A stretch of 64,000 nt of DNA, taken from Amycolatopsis sp. WAC 01376. GTDB taxonomy: Bacteria > Actinomycetota > Actinomycetes > Mycobacteriales > Pseudonocardiaceae. Each line of letters begins with the position of its first letter. Positions within the stretch are counted from its first letter, which is position 1. Location: the NCBI RefSeq assembly GCF_003947415.1, contig NZ_QHKL01000003.1, positions 372,001 to 436,000 of the forward strand, in the 5' to 3' direction. The translations under genes and the position numbers were made by a program. A model generated the notes under the pieces. It was not told where the DNA came from and ran no database searches. It saw nothing but the letters and a program-made list of their open reading frames with translations. Shown piece after piece: positions 1 to 64,000 of this stretch.

Positions 1-560
1 TCGTCCTTTTGCGCGCACAACCGGTCGAGCGCGGCTTCGCTGATCACGAACACGAAACCCTTGGCGGGATGGTTGAACAATTCCTGCCGCTTCACGCGCT
101 GGGTGAACCTCGGCGAGACCTCCATGCTGAGCCCGGTGCCGCCGAACTGGTCGTACATGTAGGCCTCGCTCTGGATCAGGCCGGGGATCCGCTCGCCGGT
201 CCAGGAGTGGACCTCCGCGGCCCGTGCCTCCGTCGCCAGTACCTTCACGAACCATTCCGGGGTGCCGATCCGCTCGCCGGACCAGACGCGCCGAGGCGCG
301 TTCGCCCTGCTCCACAGCATCCACATCTTCTCGGAAAGCCGGCTTTCCACGGCGCAGTCGGTGATCCAGAGGCCAAGATCCTCGTGGGAGATCGACGTGG
401 TCCCGTGCTCGATCTTCGTCACCGTGCTCTGCGACTTCCCGATCAGCCGCTGGATGTCGACCTGCCGCTTGCCCGCGTTCTTTCGCGCGGCGGTCAGCAA
501 CTCGCCGAGATCACGGCGAACGGTCTGGTCGGTGGGGGGCTGCCGATCGTCCACGGTCAC
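1..560 (-). CDS. XRE-family HTH regulator with DUF5753 domain (3' end outside window)
   Basis: Translated from the complement, the protein opens with a helix-turn-helix (around residues 15-60, including QVDIQRLIGKSQSTVTKIEH). It then enters the DUF5753 domain, recognisable by GERIPGLIQSEAYMYDQF. This architecture is typical of the abundant actinobacterial XRE regulators that work with a small DUF397 protein; most have about 280 residues, so roughly the last third lies beyond position 1. I take the GTG at 560; in-frame GTGs at 569 and 554 are alternatives. The start overlaps the 3' end of the upstream DUF397 gene by about 50 bp, so the two are probably co-transcribed. Function beyond DNA-binding regulation is not predictable. 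Confidence 0.85.
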   Translation of the reverse strand, partial: MTVDDRQPPTDQTVRRDLGELLTAARKNAGKRQVDIQRLIGKSQSTVTKIEHGTTSISHEDLGLWITDCAVESRLSEKMWMLWSRANAPRRVWSGERIGTPEWFVKVLATEARAAEVHSWTGERIPGLIQSEAYMYDQFGGTGLSMEVSPRFTQRVKRQELFNHPAKGFVFVISEAALDRLCAQKD

Positions 561-810
561 CGCTCGCACCGTCCCGGGGCGACGGCCGGTCGCGCCCCTT
601 CAGGACCTCGAGCAGGGCCTGCCAGCTGCGGGCGGGAAAGGTCAGGATCGGCGAACGCCGCCCGAGTTTGCTGTCGCGCACCCCCGTGACGGCCTGGTCG
701 CCGAAATTCACCTCCACGCAGGTTCCCCCATTGGGCCCGCTGTAACTCGAACGAATCCAGTCCGCTTCCCGAAAGACGGCGGCCGGGTACTCGGTGTCGT
801 AGAACCGCAT
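511..810 (-). CDS. DUF397 domain protein
   Basis: A 99-residue protein whose first 60 residues match the DUF397 pattern: ADWIRSSYSGPNGGTCVEV, then VTGVRDSK and a tail LTFPARSWQALLEVLKG. DUF397 proteins accompany XRE/DUF5753 regulators in actinobacteria, where some pairs affect development. The ATG at 810 is preceded by a strong GAGGGGGAG ribosome site. The C-terminal 30 residues after LKGR are low-complexity, Arg/Pro-rich and beyond the usual domain. They lie partly over the start of the downstream regulator. Gene order (DUF397 first, regulator second) is the reverse of the common arrangement. Confidence 0.8.
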   Translation of the reverse strand: MRFYDTEYPAAVFREADWIRSSYSGPNGGTCVEVNFGDQAVTGVRDSKLGRRSPILTFPARSWQALLEVLKGRDRPSPRDGASGDRGRSAAPHRPDRSP

Positions 811-944
811 CGCTCCCCCTCAGAGCCCGCGAATCGAATAGCCGAACCCAGAGTGGGCGTCGAATATTCGGTCCGCAAGCCGTTGGCGAATCGATCCGGG
901 ACATGTTCACTCCAAAGATATCTTTGAGCGCAATTCTGGCATAC

Positions 945-1029
945 GCGGCCGAAGGGGCCTTTCCCCGCGTCTCGTGCGGTGAAGGGAGCTTTCGTCGCAT
1001 GGCATGCGGGGAAAGCGTCCTTCGGCCGC
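945..1029. terminator. Long imperfect hairpin between LuxR-type gene and DUF397 gene
   Basis: Arms at 945-968 and 1006-1029 form a 24-bp stem with about three mismatches; the inner nine bases (TTTCCCCGC / GCGGGGAAA) pair perfectly. It lies directly after the stop of the LuxR-type ATPase gene and before the DUF397 gene, both read leftwards, so it probably ends the first transcript. It belongs to the same class of gene-end palindromes seen elsewhere in the window. Confidence 0.6.
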
Positions 1030-1048
1030 CGGCCCCCTTTTCCTCGCG

Positions 1049-3739
1049 TTACTGATCCGCGTCGCGGAGGTCGGGCATGCCCCGCAACTGCCTGCGCGAG
1101 GTGATCCCGAGCTTGCGGAAGATGTTGCGGAGGTGGGCGTCCACCGTGCGGGGGCTGAGGAACAGGCGCGTGGCCACCTCTTTCGAAGTCGCACCCGCCG
1201 CGACCTGGCGCGCGATATGCGTTTCCTGCATGGTCAGGTGGTCGTAGGAGTGTCCGGAGCGGCTTCGGGCCACCTCCCCGGTCGCGCGCAGCTCGTCGGC
1301 GGCCCGCCGGGTGAACGCCTCCAGCCCGATCTCCGACAGCTGCTCGTGCGCGGTGCGCAGATGTTCGCGCGCGTCGCGACGGCGCCCCGCGCGGCGGAGC
1401 CACTCCCCGTACCGCAGGTGCGCCCGCGCGAGATGCACCGCGAGCGGGCCACCGGCCAGGTGTTCGAGGGCTTCCCGGTGGTCGTCTTCGGAGTCGCTGA
1501 CCAGCGCCCGCGCACCCGCCACGACACCGAGGGCGAAGGTGGTTCCCGCGGGTTCCGTGCGTTCGGCCAGCGATTCCAGCGCCGACCGGGCGACGTCGTC
1601 GTCCCCGCACCGGACCGCGGCTTCCACCAGCTCGGGCAGCGCGATGCCGGCGAGGAACAGGTCGCCGCTCGCCACGGCCCGCTTCGCCGCGTCCAGCGCG
1701 GCCGGGTACTCGGCGAGTCCGTTGTACAACACGGCTGTGGCCCAGTGGGCGTTCGCGGTCAGCTGGCCGTTGCCCCGGCTCGTCGCCTCGGCGAACAGGT
1801 CGAGCACCTCCTGACGGCGTCCGCGCATCGCCGCCAGATGCACTCTCGGGTAGAGCTGCGGCGGATCGCCGACGGCGTCCGCGATCGCTTCCTCTTCGGC
1901 GATCGCGGCCATCGCCTGTCCGAACTTCCCGGTGAGCACCGCGTGCAGCGCCACCTGCGACAGGCCGAGCCGGATGGTCATCGGCGCTCCCGTGCCCCGC
2001 CCGGTCCGCACCAGCCAGCCGACGATCGTCGCGTGCAGCTCGATGTCCCACAGTTCACCCGCGAGCACGGTGGCCAAGGCCGGTGTCCTGGTCCAGCCGT
2101 CGTCGTCGCCGGTGAGGACCCGGCGAAGCGCCGGTACGCCGGCGTGGTGGCCCTCGGTGGTCAACCGCACGAGTGCGTCGAGAAGATCCGGCGGCCCGGA
2201 CACCGGCGGCGCCGAACGGGCCGCGTCGAGGACCCGGTCCAGGACGCCTGCCGCCCTTCCGACGACGAGCCCCATCTCCAGCGCCGCGACGAAACACTCC
2301 CGCGACCGCTCCGGCTCGACTCCGGCGAGCCGTTGCGCGGCCCGCAGGATGAGTTCCGGCCCGCGGACGGCACCCTCCGCGCCTTGCACGAAGGCGATCC
2401 GCCCGCGCAGCAAGTCCACCGAGGCGTGCTGGGGGACAGCCAGGTTTTCGGTGTCGATACTGGCCAGCAGATCCGCCGCCGCGTCCGTCCCGCCCGCCTC
2501 GAGCGTCGTCCGCGCCGCCGCGAGCGTGCGTTCGGTCTGCTTGGCGGGGTCGAGTGACAGCGCCGCCGCGCGTTCGAGGAAAGCGGCGGCGGCCGCGACA
2601 CCCCCGCGTGCCTGCGCCCGCGAAGCCGACAGTTCCAGCTCCGCCGCGACCTGCTCGTCCGGTCCGGTGGTGGCCTGAGCACGGTGCCAGGCCCGCCGGT
2701 CTCCCGCGGCTTCCGGATCGGTGACCTCGGCCAGCGCCCGATGGGCCGCGTGGCGCCGGTCCGGCTCGGCCGCGCGGTACGCCGCCGAGCGCGCCAGCGG
2801 ATGGCAGAAGCGCGCCCGCGTGTCGAACACGATCAGCCCGGACGCTTCGGCGGCGGCGCTCTCGGCGGGCACGTCGAGGCCCCACCGCCGTGCGGCCGCC
2901 CACAGCAGGGCTGGGTCGCCGGTGGGATCGGCGCTCGCGAGGATCAGCAGGTGCCGCGCGTCCGCGGGCAGTTCCGCCATCCTCGCCCGGAAACTCCGCT
3001 CGATCCGGCTCGCGATCGGCGACGGCGCCGGCAGCGCGAAGCCACCCGCTTTCGGCAGTTCGATCAGGGCCAGCGGATTGCCGCGTGCCTCGGCGAGCAG
3101 GCGATCACGCACGCGCTCGTCCAGTGTCACGGTCTTCTCCTCGGCCAGCAAGGCACGCGCGTCCGCGTCGCTCAGGCCACCGACCGTCAACCCCGGCAGC
3201 TCGTCCAGCCCGCGGATCGGGTTCTGGTCACGGGCTGCGAACACCATCGCGATCGGCTCGGCCGAGATACGCCTCGCCAGGAACGTCAACGCCCTCGCCG
3301 AGGCGGTGTCCAGCCAATGCGCGTCGTCGACCACGCACAGCATCGGACGCGCCCCCGCGGTGCCTGCCAGCAGTTCGAGCGCGGCGAGACCGACCCGGAA
3401 CGGGTCCGGCGCGCCGTCGGCCAGCCCGAACGCGACGAGGAGGGAGTCACGGTAAGGAGCCGACAGCTTGTCGAGGTGCGCCAGCGCCGGGACGCACAGC
3501 TGATGCAGTGCGGCGAAGGGCAGCTCACCCTCGAACTCCGAACCGGACGCGCGGATGAGCTGGAATTCCCCCGCCGTCGCGTGCGCGACGTGGTCCAGCA
3601 GCGCGCTCTTGCCGATGCCGGGTTCACCGCGGAGGACGAGCACGCCACCCTCGCCTCGGCCCGCCGCGTGGACCAGGGCGAGGAGGCGATCTAGCTCGTC
3701 CCGCCTGCCGACGAGCGAGCGGGAGGACGTCGGGGCCAT
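1049..3739 (-). CDS. LuxR-family regulator with N-terminal AAA ATPase (LAL type)
   Basis: An 896-residue large ATP-binding regulator of the LuxR family. The N-terminus has LVGRRDELDRLL and a Walker A motif GEPGIGKS (residues 38-45), followed by a Walker B-like CVVDDAHWLD. A long helical, TPR-like middle leads to a C-terminal LuxR helix-turn-helix (GATSKEVATRLFLSPRTVDAHLR, given by its ends). Such proteins often activate secondary-metabolite or catabolic genes after binding ATP and a ligand. I chose ATG 3739; TTG 3766 would add nine residues. It is transcribed away from the divergent MFS operon at 3832, its likeliest local target. Confidence 0.9.
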   Translation of the reverse strand: MAPTSSRSLVGRRDELDRLLALVHAAGRGEGGVLVLRGEPGIGKSALLDHVAHATAGEFQLIRASGSEFEGELPFAALHQLCVPALAHLDKLSAPYRDSLLVAFGLADGAPDPFRVGLAALELLAGTAGARPMLCVVDDAHWLDTASARALTFLARRISAEPIAMVFAARDQNPIRGLDELPGLTVGGLSDADARALLAEEKTVTLDERVRDRLLAEARGNPLALIELPKAGGFALPAPSPIASRIERSFRARMAELPADARHLLILASADPTGDPALLWAAARRWGLDVPAESAAAEASGLIVFDTRARFCHPLARSAAYRAAEPDRRHAAHRALAEVTDPEAAGDRRAWHRAQATTGPDEQVAAELELSASRAQARGGVAAAAAFLERAAALSLDPAKQTERTLAAARTTLEAGGTDAAADLLASIDTENLAVPQHASVDLLRGRIAFVQGAEGAVRGPELILRAAQRLAGVEPERSRECFVAALEMGLVVGRAAGVLDRVLDAARSAPPVSGPPDLLDALVRLTTEGHHAGVPALRRVLTGDDDGWTRTPALATVLAGELWDIELHATIVGWLVRTGRGTGAPMTIRLGLSQVALHAVLTGKFGQAMAAIAEEEAIADAVGDPPQLYPRVHLAAMRGRRQEVLDLFAEATSRGNGQLTANAHWATAVLYNGLAEYPAALDAAKRAVASGDLFLAGIALPELVEAAVRCGDDDVARSALESLAERTEPAGTTFALGVVAGARALVSDSEDDHREALEHLAGGPLAVHLARAHLRYGEWLRRAGRRRDAREHLRTAHEQLSEIGLEAFTRRAADELRATGEVARSRSGHSYDHLTMQETHIARQVAAGATSKEVATRLFLSPRTVDAHLRNIFRKLGITSRRQLRGMPDLRDADQ

Positions 3740-3831
3740 GGCCCGAACCCTAGCGAGGTGAACCAAGCCGTGTCCGGCTTAGGTGATTGTCACCGACGCG
3801 AGCGGAGGAGTGCCCGCGCGATCGTTACGGC

Positions 3832-5205
3832 ATGACAGTACGAGCGAAGACACGGATATCGCGTGGGGTGGCGATGGTCGGCCTCGCGTCAGCCATGTTC
3901 CTGGTCATTCTCGACGCCGCGATGGTGAATCTCGCCGGATCCACGATCCGTCAGGGGCTGGCGCTCACCGCCGCCGAGCTGACAGTGGTCGTGGACAGCT
4001 ATCTGGTGACGTTCGCCGGTCTGCTGCTGCTCGGCGGCAGGCTCGCCGACGTACTCGGGGCCAGGAAGGTGTTTTTGACCGGGATGGGCGTCTACCTGGC
4101 CGCCTCGGCCTTCTGCGCGCTGGCCACCAGCGGCGGGATGCTGATCGCCGGGCGGATCGGGCAGGGGATCGGGGCGGCGGTCCTGATGCCCGCCGCGCTC
4201 TCGCTCGTACTCGGCATCTACTCGTCTCCCGCGGAACGCACCCGCGCGATGGGGATTTGGGGCGCGGTCGCGGGAACGGGCAGTCTCGTCGGCGTCTTCC
4301 TCGGCGGAACGCTGACCGAACTGCTCGGCTGGCAGGCGGTGTTCGTGACCCCGGTGCCGTTCGGCGTCATCGGGGCGATCGTGGTGTGGCGAGCGGTGCC
4401 GCCGGTCCCCGGCAGGCCGGGCCGGTTCGACGCGCTGGGCGCCGTCACGATCACCGTCGGGATCTCCGGGCTCGCGCTGGGCATGGTCTCCGCCTCCGAC
4501 GCGGGATGGACCGCGCCCGGCACGATCGTCGGCCTCGTGGCCGGACTCGTTTCCCTGGTGGCGTTCGTGTTCGTCGAGCGGCGTTCCGCCCGGCCGCTGG
4601 TCCCGCTCGGCGTGTTCCGCCGGAAACCGGTGGTCACGGCGAACCTGGTGATGGTCCTGATCGGCGGCACCCTGACGAGCCTGTTCTTCTTCCTTCCCCA
4701 ATACCAGCAGGACATCCTCGGGATGAGCCCGCTGGCGACCGGCATGACCCAGCTCCCGCTCGCCGTCATGATCATCGTGGGCAGCGTCCTCGCGCCGATG
4801 CTCGCGAAACGCGTCGGACCGAGCCGCGCGCTGCCACTCGCCTTCGTCGTCCTGCTCGCCGGTTTTCTTTGGCTGGCACTGGATCCGACGACCAGCGGCT
4901 TCTCGGCCGGCCTGCTGGGCGCGTTCCTGCTGATCGGCGCCGGACTCGGGCTGGGCGCCGTCAACGCCACCGCGATGGCGGTCCGCGACAGCGCGGACGG
5001 GGAAGCGGGCCTGCTCAGCGGACTGGTCAACGCCGCGCAGCAACTGGGCGGCGCGGTCGGGCTCGCCGCGCTCGCCGGAATCGCCATCGGCGCCGCGGGA
5101 ACACACGGGGACATCTCGTTCACGACCGCTTTCCTCGGCGAGGCCGCGCTCGTCGTCATCGCCCTCGCGGTGTCGCTCGTTTCCGCGGCAAGGACACGAC
5201 ACTGA
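3832..5205 (+). CDS. MFS transporter, DHA2 (EmrB/QacA) family
   Basis: A 457-residue, very hydrophobic protein with about 14 predicted membrane segments. It carries the family's motif A (GGRLADVLGARKVFL, after TM2) and the motif C-type GIWGAVAGTGSLVGVFLGG region. DHA2 members are proton-driven drug exporters; the substrate is unknown. Start at ATG 3832 (MTVRAKTR) rather than upstream codons, because the membrane domain begins about 14 residues later. The NmrA-like gene follows 26 bp downstream and the Dabb-domain gene after that, forming a probable three-gene operon divergent from the LuxR-type regulator. Confidence 0.9.
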   Translation: MTVRAKTRISRGVAMVGLASAMFLVILDAAMVNLAGSTIRQGLALTAAELTVVVDSYLVTFAGLLLLGGRLADVLGARKVFLTGMGVYLAASAFCALATSGGMLIAGRIGQGIGAAVLMPAALSLVLGIYSSPAERTRAMGIWGAVAGTGSLVGVFLGGTLTELLGWQAVFVTPVPFGVIGAIVVWRAVPPVPGRPGRFDALGAVTITVGISGLALGMVSASDAGWTAPGTIVGLVAGLVSLVAFVFVERRSARPLVPLGVFRRKPVVTANLVMVLIGGTLTSLFFFLPQYQQDILGMSPLATGMTQLPLAVMIIVGSVLAPMLAKRVGPSRALPLAFVVLLAGFLWLALDPTTSGFSAGLLGAFLLIGAGLGLGAVNATAMAVRDSADGEAGLLSGLVNAAQQLGGAVGLAALAGIAIGAAGTHGDISFTTAFLGEAALVVIALAVSLVSAARTRH

Positions 5206-5231
5206 TCTCCGCAACGAAAGGACACTCCACA

Positions 5232-6080
5232 ATGGACACCGTGCTGGTGACCGGCGCGACCGGAACCGTCGGATCCGCCTTGATCCCCGCCCTTCAGGCT
5301 CGCGGAGTCACCGTCCGCGCCATGACCCGCGACCCCGGTCACCTCGTTCCCGGCGCCGAAACCGTGGTCGCCGACCTGCGTGATCCCGGATCGGTCGCCG
5401 CGGCGCTGCGAGGCGTCGACGCGGCCTTCCTCAACAGCCCCTCCGCACCCGACGCCGCCTCGCTCCAGATCAGGTTCGCCGACCTCGCCAGGGACGCCGG
5501 GGTGAACCGGCTCGTGCTGCTCTCGCAGTACGCGGCACAGGCGGACTCGCCGGTGCGATTCCTGCGGTGGCACGCGGAAGTCGAGGCGCATGTCGGATCA
5601 CTGGGGTTGGAGCACACCGTGCTGCGCCCCAACCTCTACCTGCAAGCGCTGCTCGCCTTCGCCGGCACCATCTCGCAGGGCTTCTTCGCCGCGCCCATCG
5701 GCGACGCGGCCGTCAGCGCCATCGACACCAGGGACATCGCGGACGCCGCCGCGGCCGTGCTGACCGGTCCGGGACATGCCGGCCGCACCTACACGCTGAC
5801 CGGACCCCGCGCCGTGACCCACACCCAGATCGCCGACGCGCTCTCCACGGCCACCGGGCGGAGCGTCACCTTCCACCACACGACCGCCGATCAGTTCGCC
5901 GCCGCGCTGACCGGTCTGCTCCCGCCCTGGCAGATCGAGGGCCTCGTCGAGGACTACGCCCACTACGCCAGAGGCGAAGCCGCCGAAGTGCACACGTCCG
6001 TCGCCGACCTCACCGGGAAACCCGCGCGGGACATCGTCGGCTTCGCCCGCGACCACGCCGCCGCTTTCGCTTCCGTGTGA
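5232..6080 (+). CDS. NmrA-like NAD(P)-binding protein
   Basis: A 282-residue atypical short-chain dehydrogenase. The N-terminal TGATGTVGSALIPAL is a glycine-rich Rossmann motif (TGxxGxxG), followed by RAMTRDP, which normally contacts the NADP phosphate. The catalytic YxxxK is not obvious, as is usual in NmrA/HSCARG-type quinone reductases or redox sensors. The C-terminal part (TYTLTGPRAVTHTQIADALS) matches the same family. It sits between an exporter and a Dabb-domain protein. A paralogue lies at 42546-43364. Confidence 0.85.
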   Translation: MDTVLVTGATGTVGSALIPALQARGVTVRAMTRDPGHLVPGAETVVADLRDPGSVAAALRGVDAAFLNSPSAPDAASLQIRFADLARDAGVNRLVLLSQYAAQADSPVRFLRWHAEVEAHVGSLGLEHTVLRPNLYLQALLAFAGTISQGFFAAPIGDAAVSAIDTRDIADAAAAVLTGPGHAGRTYTLTGPRAVTHTQIADALSTATGRSVTFHHTTADQFAAALTGLLPPWQIEGLVEDYAHYARGEAAEVHTSVADLTGKPARDIVGFARDHAAAFASV

Positions 6081-6091
6081 AAGGAAATCCG

Positions 6092-6511
6092 ATGATCTAC
6101 CACTGCATCCGGTTCACTCTCAAACCCGGTGTCACCGAGGACGAAAAGACGGCAGGGCTCGCGCGGATGGCCGAGCACAGCACCGCCATTCCCGTCATCA
6201 AGGCTCGCGTCGTCGGCCCCGACTTCGGTGGGGAATTCGAGTACGGCGCCGTCACGGTGCTCGAAGACATCGAGGATTACGAGCAGTACATGAATCATCC
6301 CGCGCACCTCGAAATGGACCGGACCGGATTGCCGCTGATCGACAGATTCGTGTCGTACGACGTCACGGACGACCCGGACCCGGAGATCGGCGCGAAGATC
6401 GCCGACGTCCACCGGCGCCGATTCGAGAACGTGCCGGACGTCGCCGAGCTGGTGGCAGGCCTCAACGAGTACAGCGGCAGCGCCGCACCCGGCCCGCACT
6501 CTCGCGGGTAG
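6092..6511 (+). CDS. Dabb-type alpha/beta-barrel (stress-responsive) protein
   Basis: A 139-residue protein that begins MIYHCIRFTLKPGVTEDEK and contains the YEQYMNHPAHLE segment typical of Dabb (dimeric alpha+beta barrel) domains. Family members include stress proteins, olivetolic acid cyclase and DabA-like cyclases, and most have unknown substrates. A good AAGGAA ribosome site precedes ATG 6092, 11 bp after the NmrA gene, so it is the last gene of that operon. The C-terminal 30 residues extend past the usual domain. Confidence 0.8.
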   Translation: MIYHCIRFTLKPGVTEDEKTAGLARMAEHSTAIPVIKARVVGPDFGGEFEYGAVTVLEDIEDYEQYMNHPAHLEMDRTGLPLIDRFVSYDVTDDPDPEIGAKIADVHRRRFENVPDVAELVAGLNEYSGSAAPGPHSRG

Positions 6512-6540
6512 AGAGGCCCTCACCGCTCACGAGACCGGAG

Positions 6541-7515
6541 TCAGGACGGTTCGTCGTAGCGGCTGGTGATCGCGGCGGCGCGGTCGCGCAGGGAGGCGCG
6601 CAACCAAGGCGGGGCCAGGGCTTCCGCGTCCGTGGAGAGCTGCCACAACGCCCATTCGGCGTGGCGCGCGTCCTGGAAGGTCACCTCCAGTCGCAGCCTG
6701 CCGTCCTCGTCGGTCTCCTCGGCGAGGACGGCCAGCGCGGTGCCCACGAGCTCTTCCCGCCGCCCCGGGGCGACGCGCACCTGCACGGCGACCTGGTCCC
6801 CGCCGGTCCGGAACCGCGTGCTGCGTTCCAGCCAGGCCCGGTCCAGATCGACCCGGTCCGGTCGTTGCGCCGGTTCGGGAAGTTCCTCGGCGGCCCGCAG
6901 CCGGGACAGCCGGTAGGTGCGGTCTTCACCGGATCTCGTGGCCAGCAGGTAACCCCGGTCCCGGACGGTGACCAGCCCGATCGGGTCCACCGTGCGCCAC
7001 TGCGCCGCCCGCCCCGTCGGCGCGTAATGGATGCGCAGCTTGTGCCCGGCGAACACCGCCCGCCGCACCTCGGTCACGATCGCGTCGGACACCTCCTCGG
7101 CGGCCTCGCGGCGGGAGAGGAGGTCGATCTCCGGGTCGACGAGCAGCCGCCTGGCCGCGCCCGCCGCGGTGTCCCGCTGGCTTTCCGGCAGCGCGTCGAT
7201 CACCTTGAGCATGGCCGAGGCAAGCGCCGAGCCGAGGCCGAACGCCTGCGCGCCGCGCCGTGATCCGGCGATCAGCAGCGCGAGCGCCTCGTCGTTGTTC
7301 AGCCCGGTGAGTTCGGTCTGGAAACCGGGCAGCAACGCGAAACCACCGTGCCTGCCGCGTTCGGCGTAGACCGGGACACCCGCCGCGGACAACGCCTCGA
7401 TGTCGCGCAGCACGGTGCGGGTGGAGACCTCCAGCTCGCGGGCGAGTGTGGTCGCGGACAGCCGGCCGCGGTGCCGCAGCAGCAACACCAGCGAGACCAG
7501 CCGGTCGGCACGCAT
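6541..7515 (-). CDS. WYL-domain HTH regulator (YafY/DeoR-like)
   Basis: A 324-residue regulator. The N-terminal HTH_11 segment (LVLLLRHRGRLSATTLAREL, then TVLRDIEALSAAGVPVYAERG) is of the DeoR/YafY type. A WYL domain follows (LRIHYAPTGRAAQWRTVDPIGLV and GYLLATRSGEDRTYRLSRL) with a C-terminal WCX extension. WYL domains bind nucleic acid or nucleotide ligands. It is divergent from the NTF2-like gene at 7577, with a perfect inverted repeat between the two starts (7536-7554), so it likely represses that gene and itself. Confidence 0.9.
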   Translation of the reverse strand: MRADRLVSLVLLLRHRGRLSATTLARELEVSTRTVLRDIEALSAAGVPVYAERGRHGGFALLPGFQTELTGLNNDEALALLIAGSRRGAQAFGLGSALASAMLKVIDALPESQRDTAAGAARRLLVDPEIDLLSRREAAEEVSDAIVTEVRRAVFAGHKLRIHYAPTGRAAQWRTVDPIGLVTVRDRGYLLATRSGEDRTYRLSRLRAAEELPEPAQRPDRVDLDRAWLERSTRFRTGGDQVAVQVRVAPGRREELVGTALAVLAEETDEDGRLRLEVTFQDARHAEWALWQLSTDAEALAPPWLRASLRDRAAAITSRYDEPS

Positions 7516-7535
7516 GGGAAAACTCTAGCGGAATA

Positions 7536-7554
7536 CACGACACAGGATGTCGTG
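7536..7554. promoter_or_regulatory. Inverted-repeat operator between WYL regulator and NTF2-like gene
   Basis: CACGACA, a 5-bp spacer, then TGTCGTG form a perfect 7-bp inverted repeat, centred in the 61 bp between the two divergent start codons. Its position and symmetry fit the operator of the adjacent WYL/YafY-type regulator. Binding is inferred. Confidence 0.6.
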
Positions 7555-7576
7555 ATTCGCTGCGAGGCTCATCCCC

Positions 7577-7930
7577 ATGACAAGCAGGACTGTGGCCACC
7601 GAGCCGAACGATCTTGGCAAATTCTTCATCGAGCGAGGCAACGCGGGCGATGTCGACGGACTGGTGGCGTTGTACGAACCGGACGCCGTACTGGCGTTCC
7701 CGCCGGGCAACATCGCGACCGGGCACGCGGAGATCCGCAAGGTCTACGAGGAGTTCGTCGCGGCCGCGCCGGAACTCCTGCCGGGCAGGCAGCATCCGGC
7801 GCTGGTGGGCGGCGACCTGGCACTCACCGCGTCCACGCTGACCACCGGTGAGACGACCATCGAGGTCGCCCGCCGTCAGCCGGACGGATCCTGGCTCTGG
7901 GCGCTGGACCAGCCGGTGTTCGTGCCGTAG
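7577..7930 (+). CDS. NTF2-like / SnoaL-like domain protein
   Basis: A 117-residue protein with the cone-shaped NTF2/SnoaL fold pattern: FFIERGNAGDVDGLVALYEPDAV, then FPPGNIATGHAEIRKVYEEF and a C-terminal beta stretch ending in LDQPVFV. These small proteins act as cyclases, isomerases, hydrolases or binding proteins; the active site cannot be assigned here. It is divergent from the WYL regulator that probably controls it. A stretch of about 1.2 kb without genes follows. Confidence 0.8.
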   Translation: MTSRTVATEPNDLGKFFIERGNAGDVDGLVALYEPDAVLAFPPGNIATGHAEIRKVYEEFVAAAPELLPGRQHPALVGGDLALTASTLTTGETTIEVARRQPDGSWLWALDQPVFVP

Positions 7931-8483
7931 GGAAGGTGGCCTTCACCCGCCATCGTTGTGGTTGCTGAGGCTGGGGGTGGGATGAAGGCTCCCTTCGCCG
8001 CTTCTGATGCGACTAAGGGAGCCTCGGCCCAGGTCAGGTGCGAGGGGGTCGTGAGTGGCGATTCGGGTTAGAACGCAATGCCGCGCAGCTTAAGTTGATC
8101 TTGGGCGGCTGCCGGTCTGCTCGATCAAGCCGGACAAGTCACCGGCAGTGGACCCGGGGTGCGACTGTCCAGACGGGACGCCAGTCCGGATCAAGGTGCC
8201 CGATTTGGGTACTTTGCGCAGCTGCGAGAGGGGGTCGTGAGTGGCAATGAGCGTTAGAGTCAAGGGTGTCTTAGGTGCCTACGTGGTTGAGGCTGCGGTT
8301 GATGCCAGGCCCCGGACTCGGTCATCGCCGCGTTCGCCCCACAGGCGCCAGCAGTCACAGCAGTGGCGCGTGAAGGCCGCCTTCCCTTGGCTCAGCCGAG
8401 GAAACTCGACCTTCACACCTCCCCCAGGTACCCAAAGGACTCCAGCCAGGCGCTCACGTGAGTTTTCGCGATCGTGGTGATGT

Positions 8484-8532
8484 CGTGAAGGGCCCCTTTG
8501 AGACGATGAACGTCTCAAAGGGGCCCTTCACG
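8484..8532. repeat. Perfect 22-bp stem hairpin
   Basis: CGTGAAGGGCCCCTTTGAGACG pairs exactly with its complement across a 5-base loop (given by ends: arms 8484-8505 and 8511-8532). It resembles the gene-end palindromes at 17263, 24369 and 42138 in size and in its runs of G/C, A and T, but here it lies inside the repeat block. Confidence 0.7.
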
Positions 8533-8543
8533 CGCAGAACCCG

Positions 8544-8600
8544 AGTACATGAAGGACCCCATCCTTGCGCCTAGGTACAGGAAGGGGTCCTTCATGTACT
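8544..8600. repeat. Hairpin element, copy 1 (GTACATGAAGGACCCC type)
   Basis: Arms of about 20 bp (AGTACATGAAGGACCCC and its complement, one mismatch) enclose a loop TTGCGCCTAGGTACA. The same element occurs at 33727-33781 in inverse orientation, with the loop conserved as its reverse complement. A related element with a different loop lies at 42138-42196. Confidence 0.75.
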
Positions 8601-8927
8601 TCAACCCGGCATCACGTCATCACGCAAGAAGCGCCACAGGTCACGCAATAGGTACCCAAGGGGAAGCTCGCTAGAACCACCTTTGCCACTCACGACCCCT
8701 TGATAGAACCGCCCATTTCATCATCAATCGGGCATTCAGTCATCGAGATGTGTCCACAGTGGACGCTAGGGGCGTGCAGGCTTTCGTCGGGCAGGACAAC
8801 CGAGCGCTTGACCTGCGGCAACCGTCGCCACTTGCGATCAAAACCCCGTCCAAGATCAACTTAAGCTACGTGGCATTGGGTTCTGACCCTAATCGCCACT
8901 CACGAGTTCCAGCACCGGCGATGTCAC

Positions 8928-8990
8928 GTGACTGAACGGACGACACGCGTGACTGGACGGACGACACGCGTGACTGGACGGACGACACGA
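8928..8990 (+). repeat. Three 21-bp tandem repeats
   Basis: Units start at 8928, 8949 and 8970 with consensus GTGACTGgACGGACGACACGC minus its last base shown; they differ by one or two bases. Inverted, degenerate relatives follow at 9025-9075, and a similar ACACGCGTGTCGTCC motif recurs at 60427-60477. Confidence 0.7.
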
Positions 8991-9163
8991 CCGCAGCCGG
9001 GGTTCCGCCACGAGTCGTCCGCCGGATCACGTGTGCCGTCCCTTCCAACACGCGTGCCGTCCGTTCAGTCACGCGAAACCGCCACCAGCGCACCGGCAGT
9101 AGGTACTTAAGCCACCCTTCGGGTTCTAACCCGAAGCGCCACTCACGACCGCCTGCCCCGGCG

Positions 9164-10090
9164 TCAGATCGTGCAGTTCCTGGCCGTACCCGTGTTCACC
9201 TTGGCGCCGGTGAACTCCTCGATGATCGCGATGTTCTCCGGGGCGTAGTTCTTGGCGACGATCTTGGCCACGTCCGCACTGCCGAGTTTGGCGGCGTGGG
9301 GCGCGGATTGATCCAGCCAGTAGGCCGTCCGGAGGAATTCGATGAGCACGAATTCACGCAATTCGGGCTGGGCCTTGATCTTGGCCCAGTAAGCGGGATG
9401 GTTCGCCTTGGCGACGCGCAGGTAGAGCTGGAGGTAGCGCATGTTCGTGGCCGCGATGTCCCGCGAATTGCTCGCGCCCACTCCCTGGATGTACTCGGCG
9501 ACGACGGTCGCGGCGGGCAGTCCCATGAGTCCGGCGTTGAGTTCCGCGATGACGCCTTGCATCTTGTACGAGCCCTGCTGCTGGTCCCGCAGGTAGATGT
9601 CGTCCATCGAACGCGTCAGACCGTCCGTGATGAGCGGCAGTATTTCGCGGCGCGGGAAGCCGCCGTGGATCGGCACCTTCATCGCCTTGCGGGAAGCGTC
9701 GATCCACGCGGAGACGTACACGTCCCAGGAGGTTCTCGAAGGATCCAGATCCCACATGTGGGTCTCTTCATGGATCGCCACCATCAGGGATTCGGCGAGG
9801 GCGTTGAAGCTGGTCTTGTTCACGAACTGGCTGAAGTACTTGTCCTTGGCCTGAGCGATCGCGAGACCCTCTCCGCTGGGCCAGCGCCGCTTGTACACGG
9901 CTTGGATCGTCTGAAGCCACTTCGTGGACTGGAAACCGGCCTTTATGTCACTTACATCGGCTTTCGGTTGTACGGGTTCCTCATAACAGAAGGGAGCGCG
10001 GGCGGTCGCCGTCTCCTGGGCGGAGACAGGGAATGGGGTGAGGGACAGGGCGAGGCACGCGGTCAGCACGGTAATGCCATATCGGCGCAT
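9164..10090 (-). CDS. Secreted protein with HExxH zinc-protease-like motif
   Basis: A 308-residue protein with a classical signal peptide (MRRYGITVLTACLALSL..., cleavage near VSA-QE). The mature region contains VAIHEETHMWDL, an HEETH motif of the HExxH type that binds zinc in metallopeptidases. A glutamate in GVIAELNAG about 90 residues later could be a third ligand. Two cysteines, one near the mature N-terminus (FCYEE) and one three residues from the end (NCTI), could form a disulfide joining the termini. I do not recognise the family. It stands alone after the repeat block. Confidence 0.75.
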   Translation of the reverse strand: MRRYGITVLTACLALSLTPFPVSAQETATARAPFCYEEPVQPKADVSDIKAGFQSTKWLQTIQAVYKRRWPSGEGLAIAQAKDKYFSQFVNKTSFNALAESLMVAIHEETHMWDLDPSRTSWDVYVSAWIDASRKAMKVPIHGGFPRREILPLITDGLTRSMDDIYLRDQQQGSYKMQGVIAELNAGLMGLPAATVVAEYIQGVGASNSRDIAATNMRYLQLYLRVAKANHPAYWAKIKAQPELREFVLIEFLRTAYWLDQSAPHAAKLGSADVAKIVAKNYAPENIAIIEEFTGAKVNTGTARNCTI

Positions 10091-10192
10091 AAGGACCTCG
10101 GTTCACGGTAGGGTTTTCCGTGGGGCGGACGGAAGTGTCCCCTACCGATCACCGTTAATTCAATGATCCGGCTCGTACTACGGCTGTACAGG

Positions 10193-11614
10193 CTAGGAAT
10201 TATGGCGGCGAACGGGCGAATCCGCGGCGAGCCGGGATCGGCGCATGCTGTAACCGAAGTAGATCAGCAGGCCGAGCGCCATCCAGCCGGCGAAGACGAT
10301 CCAGGTCGCGCCGTCGAGGCTGAGCATCATGTAACCGCAGCACAGCACGCCGAGGACCGGCGTGACGGGGGAGAACGGCACGCGGAACGAGCGCGGGGCC
10401 TCCGGTTGCCGCTTTCGCAGCAGCAGGACGGCGACGTTCACCAGCCCGAAGGCGAACAGCGTGCCGATGCTGGTGGCGTCGGCCAGCTTCCCGAGCGGGA
10501 TGAACGCGGCCAGCGTCGCGACGAAGCCCGAGACCACCAGGGTGTTGATCCGGGGAGTGCCGGTCTTGGGGTCCACTTTGGACAGCGAGGCGGGGACGAG
10601 GCCGTCGCGGGACATCGAGTACAGGATGCGGGTCTGTCCGTAGAGGACGGTCAGCACGACGCTGGAGATCGCCACGATGGCGCCGACGGCCAGCAGCCCG
10701 GCCCACAGCGGGTTGCTGGAAACGGCGCCGAGCACGTGCGAGAGCGCGGCCTCCTTGCCGTCGAACTCCTGCCACGGCAGCGCGCCCACGGCCGCCACGG
10801 CGACCAGGCAGTACAGCACGGTGACGATCGCGAGCGAGAGCAGGATCGCCCTCGGCAGATCCCGCTGCGGGTTCTTCGCCTCTTCACCCGCCGTGGAGGC
10901 CGCGTCGAAACCGATGTAGGAGAAGAACAGTTTCGCGGCGCCGGCGCTCAGCCCGGCCAGGCCGAGCGGCAGGAACGGGGCGAAGTTCGCCGCCCGGACC
11001 GCGGAGAACGCGATCGCGCAGAACAGCACCAGCGTGCCGACCTTGACCACGACCATGATCGCGTTGGCCCGCGCGCTCTCCTTCGCGCCGGACAGCAACA
11101 GGAACATGGCGAGCAGTACGACGACGATGGCCGGGACGTTGACGATCCCGCCCGAGCCCGGCGGCTGGCTGAACGCGTCGGGGATGGCGAATCCGAACGC
11201 CAGCCGCAGCAGTTCGTTGAGGTACTGCCCCCAGCCGACGGCCACCGACGCCACCGAGACGCCGTATTCGAGCACCAGGCACCAGCCGCAGACCCAGGCG
11301 ACCAGTTCGCCGAGCGTGGCGTAAGCGTAGGAGTAGGACGAACCGGACACCGGGATCATTCCGGCGAGTTCGGCGTAGGAGAGCGCGGAGAACAGCGCGG
11401 TGATCCCGGCGAGCACGAACGACAGCACGACCGCCGGGCCTGCCACGGGCACCGCTTCGCCGAGCACGACGAAGATCCCGCTGCCCAGCGTCGCGCCGAT
11501 GCTGAGCATGGTCAGCTGCCCGAGCCCGAGGGAGCGCTTCAGCGTGCCGTGCTCACTGTCGGCGATCAGATCGGCGACCGGTTTCCGCCGCACCGCCGCG
11601 GCTCGCAAAGTCAT
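10193..11614 (-). CDS. APC-superfamily amino-acid permease
   Basis: A 473-residue integral membrane protein with about 12 segments. The start of TM1 carries the APC signature GATLGSGIFVVLGEA, and TM6 has FFSYIGFDAASTAGEEAKNP, typical of the cationic amino-acid transporter (CAT/YfnA) branch. It should import an amino acid, perhaps basic, by proton symport. It is monocistronic, with an isolated secreted protein downstream and the SARP-FHA regulator upstream. Confidence 0.9.
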   Translation of the reverse strand: MTLRAAAVRRKPVADLIADSEHGTLKRSLGLGQLTMLSIGATLGSGIFVVLGEAVPVAGPAVVLSFVLAGITALFSALSYAELAGMIPVSGSSYSYAYATLGELVAWVCGWCLVLEYGVSVASVAVGWGQYLNELLRLAFGFAIPDAFSQPPGSGGIVNVPAIVVVLLAMFLLLSGAKESARANAIMVVVKVGTLVLFCAIAFSAVRAANFAPFLPLGLAGLSAGAAKLFFSYIGFDAASTAGEEAKNPQRDLPRAILLSLAIVTVLYCLVAVAAVGALPWQEFDGKEAALSHVLGAVSSNPLWAGLLAVGAIVAISSVVLTVLYGQTRILYSMSRDGLVPASLSKVDPKTGTPRINTLVVSGFVATLAAFIPLGKLADATSIGTLFAFGLVNVAVLLLRKRQPEAPRSFRVPFSPVTPVLGVLCCGYMMLSLDGATWIVFAGWMALGLLIYFGYSMRRSRLAADSPVRRHNS

Positions 11615-11724
11615 GCCGAGGACCGTATCCGCCGTGCCGAACCCGCAGAACAGGAGATCGTTGCTTGGTTACCTGGATTACAGGCGATTCGTTGAACGGT
11701 ACCAGTCGATCGTGAAGAATCGTT

Positions 11725-12852
11725 CTACCGGGTGGTTCCGTCCACCGGGCTGACCGCCGCGCCGCCGCTCGTCACCGCCAGTACCGTGTCGCCGCAGCGT
11801 ACGACGTCGCCGGGAGCGAGCGGGACCGGCCCCGCGACGCGTTCGCCGTTATGGAACGTCCCGTTGCGCGAACCGAGATCCACCAGGACCGCGCCACTCT
11901 CACCGACGGTGATCTCGGCGTGGTCGCGGGACACGGCACCGTCATGGCGAAGGGCGACGTCGGCATTCGCGTCGCGGCCGATGGCCAGCCGCCCCAGCAC
12001 GGGCAGTTCCCGCAGGCGGGCCCGCCCCGAACCGTCGACCCAGGTCAGCGCCGGTCGCCCGGCCCCGGCGGCACCGGGGGCGGCCACCCGCAGCAGGGTC
12101 GCCGTCCCGGCGTGGGCGAGCACCGCGCGTTCCAGTTCCCGCAACGCCGGCCCCGGATCGACGCCCGCCTCCTCGGCCAGGATCCGCCGCGCCTGCCGGA
12201 ACCGGTCCAGGGCCTCGGCCTGACGTCCCTCCTGGTAGAGCGCGACCATCAGCTGACCCCAGAACCGTTCCCGCAGTGGATGTCCGGAGACCAGGTCCTC
12301 GAGCTCCCGCACCAGACCGGGGACGTCACCCGCGCGCAGATCCGCGGCGATCCGCGCCTCCAACGCCTCCCAGCGCATCTCCGCGTAGAGGGCGCGGGCG
12401 GGGCCGAAGGCGGTGTGATCCGGCAGGTCGGCGCAGAACGGGCCCCGCCACACTTCGAGTGCCCGCCGGTATCCCGCCGCGGCGCCGCCGGTGTCGCGTG
12501 CCCGTTCGGCGGCCCTCGCCCGGCCGATCGCGTCCTCCGCCTCGCGGATGTCGGCGCGTGCGCCGAGAAGCCGGTAACCCGCCGGTCCGTGGAGCAGGGA
12601 TCCCCCGTGCGCCCCCAGGTTCTGCCGCAGATGGTGCACGTGGACCTGTACGGTGGCGCGGGACGCGGGCTTGCCGGTGTCGGAGTAGATCGCCTCCGCC
12701 AGCCTGTCCGCGTTCACCGGCGCCTCCCCGGAAGCGGCAAGCACGGCGAGCACCGCCCGCGGCCGCAGACCACCAGGTGTGGCGGATACGCCGTCGACGA
12801 CCAGCTCCACCGGCCCCAGCAACCGCACCTCCACCGTCACGGGGCCGATCAT
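11725..12852 (-). CDS. EmbR-like transcription factor (SARP HTH + BTAD + FHA)
   Basis: A 375-residue protein with three domains in order. An OmpR/SARP winged helix comes first (VEVRLLGPVELVVDG, then ADRLAEAIYSDTG). A bacterial transcriptional activation (BTAD) helical domain follows at about residues 95-240. A C-terminal FHA domain (LAIGRDANADVALRHDGAVS, then DLGSRNGTFHNGERV) binds phosphothreonine. This is the EmbR architecture, in which a Ser/Thr kinase such as PknH phosphorylates the activator. A kinase gene lies at 15162. ATG 12852 is chosen with GAGGAACC upstream. Paired 11-bp direct repeats lie just upstream (12871-12891). Confidence 0.9.
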   Translation of the reverse strand: MIGPVTVEVRLLGPVELVVDGVSATPGGLRPRAVLAVLAASGEAPVNADRLAEAIYSDTGKPASRATVQVHVHHLRQNLGAHGGSLLHGPAGYRLLGARADIREAEDAIGRARAAERARDTGGAAAGYRRALEVWRGPFCADLPDHTAFGPARALYAEMRWEALEARIAADLRAGDVPGLVRELEDLVSGHPLRERFWGQLMVALYQEGRQAEALDRFRQARRILAEEAGVDPGPALRELERAVLAHAGTATLLRVAAPGAAGAGRPALTWVDGSGRARLRELPVLGRLAIGRDANADVALRHDGAVSRDHAEITVGESGAVLVDLGSRNGTFHNGERVAGPVPLAPGDVVRCGDTVLAVTSGGAAVSPVDGTTR

Positions 12853-12870
12853 CTCAGGTTCCTCCGGCAG

Positions 12871-12891
12871 CTTGAAGCGACCTTGAAGCGA
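12871..12891. promoter_or_regulatory. 11-bp-spaced direct repeats between SARP-FHA gene and divergent gene
   Basis: CTTGAAGCGA occurs at 12871 and again at 12882, exactly 11 bp apart, within the 59 bp separating the divergent starts. SARP-type activators bind direct repeats with one-helical-turn spacing near the -35 region, so this is a plausible binding site of the EmbR-like protein. Confidence 0.6.
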
Positions 12892-12911
12892 GATGGGCTT
12901 AACTGACCGCC

Positions 12912-13934
12912 ATGACCACATTGACCGCACTCGAAGACGTGGTGGACCGGCACGGACGCGACGCGCTGTCCGACCCGATCGTCCTCACCGGCGCGCTGCG
13001 CAGTCTTCCCGACCCGCCTCCCGACGCCGAGATCACCGTGCTCGCCGCGGCGGCGGGGGCGGGCGCGGCCCAGCGGATGCGCGCCGTACTCGAAGACGGG
13101 GGCACGCCCGCCGAAGCCCATCGGGCGGCGACAGAAGCTTGCGGTGGTGACGCGGGTGCGGAATGGGCGTGCGGGCAACTCGGCGCGGCACTCGGCTTTC
13201 TCCCGAGGGACACCGCGGCCGACGAACCGACCACCGCGTTGACCACGGTGCTGACCGGCGAGGAGCCGAAGCGCGGCAACCGGATCGCCGTGATCGCCGG
13301 GGCGGTGGTCCTGGTGGCGGCCGTCGCCGCGACCGGCGTGGTCCTCGCGCTCGGCCGTGACGACGAGCCGGAGGCCGCGCCACCGGGCGCGCCGTCGTCC
13401 TCCGTGCCCACTTCGGCGCCGTTGGGTTCGGCGCCCCAGGGCGGATCTTCCTCGGCACCGGTTCCCGAGGAAGCGGCCGCGGTCTTCAAGGATCCGGATC
13501 TGCTCGCCGCGGCGAAGCCGTACCTCGATCACCCCGACGTCCGCTGCGAAGCGGCGAAATCCATCGTGAGTGTCCGGGAAACCGTCAACTGCGAGCTGGG
13601 TTCCGGCATCATCGCCAGCTTCCGCGTGCTGTTCTTCCCCAAACAGCTCACCGCGCTGCGCACGGTGCTGCAGACAGACAACGACGGCGCGCGGCCCGGT
13701 TCGATCCGGACGCTGCGCTGGGAATACGTGCCGGGGCGGCCGGGTATCCGCGCGGGCATCCCGGTCGGCACCCCGCGCACTGGCGACGGCACCCGGATCC
13801 GTTTCCTGGAGCCGGAAAACGGCTACGCCCGGCTCTACTTCGACGAGGACTCCACCGGCGTCGCCGTCTACATGCAGGCGGGCACCGACGATCAGCAGGT
13901 GCTCCGCAAGTTCTGGGCGGATCCGGACGCGTGA
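12912..13934 (+). CDS. Single-pass membrane protein of unknown function (paralogue 1)
   Basis: A 340-residue protein with a cytoplasmic N-terminal helical domain (DVVDRHGRDALSDPIVLTGA, residues 8-27). A single membrane span follows at about residues 123-145 (RIAVIAGAVVLVAAVAATGV), then a Pro/Ser-rich linker and an outside domain of about 170 residues. The N-terminal motif is shared with the next gene (RHALTDPVALRSAL), so the two are tandem paralogues. No known domain is recognised. Its divergence from the EmbR-like regulator and nearness to a Ser/Thr kinase suggest membership of the same signalling module; the Thr-rich N-terminal part could be a kinase target. Confidence 0.75.
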   Translation: MTTLTALEDVVDRHGRDALSDPIVLTGALRSLPDPPPDAEITVLAAAAGAGAAQRMRAVLEDGGTPAEAHRAATEACGGDAGAEWACGQLGAALGFLPRDTAADEPTTALTTVLTGEEPKRGNRIAVIAGAVVLVAAVAATGVVLALGRDDEPEAAPPGAPSSSVPTSAPLGSAPQGGSSSAPVPEEAAAVFKDPDLLAAAKPYLDHPDVRCEAAKSIVSVRETVNCELGSGIIASFRVLFFPKQLTALRTVLQTDNDGARPGSIRTLRWEYVPGRPGIRAGIPVGTPRTGDGTRIRFLEPENGYARLYFDEDSTGVAVYMQAGTDDQQVLRKFWADPDA

Positions 13935-15160
13935 TGGACGACCGGGATCCCCGCCTCGCCGAAGTCGTACGCCGCTTCGGCCGCCACGCGCTGACCGATC
14001 CGGTGGCGCTCCGGTCCGCGCTGGAGCAGTCCGGAAACGCGTTCAGCGCGGCCGAAATCGACTCGCTCGTGGCCGCGCTGCGCGATTCGGGAACGCTGGA
14101 AGCGGCCCTTCCACGTGATCCCGAGCCGACCGGGCCCCCGCTGAACCCCACTCGCGTGGAGAACCGGCTCACCTGGGACGGCCGTCCGGGTCGCACGACA
14201 CGGTTGCTTCCTTCTCGCGCACGCAAGAGGTGGCTCCTCGGCGGGGCGGTACTGCTGGTGGCCGCGATCGCGACCGGCGTGGTGGTCTTCGTGCAGGGCA
14301 AGGAAAAGCCCGCCGCGCCACCACCGGACCGCTACGCGCTCGACCAGGTTGCCGGCCGCTACCGCGCGCTCGGCGCCCGGTTGCTCGACGGCGCGGTCCG
14401 ATGCGCTCAGCAGCCCGCGAAGCCCGGCGAGATGGAACGGGTCGGCTGCGACGCCGGGCTGTACGCCCTCACCCTGGTCACCTACGACGTGCCGGGCAGG
14501 CTCACCGAGTCCAGGGCGCTCGCGAGCGCCGCCGGAGCGGTGCGTTCGGCGGGCAACCTCGGTCAGGGCGCGGCGTTCGCGATGCGGGAACTCCCGTCCG
14601 GGGAATCGACGGTCTACTGGGACGTCGACAGTCCCCGTCCGGTCAGCGCGACGCTGACGGCACGGAAGACCGGGCTCCCCGCACTGGTGGAGTTCTACGA
14701 CGCGCGTCAATTCGGGGTGCTCAAACGCCCCGAGGTACCGGGGGCCGCGTTCTCCTCCGGCGCGCTGTGGGATTTCGCGCAGGCACACGTGCTCAACGAG
14801 CAGTCCGCGAAGTGCCAAGCGGTCCCCGCCACGACCGGCACGGCCGAGACGGTCAAATGCCCGCTGGCCGACGGCGCGATGCTGGTGTTCAGTTCGGCGT
14901 CCGACCACGACGCGCTGATCAAGTTGCGCTCGGAGAACTCGGCGAACGGCGGTGTGGTGCCGGGAAGTGTCGAGGTGCGGACCTGGAACCGGCTCGGCGG
15001 CCCGGTCGTCGGCCAGTTCATCCGGTTCGTCACCGCCGACGACCGCAGCCCGGCCATCTATTTCGACGACGACGCGAAACTGATCTACGGCTGGTTCTTC
15101 GGCGCACCGGGTTCGTCGCCGGAGGCGCTGATGGAACGCTGGCAGCGCGGCTCGCGGTGA
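13934..15160 (+). CDS. Single-pass membrane protein of unknown function (paralogue 2)
   Basis: A 408-residue protein whose ATG overlaps the TGA of the previous gene, so translation is probably coupled (GTG 13931 is an alternative). The N-terminus (VVRRFGRHALTDPVALRSA) mirrors paralogue 1. A basic stretch, SRARKRW, precedes one membrane span (LLGGAVLLVAAIATGVVVFV), and the remaining 290 residues would lie outside. The outer part appears to contain two similar halves, each with a YALDQV/FAQAHVL-like start and paired cysteines. It ends 1 bp before the convergent kinase gene. No enzymatic motif is seen. Confidence 0.75.
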   Translation: MDDRDPRLAEVVRRFGRHALTDPVALRSALEQSGNAFSAAEIDSLVAALRDSGTLEAALPRDPEPTGPPLNPTRVENRLTWDGRPGRTTRLLPSRARKRWLLGGAVLLVAAIATGVVVFVQGKEKPAAPPPDRYALDQVAGRYRALGARLLDGAVRCAQQPAKPGEMERVGCDAGLYALTLVTYDVPGRLTESRALASAAGAVRSAGNLGQGAAFAMRELPSGESTVYWDVDSPRPVSATLTARKTGLPALVEFYDARQFGVLKRPEVPGAAFSSGALWDFAQAHVLNEQSAKCQAVPATTGTAETVKCPLADGAMLVFSSASDHDALIKLRSENSANGGVVPGSVEVRTWNRLGGPVVGQFIRFVTADDRSPAIYFDDDAKLIYGWFFGAPGSSPEALMERWQRGSR

Positions 15161-15161
15161 T

Positions 15162-16544
15162 TCAGCCGAACCGGATCGCCGCGAAGAAGTCTTCGACGGC
15201 GCGCAGGTCGGCGGGATAGGGCGTGCCGACCCGGCCGTCGAGCACCGACACGGTCGCGTGCTCGTCGTCGGTCCAGGCGTAGCGCGTGGTCGTGCCGAGC
15301 ACCGTGCACACCAGCGTCCCCTTGTGCCCGTCGCGCGACCAGGACTGCTTGGCGGGCAGGTCAGCGGGGCATTTACCGGCGGTGAGACCGGCGGGGTCCG
15401 TTCCGGCGCCGGTGCGCAGGTAGGCGGTGGCCGCGTCGGCGTCGTCGAGGGCGGCGATCCGGAGCTCGCCGGTCTCCCCGCCGGTCTGGCAGACGACCTG
15501 CGCGCGGACGCCCTCGTCGGCCGCCGTCACCGGCGAGCAGGTGAGCCCGGCCGGGGTGCTGCGGCCGATCCGGTCGGCGGCGGGCACGCCCGGCGACACC
15601 AGGAAGACCGCCGCGAGCACGATCGCGATCACGAGTGCGGCACCGGCCACCAGGCCTGCCACCAAACCGGTCCGGCGGCGGCGAGGCTGCTCGACGACGA
15701 CACCGGCGGGTGGCGCGTCGGCACGGATGGCCCGGATGCGGTCACGTACTTCACGCACCGTGGGACGGTCACGGGAATCCTTGGCCAGCAAGGACTTCAG
15801 CAGACCGTTGACCGCCGCGGTGCGCGGATCGCCGACCACGAGCTGGGGGATCGGGGCCCTGTCGTGCGCCACGATCACCTCGGGCTGGCTGCCGTTGTAA
15901 GGCAGCTCGCCGGTCAGGGTCACCCACAGCAGACAGCCCACCGCGTAGACGTCCGAAGCGGCGGTGGCGGGTTCGCCGCGAAGACGTTCGGGCGCCATGT
16001 AGCCGACGGTGCCGATCACGCCGCTGGTCTCCGCGCCGCGGTCGATCTCCGCCGACCGCGCGATGCCGAAGTCGCACAGGTAGGCGAAATCCTCGTCGTG
16101 ATGCGCGGCACGCGGCCGCAGCAGGACGTTGGCGGCCTTGACGTCCCGGTGCACGACGCCGATGGCGTGCGCGTCGCCGAGCGCGGAGACCACCTGGTCC
16201 ACCACCGCCAGCGCCCGGTCCGGGTCCATCGGCCCGGCTTCGAGCACCTTGGCCAGATCGGGCCCGTCGACCAGCTGCATCGCCAGGTACAGACAGCCGT
16301 CCACCTCGCCGTGGTCGTGAACCGCGACGACATGCGGTGAATCGAGCCTGGCCAGCGCCGCCGCCTCACGGCCGAAACGCTCGCGGTACACCGGGTCTTC
16401 GGCGTAGTGGGGCGGCAGGACCTTCAGCGCCACCGGCCGCCGCATGCGGTGCTGCCACGCGCGATAGACCACGCCCATCCCGCCGCGGCCGAGGATGCCG
16501 TCGATCCGGAATCCCCCGAAGTCTTCACCGACGCGCGGCGTCAT
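15162..16544 (-). CDS. Membrane Ser/Thr protein kinase (PknB/PknH-like)
   Basis: A 460-residue receptor-like Hanks kinase. The catalytic domain has all key motifs: glycine loop GRGGMGVVY (19-27), VALK with Lys41, HRDVKAANVLL with Asp134, DFG at 158-160, and GTVGYMAPE in the activation segment. A basic juxtamembrane stretch (PRRRRTG) leads to one membrane span and an extracellular domain of about 140 residues with four cysteines. It would phosphorylate cytoplasmic targets in response to an outside signal. The FHA-containing EmbR-like regulator nearby is the obvious candidate partner. Confidence 0.92.
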   Translation of the reverse strand: MTPRVGEDFGGFRIDGILGRGGMGVVYRAWQHRMRRPVALKVLPPHYAEDPVYRERFGREAAALARLDSPHVVAVHDHGEVDGCLYLAMQLVDGPDLAKVLEAGPMDPDRALAVVDQVVSALGDAHAIGVVHRDVKAANVLLRPRAAHHDEDFAYLCDFGIARSAEIDRGAETSGVIGTVGYMAPERLRGEPATAASDVYAVGCLLWVTLTGELPYNGSQPEVIVAHDRAPIPQLVVGDPRTAAVNGLLKSLLAKDSRDRPTVREVRDRIRAIRADAPPAGVVVEQPRRRRTGLVAGLVAGAALVIAIVLAAVFLVSPGVPAADRIGRSTPAGLTCSPVTAADEGVRAQVVCQTGGETGELRIAALDDADAATAYLRTGAGTDPAGLTAGKCPADLPAKQSWSRDGHKGTLVCTVLGTTTRYAWTDDEHATVSVLDGRVGTPYPADLRAVEDFFAAIRFG

Positions 16545-16571
16545 GCCGTTCCCCCTGTCACGCGAGCCACT

Positions 16572-17195
16572 CTAACCCGGCCGATCACCCGCGAGTTGCC
16601 GATCGTGCACCCGGCGCCAGATCAGCAGGGAGAGCACCGCGCCGCACAGGCAGAGGAACATGTCCCACTGCGTGTCCCAGACGTCTCCCTGGGTGCCGAG
16701 GAAATCGTCCGCACCCGAACCGGCGACGAGCGCGCTGAACCACTCCACGAACTCGAAACCGGCGGCGATCGTCACGCAGACGCAGACGGTCAGGAACGCG
16801 ACCCAGGCACCGGGCCGCAGCGGGGTCCGGCGCAGCAGCACTTCGCGGACGGCGATCGCCGGGACGAAACCCTGGACGACGTGGGCGAACCGGTCGTAGT
16901 TGTTCCGCTGGGTGCCCATCAGCCCCTGCACCCATTCCCCGGCGGGGGTTTCCGCGTAGGTGTACTGGCCGCCGTAACACAGCACGATCGCGTGCAGCGC
17001 CAACAGCCAGACCAGCAAGCGGGTCAAGGGAAAGCGTTTGCGCAGCGCCACCACCAGCGGCAGCCCGATCAGCACCCAGACGACTTCCATCAGCCAGGTG
17101 CCGAGGGACCTGGCCTGGATCCCGGTCACCACGAGCACCGCGAGGACCACGCCGGCCAGCAGGAATCCTTCGGCCCGGCCGACTCCGCGCACCAT
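16572..17195 (-). CDS. YjdF-like (DUF2238) membrane protein
   Basis: A 207-residue protein with about six membrane segments. It contains family-typical motifs: NNYDRFAHVVQGFVPA after TM3, EFVEWFSAL, and GTQGDVWDTQWDMFLCL. The role of the family is unknown. It is transcribed in the same direction as the kinase, 27 bp upstream of that gene's start, so the two may share a transcript, although no functional link is known. Confidence 0.85.
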   Translation of the reverse strand: MVRGVGRAEGFLLAGVVLAVLVVTGIQARSLGTWLMEVVWVLIGLPLVVALRKRFPLTRLLVWLLALHAIVLCYGGQYTYAETPAGEWVQGLMGTQRNNYDRFAHVVQGFVPAIAVREVLLRRTPLRPGAWVAFLTVCVCVTIAAGFEFVEWFSALVAGSGADDFLGTQGDVWDTQWDMFLCLCGAVLSLLIWRRVHDRQLAGDRPG

Positions 17196-17262
17196 GCGGA
17201 AAACCCTACAGCGGCGTGCGGATCACCGCCGGTTCGTGAGTGACGGGACGGCACGTGTAGCG

Positions 17263-17303
17263 AAGGGGACTTTCACCGCATGAGATGCGGTGAAAGTCCC
17301 CTT
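17263..17303. terminator. Perfect 19-bp stem hairpin after PEP-mutase-like gene
   Basis: AAGGGGACTTTCACCGCAT and its exact complement flank a 3-base loop (GAG). It lies between the stop of the PEP-mutase-like gene (17329) and the YjdF-like gene, both read leftwards, so it probably terminates the former. Confidence 0.7.
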
Positions 17304-17328
17304 GACCCCGCTACGGGGAGCGCCGAGT

Positions 17329-18108
17329 TCAGTTCAGCTTGCGCATGTCGGCGGGCAGGCCGCCGCCGGCGTAGACGTCCTCGGTGAGCTTCGCCAGCGC
17401 GGTGAGCGCGACGTTCTGACTGAACGGCCCGTAGGACACCCGGGAGACGCCGAGCTTCTGCGCGGTGGCCAGCGGGATCGACCCCGGGACGCCGATCAGG
17501 TTCACCTTGCGCTCGCCCAGCGCCTCGACCAGCTTGGCGACCTGGGTTTCGTCGAGTTTGCCGGGCACGAAGACGTTCGACGCGCCGGCGTCCAGGTACG
17601 CGCGGCCCCGGGTGATCGCGTCGGCCAGCACCTCTTCGGGGTCACGGTCGCCTGCCCGGAGGAAGGCGTCGGTGCGGGCGTTGAGCACGAAGTCGATACC
17701 GGCGGACTGGGCGGCGGCGACCGCGGCCTCGACGGCTTTGACGGACTCGTCCAGCGGTTTCATCTGGTCTTCGAGGTTGCAGCCGACGGCGCCGACCTCG
17801 ATCGCGCGGGCGACCGTGCCGCCCGGGTCGCCGTAGCCCGCTTCCAGGTCGGCGGTGACCGGCAGGTCACCCGCCGACCGGACGATCAGGGCGACCTCGG
17901 CGATCATCTCGTCGCGGGGGATCACCTCGCCGTCGGGGTAGCCGCGGGCGGAGGCGATGCCGTGGCTGGGGGTGGCGAGCGCCTGCGTGCCGGGCGTTTC
18001 GGCGACGACCTTCGCGGTGATCGCGTCCCAGACGTTGACGACGAGCAGCAGTTCGGGGGCGGCGTGCAAGTCCTGCAGCCGGGTGGCCTTTTCGGCGGGG
18101 GAAACCAT
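17329..18108 (-). CDS. Isocitrate lyase/PEP phosphonomutase family protein
   Basis: A 259-residue single-domain TIM barrel of the PEP mutase/isocitrate lyase superfamily. Diagnostic segments are VVNVWDAITAKVV, PVTADLEAGYGDP, the NLEDQ metal-site motif, and NARTDAFLRAG. Relatives cleave or rearrange C-C or C-P bonds of 2-hydroxy- or oxo-acids using Mg2+ (for example 2-methylisocitrate lyase or oxaloacetate hydrolase). The KKCGH-type lyase signature is absent, so the reaction is uncertain. Monocistronic. Confidence 0.85.
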   Translation of the reverse strand: MVSPAEKATRLQDLHAAPELLLVVNVWDAITAKVVAETPGTQALATPSHGIASARGYPDGEVIPRDEMIAEVALIVRSAGDLPVTADLEAGYGDPGGTVARAIEVGAVGCNLEDQMKPLDESVKAVEAAVAAAQSAGIDFVLNARTDAFLRAGDRDPEEVLADAITRGRAYLDAGASNVFVPGKLDETQVAKLVEALGERKVNLIGVPGSIPLATAQKLGVSRVSYGPFSQNVALTALAKLTEDVYAGGGLPADMRKLN

Positions 18109-18149
18109 GCCTCCAATCTAGAGGCCGACGCAAGGAGGGGAGCACTCGC

Positions 18150-18458
18150 GACGCCGCGGTGAGCGCGCCGAGCCCGCTCGCCTGGGTCCGCCAGTCGTCT
18201 GCCGCCGGGCGTAGTCACGGTATACCGGGGAATTCGTCGCGGCGGCCAGGTCGGCGAGAAACCGCATGAAGATGCCCTTGAACTGCTCTGCCGGGACCGT
18301 ACCGTCCACATCGGACACGTGCGGCCGGAGCAGGCGGCCGATGTGCAGCCGGTCGGAACCGGGAACGTGTCCTGCCGCGCGGCGGTCACCGGTTTCCCTG
18401 CTGGTAAGGGAATCGCCGTCAGAATCAGGCAAAGGACGAAATGGCGCAGCGATGACAT
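18150..18458 (-). pseudogene. Remnant of a secreted glycoside hydrolase family 76-like gene
   Basis: On the complement, one frame starts at 18458 with a signal-peptide-like MSSLRHFVLCLILTAIPLPA and then loses sense. A second frame carries VPAEQFKGIFMRFLADLAAA followed by VYRDYARRQ, which resembles the C-terminal repeat of GH76 alpha-mannanases (xFKGIFxRxL...ATGD..Y). The reading frame changes between the two parts, and the bulk of the usual 350-400 residue enzyme, including its catalytic Asp pair, is missing. The simplest reading is a gene reduced by a large internal deletion and frameshift. Confidence 0.45.
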
Positions 18459-18563
18459 CGTTGTCCGCCCTCGGGATCACCGGTCAGTCTCAGAACAGGA
18501 TTCCTGTTACGCCCCGGGACAAAGCCGCGACTGGTAGGGATATCGCGTTTCGAGGGAGGTCCC

Positions 18564-18890
18564 GTGGAGCTGACGATCAACGCCGCCGGCGACGAACAAG
18601 CGCTGAAAGAGTTCTACAACTGGCTCCGTGATGATGCCGACGTGACGCGGTCCGCGACGATCAGCACCGCGGAATCCGGCGACACGGGCGCTTTCGAGGC
18701 CATCCGCATGTCGACCGGCTCCCTGACCGGGCTGGCGAACCTGGGGATCGCTTGGGGCAACTTTCTGCGCTCCCGCAAGGAAACGCCCCCGTTCACCATC
18801 ACGGTCGAGGGTGAGCCGACCGCCGAACAGCGCGCCATGCTCCGGAACCTGGACCTGCCACGGGTCGTGAGTGGCGATTCGGGTTACTGA
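18564..18890 (+). CDS. EACC1-like (effector-associated constant component) small protein
   Basis: A 108-residue protein: MELTINAAGDEQALKEFYNW, then LRDDADVTRSATI, a Gly/Leu-rich helix (TGSLTGLANLGIAWGNFLRSR) and a final strand FTITVEG. This matches the small EACC1 proteins found next to caspase-like or other effectors in actinobacterial conflict systems. GTG 18564 follows a GGGAGG ribosome site. No effector gene adjoins it. Its last codons (VVSGDSGY, stop) are encoded by the TCGTGAGTGGCGATTCGGG intergenic repeat, so the original C-terminus was probably altered by that element. Confidence 0.6.
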   Translation: MELTINAAGDEQALKEFYNWLRDDADVTRSATISTAESGDTGAFEAIRMSTGSLTGLANLGIAWGNFLRSRKETPPFTITVEGEPTAEQRAMLRNLDLPRVVSGDSGY

Positions 18891-19061
18891 GAGGTAAGGC
18901 AAAGGTGGCGACACGGCCGCTGGGTGGTCGTGAGTGTTTCGGGTCGTTAGAACGACACATAACACTCACGACCACCCAGCGGCCCCCGGTCCTCGGACAC
19001 TCCGCCCGACAAGACACGTTCGACCTTCGGTTCAATAGAACACGAATCGCCACTCACGACC
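18863..19061. repeat. Nested palindromic intergenic element
   Basis: An outer 19-bp inverted repeat (GGTCGTGAGTGGCGATTCG at 18863 and its complement at 19043-19061) encloses a perfect 24-bp stem. That stem's arms, at 18915-18938 and 18961-18984, carry the same TCGTGAGTG core. It sits between the EACC1-like gene, whose 3' end it encodes, and the convergent PucR gene. Confidence 0.75.
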
Positions 19062-19120
19062 ACCTGCACCGACCATGCCACGTTTGCCTTACCCCGCCCA
19101 CTTCGCCGAAACTCGCGACC

Positions 19121-20365
19121 TCAAGCGCCGCTTCCCAGCCACCGCAACGTTTCCAGCGCCACCGCCACGTTCACCGCGTTCTCCGCCAACGGACGGGGGA
19201 GCAGTTCGTCGGCCCGCGCCAGCCGTCGGACGACGGTGTTGCGATGGGTGTAGAGCCGTTCCGCGGTCCGTGTCGTGTTGCCCAGTTCGTGCACGTAGGT
19301 CCGGACGGTTTCCCGGGTTTCGGCGTCGGCGTGCCGGAGTTCGCCGAGGGTGTCGGCGATGAATTCGCTTGCCTGCGCCGGGTCGCCGGTGAGCAGGGCG
19401 AGCAGCTGGATGTCCTGGTACCGCGCGATCTGCTGCGGTGAGGTGAGCCTGGCGAGCATCCGCTGGGTGGCGGCGGCGTCCAGATGGCTGCGGCGGAAGC
19501 CGTCGATCCCGCTGCCTGGCCGCCCCAGCGCCACCCGGACGTCGGGATGGGGCGCGAGGTCTTCGGCGAGCCGGTCCGCGCGCGGCGGGGTCCGGCCGGG
19601 CAGCCAGACCCACAGGGCGGCGGCACTGGCGACGACGGTCAGCCGGTGTGAAGCGCCGCTGGCCCGCATGAGGGTTTCGGCGGCGCTTTCGAGTTGCTGG
19701 GACGACGGCGTGGCCGAGCCGCTCCAGACGATCGCGGCCGTATGCGGGCCGGCGAGCGGATAGCCGAGCTGGGCTTCGGCCCGCGAGCGGCTGATGGGCG
19801 CGCCTTCCAGCAGGAGGGTGACCGTGGCCCGCCGTTCGGCGTGGGCGCCGCGGGTCAGTTCCGAGCGTTCGGCGGCCATCCGGTCGGACACCGCGGCGAC
19901 GGTGTCCTCGATGAACGTGGTGATCGACAGCGACGAGACGTCCAGCAGTTCGCGCAGCAGCACCGGGTCGGACGTGAGGTCGAAGCAGATCTCGATCCAC
20001 CGGCGCCAGGCCACCCCCTGCGCCCGCCGGTAGGCGTCGAGGCCGCCGGAGTCGAAGCCGCGGCGCACCATGTCGCGGGCGCCGTCGAGCACTTCCTGGT
20101 TCAGGTTGGCGGACACCCGCATCCCGGGGCGCTGCACGTTCGCGGCCGCCCAGTGCAGCAGATTCGCCAAATTCGCGCGTTTGGTGCCCTCGGTGAGGAC
20201 GGGGTCCTCGGCGACCGCGCGCATACTGCCCCCGCCGAGCGAGGCCTCGTGCAGTTCCTCGATCCACTCGGCGCGCGGATGCAGCACGATCTCGGCGCCA
20301 CGCCGGAAGAGATCGCGTGCCTCGGGGGACAGGGTCGGCCACGGCGATGCGGCACTTTGCACCAT
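19121..20365 (-). CDS. PucR/CdaR-family transcriptional regulator
   Basis: A 414-residue regulator with the C-terminal PucR-type HTH ([20 protein letters not shown], then [17 protein letters not shown]) preceded by a GGDEF-like degenerate domain. The N-terminal helical part ([20 protein letters not shown]) resembles RsbRD-like sensory regions. It is divergent from the monooxygenase operon with 89 bp between starts. An 8-bp inverted repeat (20359-20384) overlaps its own start codon, so it is likely autoregulated and controls the operon. Confidence 0.88.
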
Positions 20366-20384
20366 CCGTACATCATGATGGTGC
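20359..20384. promoter_or_regulatory. Inverted repeat over the PucR start codon
   Basis: GCACCATC and GATGGTGC are separated by 10 bp and enclose an inner CATCATGATG palindrome. The site lies between the divergent PucR gene and the monooxygenase operon and is a candidate operator; no binding data exist. Confidence 0.4.
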
Positions 20385-20454
20385 AGATAGTGCTAGCGCA
20401 ATTCCCCGCCTGACCCGCATCGTGGAGACAACCGAGACGAGGCTGGAGTACCGC

Positions 20455-21948
20455 ATGACGACGAGCACACCCGTCGAGCACCTCGACGTGGTCATCATCG
20501 GTGCCGGGATTTCCGGGATCGGGGCCGCGCGCTACCTGAAGACCGAGAACCCGGGCAAGACGTTCGCCATCCTGGAGGCCCGCGGCACGTCCGGCGGCAC
20601 CTGGGACCTGTTCCGCTACCCCGGCATCCGGTCGGACTCCGACCTGCACACCTTCGGCTACGAGTTCAAGCCGTGGCGGGACAAGCAGTCCATCGCCGAC
20701 GCGCCCCGGATCCTGTCGTACCTGCGTGAGACGGTCTCCGAGAACGGCCTCGAGTCCAGCATCCGCTACCACCACAAGCTGCTCTCGGCGGCCTGGTCGA
20801 GCGACGAGGCCCGCTGGCTGCTCGAGATCGAGCGCACCGACACCGGCGAGCGCACCCGGCTCAGCGCGGGCTGGATGTTCAACGCGGGCGGCTACTACCG
20901 CTACGACGAGGGCTTCACCCCGCGTTTCGAGGGCCGGGACCGGTTCGCCGGCACGATCGTGCACCCGCAGCATTGGCCGGAAGACCTCGACTACGCGGGC
21001 AAACGCGTCGTCGTGATCGGCAGCGGCGCCACCGCGGTCACCCTGATCCCGGCGATGGCGGGGACCGCGGCGCACGTGACGATGCTGCAGCGCACCCCGA
21101 CCTACGTCATGCCGGTGCCGCGCGAGGACAAGATCGCCAACGGCCTGCGCAAGATCCTCGGCGACGAGCGGGCGTACGCGCTCACCCGCCGCAAGAACAT
21201 CCGCAAGGGACTCGCGGTCTGGCAGTTCTGCCAGAAGTTCCCGAAGACCGCCCGCGGGCTCATCCGGTACGTCAACAAGAAGCAGCTTCCCAAGGACTAT
21301 CCGGTCGACGAGCACTTCAACCCGCCGTACGACCCGTGGGACCAGCGGCTGTGCGCCGTCCCCGGCGGCGACCTGTTCGCCGCCATCCGGAAGGGGCAGG
21401 CCGACGTCGTCACCGACAAGATCGCGACCTTCACCGAAAAGGGGATCCTGCTCGAATCCGGGCGTGAGCTGGAAGCGGACATCATCGTCACCGCCACCGG
21501 CCTGAACCTCCAGGTGTTCGGCGGGGCGAAGCTCAGCGTCGACGGCGAACCGGTGATCCTGCCGGAAACCGTCGCGTACAAGGGAATGATGCTTTCGGAC
21601 GTGCCGAACGCCGCGTTCGCGATCGGCTACACGAACTCGTCGTGGACGCTCAAGATAGGCCTGCTGTGCGAGCACTTCTGCCGCCTGCTGGCGCATATGG
21701 ACGCCCACGGCTACGACGTCTGCCGTCCTGTCGTCGCCGACCCGGACATGCCGAAGAAGCCGTTCCTGGACTTCGCCGCCGGATACGTCCAGCGCGCGCT
21801 CGACCAGCTCCCGCGCCAAGGCGACCGCATGCCATGGCTGACCTCGATGAGCTACCACTCGGACATCAAGCTGCTGCGCGCGGACGACATCACCGATCCC
21901 GAGCTGCACTTCTCCCACGCCAACGTCCGGGAAGCGGTGAGCTCGTGA
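20455..21948 (+). CDS. FAD-dependent Baeyer-Villiger-type monooxygenase (EthA/MymA-like)
   Basis: A 497-residue flavoprotein. It has two Rossmann motifs (GAGISG at 16-21 for [16 protein letters not shown] for NADPH) and an exact BVMO fingerprint FxGxxxHxxxW ([11 protein letters not shown], 164-174). Such enzymes insert oxygen next to a ketone to give an ester, using NADPH and O2. ATG 20455 is preceded by GGCTGGAG. The hydrolase overlaps its stop by GTGA, and an SDR follows by ATGA. The order FMO-hydrolase-SDR with a divergent regulator resembles the start of the mycobacterial mymA operon, suggesting ketone/fatty-chain processing. Confidence 0.92.
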
Positions 21949-22844
21949 CCGACAGCTTCGCCGACCTGCCCGGCGGCCCGAAGATCTGTTACCGCGAAGA
22001 CGGCCCGGCCGACGGTGTGCCGCTGGTGCTGATCGCCGGTCTCGGTCTCGATCTCACGTCGTGGCCGCGGCCGATGATCGAGGGGTTCACCCGCCGCGGT
22101 TTCCGCGTCATCCGGTTCGACAACCGCGACGCGGGCTGCTCGGATCGCATCAAGGCACCGAATCCCGGCAAGCTCCGGCAACTGCTGGCCCGCCCGTTGC
22201 CCGGCGCGTACGACCTGGGGGACATGGCGGCGGACACCGTCGGCCTGCTGGACCACCTGGGCGTCGAGCAGGCGCATCTGGCCGGCATGTCGATGGGCGG
22301 CATGATCGCCCAGACCGTCGCCGCCCGGAACCCCGGCCGGGTCCGGTCGCTGACGTCGATCTTCTCCACCACCGGGCACCGCCGCGTCGGGCAGCCGGCG
22401 CGGTCGACGTTGCTGCGCATGGCGAGGCGGCCCGCACGGACGGCCGAGGAGTCGGTGACCGGGCATCTGGCGATGATGGGCCACCTCGGTTCGGCCACGT
22501 TCCCGCTGGACAAGGACGTCGAAACGGCTTGGGCCACCGCTCTCTGGGAACGGGCGGGCGGACGGCGCGCCCGCAGCGGCATCGCCCGCCAGATCGGCGC
22601 GATCCAGGCCAGCGGCGATCGCACCGCCGAACTCGGCCGCATCACCTGCCCGACGGTCGTGGTCCACGGGGACACCGACCGCATGGTCCACCACAGCGGC
22701 GGACGGGCGACGGCCAAGGCCATCGGCGGAGCCCGTTACGTCGAGATCCCCGGCATGGGCCACCACATCGCCCCGGGCCTCGTCGAGAGGCTCGTCGAGC
22801 TCACCGCCGAACTGGCCCTCGACCCGGCAGGAGAAACGCGATGA
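21945..22844 (+). CDS. Alpha/beta hydrolase
   Basis: A 299-residue alpha/beta-fold hydrolase with the nucleophile elbow GMSMGG, the oxyanion region [13 protein letters not shown] and [10 protein letters not shown] after strand 4. A late DxDRMV and GMGHH supply the acid and the catalytic histidine. It matches the aclacinomycin methylesterase/TAP-like branch that cleaves esters. The GTG start overlaps the monooxygenase TGA, indicating translational coupling. It probably hydrolyses the ester made by that enzyme. Confidence 0.9.
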
Positions 22845-23689
22845 GCAGCGTTCGCGGCAAGGTCGCCGTCGTCACCGGCGCCGGTTCCGGCATCGGCCGT
22901 CAGCTGGCCCTCGAACTCGCGCGGCGCGGTGCCCGGCTCGCACTGTCCGATGTGGACGAAACCGGGCTGGCCGAGACCGTCGCCGAGGTCAAGGCCCTTG
23001 GCGCGGAGGTGCAGGGCGCCGCGCTGGACGTCAGCGACCGGGCGGCCGTCCTGGAGTACGCGGCCACCGTCGCCGGGCAGTTCGGTGTGGTGCACCAGAT
23101 CTACAACAACGCGGGGATCGCGGGCGGCGGGCAGACCGTCCTCGACGCCGATTGGGAACTGTACGACCGCACGCTCGCGGTCAACCTCTTCGGCGTCATC
23201 AACGGCACCAAGGCCTTCCTGCCGCATCTGATCGACTCCGGTGACGGCCAGGTCGTCAACGTCTCCAGCCTCAACGGTTTCATGGCCCAGCCGACGTTGA
23301 GTGCCTATTGCGCCAGCAAGTTCGGCGTCCGCGGTTTCACCGAGGCACTGCGCACCGAGATGATCGCGGGCAGGCATCCGGTGCGGGTGACGGTCGTCCA
23401 CCCGGGCGGGGTCAAGACCGGCATCGCCTCGGCGGCATTGAAGGAGGCCCAGGCCCGCGGCATCGAACCCACCGCCGAACAGCGGGAACGTGTCCGCCTG
23501 TACAACGAAAAGCTGCTGAAGATGCCGGCCGACCAGGCCGCCCGCATCATCATCGACGGGGTCGAGGCCGGGAAATCGCGTGTACTCGTCGGAAACGACG
23601 CGAAACTGGTCGACCGGCTCGTCCGGCTGCTCCCGCGCCGGTACCCGAAGCTGATCGTCGAGTTCGAACGACGGCGCCTCGCCCGCTAG
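22841..23689 (+). CDS. Short-chain dehydrogenase/reductase
   Basis: A 282-residue classical SDR with the cofactor motif TGAGSGIG (12-19), NNAG in the central sheet, the catalytic Ser in VVNVSSLNG, and YCASK. Asp after strand 2 (ALSDVDE) predicts NAD(H) preference. The length and the C-terminal extension (RLLPRRYPKLIVEFERR) match the SadH-like dehydrogenases found in mymA-type operons. It overlaps the hydrolase by ATGA and ends tail-to-tail with TetR; the two stops share a palindromic CTAG. Confidence 0.9.
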   Translation: MSSVRGKVAVVTGAGSGIGRQLALELARRGARLALSDVDETGLAETVAEVKALGAEVQGAALDVSDRAAVLEYAATVAGQFGVVHQIYNNAGIAGGGQTVLDADWELYDRTLAVNLFGVINGTKAFLPHLIDSGDGQVVNVSSLNGFMAQPTLSAYCASKFGVRGFTEALRTEMIAGRHPVRVTVVHPGGVKTGIASAALKEAQARGIEPTAEQRERVRLYNEKLLKMPADQAARIIIDGVEAGKSRVLVGNDAKLVDRLVRLLPRRYPKLIVEFERRRLAR

Positions 23690-24339
23690 GCGTCGACGCT
23701 CCGGTGCCCGAGCAAGCCGAGCAGCCAGGTGTAGCGGACGGCTTCGCGTGCCTGGCCGTAAGCCTCTTCGGTGCCGATCCAGATGGCCTGCGTGATCAGT
23801 TCGATGGTGGCGGCGACCACCGTCCGTGCGGTGAACGGTGGCGGCGCCGGCAGCGTGGGATCGGTGGCGCGCAGCCATTTCGCCGTCCGGTCGAAGACGG
23901 CTTCCCCGGCGCGCAAGGTGTTCTCCCGTACTTCGAGTCCCGCGTCGCCGAGCGCGTAGATCTCCAGCAGGACGGCGCGGACGGCGGTGGGCCGCCGGTG
24001 CACGTAGTCGACGAGGAAGTCGCAGCAGGCGGTGACGGCGTCCAGCGGAGTCGCGGCCTGTGCGCCCGCGGCGACGCCTTGGGTGATGAACTCGCCGGTG
24101 ATGTCGCGATAGGCGGCGAGGAACGCGTCCTGTTTGCCGGCGAACTGTTCGTAGAACGAGGTCCGTGACACGCGCGCGGTGGCGGTGATGTGGCCGACGG
24201 TGGTGGCGACGTAGCCGCGTTCACCGGTGTTCTCGAGTACCGCGTCGATCAGCCGGGCCCGCTGGGTTCCGGCGACCTCGTCACGGCTGAGATTGTGCGG
24301 CCCCTTCGGCAGCTTGCGGTGCTCGGTCACGTGCCGCAC
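23686..24339 (-). CDS. TetR-family regulator
   Basis: A 217-residue repressor-type protein. The N-terminal HTH runs RLIDAVLENTGERGYVATTV, then ITATARVSRTSFYEQFAGKQ, with the family-typical YxxFxxK helix. The ligand-binding domain is helical. Start GTG 24339 is taken; GTG 24330 is possible. It is convergent with the monooxygenase operon and overlaps its last gene by 4 bp, so it may sense a related substrate, though the target is unproven. Confidence 0.88.
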   Translation of the reverse strand: MRHVTEHRKLPKGPHNLSRDEVAGTQRARLIDAVLENTGERGYVATTVGHITATARVSRTSFYEQFAGKQDAFLAAYRDITGEFITQGVAAGAQAATPLDAVTACCDFLVDYVHRRPTAVRAVLLEIYALGDAGLEVRENTLRAGEAVFDRTAKWLRATDPTLPAPPPFTARTVVAATIELITQAIWIGTEEAYGQAREAVRYTWLLGLLGHRSVDA

Positions 24340-24368
24340 GGTACCGGTCCCGGTGGTTGGACCAGTGG

Positions 24369-24421
24369 TCCGTGAGGGCCTCCTTCCCTACTGTCAGGGT
24401 AGGGAAGGAGGCCCTCACGGA
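24369..24421. terminator. Perfect 23-bp stem hairpin
   Basis: TCCGTGAGGGCCTCCTTCCC and three further bases pair exactly with the complement across a short TGTCAG-type loop. It lies between the TetR start and the end of the lipase gene, where it can terminate the lipase transcript. A diverged relative with the same loop sequence is at 42254-42306. Confidence 0.7.
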
Positions 24422-24430
24422 CTTCCGTGG

Positions 24431-25741
24431 TCAGCCGACCGGAACCTCCGGGGCGAGGGAGTTGCCGGGTGCGATCTTTCCGCAGGTGGACGGCGCGGGC
24501 TTGCCCGCGAACCGGTCGTTGAGCCAGCCGATGGCCTGCGGCGCCCAGGCGACGGCCGCCCCGACGTGGCTCAAGGTGTTGTACTGGTCGTACTTGATCG
24601 ACTTGTTGCCGGTGTCGCAGTACTGGCGCGCGAGCGACCGCACGTCACCGGCGACCATCACCCCGTCGCCGGTCCCGATCCCCGGCGGGTTGCCGAAAGT
24701 GCCTTCCACGACACCGTTGTTGCCCTGCGCGATGTAGCCGGGCACGGTGGGCGTCGGCGCGGAGCCGAGGTTGATCTTGTTCACGGCCTCGACGTACGGC
24801 AGCACCTTGTTCGGGTTGACGTACTCGGGTTTGACGAACTTCTCCCACGTCAGCCCGGGATAACGGCCGAGCGCGTCGGCGATCGACGCCTTTTCCATGT
24901 CCTTGAGCACCTGAAGGCCGTAGGAATTCGCGTACGGCTTGAGATCGATACCGAAGGACCGCGAGACGCCGATGAGTGCCATCGGAATGACGCCGGTCCA
25001 CGCGACGCTTCCGTTGACGTACTTGAGGTTGTGCGACGGTTTGACGAGCACGCCGCCTTCGGTGAAACCGACGAGATTCTTGTTGACCTCGGGGGCGTAA
25101 TCCGGCGCGAGAGCGGCGGCCCAGCCGGTCGCGATGGCACCACCCGAATAGCCGATGAGACCGAACCGGGTCTTGTCGTTCATTCCCGTTTCCGGTGCCC
25201 GTGTCGCGGCGCGGACCGAATCCAGGGTGTTCGTCCCGTATTCCGGCCCGGCGGCGAAGTTCGCCTTCTGGCCTTCGGTGTCGGGAATGACGACGTTGTA
25301 GCCCAGCAGCAACGCCGGTGCGATGAAGAGCGACTCCGCGTTGGCGATCAGGCCGCCGAACGAGACATCACCCGCGATCGCCCTCGACGGGCCGTGCTCG
25401 GGATTGAGCGAATCGTAGAACGATTGGTACGAAACGGCTTTCGTGCTGTCGCCGGTGAGGCTGCGCAGCACCGAAGTGACGTTGGCGGACGGCTTTCCCT
25501 GCGCGTCGGTGGTCCGGTAGAGCAGCTGGGTCACCTTGAGCGGCGTGGAAATGCCGAGGACGTGGTAATTGAGCGTCCGCGTCTTCAAGACTGTTCCGGG
25601 ACTGTACGAAGACAGCGGTTCGCTGCCGTCGTAGCTGTAGAACGGATCGGTCGCGGTGGCGGCGGAGGCGGCGGGCGCGGCGGCGAAAGTGACGATGAGG
25701 GCGATCGCGACGGCCAGCAGACGAGCGGGCTTTCGGGTCAT
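24431..25741 (-). CDS. Secreted lipase (LIP family)
   Basis: A 436-residue secreted enzyme. The signal peptide is RKPARLLAVAIALIVTFAAA with cleavage near ASA-AT. The mature protein matches the secretory lipase (LIP) family: DPFYSYDG start, VVIPDTEGQ, and the nucleophile motif GYSGGA. The Asp and His of the triad are probably in GDGVMVAGDVR and NTLSHVGA. It should cleave triacylglycerols or related esters outside the cell. ATG 25741 follows an AAAGGGGAG ribosome site. Monocistronic. Confidence 0.88.
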   Translation of the reverse strand: MTRKPARLLAVAIALIVTFAAAPAASAATATDPFYSYDGSEPLSSYSPGTVLKTRTLNYHVLGISTPLKVTQLLYRTTDAQGKPSANVTSVLRSLTGDSTKAVSYQSFYDSLNPEHGPSRAIAGDVSFGGLIANAESLFIAPALLLGYNVVIPDTEGQKANFAAGPEYGTNTLDSVRAATRAPETGMNDKTRFGLIGYSGGAIATGWAAALAPDYAPEVNKNLVGFTEGGVLVKPSHNLKYVNGSVAWTGVIPMALIGVSRSFGIDLKPYANSYGLQVLKDMEKASIADALGRYPGLTWEKFVKPEYVNPNKVLPYVEAVNKINLGSAPTPTVPGYIAQGNNGVVEGTFGNPPGIGTGDGVMVAGDVRSLARQYCDTGNKSIKYDQYNTLSHVGAAVAWAPQAIGWLNDRFAGKPAPSTCGKIAPGNSLAPEVPVG

Positions 25742-25830
25742 GACTCCCCTTTGAATCATGAAGTGGATCACGTTTTGGATGCTCGGAACCTACCAGCCGG
25801 TAACCGATGGTGTACAGGGTCGTACATCAT

Positions 25831-27015
25831 TTATCGACGCGTTCTTGACATTTCTTCTTCCGCGGCCGTTCCGGTTTGGACGGAGCACGGCTCCGACAGG
25901 GTGCGCGTTGTGATCCAGCACAAAAGCGGCAGCGCCGTCAGCGGCAGCAGCGCCGTCTGGAGGGAGGTGTGGTCCGCGACGGTGCCGATGACGGGGCTCG
26001 CGAGACCGCCGATGCTGACCGTCAGGCCGAGGGTGACACCGCTGGCGGTGCCGACGCGGCCGGGGAGGTAGTCCTGGGCGAGCGTGATCTGCAGGGAGAA
26101 CGGGATGTACAGGCACACCGCGGCCAGCAGGACGAACGGGAAGAACGCCGGGCCCGGCACGAACACGACGCCCGCGACCGCGCCGATGGTGGCCAGATAT
26201 GACCGGCGCACCACGGTGACGCGACCCCGGCGTCCGGCCAGCCTGCTGCCCAGCAGGGTGCCCGCGGCGCCGCCGAGGTAGAGCAGGAACAGCGCGGCAC
26301 TGCCCGTCGTCGTGCCGCCGCCGACCCGCTGCTGGGCGTAGAGCGAGACGAACGTGCTCAGCCCGACGAACACGATCGAACGGAAGACCACCGCCACCGA
26401 CAACCTGACGAAGGACCTCCAGTCGTCGACGCCCGCGGCGTCCGCCGACGAGCCGCGGAAGCGGGCACTTCCGGCGAGCGCGCGCAGGACGGGCAGGCAG
26501 AGCACGGCGCCCGCCAGTGCGGGTACGACGAGCAGCGGCGACATCCGGAGTCCGCCGAGGGACATGACCGCGGCGACGAGCACGGGCGCCGCGGCGAACC
26601 CGATGTTCCCGCCGAGGGAGAACCAGCCCATGGCCGTATGCCCGCCGCCGCCGGCGATTCTCGCGACCCGCGCTGCCTCGGGGTGGTAGGCGGCCACGCC
26701 GATTCCCGACACCGCGACGAAAACGAGCGTCAGCGCGTACGAACCGAACAGCCCGCCGAGGCCGATGCCGAGCCCGCCGAGGAGGGTGGCCGCCGGCAGC
26801 AGCCACGGCATCGCCCATCGGTCGGTCAGCGCGCCGAACACCGGCTGCGCCACCGACGACAGCAGCGACGCGGCGAGCACGATGCCCGACACCGCCGCGT
26901 ATCCGTAGGTGCGCTCGGCGGCGAAGAACGGCACCAGCGCGGCGACCGAACCCTGATACACGTCCACGCACGCGTGCCCGGCCGAGAGCAGGACGATCGC
27001 TTTGTTCTTCGACAT
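25831..27015 (-). CDS. MFS transporter, fosmidomycin-resistance (Fsr)-like
   Basis: A 394-residue transporter with about 12 membrane segments. Family features are LLSAGHACVDVYQGSVAALV in TM1, VFGALTDRWAMPW (motif A) and GVAAYHPEAARVA, the YHPE signature of Fsr-type exporters. It should expel a small toxic compound. ATG 27015 is chosen from the membrane topology and a GGCGGG ribosome site. It is divergent from an AraC regulator 54 bp away, the usual arrangement for a regulated exporter. Confidence 0.88.
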   Translation of the reverse strand: MSKNKAIVLLSAGHACVDVYQGSVAALVPFFAAERTYGYAAVSGIVLAASLLSSVAQPVFGALTDRWAMPWLLPAATLLGGLGIGLGGLFGSYALTLVFVAVSGIGVAAYHPEAARVARIAGGGGHTAMGWFSLGGNIGFAAAPVLVAAVMSLGGLRMSPLLVVPALAGAVLCLPVLRALAGSARFRGSSADAAGVDDWRSFVRLSVAVVFRSIVFVGLSTFVSLYAQQRVGGGTTTGSAALFLLYLGGAAGTLLGSRLAGRRGRVTVVRRSYLATIGAVAGVVFVPGPAFFPFVLLAAVCLYIPFSLQITLAQDYLPGRVGTASGVTLGLTVSIGGLASPVIGTVADHTSLQTALLPLTALPLLCWITTRTLSEPCSVQTGTAAEEEMSRTRR

Positions 27016-27069
27016 CCCGCCATGTTCGTCGCGGCCACGGCTGTCGCGCTTCCGATAAAATGACAGACG

Positions 27070-27831
27070 ATGACGGAAATCCGCCACTTGCCCGCGGCGC
27101 CGACCCAGGTCCGGTCGCTGGCCTCCGGCACGACGGTCGACGCGCATCGGCATGACGATCACCAAGTCGTCTACGCCGCCCGTGGCGTACTGGCCATCAC
27201 CACCGACAGGGGTTCCTGGGTCGCGCCCGCCACCAGGGCCATCTGGGTGCCAGCCGGGACCGTGCACGCCCATCAGGCGCACGGCGACCTCGAACTCCGG
27301 CTGGTCGGCCTGCCCGCCACGGTGAACCCGTTGCGGCTGGCAGAACCGAGCGTGCTCGCCGTCGGCCCGCTCCTGCGTGAACTGATCTGCGCGTACACCG
27401 ACCCGCCGCACGACGACACCCCGGAACGCCGGCGGCTGCGAGCGGTCCTGCTCGACCGGCTTCGCGCCTCGCCGCAGCAACCCCTGCACTTGCCGACGCC
27501 CGAAGATCCCCGGCTGCGTGCCCTGTGCGAGATCCTCAGCGCCGATCCGGCCGACAACCGGACCCTGGCCGCTCTCGGCGCCCGCGTCGGGGCGAGCGAC
27601 CGCACCCTGGCCCGGCTCTTCAAAGCCGACCTCGGCATGACGTTCCCGCAATGGCGCACGCAGCTGCGGCTCTACCGCGCCTTGGTCCTCCTGGCCGAGA
27701 ACACCCAGGTGACCGCGGTGGCGCACGCTTGCGGGTGGTCGTCCACCAGTGCGTTCATCGACGTCTTCCGCCGCGCCTTCGGGCATACGCCGGGCACGCA
27801 CTACGACGCGCGCCGGTCCGGCGGGTCGTGA
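27070..27831 (+). CDS. AraC-family regulator
   Basis: A 253-residue regulator. A cupin-type N-terminal domain (HRHDDHQVVYAARGVLAITT, then WVPAGTVHAHQ) precedes two AraC HTH helices (LAALGARVGASDRTLARLFK and VTAVAHACGWSSTSAFIDVF). It probably controls the divergent Fsr-like exporter. Its TGA stop lies inside the TCGTGAGTGGC core of the hairpin that follows, so the repeat supplies the stop codon. Confidence 0.9.
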   Translation: MTEIRHLPAAPTQVRSLASGTTVDAHRHDDHQVVYAARGVLAITTDRGSWVAPATRAIWVPAGTVHAHQAHGDLELRLVGLPATVNPLRLAEPSVLAVGPLLRELICAYTDPPHDDTPERRRLRAVLLDRLRASPQQPLHLPTPEDPRLRALCEILSADPADNRTLAALGARVGASDRTLARLFKADLGMTFPQWRTQLRLYRALVLLAENTQVTAVAHACGWSSTSAFIDVFRRAFGHTPGTHYDARRSGGS

Positions 27832-27872
27832 GTGGCGTTTCGGGTTCTAACCCGAAACGCCACTCACGACCA
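27826..27872. terminator. TCGTGAGTGGC-type hairpin ending the AraC gene
   Basis: GGTCGTGAGTGGCGTTTCGG continues into a perfect inverted repeat of about 22 bp with a tiny CT loop. It is the simplest full palindrome of the window's commonest intergenic repeat, and it contains the stop codon of the AraC gene. Confidence 0.7.
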
Positions 27873-27924
27873 ACCCGACCCCCCACGTTCCGATGCCCTT
27901 GCCACCCACGCCCCCCAATGAAAA

Positions 27925-27953
27925 CGGGGCCGGTCCACAGTGGACCGGCCCCG
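27925..27953. terminator. Intrinsic-type terminator between convergent genes
   Basis: CGGGGCCGGTCCAC and its perfect complement around a single A form a 14-bp stem, placed 17 bp from the stop of the thioester-domain gene and after the AraC gene. It likely serves both. Confidence 0.7.
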
Positions 27954-27969
27954 CTTCGTCGTTCGCTTC

Positions 27970-29124
27970 TTACGCCTCGCTACGGCGACGGCGCACCAGC
28001 AGCACCATCAGCACACCCGCGCCGAGGAGCGCGCCGCCGATCACCAGCGGCATGGTCGCGGAAGCACCGGTGTTGGCCAGCTCGTCGCCGCCACCCGACT
28101 CGGCGCCACCGGGGGTGGTGGGGGCCGGGGTTTCGGTGACGGGCGCGCCACCCTGCTTCCAGCTCGCGGTCGCGTTCGCGACGACCGAGGTCTTCTCGGA
28201 CTCCGCCACGATCAGGGACTGGGCGGGCACCTTGGCGTAGTTCTCGCCCACGAACAGGCGGCCGGTGTCGAGGTGGCCGCTGACCTTCAGCGTGAAGGAG
28301 CCGTTGCCGTCCTTGGCGTCCTTGGGGACGTCGACGTAGACCTTGGTGCCGTCCTTGATGGCGGCCGCCTTGATCTCCTTGCCGTCGGCGTCGGTGACCT
28401 TGACGCCCTCGGGCAGCTTGCTGGTCAGCTCGGTGATGTCGCCGGTGGTGGCCACGCTGAACGGGCCGATCCTGGAGCCGGTCGCGCCGGAGGCCTTGGC
28501 CGGGCCGATGTCGAGGGTCGGCTTCGGCTGCTGGCCGATGCCGACGTTGTCCTTGCCGACGAGGTAGTCGTAGACGGCCAGCACGTCGGCGGACTCTTCG
28601 GCGCCCTCGTGCGGCAGCGGCTTCTTGCGGTCGAGGTTCTTGCCGTCACTGAAGTGCCAGACGGCGGCCTGCGTCGCGGTGACGGCCTCTTCGACGGACA
28701 GGCCGCCGTTCAGCTTGACGTCCTTGCCGAGCGCGCCCTCGAGCTTCTTCACGGCGACCGCCGGGTAGCCGTGGTGCAGCACCCAGTTGATCTTCGCGTT
28801 GTTCTTGTTGAACGGCGAAGCGGCGTCCGGGTACTTGTTCCAGGGGCGTTCGATCATGTCCTGGTCGGTGCGCATGCCGACCTCGACCTGCACGCAGTAC
28901 ATCTTGAGCTTGCTGCCGTCGGAGAGCTTCAGCCCGAACAGCTTCGTGACGTACTTCTGCCCGCCCTCGAAGCTGACGCTGAAACCGTCGGTGCCGCTGC
29001 CTTCGACGACCCGGCCGCGAGCCGCGCCGTCGTCCGCGAGGGCGGCCGGGGCCGCCATCGTCAGCGCGACGGCCGCGTTGACCACCGCGATCCCGCCGCG
29101 AACCAGAACTGACCTGCCGTGCAT
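27970..29124 (-). CDS. Thioester-domain (TQXA) surface protein with LANTG sorting signal
   Basis: A 384-residue cell-wall protein. After a signal peptide (cleavage near ALA-DD) it has a thioester domain: Cys77 in MYCVQV and Gln151 in TQAAVWHFSD are the pair expected to form the internal thioester used for covalent adhesion. A beta-rich domain and a Pro/Thr stalk follow. The C-terminus has LANTG, a hydrophobic span and RRRR, a class E-type sortase signal. No sortase gene is in the window. ATG 29124 has a GGGAG ribosome site. Confidence 0.88.
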   Translation of the reverse strand: MHGRSVLVRGGIAVVNAAVALTMAAPAALADDGAARGRVVEGSGTDGFSVSFEGGQKYVTKLFGLKLSDGSKLKMYCVQVEVGMRTDQDMIERPWNKYPDAASPFNKNNAKINWVLHHGYPAVAVKKLEGALGKDVKLNGGLSVEEAVTATQAAVWHFSDGKNLDRKKPLPHEGAEESADVLAVYDYLVGKDNVGIGQQPKPTLDIGPAKASGATGSRIGPFSVATTGDITELTSKLPEGVKVTDADGKEIKAAAIKDGTKVYVDVPKDAKDGNGSFTLKVSGHLDTGRLFVGENYAKVPAQSLIVAESEKTSVVANATASWKQGGAPVTETPAPTTPGGAESGGGDELANTGASATMPLVIGGALLGAGVLMVLLVRRRRSEA

Positions 29125-29450
29125 GTGTCTCCCATCCGAATACGGACCACGAATGCCAGTGCCGAATGCGACCACAGGCCCCGACCGCAACGGCTCGCCC
29201 AGATGGGGGGTTACTAATCCCATCGAGCGAGAGCGGAGCATACAGAGGTCATACATGTGGCTACTCAGGGGTATGGCTCATGTCCGAATTGCCCCGATAG
29301 AAGAGTGAACGCCGAGAAAACGATCTTGGGCGAGTAGGCAACGGGGCTCCGGCGGAAAGAAACCGACGAAAAGCTCGCGGATGGAGGTACCGTCGCTGCT
29401 CCGGCCGCGCTTGAATTGGACCAGACCATTCAACGGCGATTGGAGTCCAC
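29125..29450. other. Divergent intergenic region without a gene
   Basis: The 326 bp between the thioester-domain gene and the sugar dehydrogenase hold both promoters. It is AT-richer than its surroundings in places, but I see no convincing repeat, RNA gene or named operator. Confidence 0.5.
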
Positions 29451-30635
29451 ATGACGCGACGGCACCTCCGCCGGGGGTTGTCCCTGGTGGCCGGGCTCGC
29501 CTTGGCCGGAGCGCTGCTCCCGGCCGCGAGCAGCGCGGAAACCGTGGAAGCGCGGGGTGTTCCGCTCGGCGAACTGACCGCCACGGCGACCAAGGTCGCG
29601 TCCGGGCTGGTGAACCCGACCGCGATCACGGCGCTCGACGACGGGAGCGGCCGGATCCTCATCGTGGAGAAGAGAGGCGTCGTCCGGGCCTACCATCCCA
29701 GGACCGGGCTCGCCGCCAAACCGGTTCTGGACATCAGCGACAAGGTGAACGGCGCGGACGTCGAACGCGGGTTGCTCGGGCTCGCGATCGCCAAGGACAG
29801 GCGCGCGTACGTCGCCTACACCCGCAAGTCCGACAGCGCGGTGACGCTGGCACGGGTCCGGCTGGACACCGGGGAGCTCACCGAACTGCTGACCCAGCCG
29901 CATGCCGAATTCCCCAACCACAACGGTGGCCAGCTGGCCTTCGGCCCGGACGGGTACCTGTACTGGGGGATCGGTGACGGCGGCGGAGGCGGCGATCCGC
30001 TGGCCAGCGGGCAGCGGCTGGACACGCTGCTCGGCAAGATCCTGCGCGTCGACGTCAACCGCGCCTGCCGTCCGCTGCGCTACTGCGTCCCGGCGGGCAA
30101 CCCGTTCGTGGGTGTCGCGGGCGCGCGGGCGGAGATCTGGGCGTACGGGCTCCGCAATCCGTGGCGGTTCTCCTTCGACCGGGCCGATGGCTCGCTGTGG
30201 ATCGGCGACGTCGGCCAGGGCCGGTTCGAGGAGGTCGACCATCTCGCGAAGGACAAGGGCGGCGCGAACCTCGGCTGGTCCTGCAAGGAAGGTCCGGTCG
30301 TCTTCGACGAGACGCGCTGCAAGGACGGCGTGACCTACACCGACCCGGTCTTCCACTACGTCTCCGGCACGGAGGGCTGCGCGGTGATCGGCGGGCACGT
30401 CTACCGCGGCAGGAAGTACGCCGCGCTGGCGGGCGGGACCTACCTCGCCACCGACTTCTGCCAGGGAACCGCCTGGGCCGTCCGCAAGAAGGCCGACGGC
30501 ACCTACGAAAGCGCCCGGATCGGCGAGTTCCCGCTCGACGCCACCACGTTCGGCACCGACCTGAACGGCGAGCTGTACCTGGCCGACGAAACACCCGGCG
30601 GGCTGCACCGGATCTCGTTCGCCCGCAAGGGCTGA
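29451..30635 (+). CDS. Secreted PQQ-type sugar (glucose/sorbosone) dehydrogenase
   Basis: A 394-residue exported protein: signal peptide (RRGLSLVAGLALAGALLPAA, cut near SSA-ET), then a six-bladed propeller of the glucose/sorbosone dehydrogenase family. Typical segments are GLVNPTAI, ERGLLGLAIAKD, NHNGGQLAFGPDGYLYWGIGDGG (by ends), IWAYGLRNPWRFSFD and IGDVGQ. Homologues oxidise aldose sugars with PQQ. The His of NHNGGQL and the Arg of GLRNPWR are the usual catalytic and cofactor residues. Four or more cysteines suggest disulfides. Monocistronic. Confidence 0.9.
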   Translation: MTRRHLRRGLSLVAGLALAGALLPAASSAETVEARGVPLGELTATATKVASGLVNPTAITALDDGSGRILIVEKRGVVRAYHPRTGLAAKPVLDISDKVNGADVERGLLGLAIAKDRRAYVAYTRKSDSAVTLARVRLDTGELTELLTQPHAEFPNHNGGQLAFGPDGYLYWGIGDGGGGGDPLASGQRLDTLLGKILRVDVNRACRPLRYCVPAGNPFVGVAGARAEIWAYGLRNPWRFSFDRADGSLWIGDVGQGRFEEVDHLAKDKGGANLGWSCKEGPVVFDETRCKDGVTYTDPVFHYVSGTEGCAVIGGHVYRGRKYAALAGGTYLATDFCQGTAWAVRKKADGTYESARIGEFPLDATTFGTDLNGELYLADETPGGLHRISFARKG

Positions 30636-30688
30636 CACCCGCTTCCCGGCCGCGTCCGCCCGGCGCGGCCGGGATCCGGCCCCACGCG

Positions 30689-30717
30689 TTTCATCAAGTT
30701 TTCATCATCCCTCCATA
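30689..30717 (+). promoter_or_regulatory. 11-bp direct repeats upstream of the one-TM protein (PHO-box-like)
   Basis: TTTCATC occurs at 30689 and at 30700, exactly 11 bp apart, with a weaker CTCCATA at 30711. Such units suit an OmpR/PhoP-type regulator. They resemble both the actinobacterial PHO box and the TTCTCATC units found at 45697 and 48104. Confidence 0.45.
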
Positions 30718-30756
30718 GCGTCATGCCGTCCGGTGAATTCAGTGATGGAGGGCGAC

Positions 30757-32034
30757 GTGGAGCAAACATTCCCACCCGGAGGCGCGCAGTGGCCGCCGCC
30801 GCAGGGCTGGGTCCCGCAACCGGCACCGGCGCCGCCTGCCCGGAAACCCCGGTGGCTGCTGTTCGGCGGTATCGCCGGGCTGGTGCTGGTGCTCCTCGCC
30901 GGCCTGACGACCTGGCTGCTGTGGCCGTCGAAAGCGGGCCGTGAACCCTTCGAGCAGGCGTTGGCAGGCCTTTCCTCGGCGCCGGCCGTCCGCAACAGCA
31001 CCTCCGCGGTCGGCGGGATGATCGAGACGGACGTGAAGACCACCGCGTACGGCGAGACGTCCGGCACGATGTCCTTCCAGGGCAAGAAGATCGAGCTCCT
31101 GGTCGTCGGCGGCAAGGTCTTCTTCAAGGCACCCGACGGCCTGCTGCCCGGCTTGGGTGCGGACTCTGCGGGCACCGAAGACCTCAAGGACCGGTGGATC
31201 ACCGGCGAGGAAGCGCTGTTCGGCCCGGTCCTGCAGCAGTTCGAGTCCCCGGAGAAGCTCGCCGCCCGCCTGCGCGAGGCGCTGGAGCGGGCGGAGGACA
31301 TCCCCGGCGACCAGAACGAGACCGTCCGGGACGTCCCGGCGCTCAAGGCGAGCACACCCGCCGGGGACCTGTACGTCTCGAAGGAGGCGCCGCACCGGCT
31401 TCTTCGCTACTCCGTGAAGATGCCGTCGATGCCCAAGGTCCCGACGATGCCCGACGCGGGGTCGCTGCCGCAGATGCCGCCCGGCGCGGGAGTCGGTGAC
31501 TCCGATGTGGACGCTTTGTCGCCGTCGGAAACCGTCGAAGTCTACGAAAAGCTGATGGTGAACACCCAGAAGCTGTCCGACGCCGTCGACACCGGTGTGC
31601 GGTTCGACATGGACGGCGCGGCGACCGTGGCGTGCAGCGGTTCGGGCTGCACGGTGACCGCGAACGTGTCCAACTCCGCCTCGGCGAACAGCGGCGGGAA
31701 GGTCACCGGTCAGGTCAAGGCCACGATGACCGCGAACGTGACCATCGGCGGCCGCTCGGCGGGCAGCTGCCGGGAAACGGCGACCCTGCCGCTGAACGGC
31801 TCGGGCTCGATCAGCTGCGTCAACGGCGGGGCCGGGAGTGTCTTCAGCGCCGTCGAAGCGGAGAAGAAGGCGGAGGCCGAAGCGCAGTCTCGGGCCTCGG
31901 GCGGGGTGCCGGTCCAGTACCGGATCGAGAGCATCGCGTCGGTTTCGGTCCTGGCCGAAGCGATCGGCCAGGTCGAGATCAAGCGGTTGATCGACGAACT
32001 GGGGAACCGGCGGTCCGCGCTCAGCGGCAAGTGA
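30757..32034 (+). CDS. Single-pass membrane protein, unknown function
   Basis: A 425-residue protein: a Pro-rich cytoplasmic N-terminus (PPPQGWVPQPAPAPPARKPR), one membrane span (LLFGGIAGLVLVLLAGLTTW) and a large outer domain. The outer part contains an LppX/LprG-like start (SAVGGMIETDVKTTAYGETS, FFKAPDGLLPGL), a PSMPKVPTMPDAG linker and a C-terminal domain with four cysteines. No enzymatic motif is seen. GTG 30757 is chosen for its GGAGGG ribosome site; ATG 30745 and GTG 30733 are upstream in frame. Confidence 0.7.
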   Translation: MEQTFPPGGAQWPPPQGWVPQPAPAPPARKPRWLLFGGIAGLVLVLLAGLTTWLLWPSKAGREPFEQALAGLSSAPAVRNSTSAVGGMIETDVKTTAYGETSGTMSFQGKKIELLVVGGKVFFKAPDGLLPGLGADSAGTEDLKDRWITGEEALFGPVLQQFESPEKLAARLREALERAEDIPGDQNETVRDVPALKASTPAGDLYVSKEAPHRLLRYSVKMPSMPKVPTMPDAGSLPQMPPGAGVGDSDVDALSPSETVEVYEKLMVNTQKLSDAVDTGVRFDMDGAATVACSGSGCTVTANVSNSASANSGGKVTGQVKATMTANVTIGGRSAGSCRETATLPLNGSGSISCVNGGAGSVFSAVEAEKKAEAEAQSRASGGVPVQYRIESIASVSVLAEAIGQVEIKRLIDELGNRRSALSGK

Positions 32035-32057
32035 ACCGGCCATCGCCGAATGAGAAC

Positions 32058-32097
32058 AGCGCCGGGCGAACGGCTTCGATGCCGCGCGCCCGGCGCT
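32058..32097. terminator. Bidirectional terminator hairpin
   Basis: AGCGCCGGGCG and CGCCCGGCGCT form an 11-bp perfect stem followed by TTTC, between the convergent one-TM protein gene and argG. Confidence 0.7.
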
Positions 32098-32118
32098 TTC
32101 GCGTCCCGGATATTCGGG

Positions 32119-33812
<1,694 letters not shown>

Positions 33813-33963
33813 CCGACGCGGCACTCGCGCCCGTGTCCGATTCGTGACCTGTCCGCGGGGGCTTCCGCCACGAATACTTGGTGACGCCCCCTGCGAAAAG
33901 CGCCGATTTCCCTTGCCGCAAAAGGAAACCAGTCCGTAGCCCCGACGGCTGCGAATACCTGGC

Positions 33964-35526
33964 ATGAAGACTTCGCGGGCCGATCGGAACCAACGCCTCC
34001 CCTTCTTCGGAGCGGCGCTGATCGGTGTCGTGGCCCTCGCCGCGGCACTGGCGGCCGGTCATCTGGTGGCCGGGTTCATCAGTGCCAACGCTTCGCCGTA
34101 CCTCGCGGTCGGCAACGGGGCGATCGATCTGACCCCGATCGAGCTGAAGGACTTCGCGGTCCGCACGTTCGGTGTCTACGACAAGCTCGTGCTGCTCGGC
34201 GGGATGGCCCTGGTGATGGTGCTCGCCGCGGCCGCGGCGGGGGTCGCCTCGCGCCGGTCGCCCGTTCCGGGGATCGTGCTGATCGCCGCTTTCGGTCTGC
34301 TGGGCGGGTTCGCCGTGTCGCAGCGTCCCGACCTCGATTCGGTCGCCCTGCTCGCGCCGCTGGCCAGCCTGATCGCCGGAGTCGGCGTCTTCTTCTGGCT
34401 GCATCGCATCGCCATCACGAGGTCCCGAACCGTCGAGGAGGCCTCCGGTGCCGCTCCGTCGCGCCGGTCGGTGCTGCTGGCCGGGGCGGGTGCCGTCGTG
34501 GCCGCGGGGGCGGCGGGGGCCGGAGGGCAGCTACTCGCCGGCACGCGAGACGCGGAGTCCTCCCGCGCGGCCATCGGGCGGCTCGTTCCCGCCGAGCCGG
34601 CGCCGCCGATCCCGGCCGACGCGGATTTCGCCAAACTGGGCACGCCGACGTTCCTCACCTCGAACCGCGACTTCTACCGCGTCGACACCGCCCTGTCGGT
34701 GCCGCAGGTCCGGGCCGAGGACTGGAGTCTCCGCCTGCACGGCATGGTGCGCAACGAAAAACGGTACAGCTACGACGACATCCGCAACCGGCCGCTGATC
34801 GAGCGCACGATCACCATGACCTGCGTGTCCAACGAGGTCGGCGGCACCTACGTGTCCACGGCGAACTTCATCGGCGTGGACCTCGGAGAGCTGTTGCGGG
34901 AGGCCGAAGTCCTGCCCGGTGCCGAGCAGATCTTCTCCACCAGCGTCGACGGCTGGACGGCGGGCAGCCCGGTCGTCGCCGCGCTCGATCCGGAGCGGGG
35001 CGCGATGCTGGCGATCGGGATGAACGGGGAACCGCTGCCGGTCGAACACGGTTTTCCCGCCCGAATGGTCATCCCCGGTCTCTATGGCTACGTTTCGGCG
35101 ACGAAATGGGTCAAGGATCTGGAGATCACCACCTGGAAAGCGCGTCGCGCGTATTGGCTCGACCGAGGCTGGGGCGAACAAGCCCCGATCAAAACGCAGT
35201 CCAGGATCGACAGTCCGAAAGGATTCGAAACGGTACCCGCGGGCAAGGTCCGGATCTCGGGTGTCGCGTGGGCGCAGCGCACCGGTGTCGAGCGGGTCGA
35301 AGTCCGGCTCGGCGCGGGCGGGAACTGGCAGCCCGCAATGCTTTCCCGTGAGGTGGGCCTCAACACCTGGCGGATGTGGTGGACCGAATTCGACGTCCCG
35401 GCCGGCAGTCACCAGGTCACCGTCCGCGCGGTCGACAAATCCGGCTACACCCAGACCGACGCACGCGCCGGAACCGTTCCGGACGGTGCGACGGGCTGGC
35501 ATGTCATCAGTTTCACCGCACGGTGA
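33964..35526 (+). CDS. Membrane-anchored molybdopterin oxidoreductase (sulfite oxidase family)
   Basis: A 520-residue protein. The first ~190 residues hold several membrane segments and a Ser-Arg-Arg-Ser signal-like turn (APSRRSVLLAGAGAVVAAGA). The rest is a sulfite-oxidase-type molybdopterin domain (YRVDTALSVPQV, WSLRLHGMV, Cys287 in MTCVSNEVGG as Mo ligand, HGFPARMVIPGLYGY), then a Mo-co dimerisation domain (GVAWAQRTGVERVEV). It should act outside the membrane as an oxidoreductase with unknown substrate. The fasciclin lipoprotein follows 88 bp downstream, a recurring actinobacterial pairing. Confidence 0.9.
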   Translation: MKTSRADRNQRLPFFGAALIGVVALAAALAAGHLVAGFISANASPYLAVGNGAIDLTPIELKDFAVRTFGVYDKLVLLGGMALVMVLAAAAAGVASRRSPVPGIVLIAAFGLLGGFAVSQRPDLDSVALLAPLASLIAGVGVFFWLHRIAITRSRTVEEASGAAPSRRSVLLAGAGAVVAAGAAGAGGQLLAGTRDAESSRAAIGRLVPAEPAPPIPADADFAKLGTPTFLTSNRDFYRVDTALSVPQVRAEDWSLRLHGMVRNEKRYSYDDIRNRPLIERTITMTCVSNEVGGTYVSTANFIGVDLGELLREAEVLPGAEQIFSTSVDGWTAGSPVVAALDPERGAMLAIGMNGEPLPVEHGFPARMVIPGLYGYVSATKWVKDLEITTWKARRAYWLDRGWGEQAPIKTQSRIDSPKGFETVPAGKVRISGVAWAQRTGVERVEVRLGAGGNWQPAMLSREVGLNTWRMWWTEFDVPAGSHQVTVRAVDKSGYTQTDARAGTVPDGATGWHVISFTAR

Positions 35527-35614
35527 TCGGGGTCACTCGAAAGAGTGGCAATCCGATTCCGTGGTGGTTCCGAATACCCGGTAAGAGTCCGAAAAACAAA
35601 TGGAGTGATTTTCC

Positions 35615-36292
35615 GTGAACAAGCTTCGCGTCGCAGGAATCGGTTTCACCGCGGTCACCGCGCTGGCCCTGGCCGCCTGCAGCAGCAATGACAGCGCTTC
35701 GTCCGGCAGCTCCAGCAGTGCCCCCGCGCCCGCCCCGTCCTCGTCGATGTCGGCCCCGATGTCCAGTGCCGCCTCGGGTGACGGTGTCACCACCAACGCC
35801 GACGTGTTCGGTCCCGCGTGTTCGCAGTTGCCGCAGGGCAGTGCGGCGGGTTCGCTGGACTCGATGGGCCCGCAGCCGGTGGCCAGCGCCGCGTCGACCA
35901 ACCCGCTGCTGACCAAACTGGTCGCCGCGGTGAAGGCCACGAACCTGGTGGACACGCTCAACAGCCAGCAGGCCATCACCGTGTTCGCCCCGGCGGACCC
36001 GGCCTTCGCCGCACTCGGTGACGCCAAGTTCGCCGAGCTCGCCGGCAAGCCGGACCAGCTGGCCCCGATCCTGCAGTACCACGTCGTCGGGAAGCGTTAC
36101 GACGCCAAGGGCCTGGAGTCCGCCAAGTCCGTGGAGAGCCTGAACACCGCGGGCGGCCCGGTCAAGATCGAGGGCTCCGGCGAGAACATGACCGTCAACG
36201 GCGCGAAGGTCCTGTGCGGCAACATCCCCACCAAGAACGCGACCGTCTTCGTCATCGACAAGGTGCTGACCCCGGGCACCAACAAGAACTAG
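35615..36292 (+). CDS. Fasciclin-domain lipoprotein (MPT70/MPT83-like)
   Basis: A 225-residue lipoprotein: signal peptide with lipobox ALAAC (Cys22), a Ser/Pro-rich linker, then one fasciclin (FAS1) domain, with NPLLTKLVAAVKATNLVDTL, ITVFAPADPAFAAL, YHVVGKRYDAKGL and the terminal VFVIDKVLTP. FAS1 lipoproteins are surface or adhesion proteins; mycobacterial MPT70/83 are the closest well-known relatives. It lies directly after the molybdenum oxidoreductase and is probably co-transcribed. Confidence 0.9.
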   Translation: MNKLRVAGIGFTAVTALALAACSSNDSASSGSSSSAPAPAPSSSMSAPMSSAASGDGVTTNADVFGPACSQLPQGSAAGSLDSMGPQPVASAASTNPLLTKLVAAVKATNLVDTLNSQQAITVFAPADPAFAALGDAKFAELAGKPDQLAPILQYHVVGKRYDAKGLESAKSVESLNTAGGPVKIEGSGENMTVNGAKVLCGNIPTKNATVFVIDKVLTPGTNKN

Positions 36293-36304
36293 GTCCCCAC
36301 CCTT

Positions 36305-36344
36305 GATCGCGGTGGCCACGCCCTCGGGCGCGGCCACCGCGATC
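36305..36344. terminator. Strong hairpin between convergent operons
   Basis: GATCGCGGTGGCC and GGCCACCGCGATC form a 13-bp perfect stem, extended inwards by GCCC/GGGC, right after the fasciclin gene and before the end of the Asp23 operon. Confidence 0.7.
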
Positions 36345-36352
36345 TTCGTCTG

Positions 36353-36658
36353 TCAGGGAACGAGCGCGGCGGCGTCCACGTCGGTCACCACGAGACGCAG
36401 ACTCGCGTTCTCCCAAGGGGTTCCGGTCAGCACCGCGCGCAAGGCGGCCCCGGCGGCCTCCGTGACCGGCGGGATCGGCACCTCCAGCGCGACGACGCGG
36501 ATCTCGACGACGTTCTCGGTGATGTCGACGGCCATCACGTCGAGATCCCACGGCACCGCCGAGGCGGCGGCCGTGGTCGACGCCTTCGCCGCGCGCAGCC
36601 CCGGTACGTCGCGAAGCGTGCTCAGCAGCGAAGCGGTCAGTTCGGAACGTGCGGTCAC
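36353..36658 (-). CDS. Small protein of the Asp23 operon
   Basis: A 101-residue protein without a recognised domain, predicted to alternate helices and strands (VVEIRVVALEVPIPP, LRLVVTDVDAAALV). Its GTG start overlaps the Asp23 stop by GTGA, so it is translationally coupled as the last gene of a four-gene operon. Its size and pattern suggest it may be a diverged member of the same fold as Asp23. Confidence 0.7.
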   Translation of the reverse strand: MTARSELTASLLSTLRDVPGLRAAKASTTAAASAVPWDLDVMAVDITENVVEIRVVALEVPIPPVTEAAGAALRAVLTGTPWENASLRLVVTDVDAAALVP

Positions 36659-37050
36659 AGCAGTCCTCCACGGATTTCGATGTCCAAAATGGACACCGAG
36701 ACGGCCGACGGGGTGAGCCCGGTCGCCTCGGTGACCGCCCGGCTGACGGCACGCTGCACCGCTTGCGCGGTCGCGGCGGCCTGGTCCAGCCCGGAGAGCG
36801 AAAGGTCGATCTCCACCCGCACGTCGTCCTGGTCGACGACCGCGCGGACTCCTTCGGTCGGCGCCGGTTCGAGGCCCTTGATCCGCTGCCGCGCGATCCG
36901 GGTCAACGAGCCTGCCAGCCCGCGTAACCCGGGTTCCAGGCGTACCACGCCGGGGACCTTCGCCGCGGCGTGCGCGGCGACCGCCGCGATCACCGGTGGG
37001 GAGATCACCGTTTCGGTCAGTTGTCTGGCAGGGGCCTGCTCAGGCGTCAT
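36655..37050 (-). CDS. Asp23/Gls24-family envelope stress protein
   Basis: A 131-residue protein with the Asp23 pattern: ETVISPPVIAAVAAHAAAKV, PGVVRLEP, and a VRVEIDLSLSG strand with a C-terminal VSVSILDIEI. Asp23 proteins are alkaline-shock/envelope stress factors that associate with the membrane. ATG 37050 overlaps the upstream gene by 11 bp. It follows a sigma factor and a zinc-finger/Asp23 fusion, so it is probably a product of the sigma factor's own operon. Confidence 0.88.
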   Translation of the reverse strand: MTPEQAPARQLTETVISPPVIAAVAAHAAAKVPGVVRLEPGLRGLAGSLTRIARQRIKGLEPAPTEGVRAVVDQDDVRVEIDLSLSGLDQAAATAQAVQRAVSRAVTEATGLTPSAVSVSILDIEIRGGLL

Positions 37051-37606
37051 AGATGTCCTCCACCACCAGATCGAGCCGGGCCAGGCGTAGGCCGACCCTG
37101 GCTCCCGCCGCCGCCGTGACCCGCTCACGGACCACGTCCAGCGAGTCACCGTCGAAGTCATGGGCGATCGCCAGGCTCAGTTCCACGTTCACGGCCGCCA
37201 TGTCGGTGAGGTCCGGCGCGGGCAGGACCCGGCAGCGTCGCGCGCGGACGCCGTCCACGGAATCCGCGGCGAACCGCAGCACCGCCGCGACCGCCTGATC
37301 GCTCACCTGCACCTCGCCCGGTTCCGCGCTGTCCAGCGGCACCAGGTCACGACGCCGGACCTCGGCGCGGACCGCGGACATGATGCGGCTGGTGAGATCC
37401 GGCGACGGCTCGGTGTCGTCGTCGGCCAGCTCCCTGGTCAGCCCGCGCAGCACCCGGAGGCTCTCGTGGGTCGCCCGGCAGTGCGGGCATTCGAGTTCGT
37501 GCGCGTCCGCGTGGCCCGCGTCGACCTCGTCGAGCCGTTCCCAAACCAATTCGACGTCCCGGCCGCACGGGAGCAAGTAGTCCTGAGTCGCGTGGTTCAT
37601 CGCCAT
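37040..37606 (-). CDS. Zinc-finger (ZAS-like) plus Asp23-like fusion, possible anti-sigma factor
   Basis: A 188-residue protein. The first 50 residues carry Cys14 and a HELECPHC cluster (His36-x3-Cys40-x2-Cys43), the HxxxCxxC layout of zinc-associated anti-sigma domains. From about residue 95 onward it resembles Asp23 (VQVSDQAVAAVLRFAADSVD, VNVELSLAIAHDFDG, LDLVVEDIYDA). ATG 37606 is chosen for its GGAGGTGA ribosome site; ATG 37600 overlaps the sigma stop. Direct coupling to an ECF sigma factor supports an anti-sigma role, which would make this a sigma-control protein fused to an envelope-stress domain. Confidence 0.75.
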   Translation of the reverse strand: MAMNHATQDYLLPCGRDVELVWERLDEVDAGHADAHELECPHCRATHESLRVLRGLTRELADDDTEPSPDLTSRIMSAVRAEVRRRDLVPLDSAEPGEVQVSDQAVAAVLRFAADSVDGVRARRCRVLPAPDLTDMAAVNVELSLAIAHDFDGDSLDVVRERVTAAAGARVGLRLARLDLVVEDIYDA

Positions 37607-38178
37607 GGCGCCATCACCTCCGCCAACTCCGCTCGTGCTCGTGCGATGCGTCCGCGCACCGCGGTGGTGGTCGCCCCGATCGCCTTCGCGATCTCCTCGT
37701 AGGAGCGGCCGTGGACCTCCCGCAGCAGCCAGCAGGCCCGTTGCTCGGCGGTCAGCCGGTCCAGCGCCCCGGTCAGCGCCGCCAGCTGCGCGCTCGTCTC
37801 GGCCGCGCGTTCCGGGCGCCCCGCCGAACCGGTGGATTCCTGCTGGTCCAGCTCGACGTCGGCCACCGGCTTCCTGGCGCGGATCACGTTCAGGCACCGG
37901 TTGGTCGTCGTCCGGTAGAGCCAGCCGACGAACGCCGCGTCCTCCTGCAGCTGATCGAGCCGCCGCCAGGCGACGAGGAACACCTCCTGGACGACGTCCT
38001 CGGCGTCCCCTTTGTTCCCCAGCATCCGCAGCGCCAGCCGGTACATCGGCCCCTGGAACCGCAGGACGAGCTGCTCGTACGCGCGGATCTCGCCGTCGCG
38101 GGCGCGCGCCACGAGTGTCGCGTCGTCCAGCACCGTTTCGCCGGCGGCGGGCGCGTCACTTCTCGCCGACGTCGTCAT
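37597..38178 (-). CDS. ECF-type RNA polymerase sigma factor
   Basis: A 193-residue sigma factor with region 2 (YEQLVLRFQGPMYRLALRML, GDAEDVVQEVFLVAWRRL) and region 4 (LDRLTAEQRACWLLREVHGR, SYEEIAKAIGATTTAVRGRI). There is no sigma 1 or 3 region. ATG 38178 is favoured by an AGGTG ribosome site; GTG 38187 is possible. It is the first gene of an operon with a zinc-finger/Asp23 fusion, Asp23 and a small protein, all overlapping. It therefore likely directs an envelope-stress response and its own operon. Confidence 0.9.
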   Translation of the reverse strand: MTTSARSDAPAAGETVLDDATLVARARDGEIRAYEQLVLRFQGPMYRLALRMLGNKGDAEDVVQEVFLVAWRRLDQLQEDAAFVGWLYRTTTNRCLNVIRARKPVADVELDQQESTGSAGRPERAAETSAQLAALTGALDRLTAEQRACWLLREVHGRSYEEIAKAIGATTTAVRGRIARARAELAEVMAPWR

Positions 38179-38322
38179 CGAGCGCACCTGTGCAGCGCCG
38201 TCATGCCGAAGCTCCCTTCACATCACCAAGGTCCGGTGACAATCGTTAAGACACGGCTTCCCGGGAAACGTCACGCGGGAAACCCAGCCGACCACGGCAC
38301 GGGGGATCGCGCACGCCGAAAG

Positions 38323-39096
38323 TCAGGTGATCGCCCGCCTTCGGAACGCCCAGAGACTCGCGGGGGTGAACACGGCCAGCGCGACGGCAAGCCCGAGCAC
38401 GCAGAGCCAGGCGGGCAGGTGGGCGACCTGCGGGGTCAGCGCCCCGCGCAGGCCTTCGCTGACGTAGGTCATCGGGTTCAGCGCGCACAGCGCCCGGAAC
38501 CAGGGGACGGCGGCGAGTCCGGGGAAGGGGAACTGCGCGGAACCGGTGAACAGCAACGGCGGCATCACCAGCGAGAAGGTGATGCCGATCCGGGCGGGGG
38601 AGACCAGTGAGCCGATCGTCACCCCGGCGTCGCCGCCGGCCAGCGCGCCGAGCACGGTGTAGCCGAACGCCGCCGGGAGACCGGCCGCCCGCCAGGACAG
38701 CTCGCCGAGAACGAGCGCGCCGACCGGGACCATGAGGACGGCGGTGACCAGGCCCCGCGACGCCGCCGCGAAGATCCGCTCGACCACGATCCAGGCGAGC
38801 GGCACGGGGGCCCGCAGCCGGTTCTCGATGGTGCGGGTGGCGAATTCCATGGCGAGCGGGAAGGACGCGTTCTGCGCGGCGGCGAAGAACGCGTTCAGCG
38901 CGACCAGCCCGGGAAGGAGCAGCCGCGCGTAACCGGGCGGGGTGTAGCCGAGCGTGCCGAGGACCTTCCCGAACACGAGCAGCATCAGCAGAGGTTGCAT
39001 GAGCACCTGCGCCAGCACTCCGCCGAGCTGTTTCCGGGTGATCAGCAGATCGTGCTCCAGCAGACCCCAGAACACACGCCACGGACTCGGAGCCAT
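38323..39096 (-). CDS. ABC-2 type transporter permease (DrrB/NodJ-like)
   Basis: A 257-residue permease with six membrane segments. It has family motifs LITRKQLGGVLAQVLMQPLL near the N-terminus and RALCALNPMTYVSEGLRGAL in the last third. DrrB-type permeases export drugs or polysaccharides with a separate ATPase. No ATPase gene is adjacent, so it is an orphan here. It is divergent from a MarR regulator, with half-sites in between. Confidence 0.88.
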   Translation of the reverse strand: MAPSPWRVFWGLLEHDLLITRKQLGGVLAQVLMQPLLMLLVFGKVLGTLGYTPPGYARLLLPGLVALNAFFAAAQNASFPLAMEFATRTIENRLRAPVPLAWIVVERIFAAASRGLVTAVLMVPVGALVLGELSWRAAGLPAAFGYTVLGALAGGDAGVTIGSLVSPARIGITFSLVMPPLLFTGSAQFPFPGLAAVPWFRALCALNPMTYVSEGLRGALTPQVAHLPAWLCVLGLAVALAVFTPASLWAFRRRAIT

Positions 39097-39110
39097 ATGC
39101 GAAGCTTACG

Positions 39111-39158
39111 CTTGCTTATTACATGCGCAGACCTGGACTTGCCACTAAAGAAGCAAGT
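39111..39158. promoter_or_regulatory. CTTGC half-sites between permease and MarR gene
   Basis: CTTGCTT at 39111-39117, ACTTGC at 39137-39142 and GCAAGT at 39153-39158 form overlapping inverted pairs within the 76 bp between the divergent starts. They are candidate operators for the MarR protein. Confidence 0.45.
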
Positions 39159-39172
39159 GTTAGCGTTGTACT

Positions 39173-39646
39173 GTGAGTGAAACCACGCAGGTCGCGGAGT
39201 CGGTGCGCTGGGCCGTTTCGCGGTTGTCGTCCCGGCTTCGGGCGGAACAACCCGGGGAAGACCGGGGCTTGAGCAGGCTGGCCGCGTCGGTGCTGGCGAA
39301 TCTGCGGCACAGCGGGCCGCTGACCGTCAGCGCGCTCGCCGCGATCGAGGGACTCCAGCCGCAGTCCCTGACCAGGGTGCTGAACGCGCTCGAAGCCGAA
39401 GGCCGCGTCGCGCGGCGCCCCGACGAGCACGACCGGCGGGCTCAGCGGATCGCGATCACCGGCGAGGGCCGCGAGGCCTTGCGCGCGCATGTGCGGGACG
39501 GCAACCGCTGGCTGGCGCGGGCCTTCGACGAAACGCTGACACCCGCCGAACGGGAAATCGTGCGGGTGGCGGCGGGCCTCCTGCTCCAGGTCGCCGAGCA
39601 CGGGGCCGGAGACGAGCGCGGCCAGGGTGCCGCGCCGGCCTTGTGA
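39173..39646 (+). CDS. MarR-family regulator
   Basis: A 157-residue winged-helix regulator. Recognition elements are LRHSGPLTVSALAAIEGLQP, SLTRVLNALEAEGRVAR and the wing RRPDEHDRRAQRIAITGEGR. MarR proteins usually repress exporter or redox genes and are released by phenolic or oxidant ligands. It is divergent from the ABC permease, its most likely target, and convergent with an FAD monooxygenase gene one base away. Confidence 0.9.
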   Translation: MSETTQVAESVRWAVSRLSSRLRAEQPGEDRGLSRLAASVLANLRHSGPLTVSALAAIEGLQPQSLTRVLNALEAEGRVARRPDEHDRRAQRIAITGEGREALRAHVRDGNRWLARAFDETLTPAEREIVRVAAGLLLQVAEHGAGDERGQGAAPAL

Positions 39647-39647
39647 A

Positions 39648-40826
39648 TCAACCCTGACGGGCGAGCGCCGGGTACTCGTCGAGGGTGATGTCGGTGGCGA
39701 ACTTGTCGGTCACCCACAGCATCCAGCGCAGCATGAACGCCCGCCGGAACAGCTGGTCGCGCAGCTTGATCCGCAGTTTCGTCGGCGGCGCGAGGAACGG
39801 GCCTGCGTTGGCGCCGCGGGCCACCTTGGCGTAGCCGCGGAACTTCTCGTCGTACCGCCGGAAGGCCACCTCGTGGTCGCCGTTCGCCGCGGCGAGTTCG
39901 CCCGCGATGACGTACGCGGCCACGATGGCGAGCCCGGTGCCGAAGCCGCCTAGGGTGTTGCCGTACGCGGCGTCGCCGAGGAGCGCGACGCGCCCGGTTG
40001 AGTAGCCGTCCATCGTGACCCGGCTGATCGAGTCCAGGTAGACGTCGTCCGAGCGGTTCACCACCTCCATCAGTTCGGGCAGCCGCCAGCCGCCGTCGGC
40101 GAACGCCGCGGTCAGGATCTCCTTCTGCTGCCCGATGTCGTAGCGGTCGTAGGCGATTTCGGGGGAGGCGAACACGAAGAACGCGGCCGCTTTGGGTCCG
40201 CCGGTGGCGGCGAGCCTGCCGGGCTCGTTGTACATGATCGAGGTGCCGCCGGGCCCGCGGAAGTCGTCGCTCTCCCCGGTCTCGACCAGGGCGTAGTAGT
40301 GGCCGAGGTGTTCCACGTAGTCGGTTTCCGGGCCGAACGCGAGCCGTCGCACGGTGGAGTGGATGCCGTCCGCGCCGAAGACGAGGTCGAACCGCCTCGG
40401 CGCACCGCGCTCGAAGGTGACGTCGACGCCGTCGGCCGTTTCGGTCAGCGAGGCGATGGAATCGCCGAAGACGTACTCGCAGTCCTGAACGGTCCGTTCG
40501 TAGAGGATCGCGGCCAGGTCGCCGCGCCGGATCTCGACGTCACCGCCGGTGAACTCGCCGGGCATGACGGCCAGCGGCCGCTCCGTGGCGTCGATGATGG
40601 TCTGGTCGTGTCCGCCGGTCTGGCGCCGGTACACCTCGTCGAGGATCCCCATCCGGTCCAGCACGGCGCGGTGGGTCGCGCCTTTGAAGTCGACCGCCTG
40701 GCCGCCGGTGCGGAGTTCCGCCGTCCGTTCGACGACGGTGACCGCGTAGCCCTGGCGGGAGAGCCAGAAGGCGAGGGCGGGACCGGCGATGCTCGCGCCG
40801 GAGATGAGGACTGTCCTGTTGGTCAT
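39648..40826 (-). CDS. FAD-dependent aromatic-type monooxygenase
   Basis: A 392-residue flavoprotein of the p-hydroxybenzoate hydroxylase fold. It has a GxGxxG-like SGASIAGPALAFWLSRQG at the N-terminus, a DG-type motif (VFGADGIHSTVRRLAF) and a GD motif (RVALLGDAAYGNTLGGFGTG) for FAD binding. Its first glycine motif is GASIAG, as in TetX-like and related monooxygenases. It would hydroxylate an aromatic or polyketide-like substrate with NAD(P)H. Monocistronic; it may be under the neighbouring MarR. Confidence 0.88.
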   Translation of the reverse strand: MTNRTVLISGASIAGPALAFWLSRQGYAVTVVERTAELRTGGQAVDFKGATHRAVLDRMGILDEVYRRQTGGHDQTIIDATERPLAVMPGEFTGGDVEIRRGDLAAILYERTVQDCEYVFGDSIASLTETADGVDVTFERGAPRRFDLVFGADGIHSTVRRLAFGPETDYVEHLGHYYALVETGESDDFRGPGGTSIMYNEPGRLAATGGPKAAAFFVFASPEIAYDRYDIGQQKEILTAAFADGGWRLPELMEVVNRSDDVYLDSISRVTMDGYSTGRVALLGDAAYGNTLGGFGTGLAIVAAYVIAGELAAANGDHEVAFRRYDEKFRGYAKVARGANAGPFLAPPTKLRIKLRDQLFRRAFMLRWMLWVTDKFATDITLDEYPALARQG

Positions 40827-40884
40827 GGCAGGAGCTTCGCGGCCGACGTTGACGAAGCACTGACAGTCCGCTGACGGCCCTTCG

Positions 40885-42030
40885 TCAGCTCCAGCCGGGC
40901 AAGGGAAGGGTGAGCTGCGCGGGATCGTCCGGCGGCGCGGTCTCGTATCGCGGCGGCGTCGCCGACAGGCCGATCGGGTTGCGGGTCAGCCGCACGGTGG
41001 TGCCGTCGGGCCGGGGGAGATCGACCGTCGGGCTCAGGCCGAGCCGTTCCGCGAGGGCGAACGCGCCCGCGACGTCGTTGACCTCTCCGGCGGGCACCCC
41101 GGCCGCGCTCAACTCCGCCGCCCACTCGGCCGCCGGGCGCCTGCCCAGGTGGTCTTCGAGTAGCGCGCGGAGTCCGTCCCGGTGCTCGACCCGCGCCGGA
41201 TTGGTCGCGAACCGGACGTCGCCCGCGACCTCCGGCAGACCGATGACCTCGCACAACGCGGCGAACTGCCGGTCGTTGCCGACGGCGAGCGCGAGTTCGT
41301 GATCGGCGCAGGGGAGAAGCTCGTAGGGCGCGATGCTGGGGTGCCGGTTGCCCATCCGCGCCGGGACCGTCCCGCCGGAGGTGTACGCGCTGCCCTGGTT
41401 CACCAGCGCGGCGAGCAGGCTGGACAGCAGGTCGATCTCGACACGCTGCCCCTGCCCGGTGCGGTCGCGGTGGCGCAAGGCGGCAAGGATGCCGACGCTC
41501 GCGAACAGCCCGGCCAGGACGTCGACGAGCGCGACGCCGACCTTCTGCGGCTCGCCCGCCGGGTCGCCGGTGATGCTCATCAGCCCACCCACGGCCTGGA
41601 TGAGCAGGTCGTAACCGGGCAGCGCGGCGCCGCCGCCGGAACCGAAACCGGTGACGGAGCAGAAGACGAGGCCGGGATTCGCCGCCAGCAGGACCTCCGG
41701 GCCGAGACCGAGCCGGTCCATCACGCCGGGCCGGAAGTTCTCGACCACGACGTCGGCCTCCAGCGCCAGCGCGCGGGCATGGGCGCGGTCTTCCGGGTCG
41801 CCGAGGTCCAGCGCCACACTCGTCTTGTTCCGGTTGACCGACTGGAAGTACGTCGCCTGACCGGTCGAGTCGTAGGGCGGCCCCCAGCTGCGGGTGTCGT
41901 CGCCGATGCCCGGCCGCTCCACCTTGATCACCGTCGCGCCGAGATCGGCCAGCAGCATGGTGGCGAACGGGCCGGCGAGCACCCGCGAGAAGTCGAGGAC
42001 GCGCAGGGGGCCGAGTGCGGTTTCGGGCAT
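40885..42030 (-). CDS. CaiB/BaiF-type (class III) CoA transferase
   Basis: A 381-residue family III CoA transferase: LRVLDFSRVLAGPFATMLLA at the start, ATVIKVERPGIGDDTRSWGP, NKTSVALDL, VVVENFRPGVMDRLGL with the catalytic Asp, and PGYDLLIQAVGGLMSITGDP. It moves CoA between carboxylic acids, typically in degradation of organic acids; the substrate pair is unknown. ATG 42030 is chosen by homology to family N-termini. It reads towards the FAD monooxygenase gene, 58 bp away. Confidence 0.9.
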   Translation of the reverse strand: MPETALGPLRVLDFSRVLAGPFATMLLADLGATVIKVERPGIGDDTRSWGPPYDSTGQATYFQSVNRNKTSVALDLGDPEDRAHARALALEADVVVENFRPGVMDRLGLGPEVLLAANPGLVFCSVTGFGSGGGAALPGYDLLIQAVGGLMSITGDPAGEPQKVGVALVDVLAGLFASVGILAALRHRDRTGQGQRVEIDLLSSLLAALVNQGSAYTSGGTVPARMGNRHPSIAPYELLPCADHELALAVGNDRQFAALCEVIGLPEVAGDVRFATNPARVEHRDGLRALLEDHLGRRPAAEWAAELSAAGVPAGEVNDVAGAFALAERLGLSPTVDLPRPDGTTVRLTRNPIGLSATPPRYETAPPDDPAQLTLPLPGWS

Positions 42031-42137
42031 GGGCCCGAGACTAAGTGGTCGCCAAAGGAAGTCCTCCGGAGGTCTCGACGGGTGTCGACCGCACTCGCGT
42101 GAGTTACGTCTCCAAGCACGCGAGTCACGCCTTGCCG

Positions 42138-42196
42138 AAGTACATGAAGGCCCCCTTCCTTGCGCTAGACGCAAGGAAGGGGGCCTTCATGTACTT
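42138..42196. repeat. Perfect 27-bp stem hairpin (GTACATGAAGG type)
   Basis: AAGTACATGAAGGCCCCCTT and seven further bases pair exactly with the complement around a CTAGA loop. The outer GTACATGAAGG and the left flank CCTTGCCGA are shared with 33727-33781, so the two hairpins are related, but the loop differs. Confidence 0.75.
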
Positions 42197-42253
42197 CACG
42201 ACCGGCCGCTGAGGTCACAGCCGTCCCACGGTCACCAGGGATCACATCCGACG

Positions 42254-42306
42254 GTAGCGAAAGCCTCCTTCACTACCGTCAGGGTAGGCAAGGAGGCCCT
42301 CACTAC
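42254..42306. repeat. Imperfect hairpin related to 24369-24421
   Basis: The arms around AAGCCTCCTTCACTACC and GGTAGGCAAGGAGGCCCT pair with a few mismatches, and the loop GTCAGGGTAG matches that of the perfect hairpin at 24369-24421. Confidence 0.6.
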
Positions 42307-42545
42307 CAGGAGAACGCGAGCGCAGGAGCGGCAGTGGCCCCGCTGCACGACACGTTCGTTCTTCCCTCACCAGCGAAAGCCGCTGACCGGACATTTCGCC
42401 GGTCGAAAGTGTCCCTTGTGGACGGTTTGGCGAGTGTGATCACGCTCACGAAAAGCCGGTTTTCCCATTACTTTCCTCTAGGTACCTACTATCCCCGGGC
42501 CGGTAGCTTCGGCCGCGTCAACGAAACGCGAACCGAGGAGCGACC

Positions 42546-43364
42546 ATGATCGTGGTGACCGGAGCGACCGGGAATGTAGGACGTCTGCTGGTGGAAAACC
42601 TTGCCGCCGCAGGAGAAGAAGTGACGGCGGTGTCGCGCCGGATCTCGCCGTCGGACGTGCCCGACGGCGTGCGGACCGTGCGGGCCGACCTCGCCCGGGC
42701 CGACGGGCTCAAGGAGATCTTCGACGGCGCGGACCGGGTTTTCCTTCTGACATCGGGAGAATTCCTGGCGGCAGGCGGTGACGTCGCCGAGGTCGTCGCG
42801 GCGGCCGGTGGCGCCCGGATCGTGCTCCTGTCCTCCCAGGGCGTCGGAACCGGGCGGCACGCGCCCGCGTACGAAAAGGCGGTCAAGGCGTCGAGTCCGG
42901 AGTGGACAGTGCTGCGGCCGGGAGGCTTCGCGTCGAACGCTTTCCAATGGGCACCGGCGATCCGGGCCGATCGGATCGTCGCGGCGCCGTTCGGCGACGT
43001 CGCGCTGCCCGTCATCGACCCGGCCGACATCGCCGACGTCGCGGCGGCCGTGCTGCGGGAATCCGGCCACCACGGCCGGTCCTACGTGCTGACCGGACCC
43101 GAGCCGATCTCGCCGCGGCGGCAGGCGGCGGACCTCAGCGCCGCGGTGGGCGAGGCGCTGAGCTTCGCCGAATTGAGCGAAGACGAGGCCCGTGCGGCGA
43201 TGTCGGCGTTCATGCCGCCGGTGGTCGTGGAGGCCACGCTCGCGATCCTCGGCAGGCCGACGGAGGACGAACAGCGGGTCAGCCCCGACGTCGAGAAGGT
43301 GCTCGGACGACCGGAGCGGACCTTCGCCGACTGGGCGACGCGGAACGCGGCGGCGTTCAAGTGA
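42546..43364 (+). CDS. NmrA-like NAD(P)-binding protein (paralogue)
   Basis: A 272-residue Rossmann protein: IVVTGATGNVGRLLVENLAA at the N-terminus, RIVLLSSQGVGTGRHAPAYE in the position of the SDR active site, and the C-terminal YVLTGPEPISPRRQAADLSA shared with the protein at 5232. The family includes NADPH-quinone reductases and redox-sensing proteins. GAGGAGCGACC precedes the ATG. Monocistronic, with a palindromic TAGGTACCTA about 60 bp upstream. Confidence 0.87.
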   Translation: MIVVTGATGNVGRLLVENLAAAGEEVTAVSRRISPSDVPDGVRTVRADLARADGLKEIFDGADRVFLLTSGEFLAAGGDVAEVVAAAGGARIVLLSSQGVGTGRHAPAYEKAVKASSPEWTVLRPGGFASNAFQWAPAIRADRIVAAPFGDVALPVIDPADIADVAAAVLRESGHHGRSYVLTGPEPISPRRQAADLSAAVGEALSFAELSEDEARAAMSAFMPPVVVEATLAILGRPTEDEQRVSPDVEKVLGRPERTFADWATRNAAAFK

Positions 43365-44330
43365 CTACTTGAGTACCAGCGACCGCGCCATCTGCTTGAA
43401 GGCGGGAAGCTGGTCGCCGTCCTTGGCCGGGTCGAAGTCACCGACGACGAGGATGTACCCGGTTTCGGTGAACGTCATGACGGCGTACGCGGTTTTGCCC
43501 TTGCTGTCGTGGCCGACGATCTCGAAACCGGGCATCCCCGCGATCGTCACCTCGGTCACCGTGTCGGCGGACGGCTTCGCCGGCAGCTTCCCGAATCTGT
43601 CGACCGCGTAGGCGCGCTTGTCCCCGGGCAGCCGCGGCTCGCCCATCGACGGTGCGGCGATGAGTTTGGGGCCGCCTTGCGCGCCACGGGTGAAGCTGAG
43701 GCTCGAGGTGGCTTCCTTGCGCTGGTAGCCCTCCGCCGGGGTCAGGTCGAAACCGATGTCGCCCGGCGCGGCCTCGGTGCTCCAGCGGGCGCCGGTGATG
43801 GTCTTCTTGACGTCGTCGACGGTCAGCGGGTCGCCCGGTTCGAGGGTGCCGGTGATGATCACCAGCACGTCCTCGGCGGCGAGGATCGCGTTGACCTTGG
43901 CGAAGGTGCCCGCCGATGCCCGCTGGACGCCGCTGGTCAGGAAGGCCGGGAACCCGGCGATCGTGGTCTCGACCGGCTTTTCCAGGTCGAGCCCCTTCTG
44001 CCGGGCCTGTTCGCTGGTGAAGCCCGCCGCTATCTCGGCCATCGCTTCGCGGGCCGGTTTGCCGTTCGCGGGCTGCTCCACGACCACGATGGAGGTCCGG
44101 GAGTTCGACCGGCCGATACCGGGCAGGCTCGGCTCCACCCGCATGCCGTCCGGAACCGGCAGCGAGATCCGGGTGCGCGGGATGGCCTGCTCGGTCCCGG
44201 TGGCGGCCGCCGTCGTCGCCGGACTCGACGCCGCGGTGCTCGGCACGGCGGCCTGGCCGGTTTTCTGCGTACTTCCGCAGCCGGCGACGAACAAGATCAA
44301 CGCAGCACACAACACAGACCGAAGACGCAC
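43365..44330 (-). CDS. Lipoprotein of unknown function (LpqN-like fold possible)
   Basis: A 321-residue lipoprotein with the signal MRLRSVLCAALILFVAGC (lipobox VAGC, Cys18) and a Thr/Ala-rich linker. Two similar domains of about 130 residues follow (ISLPVPDGMRVEPSL... and DIGFDLTPAEGYQRKEATSS...), each ending in a strand with ILVV or VLVIITG. The pattern resembles PsbP/LpqN-type domains, which I cannot confirm. Its stop lies 1 bp from the convergent NmrA gene. Confidence 0.7.
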   Translation of the reverse strand: MRLRSVLCAALILFVAGCGSTQKTGQAAVPSTAASSPATTAAATGTEQAIPRTRISLPVPDGMRVEPSLPGIGRSNSRTSIVVVEQPANGKPAREAMAEIAAGFTSEQARQKGLDLEKPVETTIAGFPAFLTSGVQRASAGTFAKVNAILAAEDVLVIITGTLEPGDPLTVDDVKKTITGARWSTEAAPGDIGFDLTPAEGYQRKEATSSLSFTRGAQGGPKLIAAPSMGEPRLPGDKRAYAVDRFGKLPAKPSADTVTEVTIAGMPGFEIVGHDSKGKTAYAVMTFTETGYILVVGDFDPAKDGDQLPAFKQMARSLVLK

Positions 44331-44506
44331 GGATTCCCCCTTGGATTCAAGGGAACTTTACGCCATGGGCCGCAGGGGGAACGGTCCCTCTCACCTCGCG
44401 GCGAGCAGTGCCTCGATGCCGTCGGCGGCGGCGAGGACGACGCGGGCTCGAACGCCGGCGCACGGGATGCTCTCGGACACCCTGAGTCCACGCCGGGCCT
44501 TGCGTT

Positions 44507-44521
44507 TAGACTGGAGGTCTA
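44507..44521. promoter_or_regulatory. Small inverted repeat before the CEO-synthase-like gene
   Basis: TAGAC, five bases, GTCTA, ending 15 bp before the GTG start; candidate operator, unproven. Confidence 0.3.
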
Positions 44522-44536
44522 TTTAAGGGGCCCCAA

Positions 44537-45685
44537 GTGGACCAACTCACTCTCGGCGTCATTTGCCACTCGCGAAAAGAAAACGAGTGGCGGCTTCCGA
44601 TCCATCCGCGGCATCTCGAGCGGATCGACCCCGGTCTCCGGACGTCCATTTTCCTCGAAAACGGCTACGGCGAACGCTTCGGCATTCCGGACGAGGACCT
44701 CGCGCCCCTGGTCGGGGGCCTGCGCTCCCGTGAACAACTGATCGCGGACTGCGACGTCATTCTCCTCGCCAAACCGCTCGCGGAAGACCTGGCCGAACTC
44801 CGGCCGGGCCAGACCCTTTGGGGCTGGCCGCACTGCGTTCAGGACGACAAGATCACCCAGCTGGCCATCGACCGGAAACTGACCCTCATCGCCTTCGAAG
44901 CGATGAATCACTGGCGTAGCGACGGTTCTTTCGGCCTGCACGTCTTCCACAAGAACAACGAATTGGCAGGCTATTGCTCGGTGCTGCACGCGCTGCAGCT
45001 GACCGGCTCGACCGGCGATTACGGCCGCCGTCTCCGCGCCGTCGTGATCGGCTTCGGCGCCACGGCGCGTGGTTCGGTGACGGCGCTGAACGCCCACGGA
45101 ATCCACGACGTGCACGTGCTCACCCACCGTGGCGTCACCGCGGTCGGTTCGCCGATCCACTCGGCGAACATCGTGCATCTCGACCACGACCTGAAGGGCC
45201 CGGCCGACCTCCGCCGCAGCCACGCCATCACCGAGGACGGCCGCGTGCCGCTGGCGGAGTTCCTCGCCGGGCACGACATCGTCGTCAACTGTGTGCTGCA
45301 GGACCCGAAGGCGCCGTTGACTTTCCTCGTCGAGGAAGACCTCGCCGAGTTCCGGCGCGGCAGCCTCGTCATCGACGTTTCCTGCGACGAGGCGATGGGC
45401 TTCGGCTGGGCCAAGCCGACGACGTTCATGGAGCCGACCTTCGAGGTCGGCGGCCTCACCTACTACGCCGTCGACCACAGCCCGTCCTACCTCTGGGATT
45501 CGGCGACCTGGGAGATCAGCGGCGCCCTGCTGCCGCATCTGAAGCAGGTGCTGGCCGGCCCGTCCGCGTGGGCCGCCGATCCGATCCTCGACCGGGCGAT
45601 CGAGATCAGCGAGGGCAAGATCCGCAACCCCGACATCCTGTCGTTCCAGCACCGCTCGCCGGAGTATCCGCACGCGCACCAGTGA
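44537..45685 (+). CDS. N5-(carboxyethyl)ornithine synthase-like dehydrogenase
   Basis: A 382-residue protein of the alanine dehydrogenase/lysine-saccharopine dehydrogenase superfamily. The N-terminus CHSRKENEWRLPIHPRHLER matches N5-(carboxyethyl)ornithine synthase, with WPHCVQDDKITQLAIDRKLT and FEAMNHW. A Rossmann region, VVIGFGATARGSVTALNAHG, binds the cofactor. The lactococcal enzyme condenses pyruvate with ornithine or lysine using NADPH. GTG 44537 follows AAGGGG. Monocistronic; the physiological product in this organism is unknown. Confidence 0.85.
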   Translation: MDQLTLGVICHSRKENEWRLPIHPRHLERIDPGLRTSIFLENGYGERFGIPDEDLAPLVGGLRSREQLIADCDVILLAKPLAEDLAELRPGQTLWGWPHCVQDDKITQLAIDRKLTLIAFEAMNHWRSDGSFGLHVFHKNNELAGYCSVLHALQLTGSTGDYGRRLRAVVIGFGATARGSVTALNAHGIHDVHVLTHRGVTAVGSPIHSANIVHLDHDLKGPADLRRSHAITEDGRVPLAEFLAGHDIVVNCVLQDPKAPLTFLVEEDLAEFRRGSLVIDVSCDEAMGFGWAKPTTFMEPTFEVGGLTYYAVDHSPSYLWDSATWEISGALLPHLKQVLAGPSAWAADPILDRAIEISEGKIRNPDILSFQHRSPEYPHAHQ

Positions 45686-45696
45686 GACGCGGGCTC

Positions 45697-45736
45697 GATG
45701 AGAAAGTTCTCATCGAGTCCTCATCGGTGGCTCACC
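45697..45736 (+). promoter_or_regulatory. Response-regulator site A: CTCATC direct repeats, 11-bp period
   Basis: GATGAGAAAGTTCTCATC (45697-45714) is an inverted repeat, continued by CTCATC units at 45709 and 45720 and CTCACC at 45731, each exactly 11 bp apart. It lies 22 bp before the first gene of the two-component operon. The same arrangement recurs at 48104-48143. Confidence 0.7.
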
Positions 45737-45757
45737 GGCGCCGGGCAGCCTGGTGTC

Positions 45758-46045
45758 ATGCGAGTCCGAATCATCGTCCTGGCCGGGGTCGCCGCCGTCG
45801 TGGTGGCGGCCACCGGCACGTTCGCCGTCATCGCGGCCACCGCGGTGTCGCCGCCCGACCTCGGCCCGGCGGTCGTCGCCCCCGCGGGACGGGCCGTCAC
45901 CGGGCCGGGGGAGCCGGGTGCCCCGCCCGCCGTCGTCCCGCCCCGGCTGGCCGGGCACGACGACGACCTCGATGATGACAATGACCATGACCGCGACCAT
46001 GACCGCGACGGTGACGACCATTTCGACTTCGACCTCGACGACTGA
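45758..46045 (+). CDS. Small exported Asp/His-rich protein
   Basis: A 95-residue protein with an N-terminal membrane or signal segment (VRIIVLAGVAAVVVAATGTF), a Pro/Ala-rich middle, and a C-terminal stretch of about 30 residues made almost only of Asp, His, Arg and Asn (GHDDDLDDDNDHDRDHDRDG). Such tails bind divalent cations. It precedes the sensor kinase by 9 bp, so it may help present or buffer the ligand, for example a metal ion; this is inference. Similar small hydrophilic secreted proteins precede kinases in Streptomyces. Confidence 0.75.
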   Translation: MRVRIIVLAGVAAVVVAATGTFAVIAATAVSPPDLGPAVVAPAGRAVTGPGEPGAPPAVVPPRLAGHDDDLDDDNDHDRDHDRDGDDHFDFDLDD

Positions 46046-46054
46046 GCGGGGCCG

Positions 46055-47446
46055 ATGAGCGCCCGCGCCCGGATCCTCGCGTGGGTCCTGCTGGTCGTGC
46101 TGCTGGCGCTCGCCGGGTCGCTGCTGGCGACCCGCACCGTCCTGCACAACCAGCTGGACCAGCGGCTCGACAACGAGATCGCGCACGAGACCGGCAAACT
46201 CCGCGCCTTCCTGGCGTCACCGGACGCCCGCCCGGCCGGGCAACCCGCCACCGTCGAGGCGGTCCTCGGCCGTCACCTGGAACGGAACCTGCCCGAGAAG
46301 TACGAGACGTTCTTCTCGATCAGCGACGGCGTGGCGTCGAGGCGGAGCGCCATCGAGCCGCCGGTCCGGCTCGACACCGACCCGAAGTTCGTCGCCGAAC
46401 TGTCCCGGGCCACGAGCCCGGCCTACGGCACGGTCACCACCGCTGTCGGGTCGGCGCGCTACGGCGTCGTCCCGGTGACCATCGAGGGCTCACCGGGCCG
46501 CGGCGCGCTGGTGATCGTCGAGTTCGTCGACCACGCCGCGGGCGAGATCAACGACGTCGCCGGCGTGATGGCCGCGATGTCGGGGGCCGCGCTGGTGCTG
46601 GCCGGGCTGATCGGCTGGCTGGTCGCCGGCCGCATCCTCGCGCCGGTGCGGGAGGTCCGGCTGGCCGCCGAACAGATCGGCGAGACCGACCTTTCCCGCC
46701 GTATCGAGGTCCGGGGCTCCGACGACGTCGCCGCGCTCGGCCGCACCTTCAACACGATGCTGGACAGGCTTGAAAGCGCCTTCGCCGGACAACGCGACTT
46801 CATCGACGACGCCGGGCACGAACTGCGCACGCCGATCACGATCGTCCGCGGCCATATCGAGCTGATGGGTGACGATCCCGGGGAGAACGCGGCCACCCGG
46901 CATCTGGTCCTCGACGAACTCGGGCGGATGCAACGGATCGTCGACGACCTGCTGGTCCTCGCGAAATCCGGCGGCCCCGACTTCCTCGCGCCCGGCGACA
47001 CCGACCTCGCCGACCTCACCGTCGAGACCCTCGCCAAATCCCGCCCGCTGGCCGACCGCGCCTGGCGGCTGGACGCGGTCGCCGAGATGACCGTCCGCGC
47101 GGACGGTCAGCGCCTCGCGCAGGCCTTGCTGCAACTGGTCTCCAACGCCGTCCGGCACACTGCGCCGGGTCAGGAGATCGCCCTCGGCTCGGAAGTGACC
47201 GCGACGACGGCGCGGCTCTGGGTCCGCGACACCGGCGAGGGTGTCCCGCCCGATTCGCGGAGCCGGATCTTCGAACGCTTCAAACGAGGCAGCAACTCCA
47301 GCGGAGACGACGGCGCCGGGCTCGGCCTGGCGATCGTCGCCGCGATCGCCGAGGCGCACGGCGGCCGAGTCCTGCTCGACACCGCGCCCGGCGAAGGCGC
47401 GCGGTTCACCATCGAGATCCCCGTCGCGGAAGGTGTGGACCGGTGA
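46055..47446 (+). CDS. Sensor histidine kinase
   Basis: A 463-residue kinase with two membrane spans (residues 8-26 and about 165-195) flanking an extracellular domain of about 140 residues. A HAMP domain (ILAPVREVRLAAEQIGETDL), a HisKA box with His255 in DAGHELRTPIT, and a HATPase domain (N-box SNAVRHT, DTGEGVP, GLGLAI) follow. It phosphorylates the response regulator that overlaps its stop. The upstream acidic secreted protein and the control of polyphosphate genes suggest a cation or envelope signal. Confidence 0.92.
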   Translation: MSARARILAWVLLVVLLALAGSLLATRTVLHNQLDQRLDNEIAHETGKLRAFLASPDARPAGQPATVEAVLGRHLERNLPEKYETFFSISDGVASRRSAIEPPVRLDTDPKFVAELSRATSPAYGTVTTAVGSARYGVVPVTIEGSPGRGALVIVEFVDHAAGEINDVAGVMAAMSGAALVLAGLIGWLVAGRILAPVREVRLAAEQIGETDLSRRIEVRGSDDVAALGRTFNTMLDRLESAFAGQRDFIDDAGHELRTPITIVRGHIELMGDDPGENAATRHLVLDELGRMQRIVDDLLVLAKSGGPDFLAPGDTDLADLTVETLAKSRPLADRAWRLDAVAEMTVRADGQRLAQALLQLVSNAVRHTAPGQEIALGSEVTATTARLWVRDTGEGVPPDSRSRIFERFKRGSNSSGDDGAGLGLAIVAAIAEAHGGRVLLDTAPGEGARFTIEIPVAEGVDR

Positions 47447-48105
47447 CCAGTGTGCTGGTGGTGGAGGACTCCGCCCGGATCGGCGCGTTCGTCGAGAAAG
47501 GGCTGCGGGCGCAGGGTTTCGCGACCCGCTGGGTCAAGACCGGCGCCGAAGGGCTGACCGAGGCGTTGACCGGCGCGCACGATCTGGTCGTCCTCGACCT
47601 CGGGCTGCCGGACCTCGACGGTTCGGATCTTCTGCGGGCCCTGCGCGCGGCGGGCCGGACGGTGCCGGTGATCATCCTGACCGCGCGGGACAGCGTCGTC
47701 GACCGGGTCGCCGGGCTGTCCGGCGGCGCCGACGACTATCTGGCCAAACCCTTCGCGTTCGAGGAACTGCTGGCACGGATCCGGTTGCGGCTACGGGGAA
47801 ATCCCGAAGCCGAACCGGCGGTGCTGCGCGCCGGGGAGCTCTCGCTCGACCTGCGCACGCGAAAGGTTTCGGTCGCGGGGGAGGAGAAGGACCTCACCGC
47901 CCGCGAGTTCGCGCTGCTGGAAACCTTGCTGCGCAACCGCGGCCAGGTGCTCTCCCGCGAGCAATTGCTAGGCGGGGTCTGGGGTTTCGACTTCGACCCC
48001 GGATCGAACGTGGTGGACGTCTACATCCGGTACCTGCGCGCGAAGATCGGCGCCGAGCGGATCGAAACCGTGCGGGGGATGGGATACCGGCTCGGTGAGT
48101 CCTGA
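47443..48105 (+). CDS. OmpR-family response regulator
   Basis: A 220-residue regulator: receiver domain with acidic pocket Glu8-Asp9 and phospho-acceptor Asp52 (VVLDLGLPDLDG), then a winged-helix DNA-binding domain (LTAREFALLETLLRNRGQVL, VVDVYIRYLRAKIG). GTG 47443 overlaps the kinase stop. OmpR-type regulators bind direct repeats with 10-11 bp spacing, as found upstream of its own operon (45697-45736) and immediately after this gene (48104-48143). Confidence 0.92.
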   Translation: MTSVLVVEDSARIGAFVEKGLRAQGFATRWVKTGAEGLTEALTGAHDLVVLDLGLPDLDGSDLLRALRAAGRTVPVIILTARDSVVDRVAGLSGGADDYLAKPFAFEELLARIRLRLRGNPEAEPAVLRAGELSLDLRTRKVSVAGEEKDLTAREFALLETLLRNRGQVLSREQLLGGVWGFDFDPGSNVVDVYIRYLRAKIGAERIETVRGMGYRLGES

Positions 48106-48143
48106 TGAGACGGTTCTCATCATGCTCTCACGACGGTCTCTTC
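48104..48143 (+). promoter_or_regulatory. Response-regulator site B: direct repeats, 11-bp period
   Basis: GATGAGACGGTTCTCATC (48104-48121) leads into CTCATC at 48116, CTCACG at 48127 and CTCTTC at 48138. Structure and spacing match site A. It lies 23 bp before the DUF4956 gene. Confidence 0.7.
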
Positions 48144-48165
48144 TTCCGGCGGCACAGTGGTTTCC

Positions 48166-48750
48166 ATGACCACGACACTGCTTCATCTCGCCGTCGACCT
48201 CGTCGCCGCCGTCATCCTCGCCTACGGTATCTACTACCGTCGCCACCTGCGAGGTGATCTCGCCTGCGCCTACCTCGCGTTGAACGTCGGCGTCTGCGTT
48301 TCGGTCGCCGTGCTGCTTTCCGTGCCGACCGCGAGCGCGCTCGGGTTCGGCTTGTTCGGCGTGCTGTCGATCATCCGCCTGCGGTCCGATTCGATCAGCC
48401 AGCAGGAGGTCGCGTACTACTTCGTCGCGCTCGTTCTGGGTCTGGTGAACGGGCTGCCGTCCGCGGACTGGCGGATCGTCGCCGTCTTCAACGTCCTGCT
48501 GCTCGCCGTCATGTACGTCGCGGACCACCCGTCGCGCACCCGTGGTCCGCAGCGGCGGACGGTCGTGCTCGACACCGTGTACCCCGACGAACAGACGATG
48601 CTGATGGAACTGCGGGCGCGCCTCGGCGGAACGGTCGTGCGGCACAGTGTGTCCGAAGTGGACTATGTCCGCGAGGTCACCGTCGTCGACGTCCGCTTCC
48701 GGCCGGACGCCGCCGCGGTCGTCCACGGCGCCCCGGCGGGGCACCGGTGA
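48166..48750 (+). CDS. DUF4956 membrane protein
   Basis: A 194-residue protein with four or five membrane segments in the first 125 residues (LAYGIYYRRHLRGDLACAYL, LGFGLFGVLSIIRLRSDSIS) and a cytoplasmic tail of about 70 residues. The RLRSDSISQQEVAYYF motif is typical of DUF4956. Members are commonly encoded next to VTC-type polyphosphate polymerases, as here, where the next gene overlaps by GTGA; they may help move the polymer or its substrate. It is the first gene behind site B. Confidence 0.87.
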   Translation: MTTTLLHLAVDLVAAVILAYGIYYRRHLRGDLACAYLALNVGVCVSVAVLLSVPTASALGFGLFGVLSIIRLRSDSISQQEVAYYFVALVLGLVNGLPSADWRIVAVFNVLLLAVMYVADHPSRTRGPQRRTVVLDTVYPDEQTMLMELRARLGGTVVRHSVSEVDYVREVTVVDVRFRPDAAAVVHGAPAGHR

Positions 48751-49517
48751 GCGGGCGCGGAACGGCCACCGTCGCCGCGGTGGCCAAGGGACTCCCTTCG
48801 CTGTCGCTCGCGGAAGTCGTCGCCACGAGCGGGCTGATGAGCCGGACGGACCGCAAATACGTCCTGAAGCTCAACGACTTCCTGGCCGTCACCGAGTCGC
48901 TGAGGGCGTCACTGCGCTGTCTGGAGATCGAGGGGCAACGCGTGTTCGGCTACTCGTCGACCTATTTCGACACCCCGGATCTGGCGATCTTCCGGGCGCA
49001 CCGGCAGGATCGGCGGCGCCGGTTCAAGATCCGCACGCGCACCTACACCGACTCGGCCGACACCTACTGCGAGCTCAAGGTCAGCGGACGGCGCGACGAA
49101 ACGGTCAAGGTCCGCCGTCCGCATCCGGCCGAGGCGGCGCACGGCCTGACCGCGCCCGCGCTGACGTTCCTCGACGACGCCCTCACCGCCGCCTACGGCC
49201 GCCCCGCGCCCCGGCCGCTGACCCCGGCGCTGATCACCGACTACCGGCGAACCACCCTCGTCACCGCCGACGCGCGCATCACCTGCGACACGTCACTCGT
49301 CTGGCGGTCCGGGCCGCGAAGCCTGGCCGCCGGGGGCGACCTGGTGCTGCTGGAGGTGAAGTCGGCCTCCGAACGCAACAGCGTCACCGAAGCGTTGGCG
49401 AAGCTGCGGATCCGCGAGCAGTCGGTGAGCAAGTACTGCGCGGGCCTGGTGGCGCTGGGGCTGGCCACCGGCGGGAACCGGTGGCGGCCGGCGCTGCGGC
49501 GGCTCGGCGTGGCGTAA
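48747..49517 (+). CDS. VTC-domain polyphosphate polymerase
   Basis: A 256-residue protein matching the VTC catalytic tunnel domain. It has SRTDRKYVLK at the first strand, SSTYFDTPDLAIFRAHRQ, the basic RRRRFKIRTRTY, ELKVSGRRDETVK and LLEVKSASE, with a final QSVSKYCAG. These Lys/Arg and Glu residues line the triphosphate tunnel that makes polyphosphate from ATP. There are no membrane spans, so it may rely on the coupled DUF4956 protein for membrane location. Confidence 0.9.
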   Translation: MSGRGTATVAAVAKGLPSLSLAEVVATSGLMSRTDRKYVLKLNDFLAVTESLRASLRCLEIEGQRVFGYSSTYFDTPDLAIFRAHRQDRRRRFKIRTRTYTDSADTYCELKVSGRRDETVKVRRPHPAEAAHGLTAPALTFLDDALTAAYGRPAPRPLTPALITDYRRTTLVTADARITCDTSLVWRSGPRSLAAGGDLVLLEVKSASERNSVTEALAKLRIREQSVSKYCAGLVALGLATGGNRWRPALRRLGVA

Positions 49518-49572
49518 CGATCGCGCCGCGGCGTCCGACCCCTGCTGTCGGGGGATCAGAGGGAGGACGAAC

Positions 49573-50091
49573 ATGAGGACCAGGGAGAAGGCCGCGGTCG
49601 CCGTCGCCGGGCTGGCCGTCGCCGCCGCCGGGGGCACGGTGCTCGCCGGGACATCCGGCGCCGTCGGCCCGTCGCCGGCACCGAGCGTGCAGGCCGCGGA
49701 GGCGTCGTGCGTGACCGATGGCGCCGGCATGTGCACCGTGCAGCACGCGCTGGGGACCGTCCCGGCAGCGGTGGTCGTTTCGGCGAACACGCCGGGACAG
49801 TTCAACGCGTACATGCTGAACACGGTGCAGGGTTCGTACACGGCGACGACGTTCCAGGTGCGGGCGATGTTCAACCAGACCACGCCGAAGGCCGGTGGGG
49901 CGATCTGGTTCAGCTTCGCGGCGTATGGCGGGGCGCCGGTGACGACCACGCCGAGCCCACCGAAGAGCTCACCCACACCGACGAAGGTCACGCCACCGAC
50001 CACGACGCCGACTACACAAGCGCCGCCCACTGCTACTTCTGAGCTGCCGGGGACTACTACGCCGGGCGGCGGCTCGGGATTGGGCGGCTGA
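49573..50091 (+). CDS. Secreted protein with Pro/Thr-rich tail
   Basis: A 172-residue exported protein: an Ala-rich signal segment (AAVAVAGLAVAAAGGTVLAG), a beta-rich domain of about 90 residues with two cysteines (ASCVTDGAGMCTVQHALGTV, AYMLNTVQGSYTATTFQVRA), and a long Pro/Thr/Ser tail. I do not recognise the domain. GGGAGGACGAAC precedes the ATG. It is 55 bp after the polyphosphate polymerase and could be the last gene of that operon. Confidence 0.7.
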   Translation: MRTREKAAVAVAGLAVAAAGGTVLAGTSGAVGPSPAPSVQAAEASCVTDGAGMCTVQHALGTVPAAVVVSANTPGQFNAYMLNTVQGSYTATTFQVRAMFNQTTPKAGGAIWFSFAAYGGAPVTTTPSPPKSSPTPTKVTPPTTTPTTQAPPTATSELPGTTTPGGGSGLGG

Positions 50092-50116
50092 CCGTCCAAA
50101 CAGGACCGTAAATCGA

Positions 50117-50269
50117 CTACCGTGGCGGCGGCCGGTCGTCCAATTCGTCGGAGAAGATCGCATCGATACGGAGACCGGCTCGCCGCAGTGCCCGGATGCT
50201 CGCCCTCAGTGACAACACGACGCCGATGACGACCACGACACCGAGCCCGATGGCGACAGGGTTCGCCAC
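50117..50269 (-). CDS. Small membrane protein (50 residues)
   Basis: A 50-residue protein with one membrane span (VAIGLGVVVVIGVVLSLRAS) and a charged C-terminus (DAIFSDELDDRPPPR). GTG 50269 has a GGGAGG ribosome site five bases upstream, which supports this start over a longer frame that would run into the MITE-like element. Function unknown. Confidence 0.5.
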   Translation of the reverse strand: MANPVAIGLGVVVVIGVVLSLRASIRALRRAGLRIDAIFSDELDDRPPPR

Positions 50270-50407
50270 GAGCGCCTCCCTGCCCGATGGACTTGATACC
50301 CCAGGCCCATCCCGATGGTCAGCGTGTCCCGGGCGGCGAGCCGCACGGCGTTGATCCCTGCAACCTAGACGAGCGGACCCCGTCCTGTGCCGGAAACCAG
50401 CTGTTCG

Positions 50408-50574
50408 GCCTAGGCCGTGTCCGGTAAGTCTGTCCGCGGTCTTCGCGCCCAGGTGGTCCCTGACGGCACGGGCGGTCCAGCCGAGTACAGCCCGGTACGA
50501 GGCAGAACCGCCCGCGCCGCCAGGAACCACCTGGATCACGAAGCCCATCGGACACACTTACCGGACACGGCCTA
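50408..50574. mobile_element. MITE-like element with ~30-bp terminal inverted repeats
   Basis: CCTAGGCCGTGTCCGGTAAG at the left end is repeated in inverse form at the right (CTTACCGGACACGGCCTAGG); over 30 bp only about two positions differ. The ends are 167 bp apart, enclose no complete gene, and each outer edge carries CTAG, possibly the target duplication. The GTGTCCGGTAA-type ends resemble those of actinobacterial insertion sequences, so a transposase elsewhere probably mobilised it. Confidence 0.65.
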
Positions 50575-50689
50575 GGCGATCGTGGCAGGTGAGCGCTGTG
50601 ATAACTTGGAGCGAACTGGGACTTCTGTGCGTTCGCAAACCCGCTGTTCGGGCTGGGGCGACTCCCGCGGAGGTGTCAGGTCACCCTTG

Positions 50690-50763
50690 GGGCCGGTAGC
50701 TCAGTTGGTTAGAGCAGGGGACTCATAATCCCTTGGCCGTCGGTTCGAGCCCGACCCGGCCCA
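50690..50763 (+). tRNA. tRNA-Met (CAU), elongator type
   Basis: A 74-nt cloverleaf: acceptor GGGCCGG/CCGGCCC, D-arm GCTCAGTTGGTTAGAGC, anticodon arm GGGACTCATAATCCC with anticodon CAT, variable loop, T-arm GTCGGTTCGAGCCCGAC, discriminator A. The acceptor starts with a G-C pair, so it is not the initiator. The 3' CCA is not encoded. A tRNA-Ile with lysidine-modified CAU is an alternative reading, less likely. Confidence 0.92.
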
Positions 50764-50934
50764 CCGCGTCAAAATCGTTGCCGATCTGCAGGGTTGTTGG
50801 GCCTTCGGCGGCAATTTCCCCTTGGCGTTAATCGCGATTGGGCTCCGTTTTGTCTCCGTTTGCTCAGGTGTGCCGATAGTTGGAGAAGTGCTCTGCGGAG
50901 CCGGTGGTGGCGTAGCAGCCGTTCTGCTTCCTCG
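50764..50934. other. Region 3' of the tRNA without a gene
   Basis: Directly after the tRNA is a lower-GC stretch with repeated CTCCGTTT-like words and no credible coding frame. It looks like decayed sequence, as often found at tRNA integration sites. Confidence 0.4.
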
Positions 50935-51310
50935 TCACAACCGCTGCGGTGGGGGCATCGGCAGGTCCGGAGTTCTTTGCTTCCACAGTTCGACAAGCTG
51001 GGTGCGGTCGCAGGTCGGCGGGGCGTGATCCGTGTTCTCGAGCAGAAGGTCAGTGACGTCCACGGTTTCGCCCTCGGCCTGTCCGCTACCCGGGGTGAAC
51101 CTCACAGTGCCGGAACGGCACTATGGCGCCGGCCGCCGCCCGTTGCGATCCAACGATGCGTACGAGGTCCACAGTGGGCATTGTGCTGAACTCAGGCCTC
51201 GCCACGAGCGTCGCGTGAATGATTTCTTTTTGTAGCTGGGGGGCCAGGTAGGTACGGCCGCGCTCGGGGAAGTCCGCCCACGCCGCCTCCGCGCGGCGGG
51301 CATGCCCGCC
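50935..51310 (-). pseudogene. Possible decayed gene, two frames
   Basis: On the complement, one frame gives WADFPERGRTYLAPQLQKEI through RIVGSQRAAAG and stops at about 51090. A second frame (GTG 51105 to the stop at 50935) gives VRFTPGSGQAEGETVDVTDL, then LVELWKQRTPDLPMPP. Both look protein-like and together suggest a frameshifted gene. Neither half has a recognised domain or ribosome site. Confidence 0.25.
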
Positions 51311-51375
51311 GCGGGCTGCCGACAGAACCGCACGGCTGTCCGGGATAATCGCTGGATCGACTGCCCAACGAACGG

Positions 51376-51753
51376 ATGTGGAACGTGACCCTCGACATCG
51401 ATGTCGACACTCGCCCAATCGCCCGCATCGGAAAGGCTTTCGCCGCGGTCGCCTTCGTTGAAGCAGCGACATGGGCAGGCCTGCTGGCCGGGATGTTCCT
51501 GAAGTACGTCACCGAAACCACCGAACTAGGCGTGCGGATCTTCGGGATGATGCACGGCATCGCCTTCATCGCCTATGTGATCGTGACCATCGCCGCCGCG
51601 GTCTCCTTGCGTTGGAGCCGGAAGGTCACGATCATGGCTGTCCTGGCAGCGATCCCTCCACTGGTAACCCTTCCCTTGGAGATCTGGCTCCGTCGCAGTG
51701 GCCGGCTTGCCTCGGCGACACCCGGCATCGATGGCGAGGCTCTACCTCGTTAA
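51376..51753 (+). CDS. DUF3817 membrane protein
   Basis: A 125-residue protein with three membrane segments and the DUF3817 pattern (AFVEAATWAGLLAGMFLKYV, then GMMHGIAFIAYVIVTIAAAV, and LPLEIWLRRSG). The family's function is unknown. GTG 51385 is an alternative start. It is isolated between decayed stretches. Confidence 0.8.
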   Translation: MWNVTLDIDVDTRPIARIGKAFAAVAFVEAATWAGLLAGMFLKYVTETTELGVRIFGMMHGIAFIAYVIVTIAAAVSLRWSRKVTIMAVLAAIPPLVTLPLEIWLRRSGRLASATPGIDGEALPR

Positions 51754-51885
51754 GGAGCCCCGCTAGGACGTGACCGGCACGGACCGATCTGATCTCTCCT
51801 TGCTGGGCCTCACCGAGTCTGCGATCGAGCGGCAAGGCGCACTCGGTCGTCGTCAAGGTCTGCTGACCTCCTCTCAGGCGTTCAG

Positions 51886-52068
51886 TCACCTGCGCGCGGA
51901 CAACGTCATGCGAACCCGGGGAGCGCCGTGCAGTACTTCCCAGCGGACGTCGTGCGCCGCCGCCCACGCGACCTCCTGCTCCTCGGCCAACCGGGCCTGC
52001 GCGGCGACACACGAAGCGGCGCGGCCGTCGTCTTCCCGCGCCTTCACCACGACTTCGCGCCCTGTCAC
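51886..52068 (-). CDS. Small protein downstream of 52079-52486
   Basis: A 60-residue protein (VTGREVVVKAREDDGRAASC, then LAEEQEVAWAAAHDVRWEVL) with no recognised domain. GTG 52068 lies 10 bp after the stop of the upstream gene, suggesting a two-gene unit. Its coding nature rests on residue composition and spacing only. Confidence 0.4.
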   Translation of the reverse strand: MTGREVVVKAREDDGRAASCVAAQARLAEEQEVAWAAAHDVRWEVLHGAPRVRMTLSARR

Positions 52069-52078
52069 GTATCCGTGT

Positions 52079-52486
52079 CTATCGGAGACGTTCGTCGTCG
52101 TACGCGGCGAAGGCCTCCGCCGCGTCGCCGTCCAAGATCATCGACAGTGCGTAGGAGATAGCCCAGATCCATTCCTCGAGGCGCGCCGCGTCCTCGTCGT
52201 CGATCAGGCCGTTCCCACGGAGCATGCCGTCAGGCGCGACGCCCCAGGCCCGTGCGAAGTGACAGATCCCGACCACGGCGGAAACGACTTCACGCGGCAC
52301 CGAGTCGGCTTGCAGCTGTTCGGTGAGAGCCCGCAACGCGGCCATCACCTCATGGTAGTTCTCCTCGCGCAAGCCACTGAAGGGTCGTAAAGACCCGAGA
52401 AACCCTGTCTGCCACCGCGGATCGTCCACATCCGGGTGCGCGCCGGAGTGGAACAGGAGGGCTTCGCGGGCATCGGCAGGTGTCAC
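52079..52486 (-). CDS. Hypothetical protein
   Basis: A 135-residue, mostly helical acidic protein (MTPADAREALLFHSGAHPDV, VMAALRALTEQLQADSVPRE, EEWIWAISYALSMILDGDAA). No membrane span or known domain is seen. Amino-acid use is normal for a soluble actinobacterial protein. It forms a pair with the 60-residue gene downstream; the pairing recalls small immunity-type or regulatory pairs but nothing specific supports that. Confidence 0.6.
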   Translation of the reverse strand: MTPADAREALLFHSGAHPDVDDPRWQTGFLGSLRPFSGLREENYHEVMAALRALTEQLQADSVPREVVSAVVGICHFARAWGVAPDGMLRGNGLIDDEDAARLEEWIWAISYALSMILDGDAAEAFAAYDDERLR

Positions 52487-53169
52487 GAGACGACCGTAGT
52501 GCGAGACCGCGCACGTCGCTCAGCCCGCCCGTGCCGCGCCGAGGGTGCGCGCGGCACGGGCGACGGTGTCGGACATCGTGGCGGGTGACGGTGGCAGCGT
52601 GAGCACGGTCGGCGTGGTCTCTGGTCCTGACGAGGTGATCCGGGAGCCGGAGCACCCGTTCCCCTGGCTGGGCCTGACGAGCTCGATGGCCTCGCAATGT
52701 TCGCTGACACGCGAATGGTGGCGGCTGGCTTGTTCGCGGTCGTGCCGGTGCTATTCCCGCGTTCCTCTTCGTGCGCGCAGAGCGGAGCGCATCACGCGAA
52801 CCCGGTGATCGCGTTCACTTGACGACGATGCCGTTGGGGCACAGTGCTTCGTGGGCTTCACGGGAAAAGATGGACGAACGAACACGACTCGTTGTCCGAA
52901 CGCGCAGCCCATCCGTCGACGGCATCCGGGTGCCCTCCGTCGCCCTGAGTCCCCGCCGCCGGTGGCCCCGCGGGCACGATGCGGAACTTTCCCGCTCGGC
53001 TTAGCCTGCACAGAACCACTTTTCTCGCGGGAAGCGGCTGCCGCTCACGGCGTGTTTGCGCTACGGTACTCGCTGCTGATGACGTCCTTCGATCCCCGCT
53101 GCCGTGGAGCTGCCGCATGATCTCCCGGCTCGGCCCAGGCGTCCTTGCCCTGTCGATCGTGAGGATTTC
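52487..53169. other. Gene-poor stretch before the conservon
   Basis: About 680 bp without a supported gene. A 12-bp stem hairpin (arms 52526-52537 and 52551-52562, CGCCCGTGCCGC type) is the only clear structure. A short frame near 52600 (VSTVGVVSGPDEVIREPEHP) may be a remnant. The conservon promoter should lie at the right end. Confidence 0.45.
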
Positions 53170-54510
53170 ATGGAGTACCCCCTGCTGACGGCAGCGCTGG
53201 TCTGCGTCTCGCTACTCGCCGCGGCCTTCGCGCTGTTGCTGGTGCGCCAGCGCCGGGTCACCGCCAACACCGGCCGTCGTGGTGAGCAGCTGCTGGCCGA
53301 ACTCCGCGCGCGGGAGGAGGAGGACCGGCACCTGCTGCACAGGCGGTTGCCTGCCATCGTCGAGTCGCAGGTCAACCAGGCCGTGACCGTGCCCGGCCCC
53401 TTGCGTGCCTTCAACGGCGAGGACCCCCACCGCGAACTGCTCGTGGTGATCAGCGAGCTGACCGGCCAGACCCGCCGCAACGCCGCCGAATCCGCCGCCG
53501 CCACCCTGCGCGCGATGATGCGCACGGTGCAGAACCTCGCGGGGGAGCAGCAGGTGCTGATCTCGGCGATGGAGGAGCACCACGACAATCCCGACGTGCT
53601 CGACGGTCTGCTCGGCCTGGACCACGCGAACTCGCAGCTGGGCCGCCGCGCCCAGGCGACCGCCGTGCTCTGCGGTTCGTGGCCGGGCCTGCAGCGCTCC
53701 GCCGCGACCCTGACCGACGTGGTGCGCGGGGCCACCGGCCGCATCCGCGACTACGCGCGCGTGCAGATCCCGGCGCCTTCGGACACCGCGGTGGTCAGCC
53801 AGGCCGTGGAACCGGTGGTGCTGGCGGTGGCCGAGCTGCTGGACAACGGCGCCCGCCACTCGCAGCCCGGCTCACCCGTGCAGGTCACCTTTCAGCAGGC
53901 ACACAACGGGCTGGCGATCGTCATCGACGACGCCGGGGTCGGCATGACGGTGGAAGCGGTGCAGCGCGCGGGCTGGTTACTGGAAGGCCACGGCGGTCAG
54001 GACATCGCCGCGCTCGGTGTGCCGCCGAGGATCGGGTTTGCCGTCATCGGCGTGCTTTCCCGCCGCTACGGTTTCCGCGTCTCTGTGGACATGCGCTCGC
54101 CCTTCGGCGGGGTGCGCGCGGTTCTGTTCCTGCCGAGCGAGCTGCTCACCCGCGCCGCCGTCCCGGCGCCGGCGCCGCAGGAAGTCCCGTCGCTGGCCGC
54201 GCCTGCCAGTCCGGCCGCGATCACTCCCAGCCCGACCCCGCACGTGCGCGTTCCCGCGCCGGAACCACAGCCGGCCGAACCGGCCGAGGAACTGGGCACC
54301 ACCGCGCACGGCCTTCCTCGCCGTCGCCGACGCGCCCCGGCGACCGCGTCGGCCACCACCACGCTGTCGGTTCCGGTGCCGCCGCCCACCGCGCCGGAAG
54401 TGACCGAGTCCCCGGTGAACCACAGCCCGGTCGCCACGGCCACGGCCTGGCAGCGCGGCACCCGCCAGGGCCGCGCTTCTTCCACCGATGACGAAAGGGA
54501 TTTCCAGTGA
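53170..54510 (+). CDS. cvnA: Conservon sensor kinase-like protein (CvnA)
   Basis: A 446-residue membrane protein: one N-terminal span (LLTAALVCVSLLAAAFALLL), a helical dimerisation region, and an HATPase domain with the N-box ELLDNGARHS and G-box DDAGVGM. A long Pro/Ala-rich tail follows. The usual phospho-accepting His box is not evident, as in other conservon CvnA proteins, which are thought to act with CvnB-D as a membrane complex resembling G-protein-coupled signalling. It is the first gene of a tightly overlapping six-gene operon. Confidence 0.9.
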   Translation: MEYPLLTAALVCVSLLAAAFALLLVRQRRVTANTGRRGEQLLAELRAREEEDRHLLHRRLPAIVESQVNQAVTVPGPLRAFNGEDPHRELLVVISELTGQTRRNAAESAAATLRAMMRTVQNLAGEQQVLISAMEEHHDNPDVLDGLLGLDHANSQLGRRAQATAVLCGSWPGLQRSAATLTDVVRGATGRIRDYARVQIPAPSDTAVVSQAVEPVVLAVAELLDNGARHSQPGSPVQVTFQQAHNGLAIVIDDAGVGMTVEAVQRAGWLLEGHGGQDIAALGVPPRIGFAVIGVLSRRYGFRVSVDMRSPFGGVRAVLFLPSELLTRAAVPAPAPQEVPSLAAPASPAAITPSPTPHVRVPAPEPQPAEPAEELGTTAHGLPRRRRRAPATASATTTLSVPVPPPTAPEVTESPVNHSPVATATAWQRGTRQGRASSTDDERDFQ

Positions 54511-54935
54511 GCAGCTCCGTCACCACCAACAACCGGTTGGGCTGGATGCTCGATCAGGCCCTGCAGATGCCGGAGACCATCTCCGCGGTGCTGCTCTCGG
54601 CCGACGGCCTGCTGATGGCTCATTCGCAGGGAATCACCGTGGAGGACGCCGAGCGCACCGCCGCCGCGGTCTCCGGGCTTCAGTCGCTCGCCCGCGCCAC
54701 CGGCGAGTTCTGCCGTCAGCCGCCGGAGCAGTGGCGGCAGACGCTGATCGAATTCGACGGCGGGTTCGTCTTCCTGACTTCCGCCGGACAGGGCGCCTAC
54801 GTCGCGGTGTCGACCACCGGCCGGGTGGACATCGAGGGTGTTTCCTCGCGATTGCAAGAGCTGGTGCAAAGACTCGGCCAGGAACTCACCGCGCCACCGC
54901 GCTTTCCGGCCGAGGGACCTGGCAACCCGGCATGA
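54507..54935 (+). CDS. cvnB: Roadblock/LC7-domain protein (CvnB)
   Basis: A 142-residue roadblock/LC7 protein (LDQALQMPETISAVLLSADG, GLLMAHSQG, GGFVFLTSAGQGAYVAVSTT). MglB-like members act as GTPase-activating partners of small Ras-like proteins; in conservons the partner is CvnD. The GTG start overlaps the CvnA stop. Confidence 0.93.
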   Translation: MSSSVTTNNRLGWMLDQALQMPETISAVLLSADGLLMAHSQGITVEDAERTAAAVSGLQSLARATGEFCRQPPEQWRQTLIEFDGGFVFLTSAGQGAYVAVSTTGRVDIEGVSSRLQELVQRLGQELTAPPRFPAEGPGNPA

Positions 54936-55285
54936 GCGGGCAGCGGCGGGAACGGGCGCTGGTCCGGCCGCACGTGGTCACCGAGGGCCGGGCCCATCCG
55001 ACCCGCAACACCCTCGACGTGGCCACCGTGGTGCTGGCCACCTGGGCGCCGGTGGCCGGGCTGAGCCCGGAAAAACGGCGGGTGATGGAGCTGTGCCGGG
55101 GCGGCGCGCTGGCCGTCGCGGAGGTGGCGGCGCATCTCAAGCTGCCCACCAGCGTCACCAAGGTGCTGTTGTCGGACCTGCTCGACAGCGGGCACATCGA
55201 ATCACGGGCCGCGGTGCGCGAGACCGAAGTCCCCGACCAGCAACTCCTGCAGAAGGTACTCGATGGCCTCCGTGCTCTCACCTGA
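54932..55285 (+). CDS. cvnC: DUF742 protein (CvnC)
   Basis: A 117-residue DUF742 protein with the family's RPHVVTEGRAHPTRNTLDVA and a winged-helix-like part (VAEVAAHLKLPTSVTKVLLS, LLDSGHI). CvnC proteins join the conservon complex and may bind DNA or protein. The ATG overlaps the CvnB stop, and its 3' end overlaps CvnD by 23 bp. Confidence 0.93.
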   Translation: MSGQRRERALVRPHVVTEGRAHPTRNTLDVATVVLATWAPVAGLSPEKRRVMELCRGGALAVAEVAAHLKLPTSVTKVLLSDLLDSGHIESRAAVRETEVPDQQLLQKVLDGLRALT

Positions 55286-55859
55286 CCGATACGTTCCCGC
55301 CTCGGTCCGGACCTCGGTGAAGATCCTCATCGTCGGCCCGTTCGCGGTAGGGAAGACCACCTTTGTCGGCACACTCTCGGAGATCCGCCCGCTGCGCACC
55401 GAGGAGCGGATGACCCAGGCGGGCGCACTGGTCGACGACCTGTCCGGCGTGCGCGGCAAGGACACCACCACGGTGGCCATGGACTTCGGACGCCTGACAC
55501 TGAGCGACGAGGTGGTGCTCTACCTCTTCGGCGCCCCGGGCCAGCAGCGGTTCACGCAGATGTGGAAGGACCTGGCTCACGGCGCGCTCGGGGCGCTGGT
55601 GCTGGTCGATCCCACCCGCCTGCAGGACTCCTTCGATGTGATGGGCCTGCTGGAGGAACTGGACCTGCCCTACGCGGTGGCGGTCAACCAGTTCGACGGC
55701 GCGCCGCGTTTTCCCGATGCCGAGCTGCGCGAGGCGCTCGATCTGCTACCCCAGACCCGGCTGGTCACCTGTGACGCCCGCGATCGCGCGTCCGCGGCCT
55801 CGGCGCTGATCAGCCTGGTCGACTACCTGTTCACTCCCGTCCGCCAGGAGCATTCGTGA
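55263..55859 (+). CDS. cvnD: Conservon small GTPase (CvnD)
   Basis: A 198-residue Ras-like GTPase: Walker A GPFAVGKTT (25-33), G3 motif as GAPGQ, and G4 as NQFD in place of NKxD, typical of CvnD/MglA-like ATP/GTP-binding proteins. It is expected to switch between GDP and GTP forms under CvnB and to transmit the CvnA signal. Confidence 0.93.
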   Translation: MASVLSPDRYVPASVRTSVKILIVGPFAVGKTTFVGTLSEIRPLRTEERMTQAGALVDDLSGVRGKDTTTVAMDFGRLTLSDEVVLYLFGAPGQQRFTQMWKDLAHGALGALVLVDPTRLQDSFDVMGLLEELDLPYAVAVNQFDGAPRFPDAELREALDLLPQTRLVTCDARDRASAASALISLVDYLFTPVRQEHS

Positions 55860-57235
55860 CCGTTCCCGCCATCCCGCCCCCCGGCTGTCCCGCTCACGCC
55901 ACGCGCACCCCGCTCTACGACGAGGAATTCGCCGCGAACCCGGCGGGGGTCTACGCGCGGATGCGCAAGGAACACGGCCACGTCGCGCCGGTCGAGCTGG
56001 CGCCGGGGGTGAACGCGAGCCTGGTACTGAGCTACGAGGCGGCGCTGGACGTGCTGCGCTCCCCGCAGACCTATCCGCGGGACCCGCGCCGCTGGCAGGC
56101 CAATCAGCCGCCGGACAACCCGGTGATGCCGATGATGGGCTACCGGCCGAACTGCCTGTTCACCGACGGCGCGGTGCACGCGCGCTACCGCAGCGCGGTC
56201 ACCGACAGCATCTCGCGGGTGAACCCGCACGCCCTTCTGGACTACGTGGAGAAGGCCGCGCGGGAGCTGATCGCGAAGTTCTCCCGGAACGGCCGGGCGG
56301 ACCTGCTCACCGAGTACGCTGGAACCCTTTCTCTTCAGGTGTTCAACCACCTCTTCGGCTGCCCGCCGGAACTGGGCGAGCGGCTCACCGCGGGGATGCG
56401 CGGGATCTTCGACATGGTGGATCCGGAGCGCGCCAACGCTGAGCTGACCGCGGCCATGCTGGACCTGCTGGCGCTCAAGCGGCGGCAGCCGAGCCAGGAC
56501 GTGCCCTCGTGGATGATGGCGCACCCCTCAGGGCTGACCGACGAGGAGATGCTGCACCAGTTGGTGCTGCTGATGGGCGCGGGCACCGAACCGCAGCAGA
56601 ATCTGATCGCCAACGGGCTGCGGCTGCTGCTGGTGGACGAGCGCTTCGCCGGGGACCTGGCCGGCGGCAGCCTGCACGTGGAGGACGCGCTGGAGGAGAT
56701 CCTCTGGGGCGACCCGCCCATGGCCAACTACTCCGCTGGTTACCCCTATCCGGCGGCCGACCTGATGGGCGCTCGTCTGCCTGCCGACGAGCCCGTGGTG
56801 ATCAGTTTCGCCGCCGCCAACACCGATCCCGAGCTGGGCGAGGCCCAGCGGGCCGGTAACCGCGCGCACATCGCCTGGAGCGCCGGGGTGCACTCCTGCC
56901 CGGCGCAGGGTCCGGCGCGGCTGATCGCCACCACCGCCATCGAGACCCTGCTCGACGCGCTGCCGGATCTGCGCCTGGCTGTGCCGGACACCGAATTGCG
57001 CTGGCGGCCGGGCCCATTCCACCGCGCGCTGGCCGGTCTCCCGGTCCTGTTCACCCCCGTCGTCGCACCGGCCAGTCCCGTTCCCGACCCGACAGGAGAG
57101 CACCCATGGCACCAGCCCGCCCGTTCGTCCTCGATCCCAACGGCCGTGACATCCACGCCGAAGGCGCCGAACTCCGCGCCCGGGGAGCCGCGACACTGGT
57201 GGAACTCCCTGGCGAAGTGGTGGCGTGGTCAGTAA
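55856..57235 (+). CDS. CYP157-type cytochrome P450 lacking the ExxR arginine
   Basis: A 459-residue P450. The heme loop is WSAGVHSCPAQ with Cys348. The K-helix reads EILW (281-284): the normally invariant Arg of ExxR is Trp, a known hallmark of the CYP157 family in Streptomyces conservons. The I-helix has LLMGAGTEPQQN instead of AGxET. It may have altered or non-oxidative activity, perhaps with the adjacent CYP154. The last 43 codons overlap the next gene by 130 bp in another frame, an unusually long overlap. Confidence 0.9.
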   Translation: MTVPAIPPPGCPAHATRTPLYDEEFAANPAGVYARMRKEHGHVAPVELAPGVNASLVLSYEAALDVLRSPQTYPRDPRRWQANQPPDNPVMPMMGYRPNCLFTDGAVHARYRSAVTDSISRVNPHALLDYVEKAARELIAKFSRNGRADLLTEYAGTLSLQVFNHLFGCPPELGERLTAGMRGIFDMVDPERANAELTAAMLDLLALKRRQPSQDVPSWMMAHPSGLTDEEMLHQLVLLMGAGTEPQQNLIANGLRLLLVDERFAGDLAGGSLHVEDALEEILWGDPPMANYSAGYPYPAADLMGARLPADEPVVISFAAANTDPELGEAQRAGNRAHIAWSAGVHSCPAQGPARLIATTAIETLLDALPDLRLAVPDTELRWRPGPFHRALAGLPVLFTPVVAPASPVPDPTGEHPWHQPARSSSIPTAVTSTPKAPNSAPGEPRHWWNSLAKWWRGQ

Positions 57236-58323
57236 CCCAGCCGGAGTTGCTGCGGAAACTGCTGTCCGACCCGCGGGTGTCGAAGAACCCGAACCTGCAC
57301 TGGGCGGCCTACCGCGACGGTGAGATCCCAGAGGACTGGCCGCTGCGGATCTGGGTCTCGGTGCAGAACATGTTCACTGCCTACGGCGGCGACCACCGGC
57401 GGCTCCGTTCGCTGGTGTCGAAGGCGTTCACCCCGCGCCGGGTGGAAGCACTGCGGCCGTGGGTCGAGGAGCTGACCACCGGCCTGCTGGACCGGCTCGC
57501 CGCCGGGCCGGATTCGGTGGACCTGAGGGAGAACTTCGCCTACCCGCTGCCGATCGAGGTGATCTGCCAGCTGTTCGGCGTGCCCGAGGAGCACCGGCCG
57601 GAGCTGCGGCGCGCGGTGGACGGGGTGTTCAACACCTCGCTCAGCGCCGAGGAGGCGCAGGCGAACGGCGTGCTGATGTACGGGATTCTCGGGCAGCTGG
57701 TGGCGAACGGGCGGGTGAACCCCGGTGAAGACCTCGCCAGCGGCCTGATCGCCGCGCGGGACGAGGACGGTTCGGTGCTGGAGGAGGCCGAGCTGATCGA
57801 CACGCTGATCCTGATGATCTCGGCCGGGCACGAGACCACGGTGAACCTGCTGCACCACGCGATCCTGGCACTGCTGACGCATCCGGAGGAGCTGGCGAAG
57901 GTGCGCTCCGGGGAGCACACCTGGGCCGAGGTGATCGACGAGACCATGCGGTGGCAGGCGCCGATCGCGAACCTTCCGCTGCGGTACGCGGTGGAGGACA
58001 TCGAGATCGACGGCGTGCACATCAAGGCGGGCGAGGCGATCCTGGCTTCGTACGCGGCAGCGGGCCGTTCGCCCGAGGCGCACGGTTCCGACGCGGACGA
58101 GTTCCGGCTTTCGCGGGAGTCGAAGAGTCAGCACTTGTCGTTCGGGCACGGGGTGCACTACTGCCTCGGTGCGCCCTTGGCGCGGCTGGAGGCGGAACTC
58201 GCACTACCGGCGCTGTTCGAACGGTTCCCCGATCTGGCCCTGGCGGCGGAGGTTTCCGAACTGGAGAAGATGCCGTCGTTCATTTCGAATGGGCACACGA
58301 GTCTTCCGGTACGCCTCAAGTGA
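57106..58323 (+). CDS. CYP154-type cytochrome P450
   Basis: A 405-residue P450 with all standard motifs: the I-helix ISAGHETTVNLL, ExxR as ETMR (279-282), and the heme loop FGHGVHYCLGAPLAR with Cys353. It matches CYP154, the usual partner of CYP157 in conservons; relatives hydroxylate macrolides, steroids or flavonoids. ATG 57106 has a strong GGAGAG ribosome site, although it lies inside the CYP157 frame. No redox partner is nearby. Confidence 0.92.
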   Translation: MAPARPFVLDPNGRDIHAEGAELRARGAATLVELPGEVVAWSVTQPELLRKLLSDPRVSKNPNLHWAAYRDGEIPEDWPLRIWVSVQNMFTAYGGDHRRLRSLVSKAFTPRRVEALRPWVEELTTGLLDRLAAGPDSVDLRENFAYPLPIEVICQLFGVPEEHRPELRRAVDGVFNTSLSAEEAQANGVLMYGILGQLVANGRVNPGEDLASGLIAARDEDGSVLEEAELIDTLILMISAGHETTVNLLHHAILALLTHPEELAKVRSGEHTWAEVIDETMRWQAPIANLPLRYAVEDIEIDGVHIKAGEAILASYAAAGRSPEAHGSDADEFRLSRESKSQHLSFGHGVHYCLGAPLARLEAELALPALFERFPDLALAAEVSELEKMPSFISNGHTSLPVRLK

Positions 58324-58326
58324 ATG

Positions 58327-58373
58327 CGGTGAGTGTGGCTTTCGCGGATCCGCGGTGAAAGCCACACTCACCG
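58327..58373. terminator. Perfect hairpin after the conservon
   Basis: CGGTGAGTGTGGCTTTC and its complement enclose a GCGGATCCGC palindrome, right after the CYP154 stop; probable operon terminator. Confidence 0.75.
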
Positions 58374-58440
58374 AGCCATTCCACGTGACCGTCAGTTGTT
58401 GTGCGTGCCTCGCTCTGACGCACGATGAAGAGCGGGTAGC

Positions 58441-58611
58441 GAGAAGGGCTCCGGCTTCATCGAGCAGGACGGTGGCGGGCCAGACGTGTTCGTGCACTAC
58501 TCGGAGATTCAGGGCAACGGCTTCAAGTCCCTGGATGAAGGGCAGCGTGTGGAGTTCGAGATCGGCCAGAGCCAGAAGGGCCCGCAGTCCCAGCGCGTCA
58601 CCGCTATCTGA
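58441..58611 (+). pseudogene. Truncated cold-shock protein gene
   Basis: The frame encodes [20 protein letters not shown], then [20 protein letters not shown] and ends QRVTAI, the last 56 residues of a CspA-type protein. The first ~12 residues (the MAxGTVKWFN part with RNP1) are missing. No start codon precedes the frame, which meets a TGA nearby. It is a 5'-deleted remnant. Confidence 0.8.
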
Positions 58612-58674
58612 TGCTTCGGTCCGGCGGCCCTCGCGGGATCGGGGTCTGCCGCGCTCTTGATGAGGTCAATCGGC

Positions 58675-58910
58675 GGAGATGGCTAGCAAGTTTCGTTTGG
58701 CCCGGCGGCAGGGGACGCGGTGCGGCGATACCTGCGTGCACAAGACAAGTGCGTTGGGCGTGGGGAAGGATCATTCACCGGCGTGCGGACGAGGTTGGCC
58801 TGTCCCATCTTCATCCGCACCGGTTTCGGCGAGCATTGCCGCACGGTGCTGTTGAGCGGTTGTCAGAAGACGGTCTCGATGTGGGGTTGAGACCGTTTGA
58901 GCGGGCTGTT
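58675..58910 (+). pseudogene. Tyrosine-recombinase (integrase) remnant
   Basis: One frame has DAVRRYLRAQDK, and another, slightly downstream, has ADEVGLSHLHPHRFRRALPH followed by VERLSEDGL. The latter matches the box II region of phage or ICE integrases (xxHLHPHxFRHTxA), with the RHT core changed to RRA. The frame shift, altered catalytic residues and lack of a tyrosine box show a decayed fragment. Confidence 0.55.
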
Positions 58911-58918
58911 CTCACAGC

Positions 58919-59032
58919 TCAGCTTCGACCGCTGAGCTTGAACGCGATGTACGCCAGCAGGATCACTGCAATGGCGAGTAGCGCGACGATCGCGATCATG
59001 CCGAGCATGAAGCCATCCGGGGAACTGGTCAC
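58919..59032 (-). CDS. Possible 37-residue membrane peptide
   Basis: VTSSPDGFMLGMIAIVALLA, then IAVILLAYIAFKLSGRS, stop: a single hydrophobic helix with a basic end. GTG 59032 has an AGGAA nine bases upstream. Short, so coding is uncertain. Confidence 0.35.
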   Translation of the reverse strand: MTSSPDGFMLGMIAIVALLAIAVILLAYIAFKLSGRS

Positions 59033-59330
59033 AAGCACGTATTCCTGCCAATCTGACCTCGATCATCCTGGTGCGATCTTGGGCCGCGGTGCCCGGTCCG
59101 GCAGCGGGGTAACGCGCCGGTGCGCTGCCAGTCGTTGACGAAGGCCACCTGTAGCGACTCGTGGAGTGCGCAACTTGTCGTGGCCCGAGGGGCACGACTC
59201 TCACCGCCTACCCTCAGTCGGCCACTGAGGTCGGCTCCGCGATCGATGGTCAGGTCCAGCGCGGACGTGAGGGCTTCGAGATGATGCCGTCGGAAAGATG
59301 GCTCATCGGTCCTTTGTGGACGCTCCTCCT
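59033..59330. other. Intergenic, nothing recognised
   Basis: About 300 bp with no convincing frame, repeat or RNA structure; probably part of the same decayed stretch as the integrase remnant. Confidence 0.4.
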
Positions 59331-59609
59331 TCAGAAACGGGGCAGCTCCAGCAGGTTGTTCTTCCAGATCCCGTCCGCCCGCGTGCGCAGGAATTTCGGG
59401 CCGAAGGTCAGCTTGAGGATCTCCACGGCGACCCGGTGGATTCCCTCGTCCACGTAGGCCTTGCCGTCGTCGTCCTCGATCCACGCCACGATCGCCGAAA
59501 CGAAACTCTCGCCGGTTTCGCCGCTGCCGGGATTGATCCAACGCAGTTTCGTGATGCTTTCGTGGAACTTCCCACCTTCGAGCCGCGCTGCGATGATCTT
59601 GATGGCCAT
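59331..59609 (-). CDS. DUF3892 protein
   Basis: A 92-residue protein matching DUF3892: AIKIIAARLEGGKFHESITK, LRWINPGSGETGES, then IVAWIEDDDGKAYV and PKFLRTRADGIWKNNLLELP. The family is small, soluble and of unknown role. ATG 59609 follows GAGGAA. Monocistronic, preceded by about 220 bp that include its promoter. Confidence 0.85.
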   Translation of the reverse strand: MAIKIIAARLEGGKFHESITKLRWINPGSGETGESFVSAIVAWIEDDDGKAYVDEGIHRVAVEILKLTFGPKFLRTRADGIWKNNLLELPRF

Positions 59610-59831
59610 GGTGCTTCCTCTTCGGCTGGTTGCCCTCGAAGCGAACAGGGGTAATGCGGTACTCGCCTCCTGTCCGCGCCTCGTTACGCCATCCGGCCGC
59701 CGTGCCTCGAACGTTACGAGTTCGAGCGCGGAGCTTCCGTTCTGAGTCAGATGACGCAGACTCCGCGTGTTCCGCCATGTCAAAGTCCTCGCGCCGGCCG
59801 GAAAACCTGCCGGAAGAGAGGGGAAACGAAC

Positions 59832-60407
59832 ATGTGCGCAGCCCACAAGACGACGACCGGGATCCTGGGCGCGGCGGGGATCGCGCTGGCCGCGACGGTG
59901 CTGGCCGGTTGCGCTCCGGGCCCGGCGGCGGCACAGGTGTCGCCATCGCCGTCCGTCGCGGAATCGGCCGTGGCGGTGGCCTGGATGAACGGATTCTGCG
60001 GCGCGGTCAAGGATTTCATCGAAGGCAACAACAAGATGACCTCGGCGACCGGCGACACCGTCGAGGCCATCAAGAAGAGCACGAGCGACCAGCTCGGGCA
60101 CTACGCGACCATTCTGAGCAAGACCGTCGACGGCCTCGGCGCCGCGGCCGCGGCGCCGGTCCCGGCCGGAGAGACGGCGAAGAAGGACTTTCTGGGGAAG
60201 TACACCTCGGCACGCGACAAGACCGTGAAAGCGAAGGCCGATCTGGACGCGGCCGGGAAGAACGACACCGCGGCGCAAGCCCGTGCGGTCGAAGGACTCA
60301 TCTCCGCCCAGAAGGACACGCACGGCGCGCTCGATCCGGTCGCGGCCATCCTCGGGGCACCCGAACTGAAGACGGCCGCGGCGACCGCGGAACGCTGCCG
60401 CCCGTGA
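59832..60407 (+). CDS. Helical lipoprotein, unknown function
   Basis: A 191-residue lipoprotein: TGILGAAGIALAATVLAGC with lipobox VLAGC (Cys27), then a Ser/Pro linker and a long helical domain (MNGFCGAVKDFIEGNNKM, TSDQLGHYATILSKTVDGLG, LDAAGKNDTAAQARAVEG). Two more cysteines, one early (GFCGAV) and one near the end (ERCRP), could pair. No known domain. ATG 59832 is chosen for the signal peptide. Confidence 0.78.
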   Translation: MCAAHKTTTGILGAAGIALAATVLAGCAPGPAAAQVSPSPSVAESAVAVAWMNGFCGAVKDFIEGNNKMTSATGDTVEAIKKSTSDQLGHYATILSKTVDGLGAAAAAPVPAGETAKKDFLGKYTSARDKTVKAKADLDAAGKNDTAAQARAVEGLISAQKDTHGALDPVAAILGAPELKTAAATAERCRP

Positions 60408-60426
60408 GCCGCGAGCCGTCCGTCTG

Positions 60427-60477
60427 AACACGCGTGTCGTCCGCCCGATCACGTGTGTCGTCCTCCCAGACACGCGA
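60427..60477. repeat. ACACGCGTGTCGTCC-type short repeats
   Basis: Three closely spaced variants of ACACGyGTGTCGTCC lie between the lipoprotein and sigma genes, which converge here. They are relatives of the 21-bp tandem units at 8928-8990. Confidence 0.55.
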
Positions 60478-60503
60478 AGCGAACGATCAGGTATCCGCGG
60501 ATC

Positions 60504-61682
60504 TCACCAGTCTTCGGTGAGAATCTTGCGCAGCCGCGTCAAAGCCCGGTGCTGCGCCACCCGCACGGCGCCGGCCGTCGAGCCGACCACACCGGCGGTC
60601 TCCTCCGCGGAAAGGCCGACGACGATCCGCAACACGACGATCTCCCGCTGCTTGTCCGGCAGGATCCGGAGCAGTTCGCCCATCCGGTCGCTCAATTCGT
60701 TGTGCAGCGCGTGTTGTTCCGGGCCGGCGGAATCGGAGACGCCGTCGGGGACTTCGGCGACGGGTTCGGTGCGGTTGCGGGCGGCGGCGCGGCGGGCGTC
60801 GGCGACCTTGTGCTGGGCGATGCCGTAGACGAAGGCGAGGAACGGCCGTCCGCGTTCGCGGTAGGTGGGCAGCGCGCGGAGGATCGCCACGCAGACCTCC
60901 TGCGCGACGTCGTCCGCGGAGGCGTACGTCCGTTCCTGTCTGCCGATCCGCGCCCGGCAGTATCGGATCACGAGCGGGCGGATGGTGGCCAGCAGGTGGT
61001 CCAGCGCCCGCCGGTCACCTCGTCCGGCGGCGGCGACGGGCTCGTCCAGGGTGTACCAGCGTGACGCCGTCACCTGTTCCGGTTCCGCCTTACCCGGCTC
61101 CACCAGTGCGAGTTCCCTGATCATCGCGCGGTTCTTGATCCGGGACAGGGTGTCGTCGGCGTCGAGCCCCATCCGCAGCGCGTCGATGAAGGCGGCGTTC
61201 GCGCTGTCCAGGTGGTCGACGAACTCGGGGTCGGTCTCCGCCAGCCGGCCGCGCGCGTGACGCAGTGTCGCGCGGACGGCCTCCTCCGCGATCCCGAGCA
61301 CCCCGGCGATCTCCCGCGACGTGTAGCCGTCCAGTGACCAGGCCATGCCGAGCTGCTGGCGTTTCGGCAGCCGCCCCAGCATGGTCAGGATGGACGACGC
61401 CTCATCGGCGAGAACGGTGAGCTTGTCCTCCCGGCCGGCGTCGGCGAAGGCCCAGTCGCCCCGGACCGCGGTCTGCTCCTTCGCGCGCCGTTGCCCGACG
61501 CGGCGGACCCACGATTCCGGCTGGGTGATGCTCTGCCAGTCCTCGTAGGCGTTGAGCATCGCTTCGGCCGCCGCGTCCCGGGCCGGGTCCAGTGCGTGGC
61601 CCGTTTTGCAGAGAAAGCCGGTGAGCAGCGGAAATTCGGCGTGGAAGAACTCGTCGAACCCGTCGTGGCCCATCACCCGCAC
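60504..61682 (-). CDS. Tandem sigma-70 protein: ECF-like half fused to SigD-like half
   Basis: A 392-residue protein with two sigma-like modules in one frame. Residues 1-190: a divergent region 2 (FDEFFHAEFPLLTGFLCKTG, ESWVRRVGQRRAKEQ) and region 4 (MLGRLPKRQQLGMAWSLDGY, TSREIAGVLGIAEEAVRATL). Residues 200-392: a full SigD/ShbA-like factor (GDRRALDHLLATIRPLVIRY, YASADDVAQEVCVAILRALP, ILPDKQREIVVLRIVVGLSA). No good ribosome site marks an internal start, although GTG near residue 200 is possible. It is divergent from whiB. No RsdA-like anti-sigma gene is adjacent. Confidence 0.85.
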   Translation of the reverse strand: MRVMGHDGFDEFFHAEFPLLTGFLCKTGHALDPARDAAAEAMLNAYEDWQSITQPESWVRRVGQRRAKEQTAVRGDWAFADAGREDKLTVLADEASSILTMLGRLPKRQQLGMAWSLDGYTSREIAGVLGIAEEAVRATLRHARGRLAETDPEFVDHLDSANAAFIDALRMGLDADDTLSRIKNRAMIRELALVEPGKAEPEQVTASRWYTLDEPVAAAGRGDRRALDHLLATIRPLVIRYCRARIGRQERTYASADDVAQEVCVAILRALPTYRERGRPFLAFVYGIAQHKVADARRAAARNRTEPVAEVPDGVSDSAGPEQHALHNELSDRMGELLRILPDKQREIVVLRIVVGLSAEETAGVVGSTAGAVRVAQHRALTRLRKILTEDW

Positions 61683-61862
61683 TCACCGCTCTCAGCCGCC
61701 TGACGCGAATGCCCTCACAGGACAGGTGCAGTGAGCGGGCCGCTGAGTGTAACGATTCGGTCAAGGTGAGGTTTGCGTGGAGTACGGGGCCGGATACCCG
61801 GCATCGAGGGAGAAGTCGTTTGACGAGGAAGGGAAAATCGGGAAAGAGGAGGTGATAGGAAA

Positions 61863-62114
61863 ATGGAAACGAGAATGGCGGGCGACCTCGGTGAGGCCGC
61901 TTGCCGCGGTGAGGATCCCGAACTGTTCTTCCCGGTCACCGAAACCGGTCCCGGCGCACGGCAGGCGGCGAGGGCGAAGGCCGTTTGCGCACGATGCCCG
62001 GTCATTTCCGCCTGTCTGGCCTACGCCGTCGACAACGGGTTGACCGATGGCGTTTTCGGTGGGCTGACCGGCAGCGAACGGCGCCGTCTGATTCGCGTCG
62101 GCAGTGCCGCCTGA
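61863..62114 (+). CDS. WhiB-family iron-sulfur regulator
   Basis: An 83-residue WhiB-like protein with four cysteines (Cys14, 42, 45, 51; CARCPVISAC) that should bind a 4Fe-4S cluster. A GVFGGLTGSERRRL turn and basic helix replace the usual GVWGG. These proteins pair with the primary sigma factor or bind DNA in redox and developmental control. An excellent AGGAGGTGA ribosome site precedes ATG 61863. It is divergent from the double sigma factor, recalling the sigD-whiB neighbourhood of mycobacteria. Confidence 0.92.
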   Translation: METRMAGDLGEAACRGEDPELFFPVTETGPGARQAARAKAVCARCPVISACLAYAVDNGLTDGVFGGLTGSERRRLIRVGSAA

Positions 62115-62170
62115 AACCACTTGATCGCGTTACCGAATTTCCACCGTAGTTCTTCGCGCGCGAAAAAAGA

Positions 62171-62199
62171 GGGGCCCGGTTCGGCGAACCGGGCCCCTC
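62171..62199. terminator. Intrinsic terminator between whiB and exporter
   Basis: GGGGCCCGGTTCG and CGAACCGGGCCCC form a 13-bp perfect stem 12 bp from the exporter stop; likely serves the leftward exporter gene and the convergent whiB. Confidence 0.75.
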
Positions 62200-62210
62200 T
62201 GTCGTGGTGG

Positions 62211-63773
62211 TCAGGCGACGGTCTCCTCGGCCAGCCGCTCGTTACCCGACTGGGTCTTGAGCGGCTTGTGCTTGAGGAAGGCGACGGCGACGACGACCAG
62301 CAGCGCGATCGGTGCGCTGATCAGGAACAACTCGCTGGTCGCGTCCCCGTAGGCCTCGCGGACGACGTTCGCGACCGGCTCGGGCAACGTGGCGATGTTC
62401 GGCACCGCGCCACCCTCGCCGCCACCGGGCAGCGGTCCGAGCTTCTCGCTCATCAGCGCGACGACCCGGTTCGCGAGCACCGCGCCCAGCGCGCTCACCC
62501 CGATGGAGCCGCCGAGGCTGCGGAAGAACGACAGCGTGGAGGTCGCCGTGCCGAGGTCGTGCGCGTCGACGTCGTTCTGCGCCACCAGGACCAGGTTCTG
62601 CATCAGCATGCCGACGCCGACCCCGAGCACCACCATGAACGCGCTGAGCACGACGAGGTTCGTGTGGGCGTCGAGCGTCCCCAGCAGGGCAAGGCCCGCG
62701 GTCATCAGCACCGAGCCGAGCAGCAGGTGGCTCTTCCACTTGCCCGTCCGGCTGATCAGCTGGCCCGAGACCGTCGACGAGACGAGGAGGCCGAAGATCA
62801 TCGGCAGGCTCAGGAGCCCGGCCACCGTCGGCGACTTGCCGAGCGACAGCTGGAAGTACTGCGAAAGGAACACCGTCCCGCCGAACATCGCGACACCGAC
62901 GAGGAAACTCGCGAGGGTGGTCAGGGTGACCGTGTGGTTGCGGAACAGGCTCAGCGGCAAGATCGGCTCTGCCACCTTCGACTCGACGTAGACGGCGAGG
63001 GCGAGGATGACCACACCGGCGGTCACCAGGCCGGCCGTCCACCACGAGCCCCACGCGAACTGGTGCCCGGCCAGCGAGGACCACACCAGCAGCGTCGAGA
63101 CACCGGCCATGATCAGGAACGCGCCGAGGTAGTCGACCTTCACGTCACGTTTGATCGTCGGCAGGTTCAAGGTGCGCTGCAGGAGCAGGATCGCGGCGAT
63201 CGCGAACGGGACCCCGAGGAAGAAGCACCAGCGCCAGCCGAGCCACGACGTGTCCACCATGAGGCCGCCGATCAGCGGGCCCGCGATGGTACCGACGGCG
63301 AACACGGCACCGAAGATCCCCGAGTACTTCCCGAGTTCACGCGGCGAAACGATGGCCGCCATGATCACCTGCGCGAGCGCGGTGAGCCCGCCCGCGCCGA
63401 TGCCCTGCGCGACCCGGCTGCCGATCAGGAGCTCGATGTTGCCCGCGAAACCGGCGACCAGCGAACCGACCACGAACAGCCCGAGTGACAGCTGGATCAG
63501 CAGTTTCTTGTTGTACAGGTCGGAAAGTTTGCCCCAGAGCGGAACCGTCGCGGTCATCGCGAGCAGCTCGGTGGTGACCACCCAGGTGTAGGAGGACTGC
63601 GAGCCGCCGAGTTCGGACACGATCCGCGGCAGCGCGTTCGCGACCACCGTCGAGGCGAGGATGGCGACGAACATGCCCATCATCAGCCCCGACATGGCTT
63701 CGAGGACCTGTTTGCGGCCCATCGCGCCCGGCGGCGCGTCCGGTTCTCGCGGTTCGGTCGTGGATACGGACAT
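62211..63773 (-). CDS. DHA2-family MFS drug exporter
   Basis: A 520-residue transporter with 14 membrane segments. It has motif A (WGKLSDLYNKKLLIQLSLGL), a motif C region (GIFGAVFAVGTIAGPLIGGL), the D1-type TM1 (MFVAILASTVVANALPRIV) and the long extracytoplasmic loop before TM14 (PLPGGGEGGAVPNIATL). It belongs to the EmrB/QacA branch that expels lipophilic drugs. A TetR-type gene lies directly upstream in the same direction, a usual regulator for such pumps. Confidence 0.92.
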   Translation of the reverse strand: MSVSTTEPREPDAPPGAMGRKQVLEAMSGLMMGMFVAILASTVVANALPRIVSELGGSQSSYTWVVTTELLAMTATVPLWGKLSDLYNKKLLIQLSLGLFVVGSLVAGFAGNIELLIGSRVAQGIGAGGLTALAQVIMAAIVSPRELGKYSGIFGAVFAVGTIAGPLIGGLMVDTSWLGWRWCFFLGVPFAIAAILLLQRTLNLPTIKRDVKVDYLGAFLIMAGVSTLLVWSSLAGHQFAWGSWWTAGLVTAGVVILALAVYVESKVAEPILPLSLFRNHTVTLTTLASFLVGVAMFGGTVFLSQYFQLSLGKSPTVAGLLSLPMIFGLLVSSTVSGQLISRTGKWKSHLLLGSVLMTAGLALLGTLDAHTNLVVLSAFMVVLGVGVGMLMQNLVLVAQNDVDAHDLGTATSTLSFFRSLGGSIGVSALGAVLANRVVALMSEKLGPLPGGGEGGAVPNIATLPEPVANVVREAYGDATSELFLISAPIALLVVVAVAFLKHKPLKTQSGNERLAEETVA

Positions 63774-63811
63774 GGTGGTCCCCCTTCGTGTTCCTGTGCT
63801 GCCGGGCGCGG

Positions 63812-64000
63812 TCAGCGCGCGCGGCCGCCGGGCTCCGGGAGCCCGGCGAGAAGTGTTTCGACGGCTTCGTCCAGCAGATCGAGCGCGGACACCCGGCCGT
63901 CCTGCTGGTACCAGAGGATGAGCGCGGCGTTGATCGCGCCGCCGAGCGCGGACAGCAGCAACGTCGGGTAGAGATCGGCCTTGGAGTCCATGCCGACGCG
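63812..64000 (-). CDS. TetR-family regulator (5' part outside window)
   Basis: The last 62 codons, on the complement, read MDSKADLYPTLLLSALGGAI, NAALILWYQQDGRVSAL and LLDEAVETLLAGLPEPGG, stop at 63812. This matches the C-terminal ligand domain of TetR proteins that regulate exporters. The HTH lies beyond 64000. The exporter starts 38 bp after its stop, so the two genes probably form an operon. Confidence 0.7.
   Translation of the reverse strand, partial: RVGMDSKADLYPTLLLSALGGAINAALILWYQQDGRVSALDLLDEAVETLLAGLPEPGGRAR

Follow-up and report, generated by a model that had tools for sequence, protein, structure and literature searches.

Two matching three-unit operators, referred to as sites A and B, probably place a two-component operon and the adjacent DUF4956-VTC genes under control of one OmpR/PhoB-family regulator, which is encoded between the two sites and would activate both its own operon and the DUF4956-VTC genes. 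The paired sites are real and well supported, and the proposed circuit is of a known kind, the autoregulated OmpR/PhoB type. The sites lie in a 64,000-nt window of the soil bacterium Amycolatopsis sp. WAC 01376 (assembly GCF_003947415.1, contig NZ_QHKL01000003.1, 372,001-436,000 of the forward strand; genome 9.07 Mb). All coordinates below are positions within this window, and all features are on its plus strand.

Site A (45697-45736; GATGAGAAAGTTCTCATC GAGTCCTCATC GGTGGCTCACC), the putative operator of the two-component operon, starts with an inverted half-site GATGAGA (45697-45703), which is followed by three direct units, TCTCATC (45708-45714), CCTCATC (45719-45725), and GCTCACC (45730-45736). 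Site B (48104-48143; GATGAGACGGTTCTCATC ATGCTCTCACG ACGGTCTCTTC), the putative operator of the DUF4956-VTC genes, has the same inverted half-site at 48104-48110 and the direct units TCTCATC (48115-48121), TCTCACG (48126-48132), and TCTCTTC (48137-48143), the last of which is weak and degenerate. The units start at 45708, 45719, and 45730 in site A and at 48115, 48126, and 48137 in site B, giving a period of exactly 11 bp. Aligned without gaps, the two sites are identical at 26 of 40 positions, and the perfect palindrome arms are 8 bp long in A and 7 bp in B. The regulator stop codon (48103-48105) contains the first bases of site B. The positions of A and B, as well as the shared GATGAGANNGTTCTCATC with CTCAyC-like units at exact 11-bp steps, agree with the first-pass annotation, aside from the weak third unit of B. 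Its distance of 22-23 bp to a start codon also holds, since the A of the start codon comes 22 bp (ATG 45758) or 23 bp (ATG 48166, the start of the DUF4956 gene downstream of B) after the end of the site. Site A does precede the two-component operon as annotated, but the first gene there encodes a 95-residue Asp-tailed membrane protein, and the kinase gene is not directly next to the site. Direct repeats with an 11-bp period before target promoters are characteristic of OmpR/PhoB-family operators, and both A and B have them.

The 28-nt operator pattern ATGAGANNNNYCTCAYSNNNNNYTCAYS, searched with at most one mismatch and with the reversed pattern as control, occurs only at A and B in 9.07 Mb, both with 0 mismatches, and the control has 0 matches. 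Allowing two mismatches, GATGAGANNGTTCTCATC is found at three places in the genome, namely A, B, and one place with two mismatches (reversed control 0). The bare pair CTCAYS-N5-CTCAYS has 19 matches genome-wide versus 9 in the control, and three YTCAYS units with at most one mismatch have 7 versus 3, neither of which is significant; A fits the triple pattern with 0 mismatches and B with 1. Inspection of the 19 bare-pair places, with L077 and L079 followed further, did not reveal a further convincing target in the source genome.

Each site is followed after 9 nt by a -10-like hexamer, CAGCCT (45746-45751) for A and CACAGT (48153-48158) for B, ending 6 and 7 nt before ATG 45758 and ATG 48166, respectively. 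Both hexamers, whose role as promoter elements is predicted, fit CANNNT; the -10 consensus is TANNNT-like. The promoters are apparently leaderless. The start of ATGAGA is 60 nt from the ATG of the own operon and 61 nt from that of the output genes in the source genome and in G004, an Amycolatopsis genome without DUF4956, and 61 nt in 20/20 Amycolatopsis DUF4956 promoters. The CACAGT hexamer is kept in 18 of 20 Amycolatopsis homologues. ATG 48166 is supported by an alignment that is ungapped there in all 20 homologues, GTG 48157 being a possible alternative start.

In the proposed mechanism, signal sensing by the membrane kinase would feed the circuit, and the kinase would phosphorylate the regulator. 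As a tandem oligomer, the regulator would then bind the half-sites at their 11-bp steps, occupying three head-to-tail units and the one inverted half-site upstream. Once bound, it would most likely activate two leaderless promoters, that of its own operon (Asp-tailed protein, kinase, and regulator) and that of DUF4956-VTC. The outcome would be positive autoregulation, with a membrane protein and a VTC-type enzyme as local output and probably polyphosphate at the membrane. There is a small but appreciable chance that the regulator, once bound to A and B, acts as a repressor, with negative autoregulation and with phosphorylation either releasing or strengthening the repression. With respect to the start codon, the units span about -51 to -22, which is near the presumed promoter, where overlap could block RNA polymerase, and the left palindromic part looks like repressor operators. 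However, the last unit in both sites stops short of the -10-like hexamer and leaves it free, with no -35 element evident upstream of either hexamer. Moreover, tandem direct repeats immediately upstream of -10 are typical of OmpR-family activators, which argues for activation.

The first gene of the two-component operon (45758-46045) encodes a 95-aa leader protein, which has a hydrophobic segment at its N terminus and a C-terminal tail rich in Asp and matches no Pfam family up to E 1. In the other operons with an operator that were examined, the kinase gene is likewise preceded by a comparable acidic-tailed ORF; that of locus L197 was counted as doubtful because it seems to shift frame between the hydrophobic start and the Asp tail. 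The sensor histidine kinase (46055-47446) has HAMP, HisKA, and HATPase_c domains in Pfam, two transmembrane segments, and an extracytoplasmic sensor, the model of which has a pLDDT of 85.4 and weak PDC/PAS-like fold matches. The response regulator (47443-48105), the proposed binder of A and B, passes the Pfam cut-offs for Response_reg (PF00072, 85.5 bits) and Trans_reg_C (PF00486, 92.2 bits) and hence belongs to the OmpR/PhoB family. The best NCBIfam matches of kinase and regulator, the heavy-metal families TIGR01386 and TIGR01387, stay below cut-off (199 vs 292.55 and 210.1 vs 279.2 bits, respectively).

The DUF4956 membrane protein (48166-48750) matches PF16316 with 192.9 bits, and the VTC-domain protein (48747-49517) matches PF09359 with 94.5 bits. 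The VTC model has a pLDDT of 91.0 and the fold of a tunnel-type polyphosphate polymerase. Eukaryotic VTC polymerase (PDB 3g3r, 3g3q) is the best match for this predicted fold, yeast polyphosphate polymerase 3g3r ranking first among PDB entries (E 1e-10); a sequence search of the PDB gave no significant match. Different from the eukaryotic enzyme, to which its identity is 16%, the protein is bacterial, has a separate DUF4956 membrane partner, and lacks an SPX domain. The alignment of 21 VTC sequences has 30 invariant columns, 13 of which are Arg/Lys. With its triphosphate-tunnel fold predicted by the model, the VTC protein is a putative polymerase that probably makes polyphosphate at the membrane. 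Polyphosphate in bacteria is usually credited to PPK, and our literature search found no regulation assigned to bacterial VTC/DUF4956 genes. A predicted secreted protein (49573-50091) is encoded 55 nt downstream of the VTC gene and, given this adjacency, may be co-transcribed. No family was found for it in Pfam or NCBIfam, and similar sequences adjoin VTC in many Amycolatopsis loci.

The regulator encoded between A and B is most likely the binder of both, as suggested by co-distribution, including that of unlinked genes, and by the regulator tree. We surveyed 80 Amycolatopsis genomes, 20 with and 60 without DUF4956. Both sites are present in 20/20 DUF4956-bearing genomes, which are closely related and thus do not represent 20 independent events, and one match is present in 7/60 of the others (reversed control 0 in the 80 genomes). 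Site A is kept in the 13 Amycolatopsis loci with the upstream region read (L001, L024-L035). The first-pass annotation had made its reading depend on site B being present in orthologous operons, and B is found in 20/20 within Amycolatopsis, with an 11-bp CTCA pair at 11 of 31 DUF4956 loci outside the genus. A close kinase orthologue (E <= 1e-120) occurs in 19 of the 80 genomes, all among the 20 with DUF4956. The generalization that the genus lacks the two-component operon unless DUF4956 is present was nevertheless dropped, because it depended on this threshold and G004 carries a more divergent set, with a kinase 42% and a regulator 63% identical and a symporter gene as output. In A. regifaucium (one species, one assembly), both sites and DUF4956-VTC persist although the kinase and the receiver part of the regulator have been lost by deletion, which counts against the circuit; an in-frame fusion of leader and regulator was rejected there, as the leader and the C-terminal part of the regulator are in different frames.

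Across genera, the 11-bp pair precedes DUF4956 at 22 of 43 loci, against a shuffle mean of 0.034 and 0 on the opposite strand; other spacings from 7 to 19 bp give 0, except for 14 bp at two loci. By genus, the pair is found in Amycolatopsis (11/12), Nonomuraea (5/6), Nocardioides (3/4), and Actinomadura, Spongiactinospora, and Dactylosporangium (1/1 each), and in 0/18 of the others. The regulator was looked for in 23 non-Amycolatopsis genomes and is present in 12. The 13 regulator-bearing genomes hold 29 distinct operator sites (2 rows in the control), which precede the regulator's own operon in 13/13, as autoregulation predicts, and DUF4956 in 11/13. In two Nocardioides genomes (G080, G081) and one Spongiactinospora genome (G082), the regulator operon is not linked to DUF4956, and both carry the operator. 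Ten genomes without a close regulator together have one operator site. In the tree, all 16 operator-bearing regulators belong to a single supported group of 20 rows (99/96), which excludes 31 of the 32 paralogues. The regulator-operator association outside Amycolatopsis is good but not strict. Two genomes (G085, G089) have DUF4956 without an operator despite the regulator and its own operator, and three (G090, G092, G097) have a close regulator relative with a nearly identical recognition helix and the operator nowhere in the genome. In the metagenome-assembled genome G098, the operator is present, one of its two sites being at a contig end, and the regulator was not found.

It is quite unlikely that A and B are bound mainly by PhoP, or by a different OmpR-family paralogue whose half-site is similar, rather than by the linked regulator. 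The PHO box of PhoP is a GTTCACC-type 11-bp direct repeat; 11-bp steps are common to OmpR-family sites, GCTCACC, the third unit of A, differs by one base from the consensus GTTCACC half-site, and the genome has 145 PHO-box-like pairs at up to two mismatches versus 11 in the control. However, the best plus-strand PHO-box matches at A and B have 4 and 5 mismatches, respectively, and neither site is among the PHO-box matches listed, including the contig C22 rows around them; the PHO box was thus rejected as the main reading of A and B. The operator also tracks the group of the linked regulator rather than a universal regulator, and of the 29 sites, the seven with downstream genes read include none before the operon of a different regulator. 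The MprA-type box presumably has a half-site similar to that of A and B. That A and B resemble each other by coincidence, as a terminator, or through a local duplication has next to no probability and was rejected. The location directly after the regulator gene and a palindrome able to form a hairpin speak for it in the case of B, but the sequence is not G+C-rich and lacks a T run. Across genera, conservation is confined to the units and the -10-like hexamer, the same operator occurs at unlinked loci, and the DUF4956 shuffles and the 80-genome control exclude chance.

Binding of A and B by the linked regulator would have parallels in known systems. PhoP of Mycobacterium tuberculosis, likewise a Response_reg and Trans_reg_C regulator with direct repeats of 11-bp period, binds 7+4-bp repeats cooperatively, including triple and quadruple ones, which it binds more tightly than double ones; its half-site is TCACAGC rather than CTCAyC, and the inverted half-site, the Asp-tailed leader protein, and the targets set the present system apart (PMC4832192). 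PolS-PolR of Microlunatus phosphovorus is also an actinobacterial two-component system binding polyphosphate-gene promoters, at direct repeats GTTCACnnnnnGTTCaC that are 11 bp apart too (PMC6754071). PolR is described as 76% identical to DevR, PolS is a DevS-like GAF kinase, and the system is unlinked to its targets, which are ppk, ppgk, pst, and pit and not VTC/DUF4956 (PMC6754071). The present pair is not of this DevS/DevR type, as the kinase is HAMP-HisKA-HATPase with no GAF match and the regulator has Trans_reg_C. Gram-positive pel clusters have DUF4956 beside a polyphosphate-polymerase-type gene, with CotH, but as accessory genes of an exopolysaccharide locus, and the portion of the report at hand does not describe a two-component system or operator (PMC7112168). 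CutRS of Streptomyces is an OmpR-type actinobacterial envelope system as well, whose htrA-type targets differ and whose TAWATAAA consensus led us to set aside a CutR-type motif for A and B (PMC12802291).

Where Amycolatopsis genomes lack DUF4956, the operator is found before either a sodium:sulfate-symporter-type gene beside two-component genes or a kinase-like gene; in four genomes of the latter kind, two-component genes are absent within about 10 kb on either side, which is a further point against the proposed circuit. Elsewhere, it also precedes Asp-rich secreted proteins. As the same operator is found before the anion symporter, kinase-like genes, and Asp-rich secreted proteins, polyphosphate would be one output of a modular circuit. 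Tentatively, these three-gene envelope signalling operons may form an unnamed family in several actinobacterial families, in which one conserved operator would drive outputs that can be exchanged and that in many cases are polyanionic or handle anions. Such a family could respond to cations outside the cell (metal ions, cationic peptides) with the production of polyanions, and the Asp-tailed protein could serve as a buffer or co-sensor in this response. One operator before varied outputs means that the signal may be readable from features common to the targets. A compact, self-controlled operator of fixed geometry also offers a handle, in that switching the regulator on or off would reveal whether and when polyphosphate is made through the VTC gene. 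The case also shows that a pattern spotted by eye in a single window can be extended to a cross-genus regulon. Separately, the operator match in G055, at a distance of 260 bp ahead of a sigma-factor-like ORF, may be due to chance.

An alanine-dehydrogenase-like gene (44537-45685) precedes site A (45697-45736), which is followed by the genes of an Asp-tailed membrane protein, here called the leader (45758-46045), a histidine kinase (46055-47446), and an OmpR-type regulator (47443-48105). The regulator gene lies between the kinase gene and site B (48104-48143), behind which stand DUF4956 (48166-48750), VTC (48747-49517), and a predicted secreted protein (49573-50091). Past this region, a tRNA-like sequence was seen by eye at 50694-50765. 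Both sites have GATGAGA, an oppositely oriented TCTCATC, and two further units at 11-bp steps, and 26 of 40 positions are identical. The first-pass annotation described them as matching three-unit sites; the likeness and the spacing hold, but the third unit of site B is degenerate. At both sites the last unit is 9 nt from a CANNNT hexamer (CAGCCT at A, CACAGT at B), whose end is 6 or 7 nt from the ATG; hexamer and nearby ATG suggest leaderless promoters with no clear -35. In a genome search with the 28-nt operator pattern ATGAGANNNNYCTCAYSNNNNNYTCAYS and at most one mismatch, sites A and B are the only two matches in the 9,071,542 bases (30 contigs), and looser unit patterns are not significant genome-wide. 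The same genome has three to four CTCATC-like repeats of 11-bp period near position 1500 (minus strand) of locus L079, adjoining an FtsK/TraB-like gene that, by eye, looks like part of an integrative element.

DUF4956 is present in 20 of 80 Amycolatopsis genomes, and all 20, which as related genomes are not independent, carry the operator at both places, with one match directly 5′ of DUF4956 and a second roughly 2.4 kb before it, a distance that shrinks to 0.6 kb in A. regifaucium (G043). Site B, whose absence from orthologous operons had been named beforehand as evidence against the circuit, is hence kept in every one. Seven of the 60 genomes without DUF4956 have one operator match each, and the reversed control pattern has none across the 80. 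An 18-nt palindrome with at most one mismatch gives a similar, less complete picture: it occurs in 24 genomes, the 20 and four more, and in G031, G056, G058, and G079 it matched at A only. A kinase orthologue (E ≤ 1e-120) is found in 19 of the 80, all belonging to the 20, in which G043 alone has lost the kinase. At the DUF4956 promoters, the distance from operator to ATG is 61 nt, ungapped, in 20 of 20, and CACAGT is retained in 18. The one draft assembly of A. regifaucium (L033, 4331-5010; also L018) shows a natural deletion of the leader end, the entire kinase, and the receiver part of the regulator, which spares DUF4956-VTC and both operator sites, now 577 bp apart.

Beyond the genus, we inspected 43 of the 45 named DUF4956 loci, L040 and L064 having too short an upstream sequence. 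The pair YTCAYS-N5-YTCAYS stands upstream of DUF4956 in 22 of 43, compared with a mean of 0.034 and a maximum of 1 in 500 Markov shuffles, and on the opposite strand in none. Other unit spacings give no locus at 7-10, 12, 13, or 15-19 bp and two at 14 bp. The pair is found in Amycolatopsis (11/12), Nonomuraea (5/6), Nocardioides (3/4), Actinomadura, Spongiactinospora, and Dactylosporangium (1/1 each), and in none of the remaining 18 loci (Pseudonocardia, Glycomyces, Streptomyces, Cellulomonas, Acidimicrobiia, and others).

The regulator was then searched in 23 genomes taken from these loci (8 + 15). Twelve have a close relative (57-65% identity, at least 229 bits), and the other 11 have weaker paralogues or none at the thresholds applied. 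The operator occurs in nine of the 12 and is absent from G090, G092, and G097 despite their close relatives. Among the 11, it matches in G086 (once, with one mismatch) and in the metagenome-assembled genome G098, at DUF4956 and at the end of a contig, where the site possibly belongs to a truncated regulator operon. The regulator operon is on a different contig from DUF4956, or distant from it, in two Nocardioides (G080, G081) and one Spongiactinospora (G082), and the operator is present at both loci. A census of 13 regulator-bearing genomes (4 Amycolatopsis and 9 others) gave 30 operator rows, or 29 distinct sites: at the regulator operon in 13/13, at DUF4956 in 11/13, and six elsewhere, a single site between divergent operons in G100 being counted for both. 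The control gave two rows in the same genomes, so some single matches are possibly due to chance. A tree of 51 regulators includes 16 whose own operon bears an operator-like site (scored by pattern or by eye). All 16 fall inside one 20-row group (support 99/96), together with three site-less regulators and one long-branched paralogue; the remaining 31 paralogues are outside it. The recognition helix of the three site-less regulators is almost identical to that of the operator-bearing ones.

The operator pair is real. In our judgement the regulator encoded between A and B very probably binds both and, given binding, is likely to activate. It would thereby drive its own operon and DUF4956-VTC through both operators, and the most likely reading is a self-controlled circuit run by this regulator, as first proposed. 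Triple and quadruple 7+4-bp repeats are reported to be bound by M. tuberculosis PhoP (PMC4832192). PolS-PolR regulates polyphosphate genes in Microlunatus but, unlike the present circuit, is DevS/DevR-like with a different motif (PMC6754071), the CutR motif also differs (PMC12802291), and DUF4956 with a polyphosphate polymerase is reported alongside pel clusters (PMC7112168). A literature search, with subscription papers mostly outside its scope, found no paper on the present circuit.

The VTC protein matches PF09359 and, by sequence, nothing significant in the PDB; the structure nearest to its model (pLDDT 91.0) is that of the yeast polyphosphate polymerase (3g3r; E 1e-10, TM 0.60), and we think that the VTC protein probably makes polyphosphate. 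The kinase sensor model (pLDDT 85.4) has the sensor domains of WalK, KinD, and CzcS as nearest folds, none matching at E ≤ 0.001. Against NCBIfam, heavy-metal subfamilies score best for regulator and kinase, yet below cut-off.

Three elements go beyond the first-pass annotation and are new here: a leader protein, a constant promoter geometry, and exchangeable outputs. A clear acidic tail marks the leader in 17 of 18 operator-bearing operons examined (that of L197 has the tail in a doubtful frame), and L198 and L200, the two site-less regulator loci included in that check, also lack the leader gene; the operator thus accompanies operons of the leader-bearing kind. Amycolatopsis genome G004 lacks DUF4956 and has a more distant leader-kinase-regulator set (L268, 8489-12784; kinase 42%, regulator 63%) with an operator-like site (two mismatches) before it and, after it, an operator 5′ of a sodium:sulfate-symporter-family gene (PF00939, 99.2 bits) in the place of DUF4956-VTC. 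In four Amycolatopsis genomes, G003, G053, G057, and G005, the operator stands 5′ of a kinase-like gene weakly similar to aminoglycoside-phosphotransferase-fold proteins, with no two-component genes in the 20 kb read. The G003 protein matches no Pfam family at E ≤ 0.1, and its best NCBIfam match (1.5e-4) is far under cut-off. The gene behind an operator in Pseudonocardia G089 is related to these (43%); the five loci of this kind are L264, L265, L266, L267, and L197 (about 830-2080). From the start of ATGAGA to the start codon there are 60 nt at the own operon of the source genome and G004, and 61 nt at DUF4956, the G004 symporter, and the G005 kinase-like gene; those of G003, G053, and G057 have GTG at 61 nt and a second in-frame GTG at 52.

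Asp-rich secreted proteins adjoin the two-component operon (L173, 5547-6414; L174, 6067-6570; L209; L197, about 2120-2560) in Spongiactinospora (G082), Nocardioides (G080, G085), and Pseudonocardia (G089). Each follows an operator-like site, of which only that in G085 reaches the strict pattern. One match lies 5′ of a Rieske-type lipoprotein (L211); another, in Nocardioides (L222, one mismatch), is followed by a 45-aa Arg-rich ORF and an ABC-transporter-like ORF and may be due to chance. In Nonomuraea, two genomes (L210, L224) have the operator before secreted repeat proteins that are related to each other and show weak beta-solenoid-type Pfam matches under cut-off.
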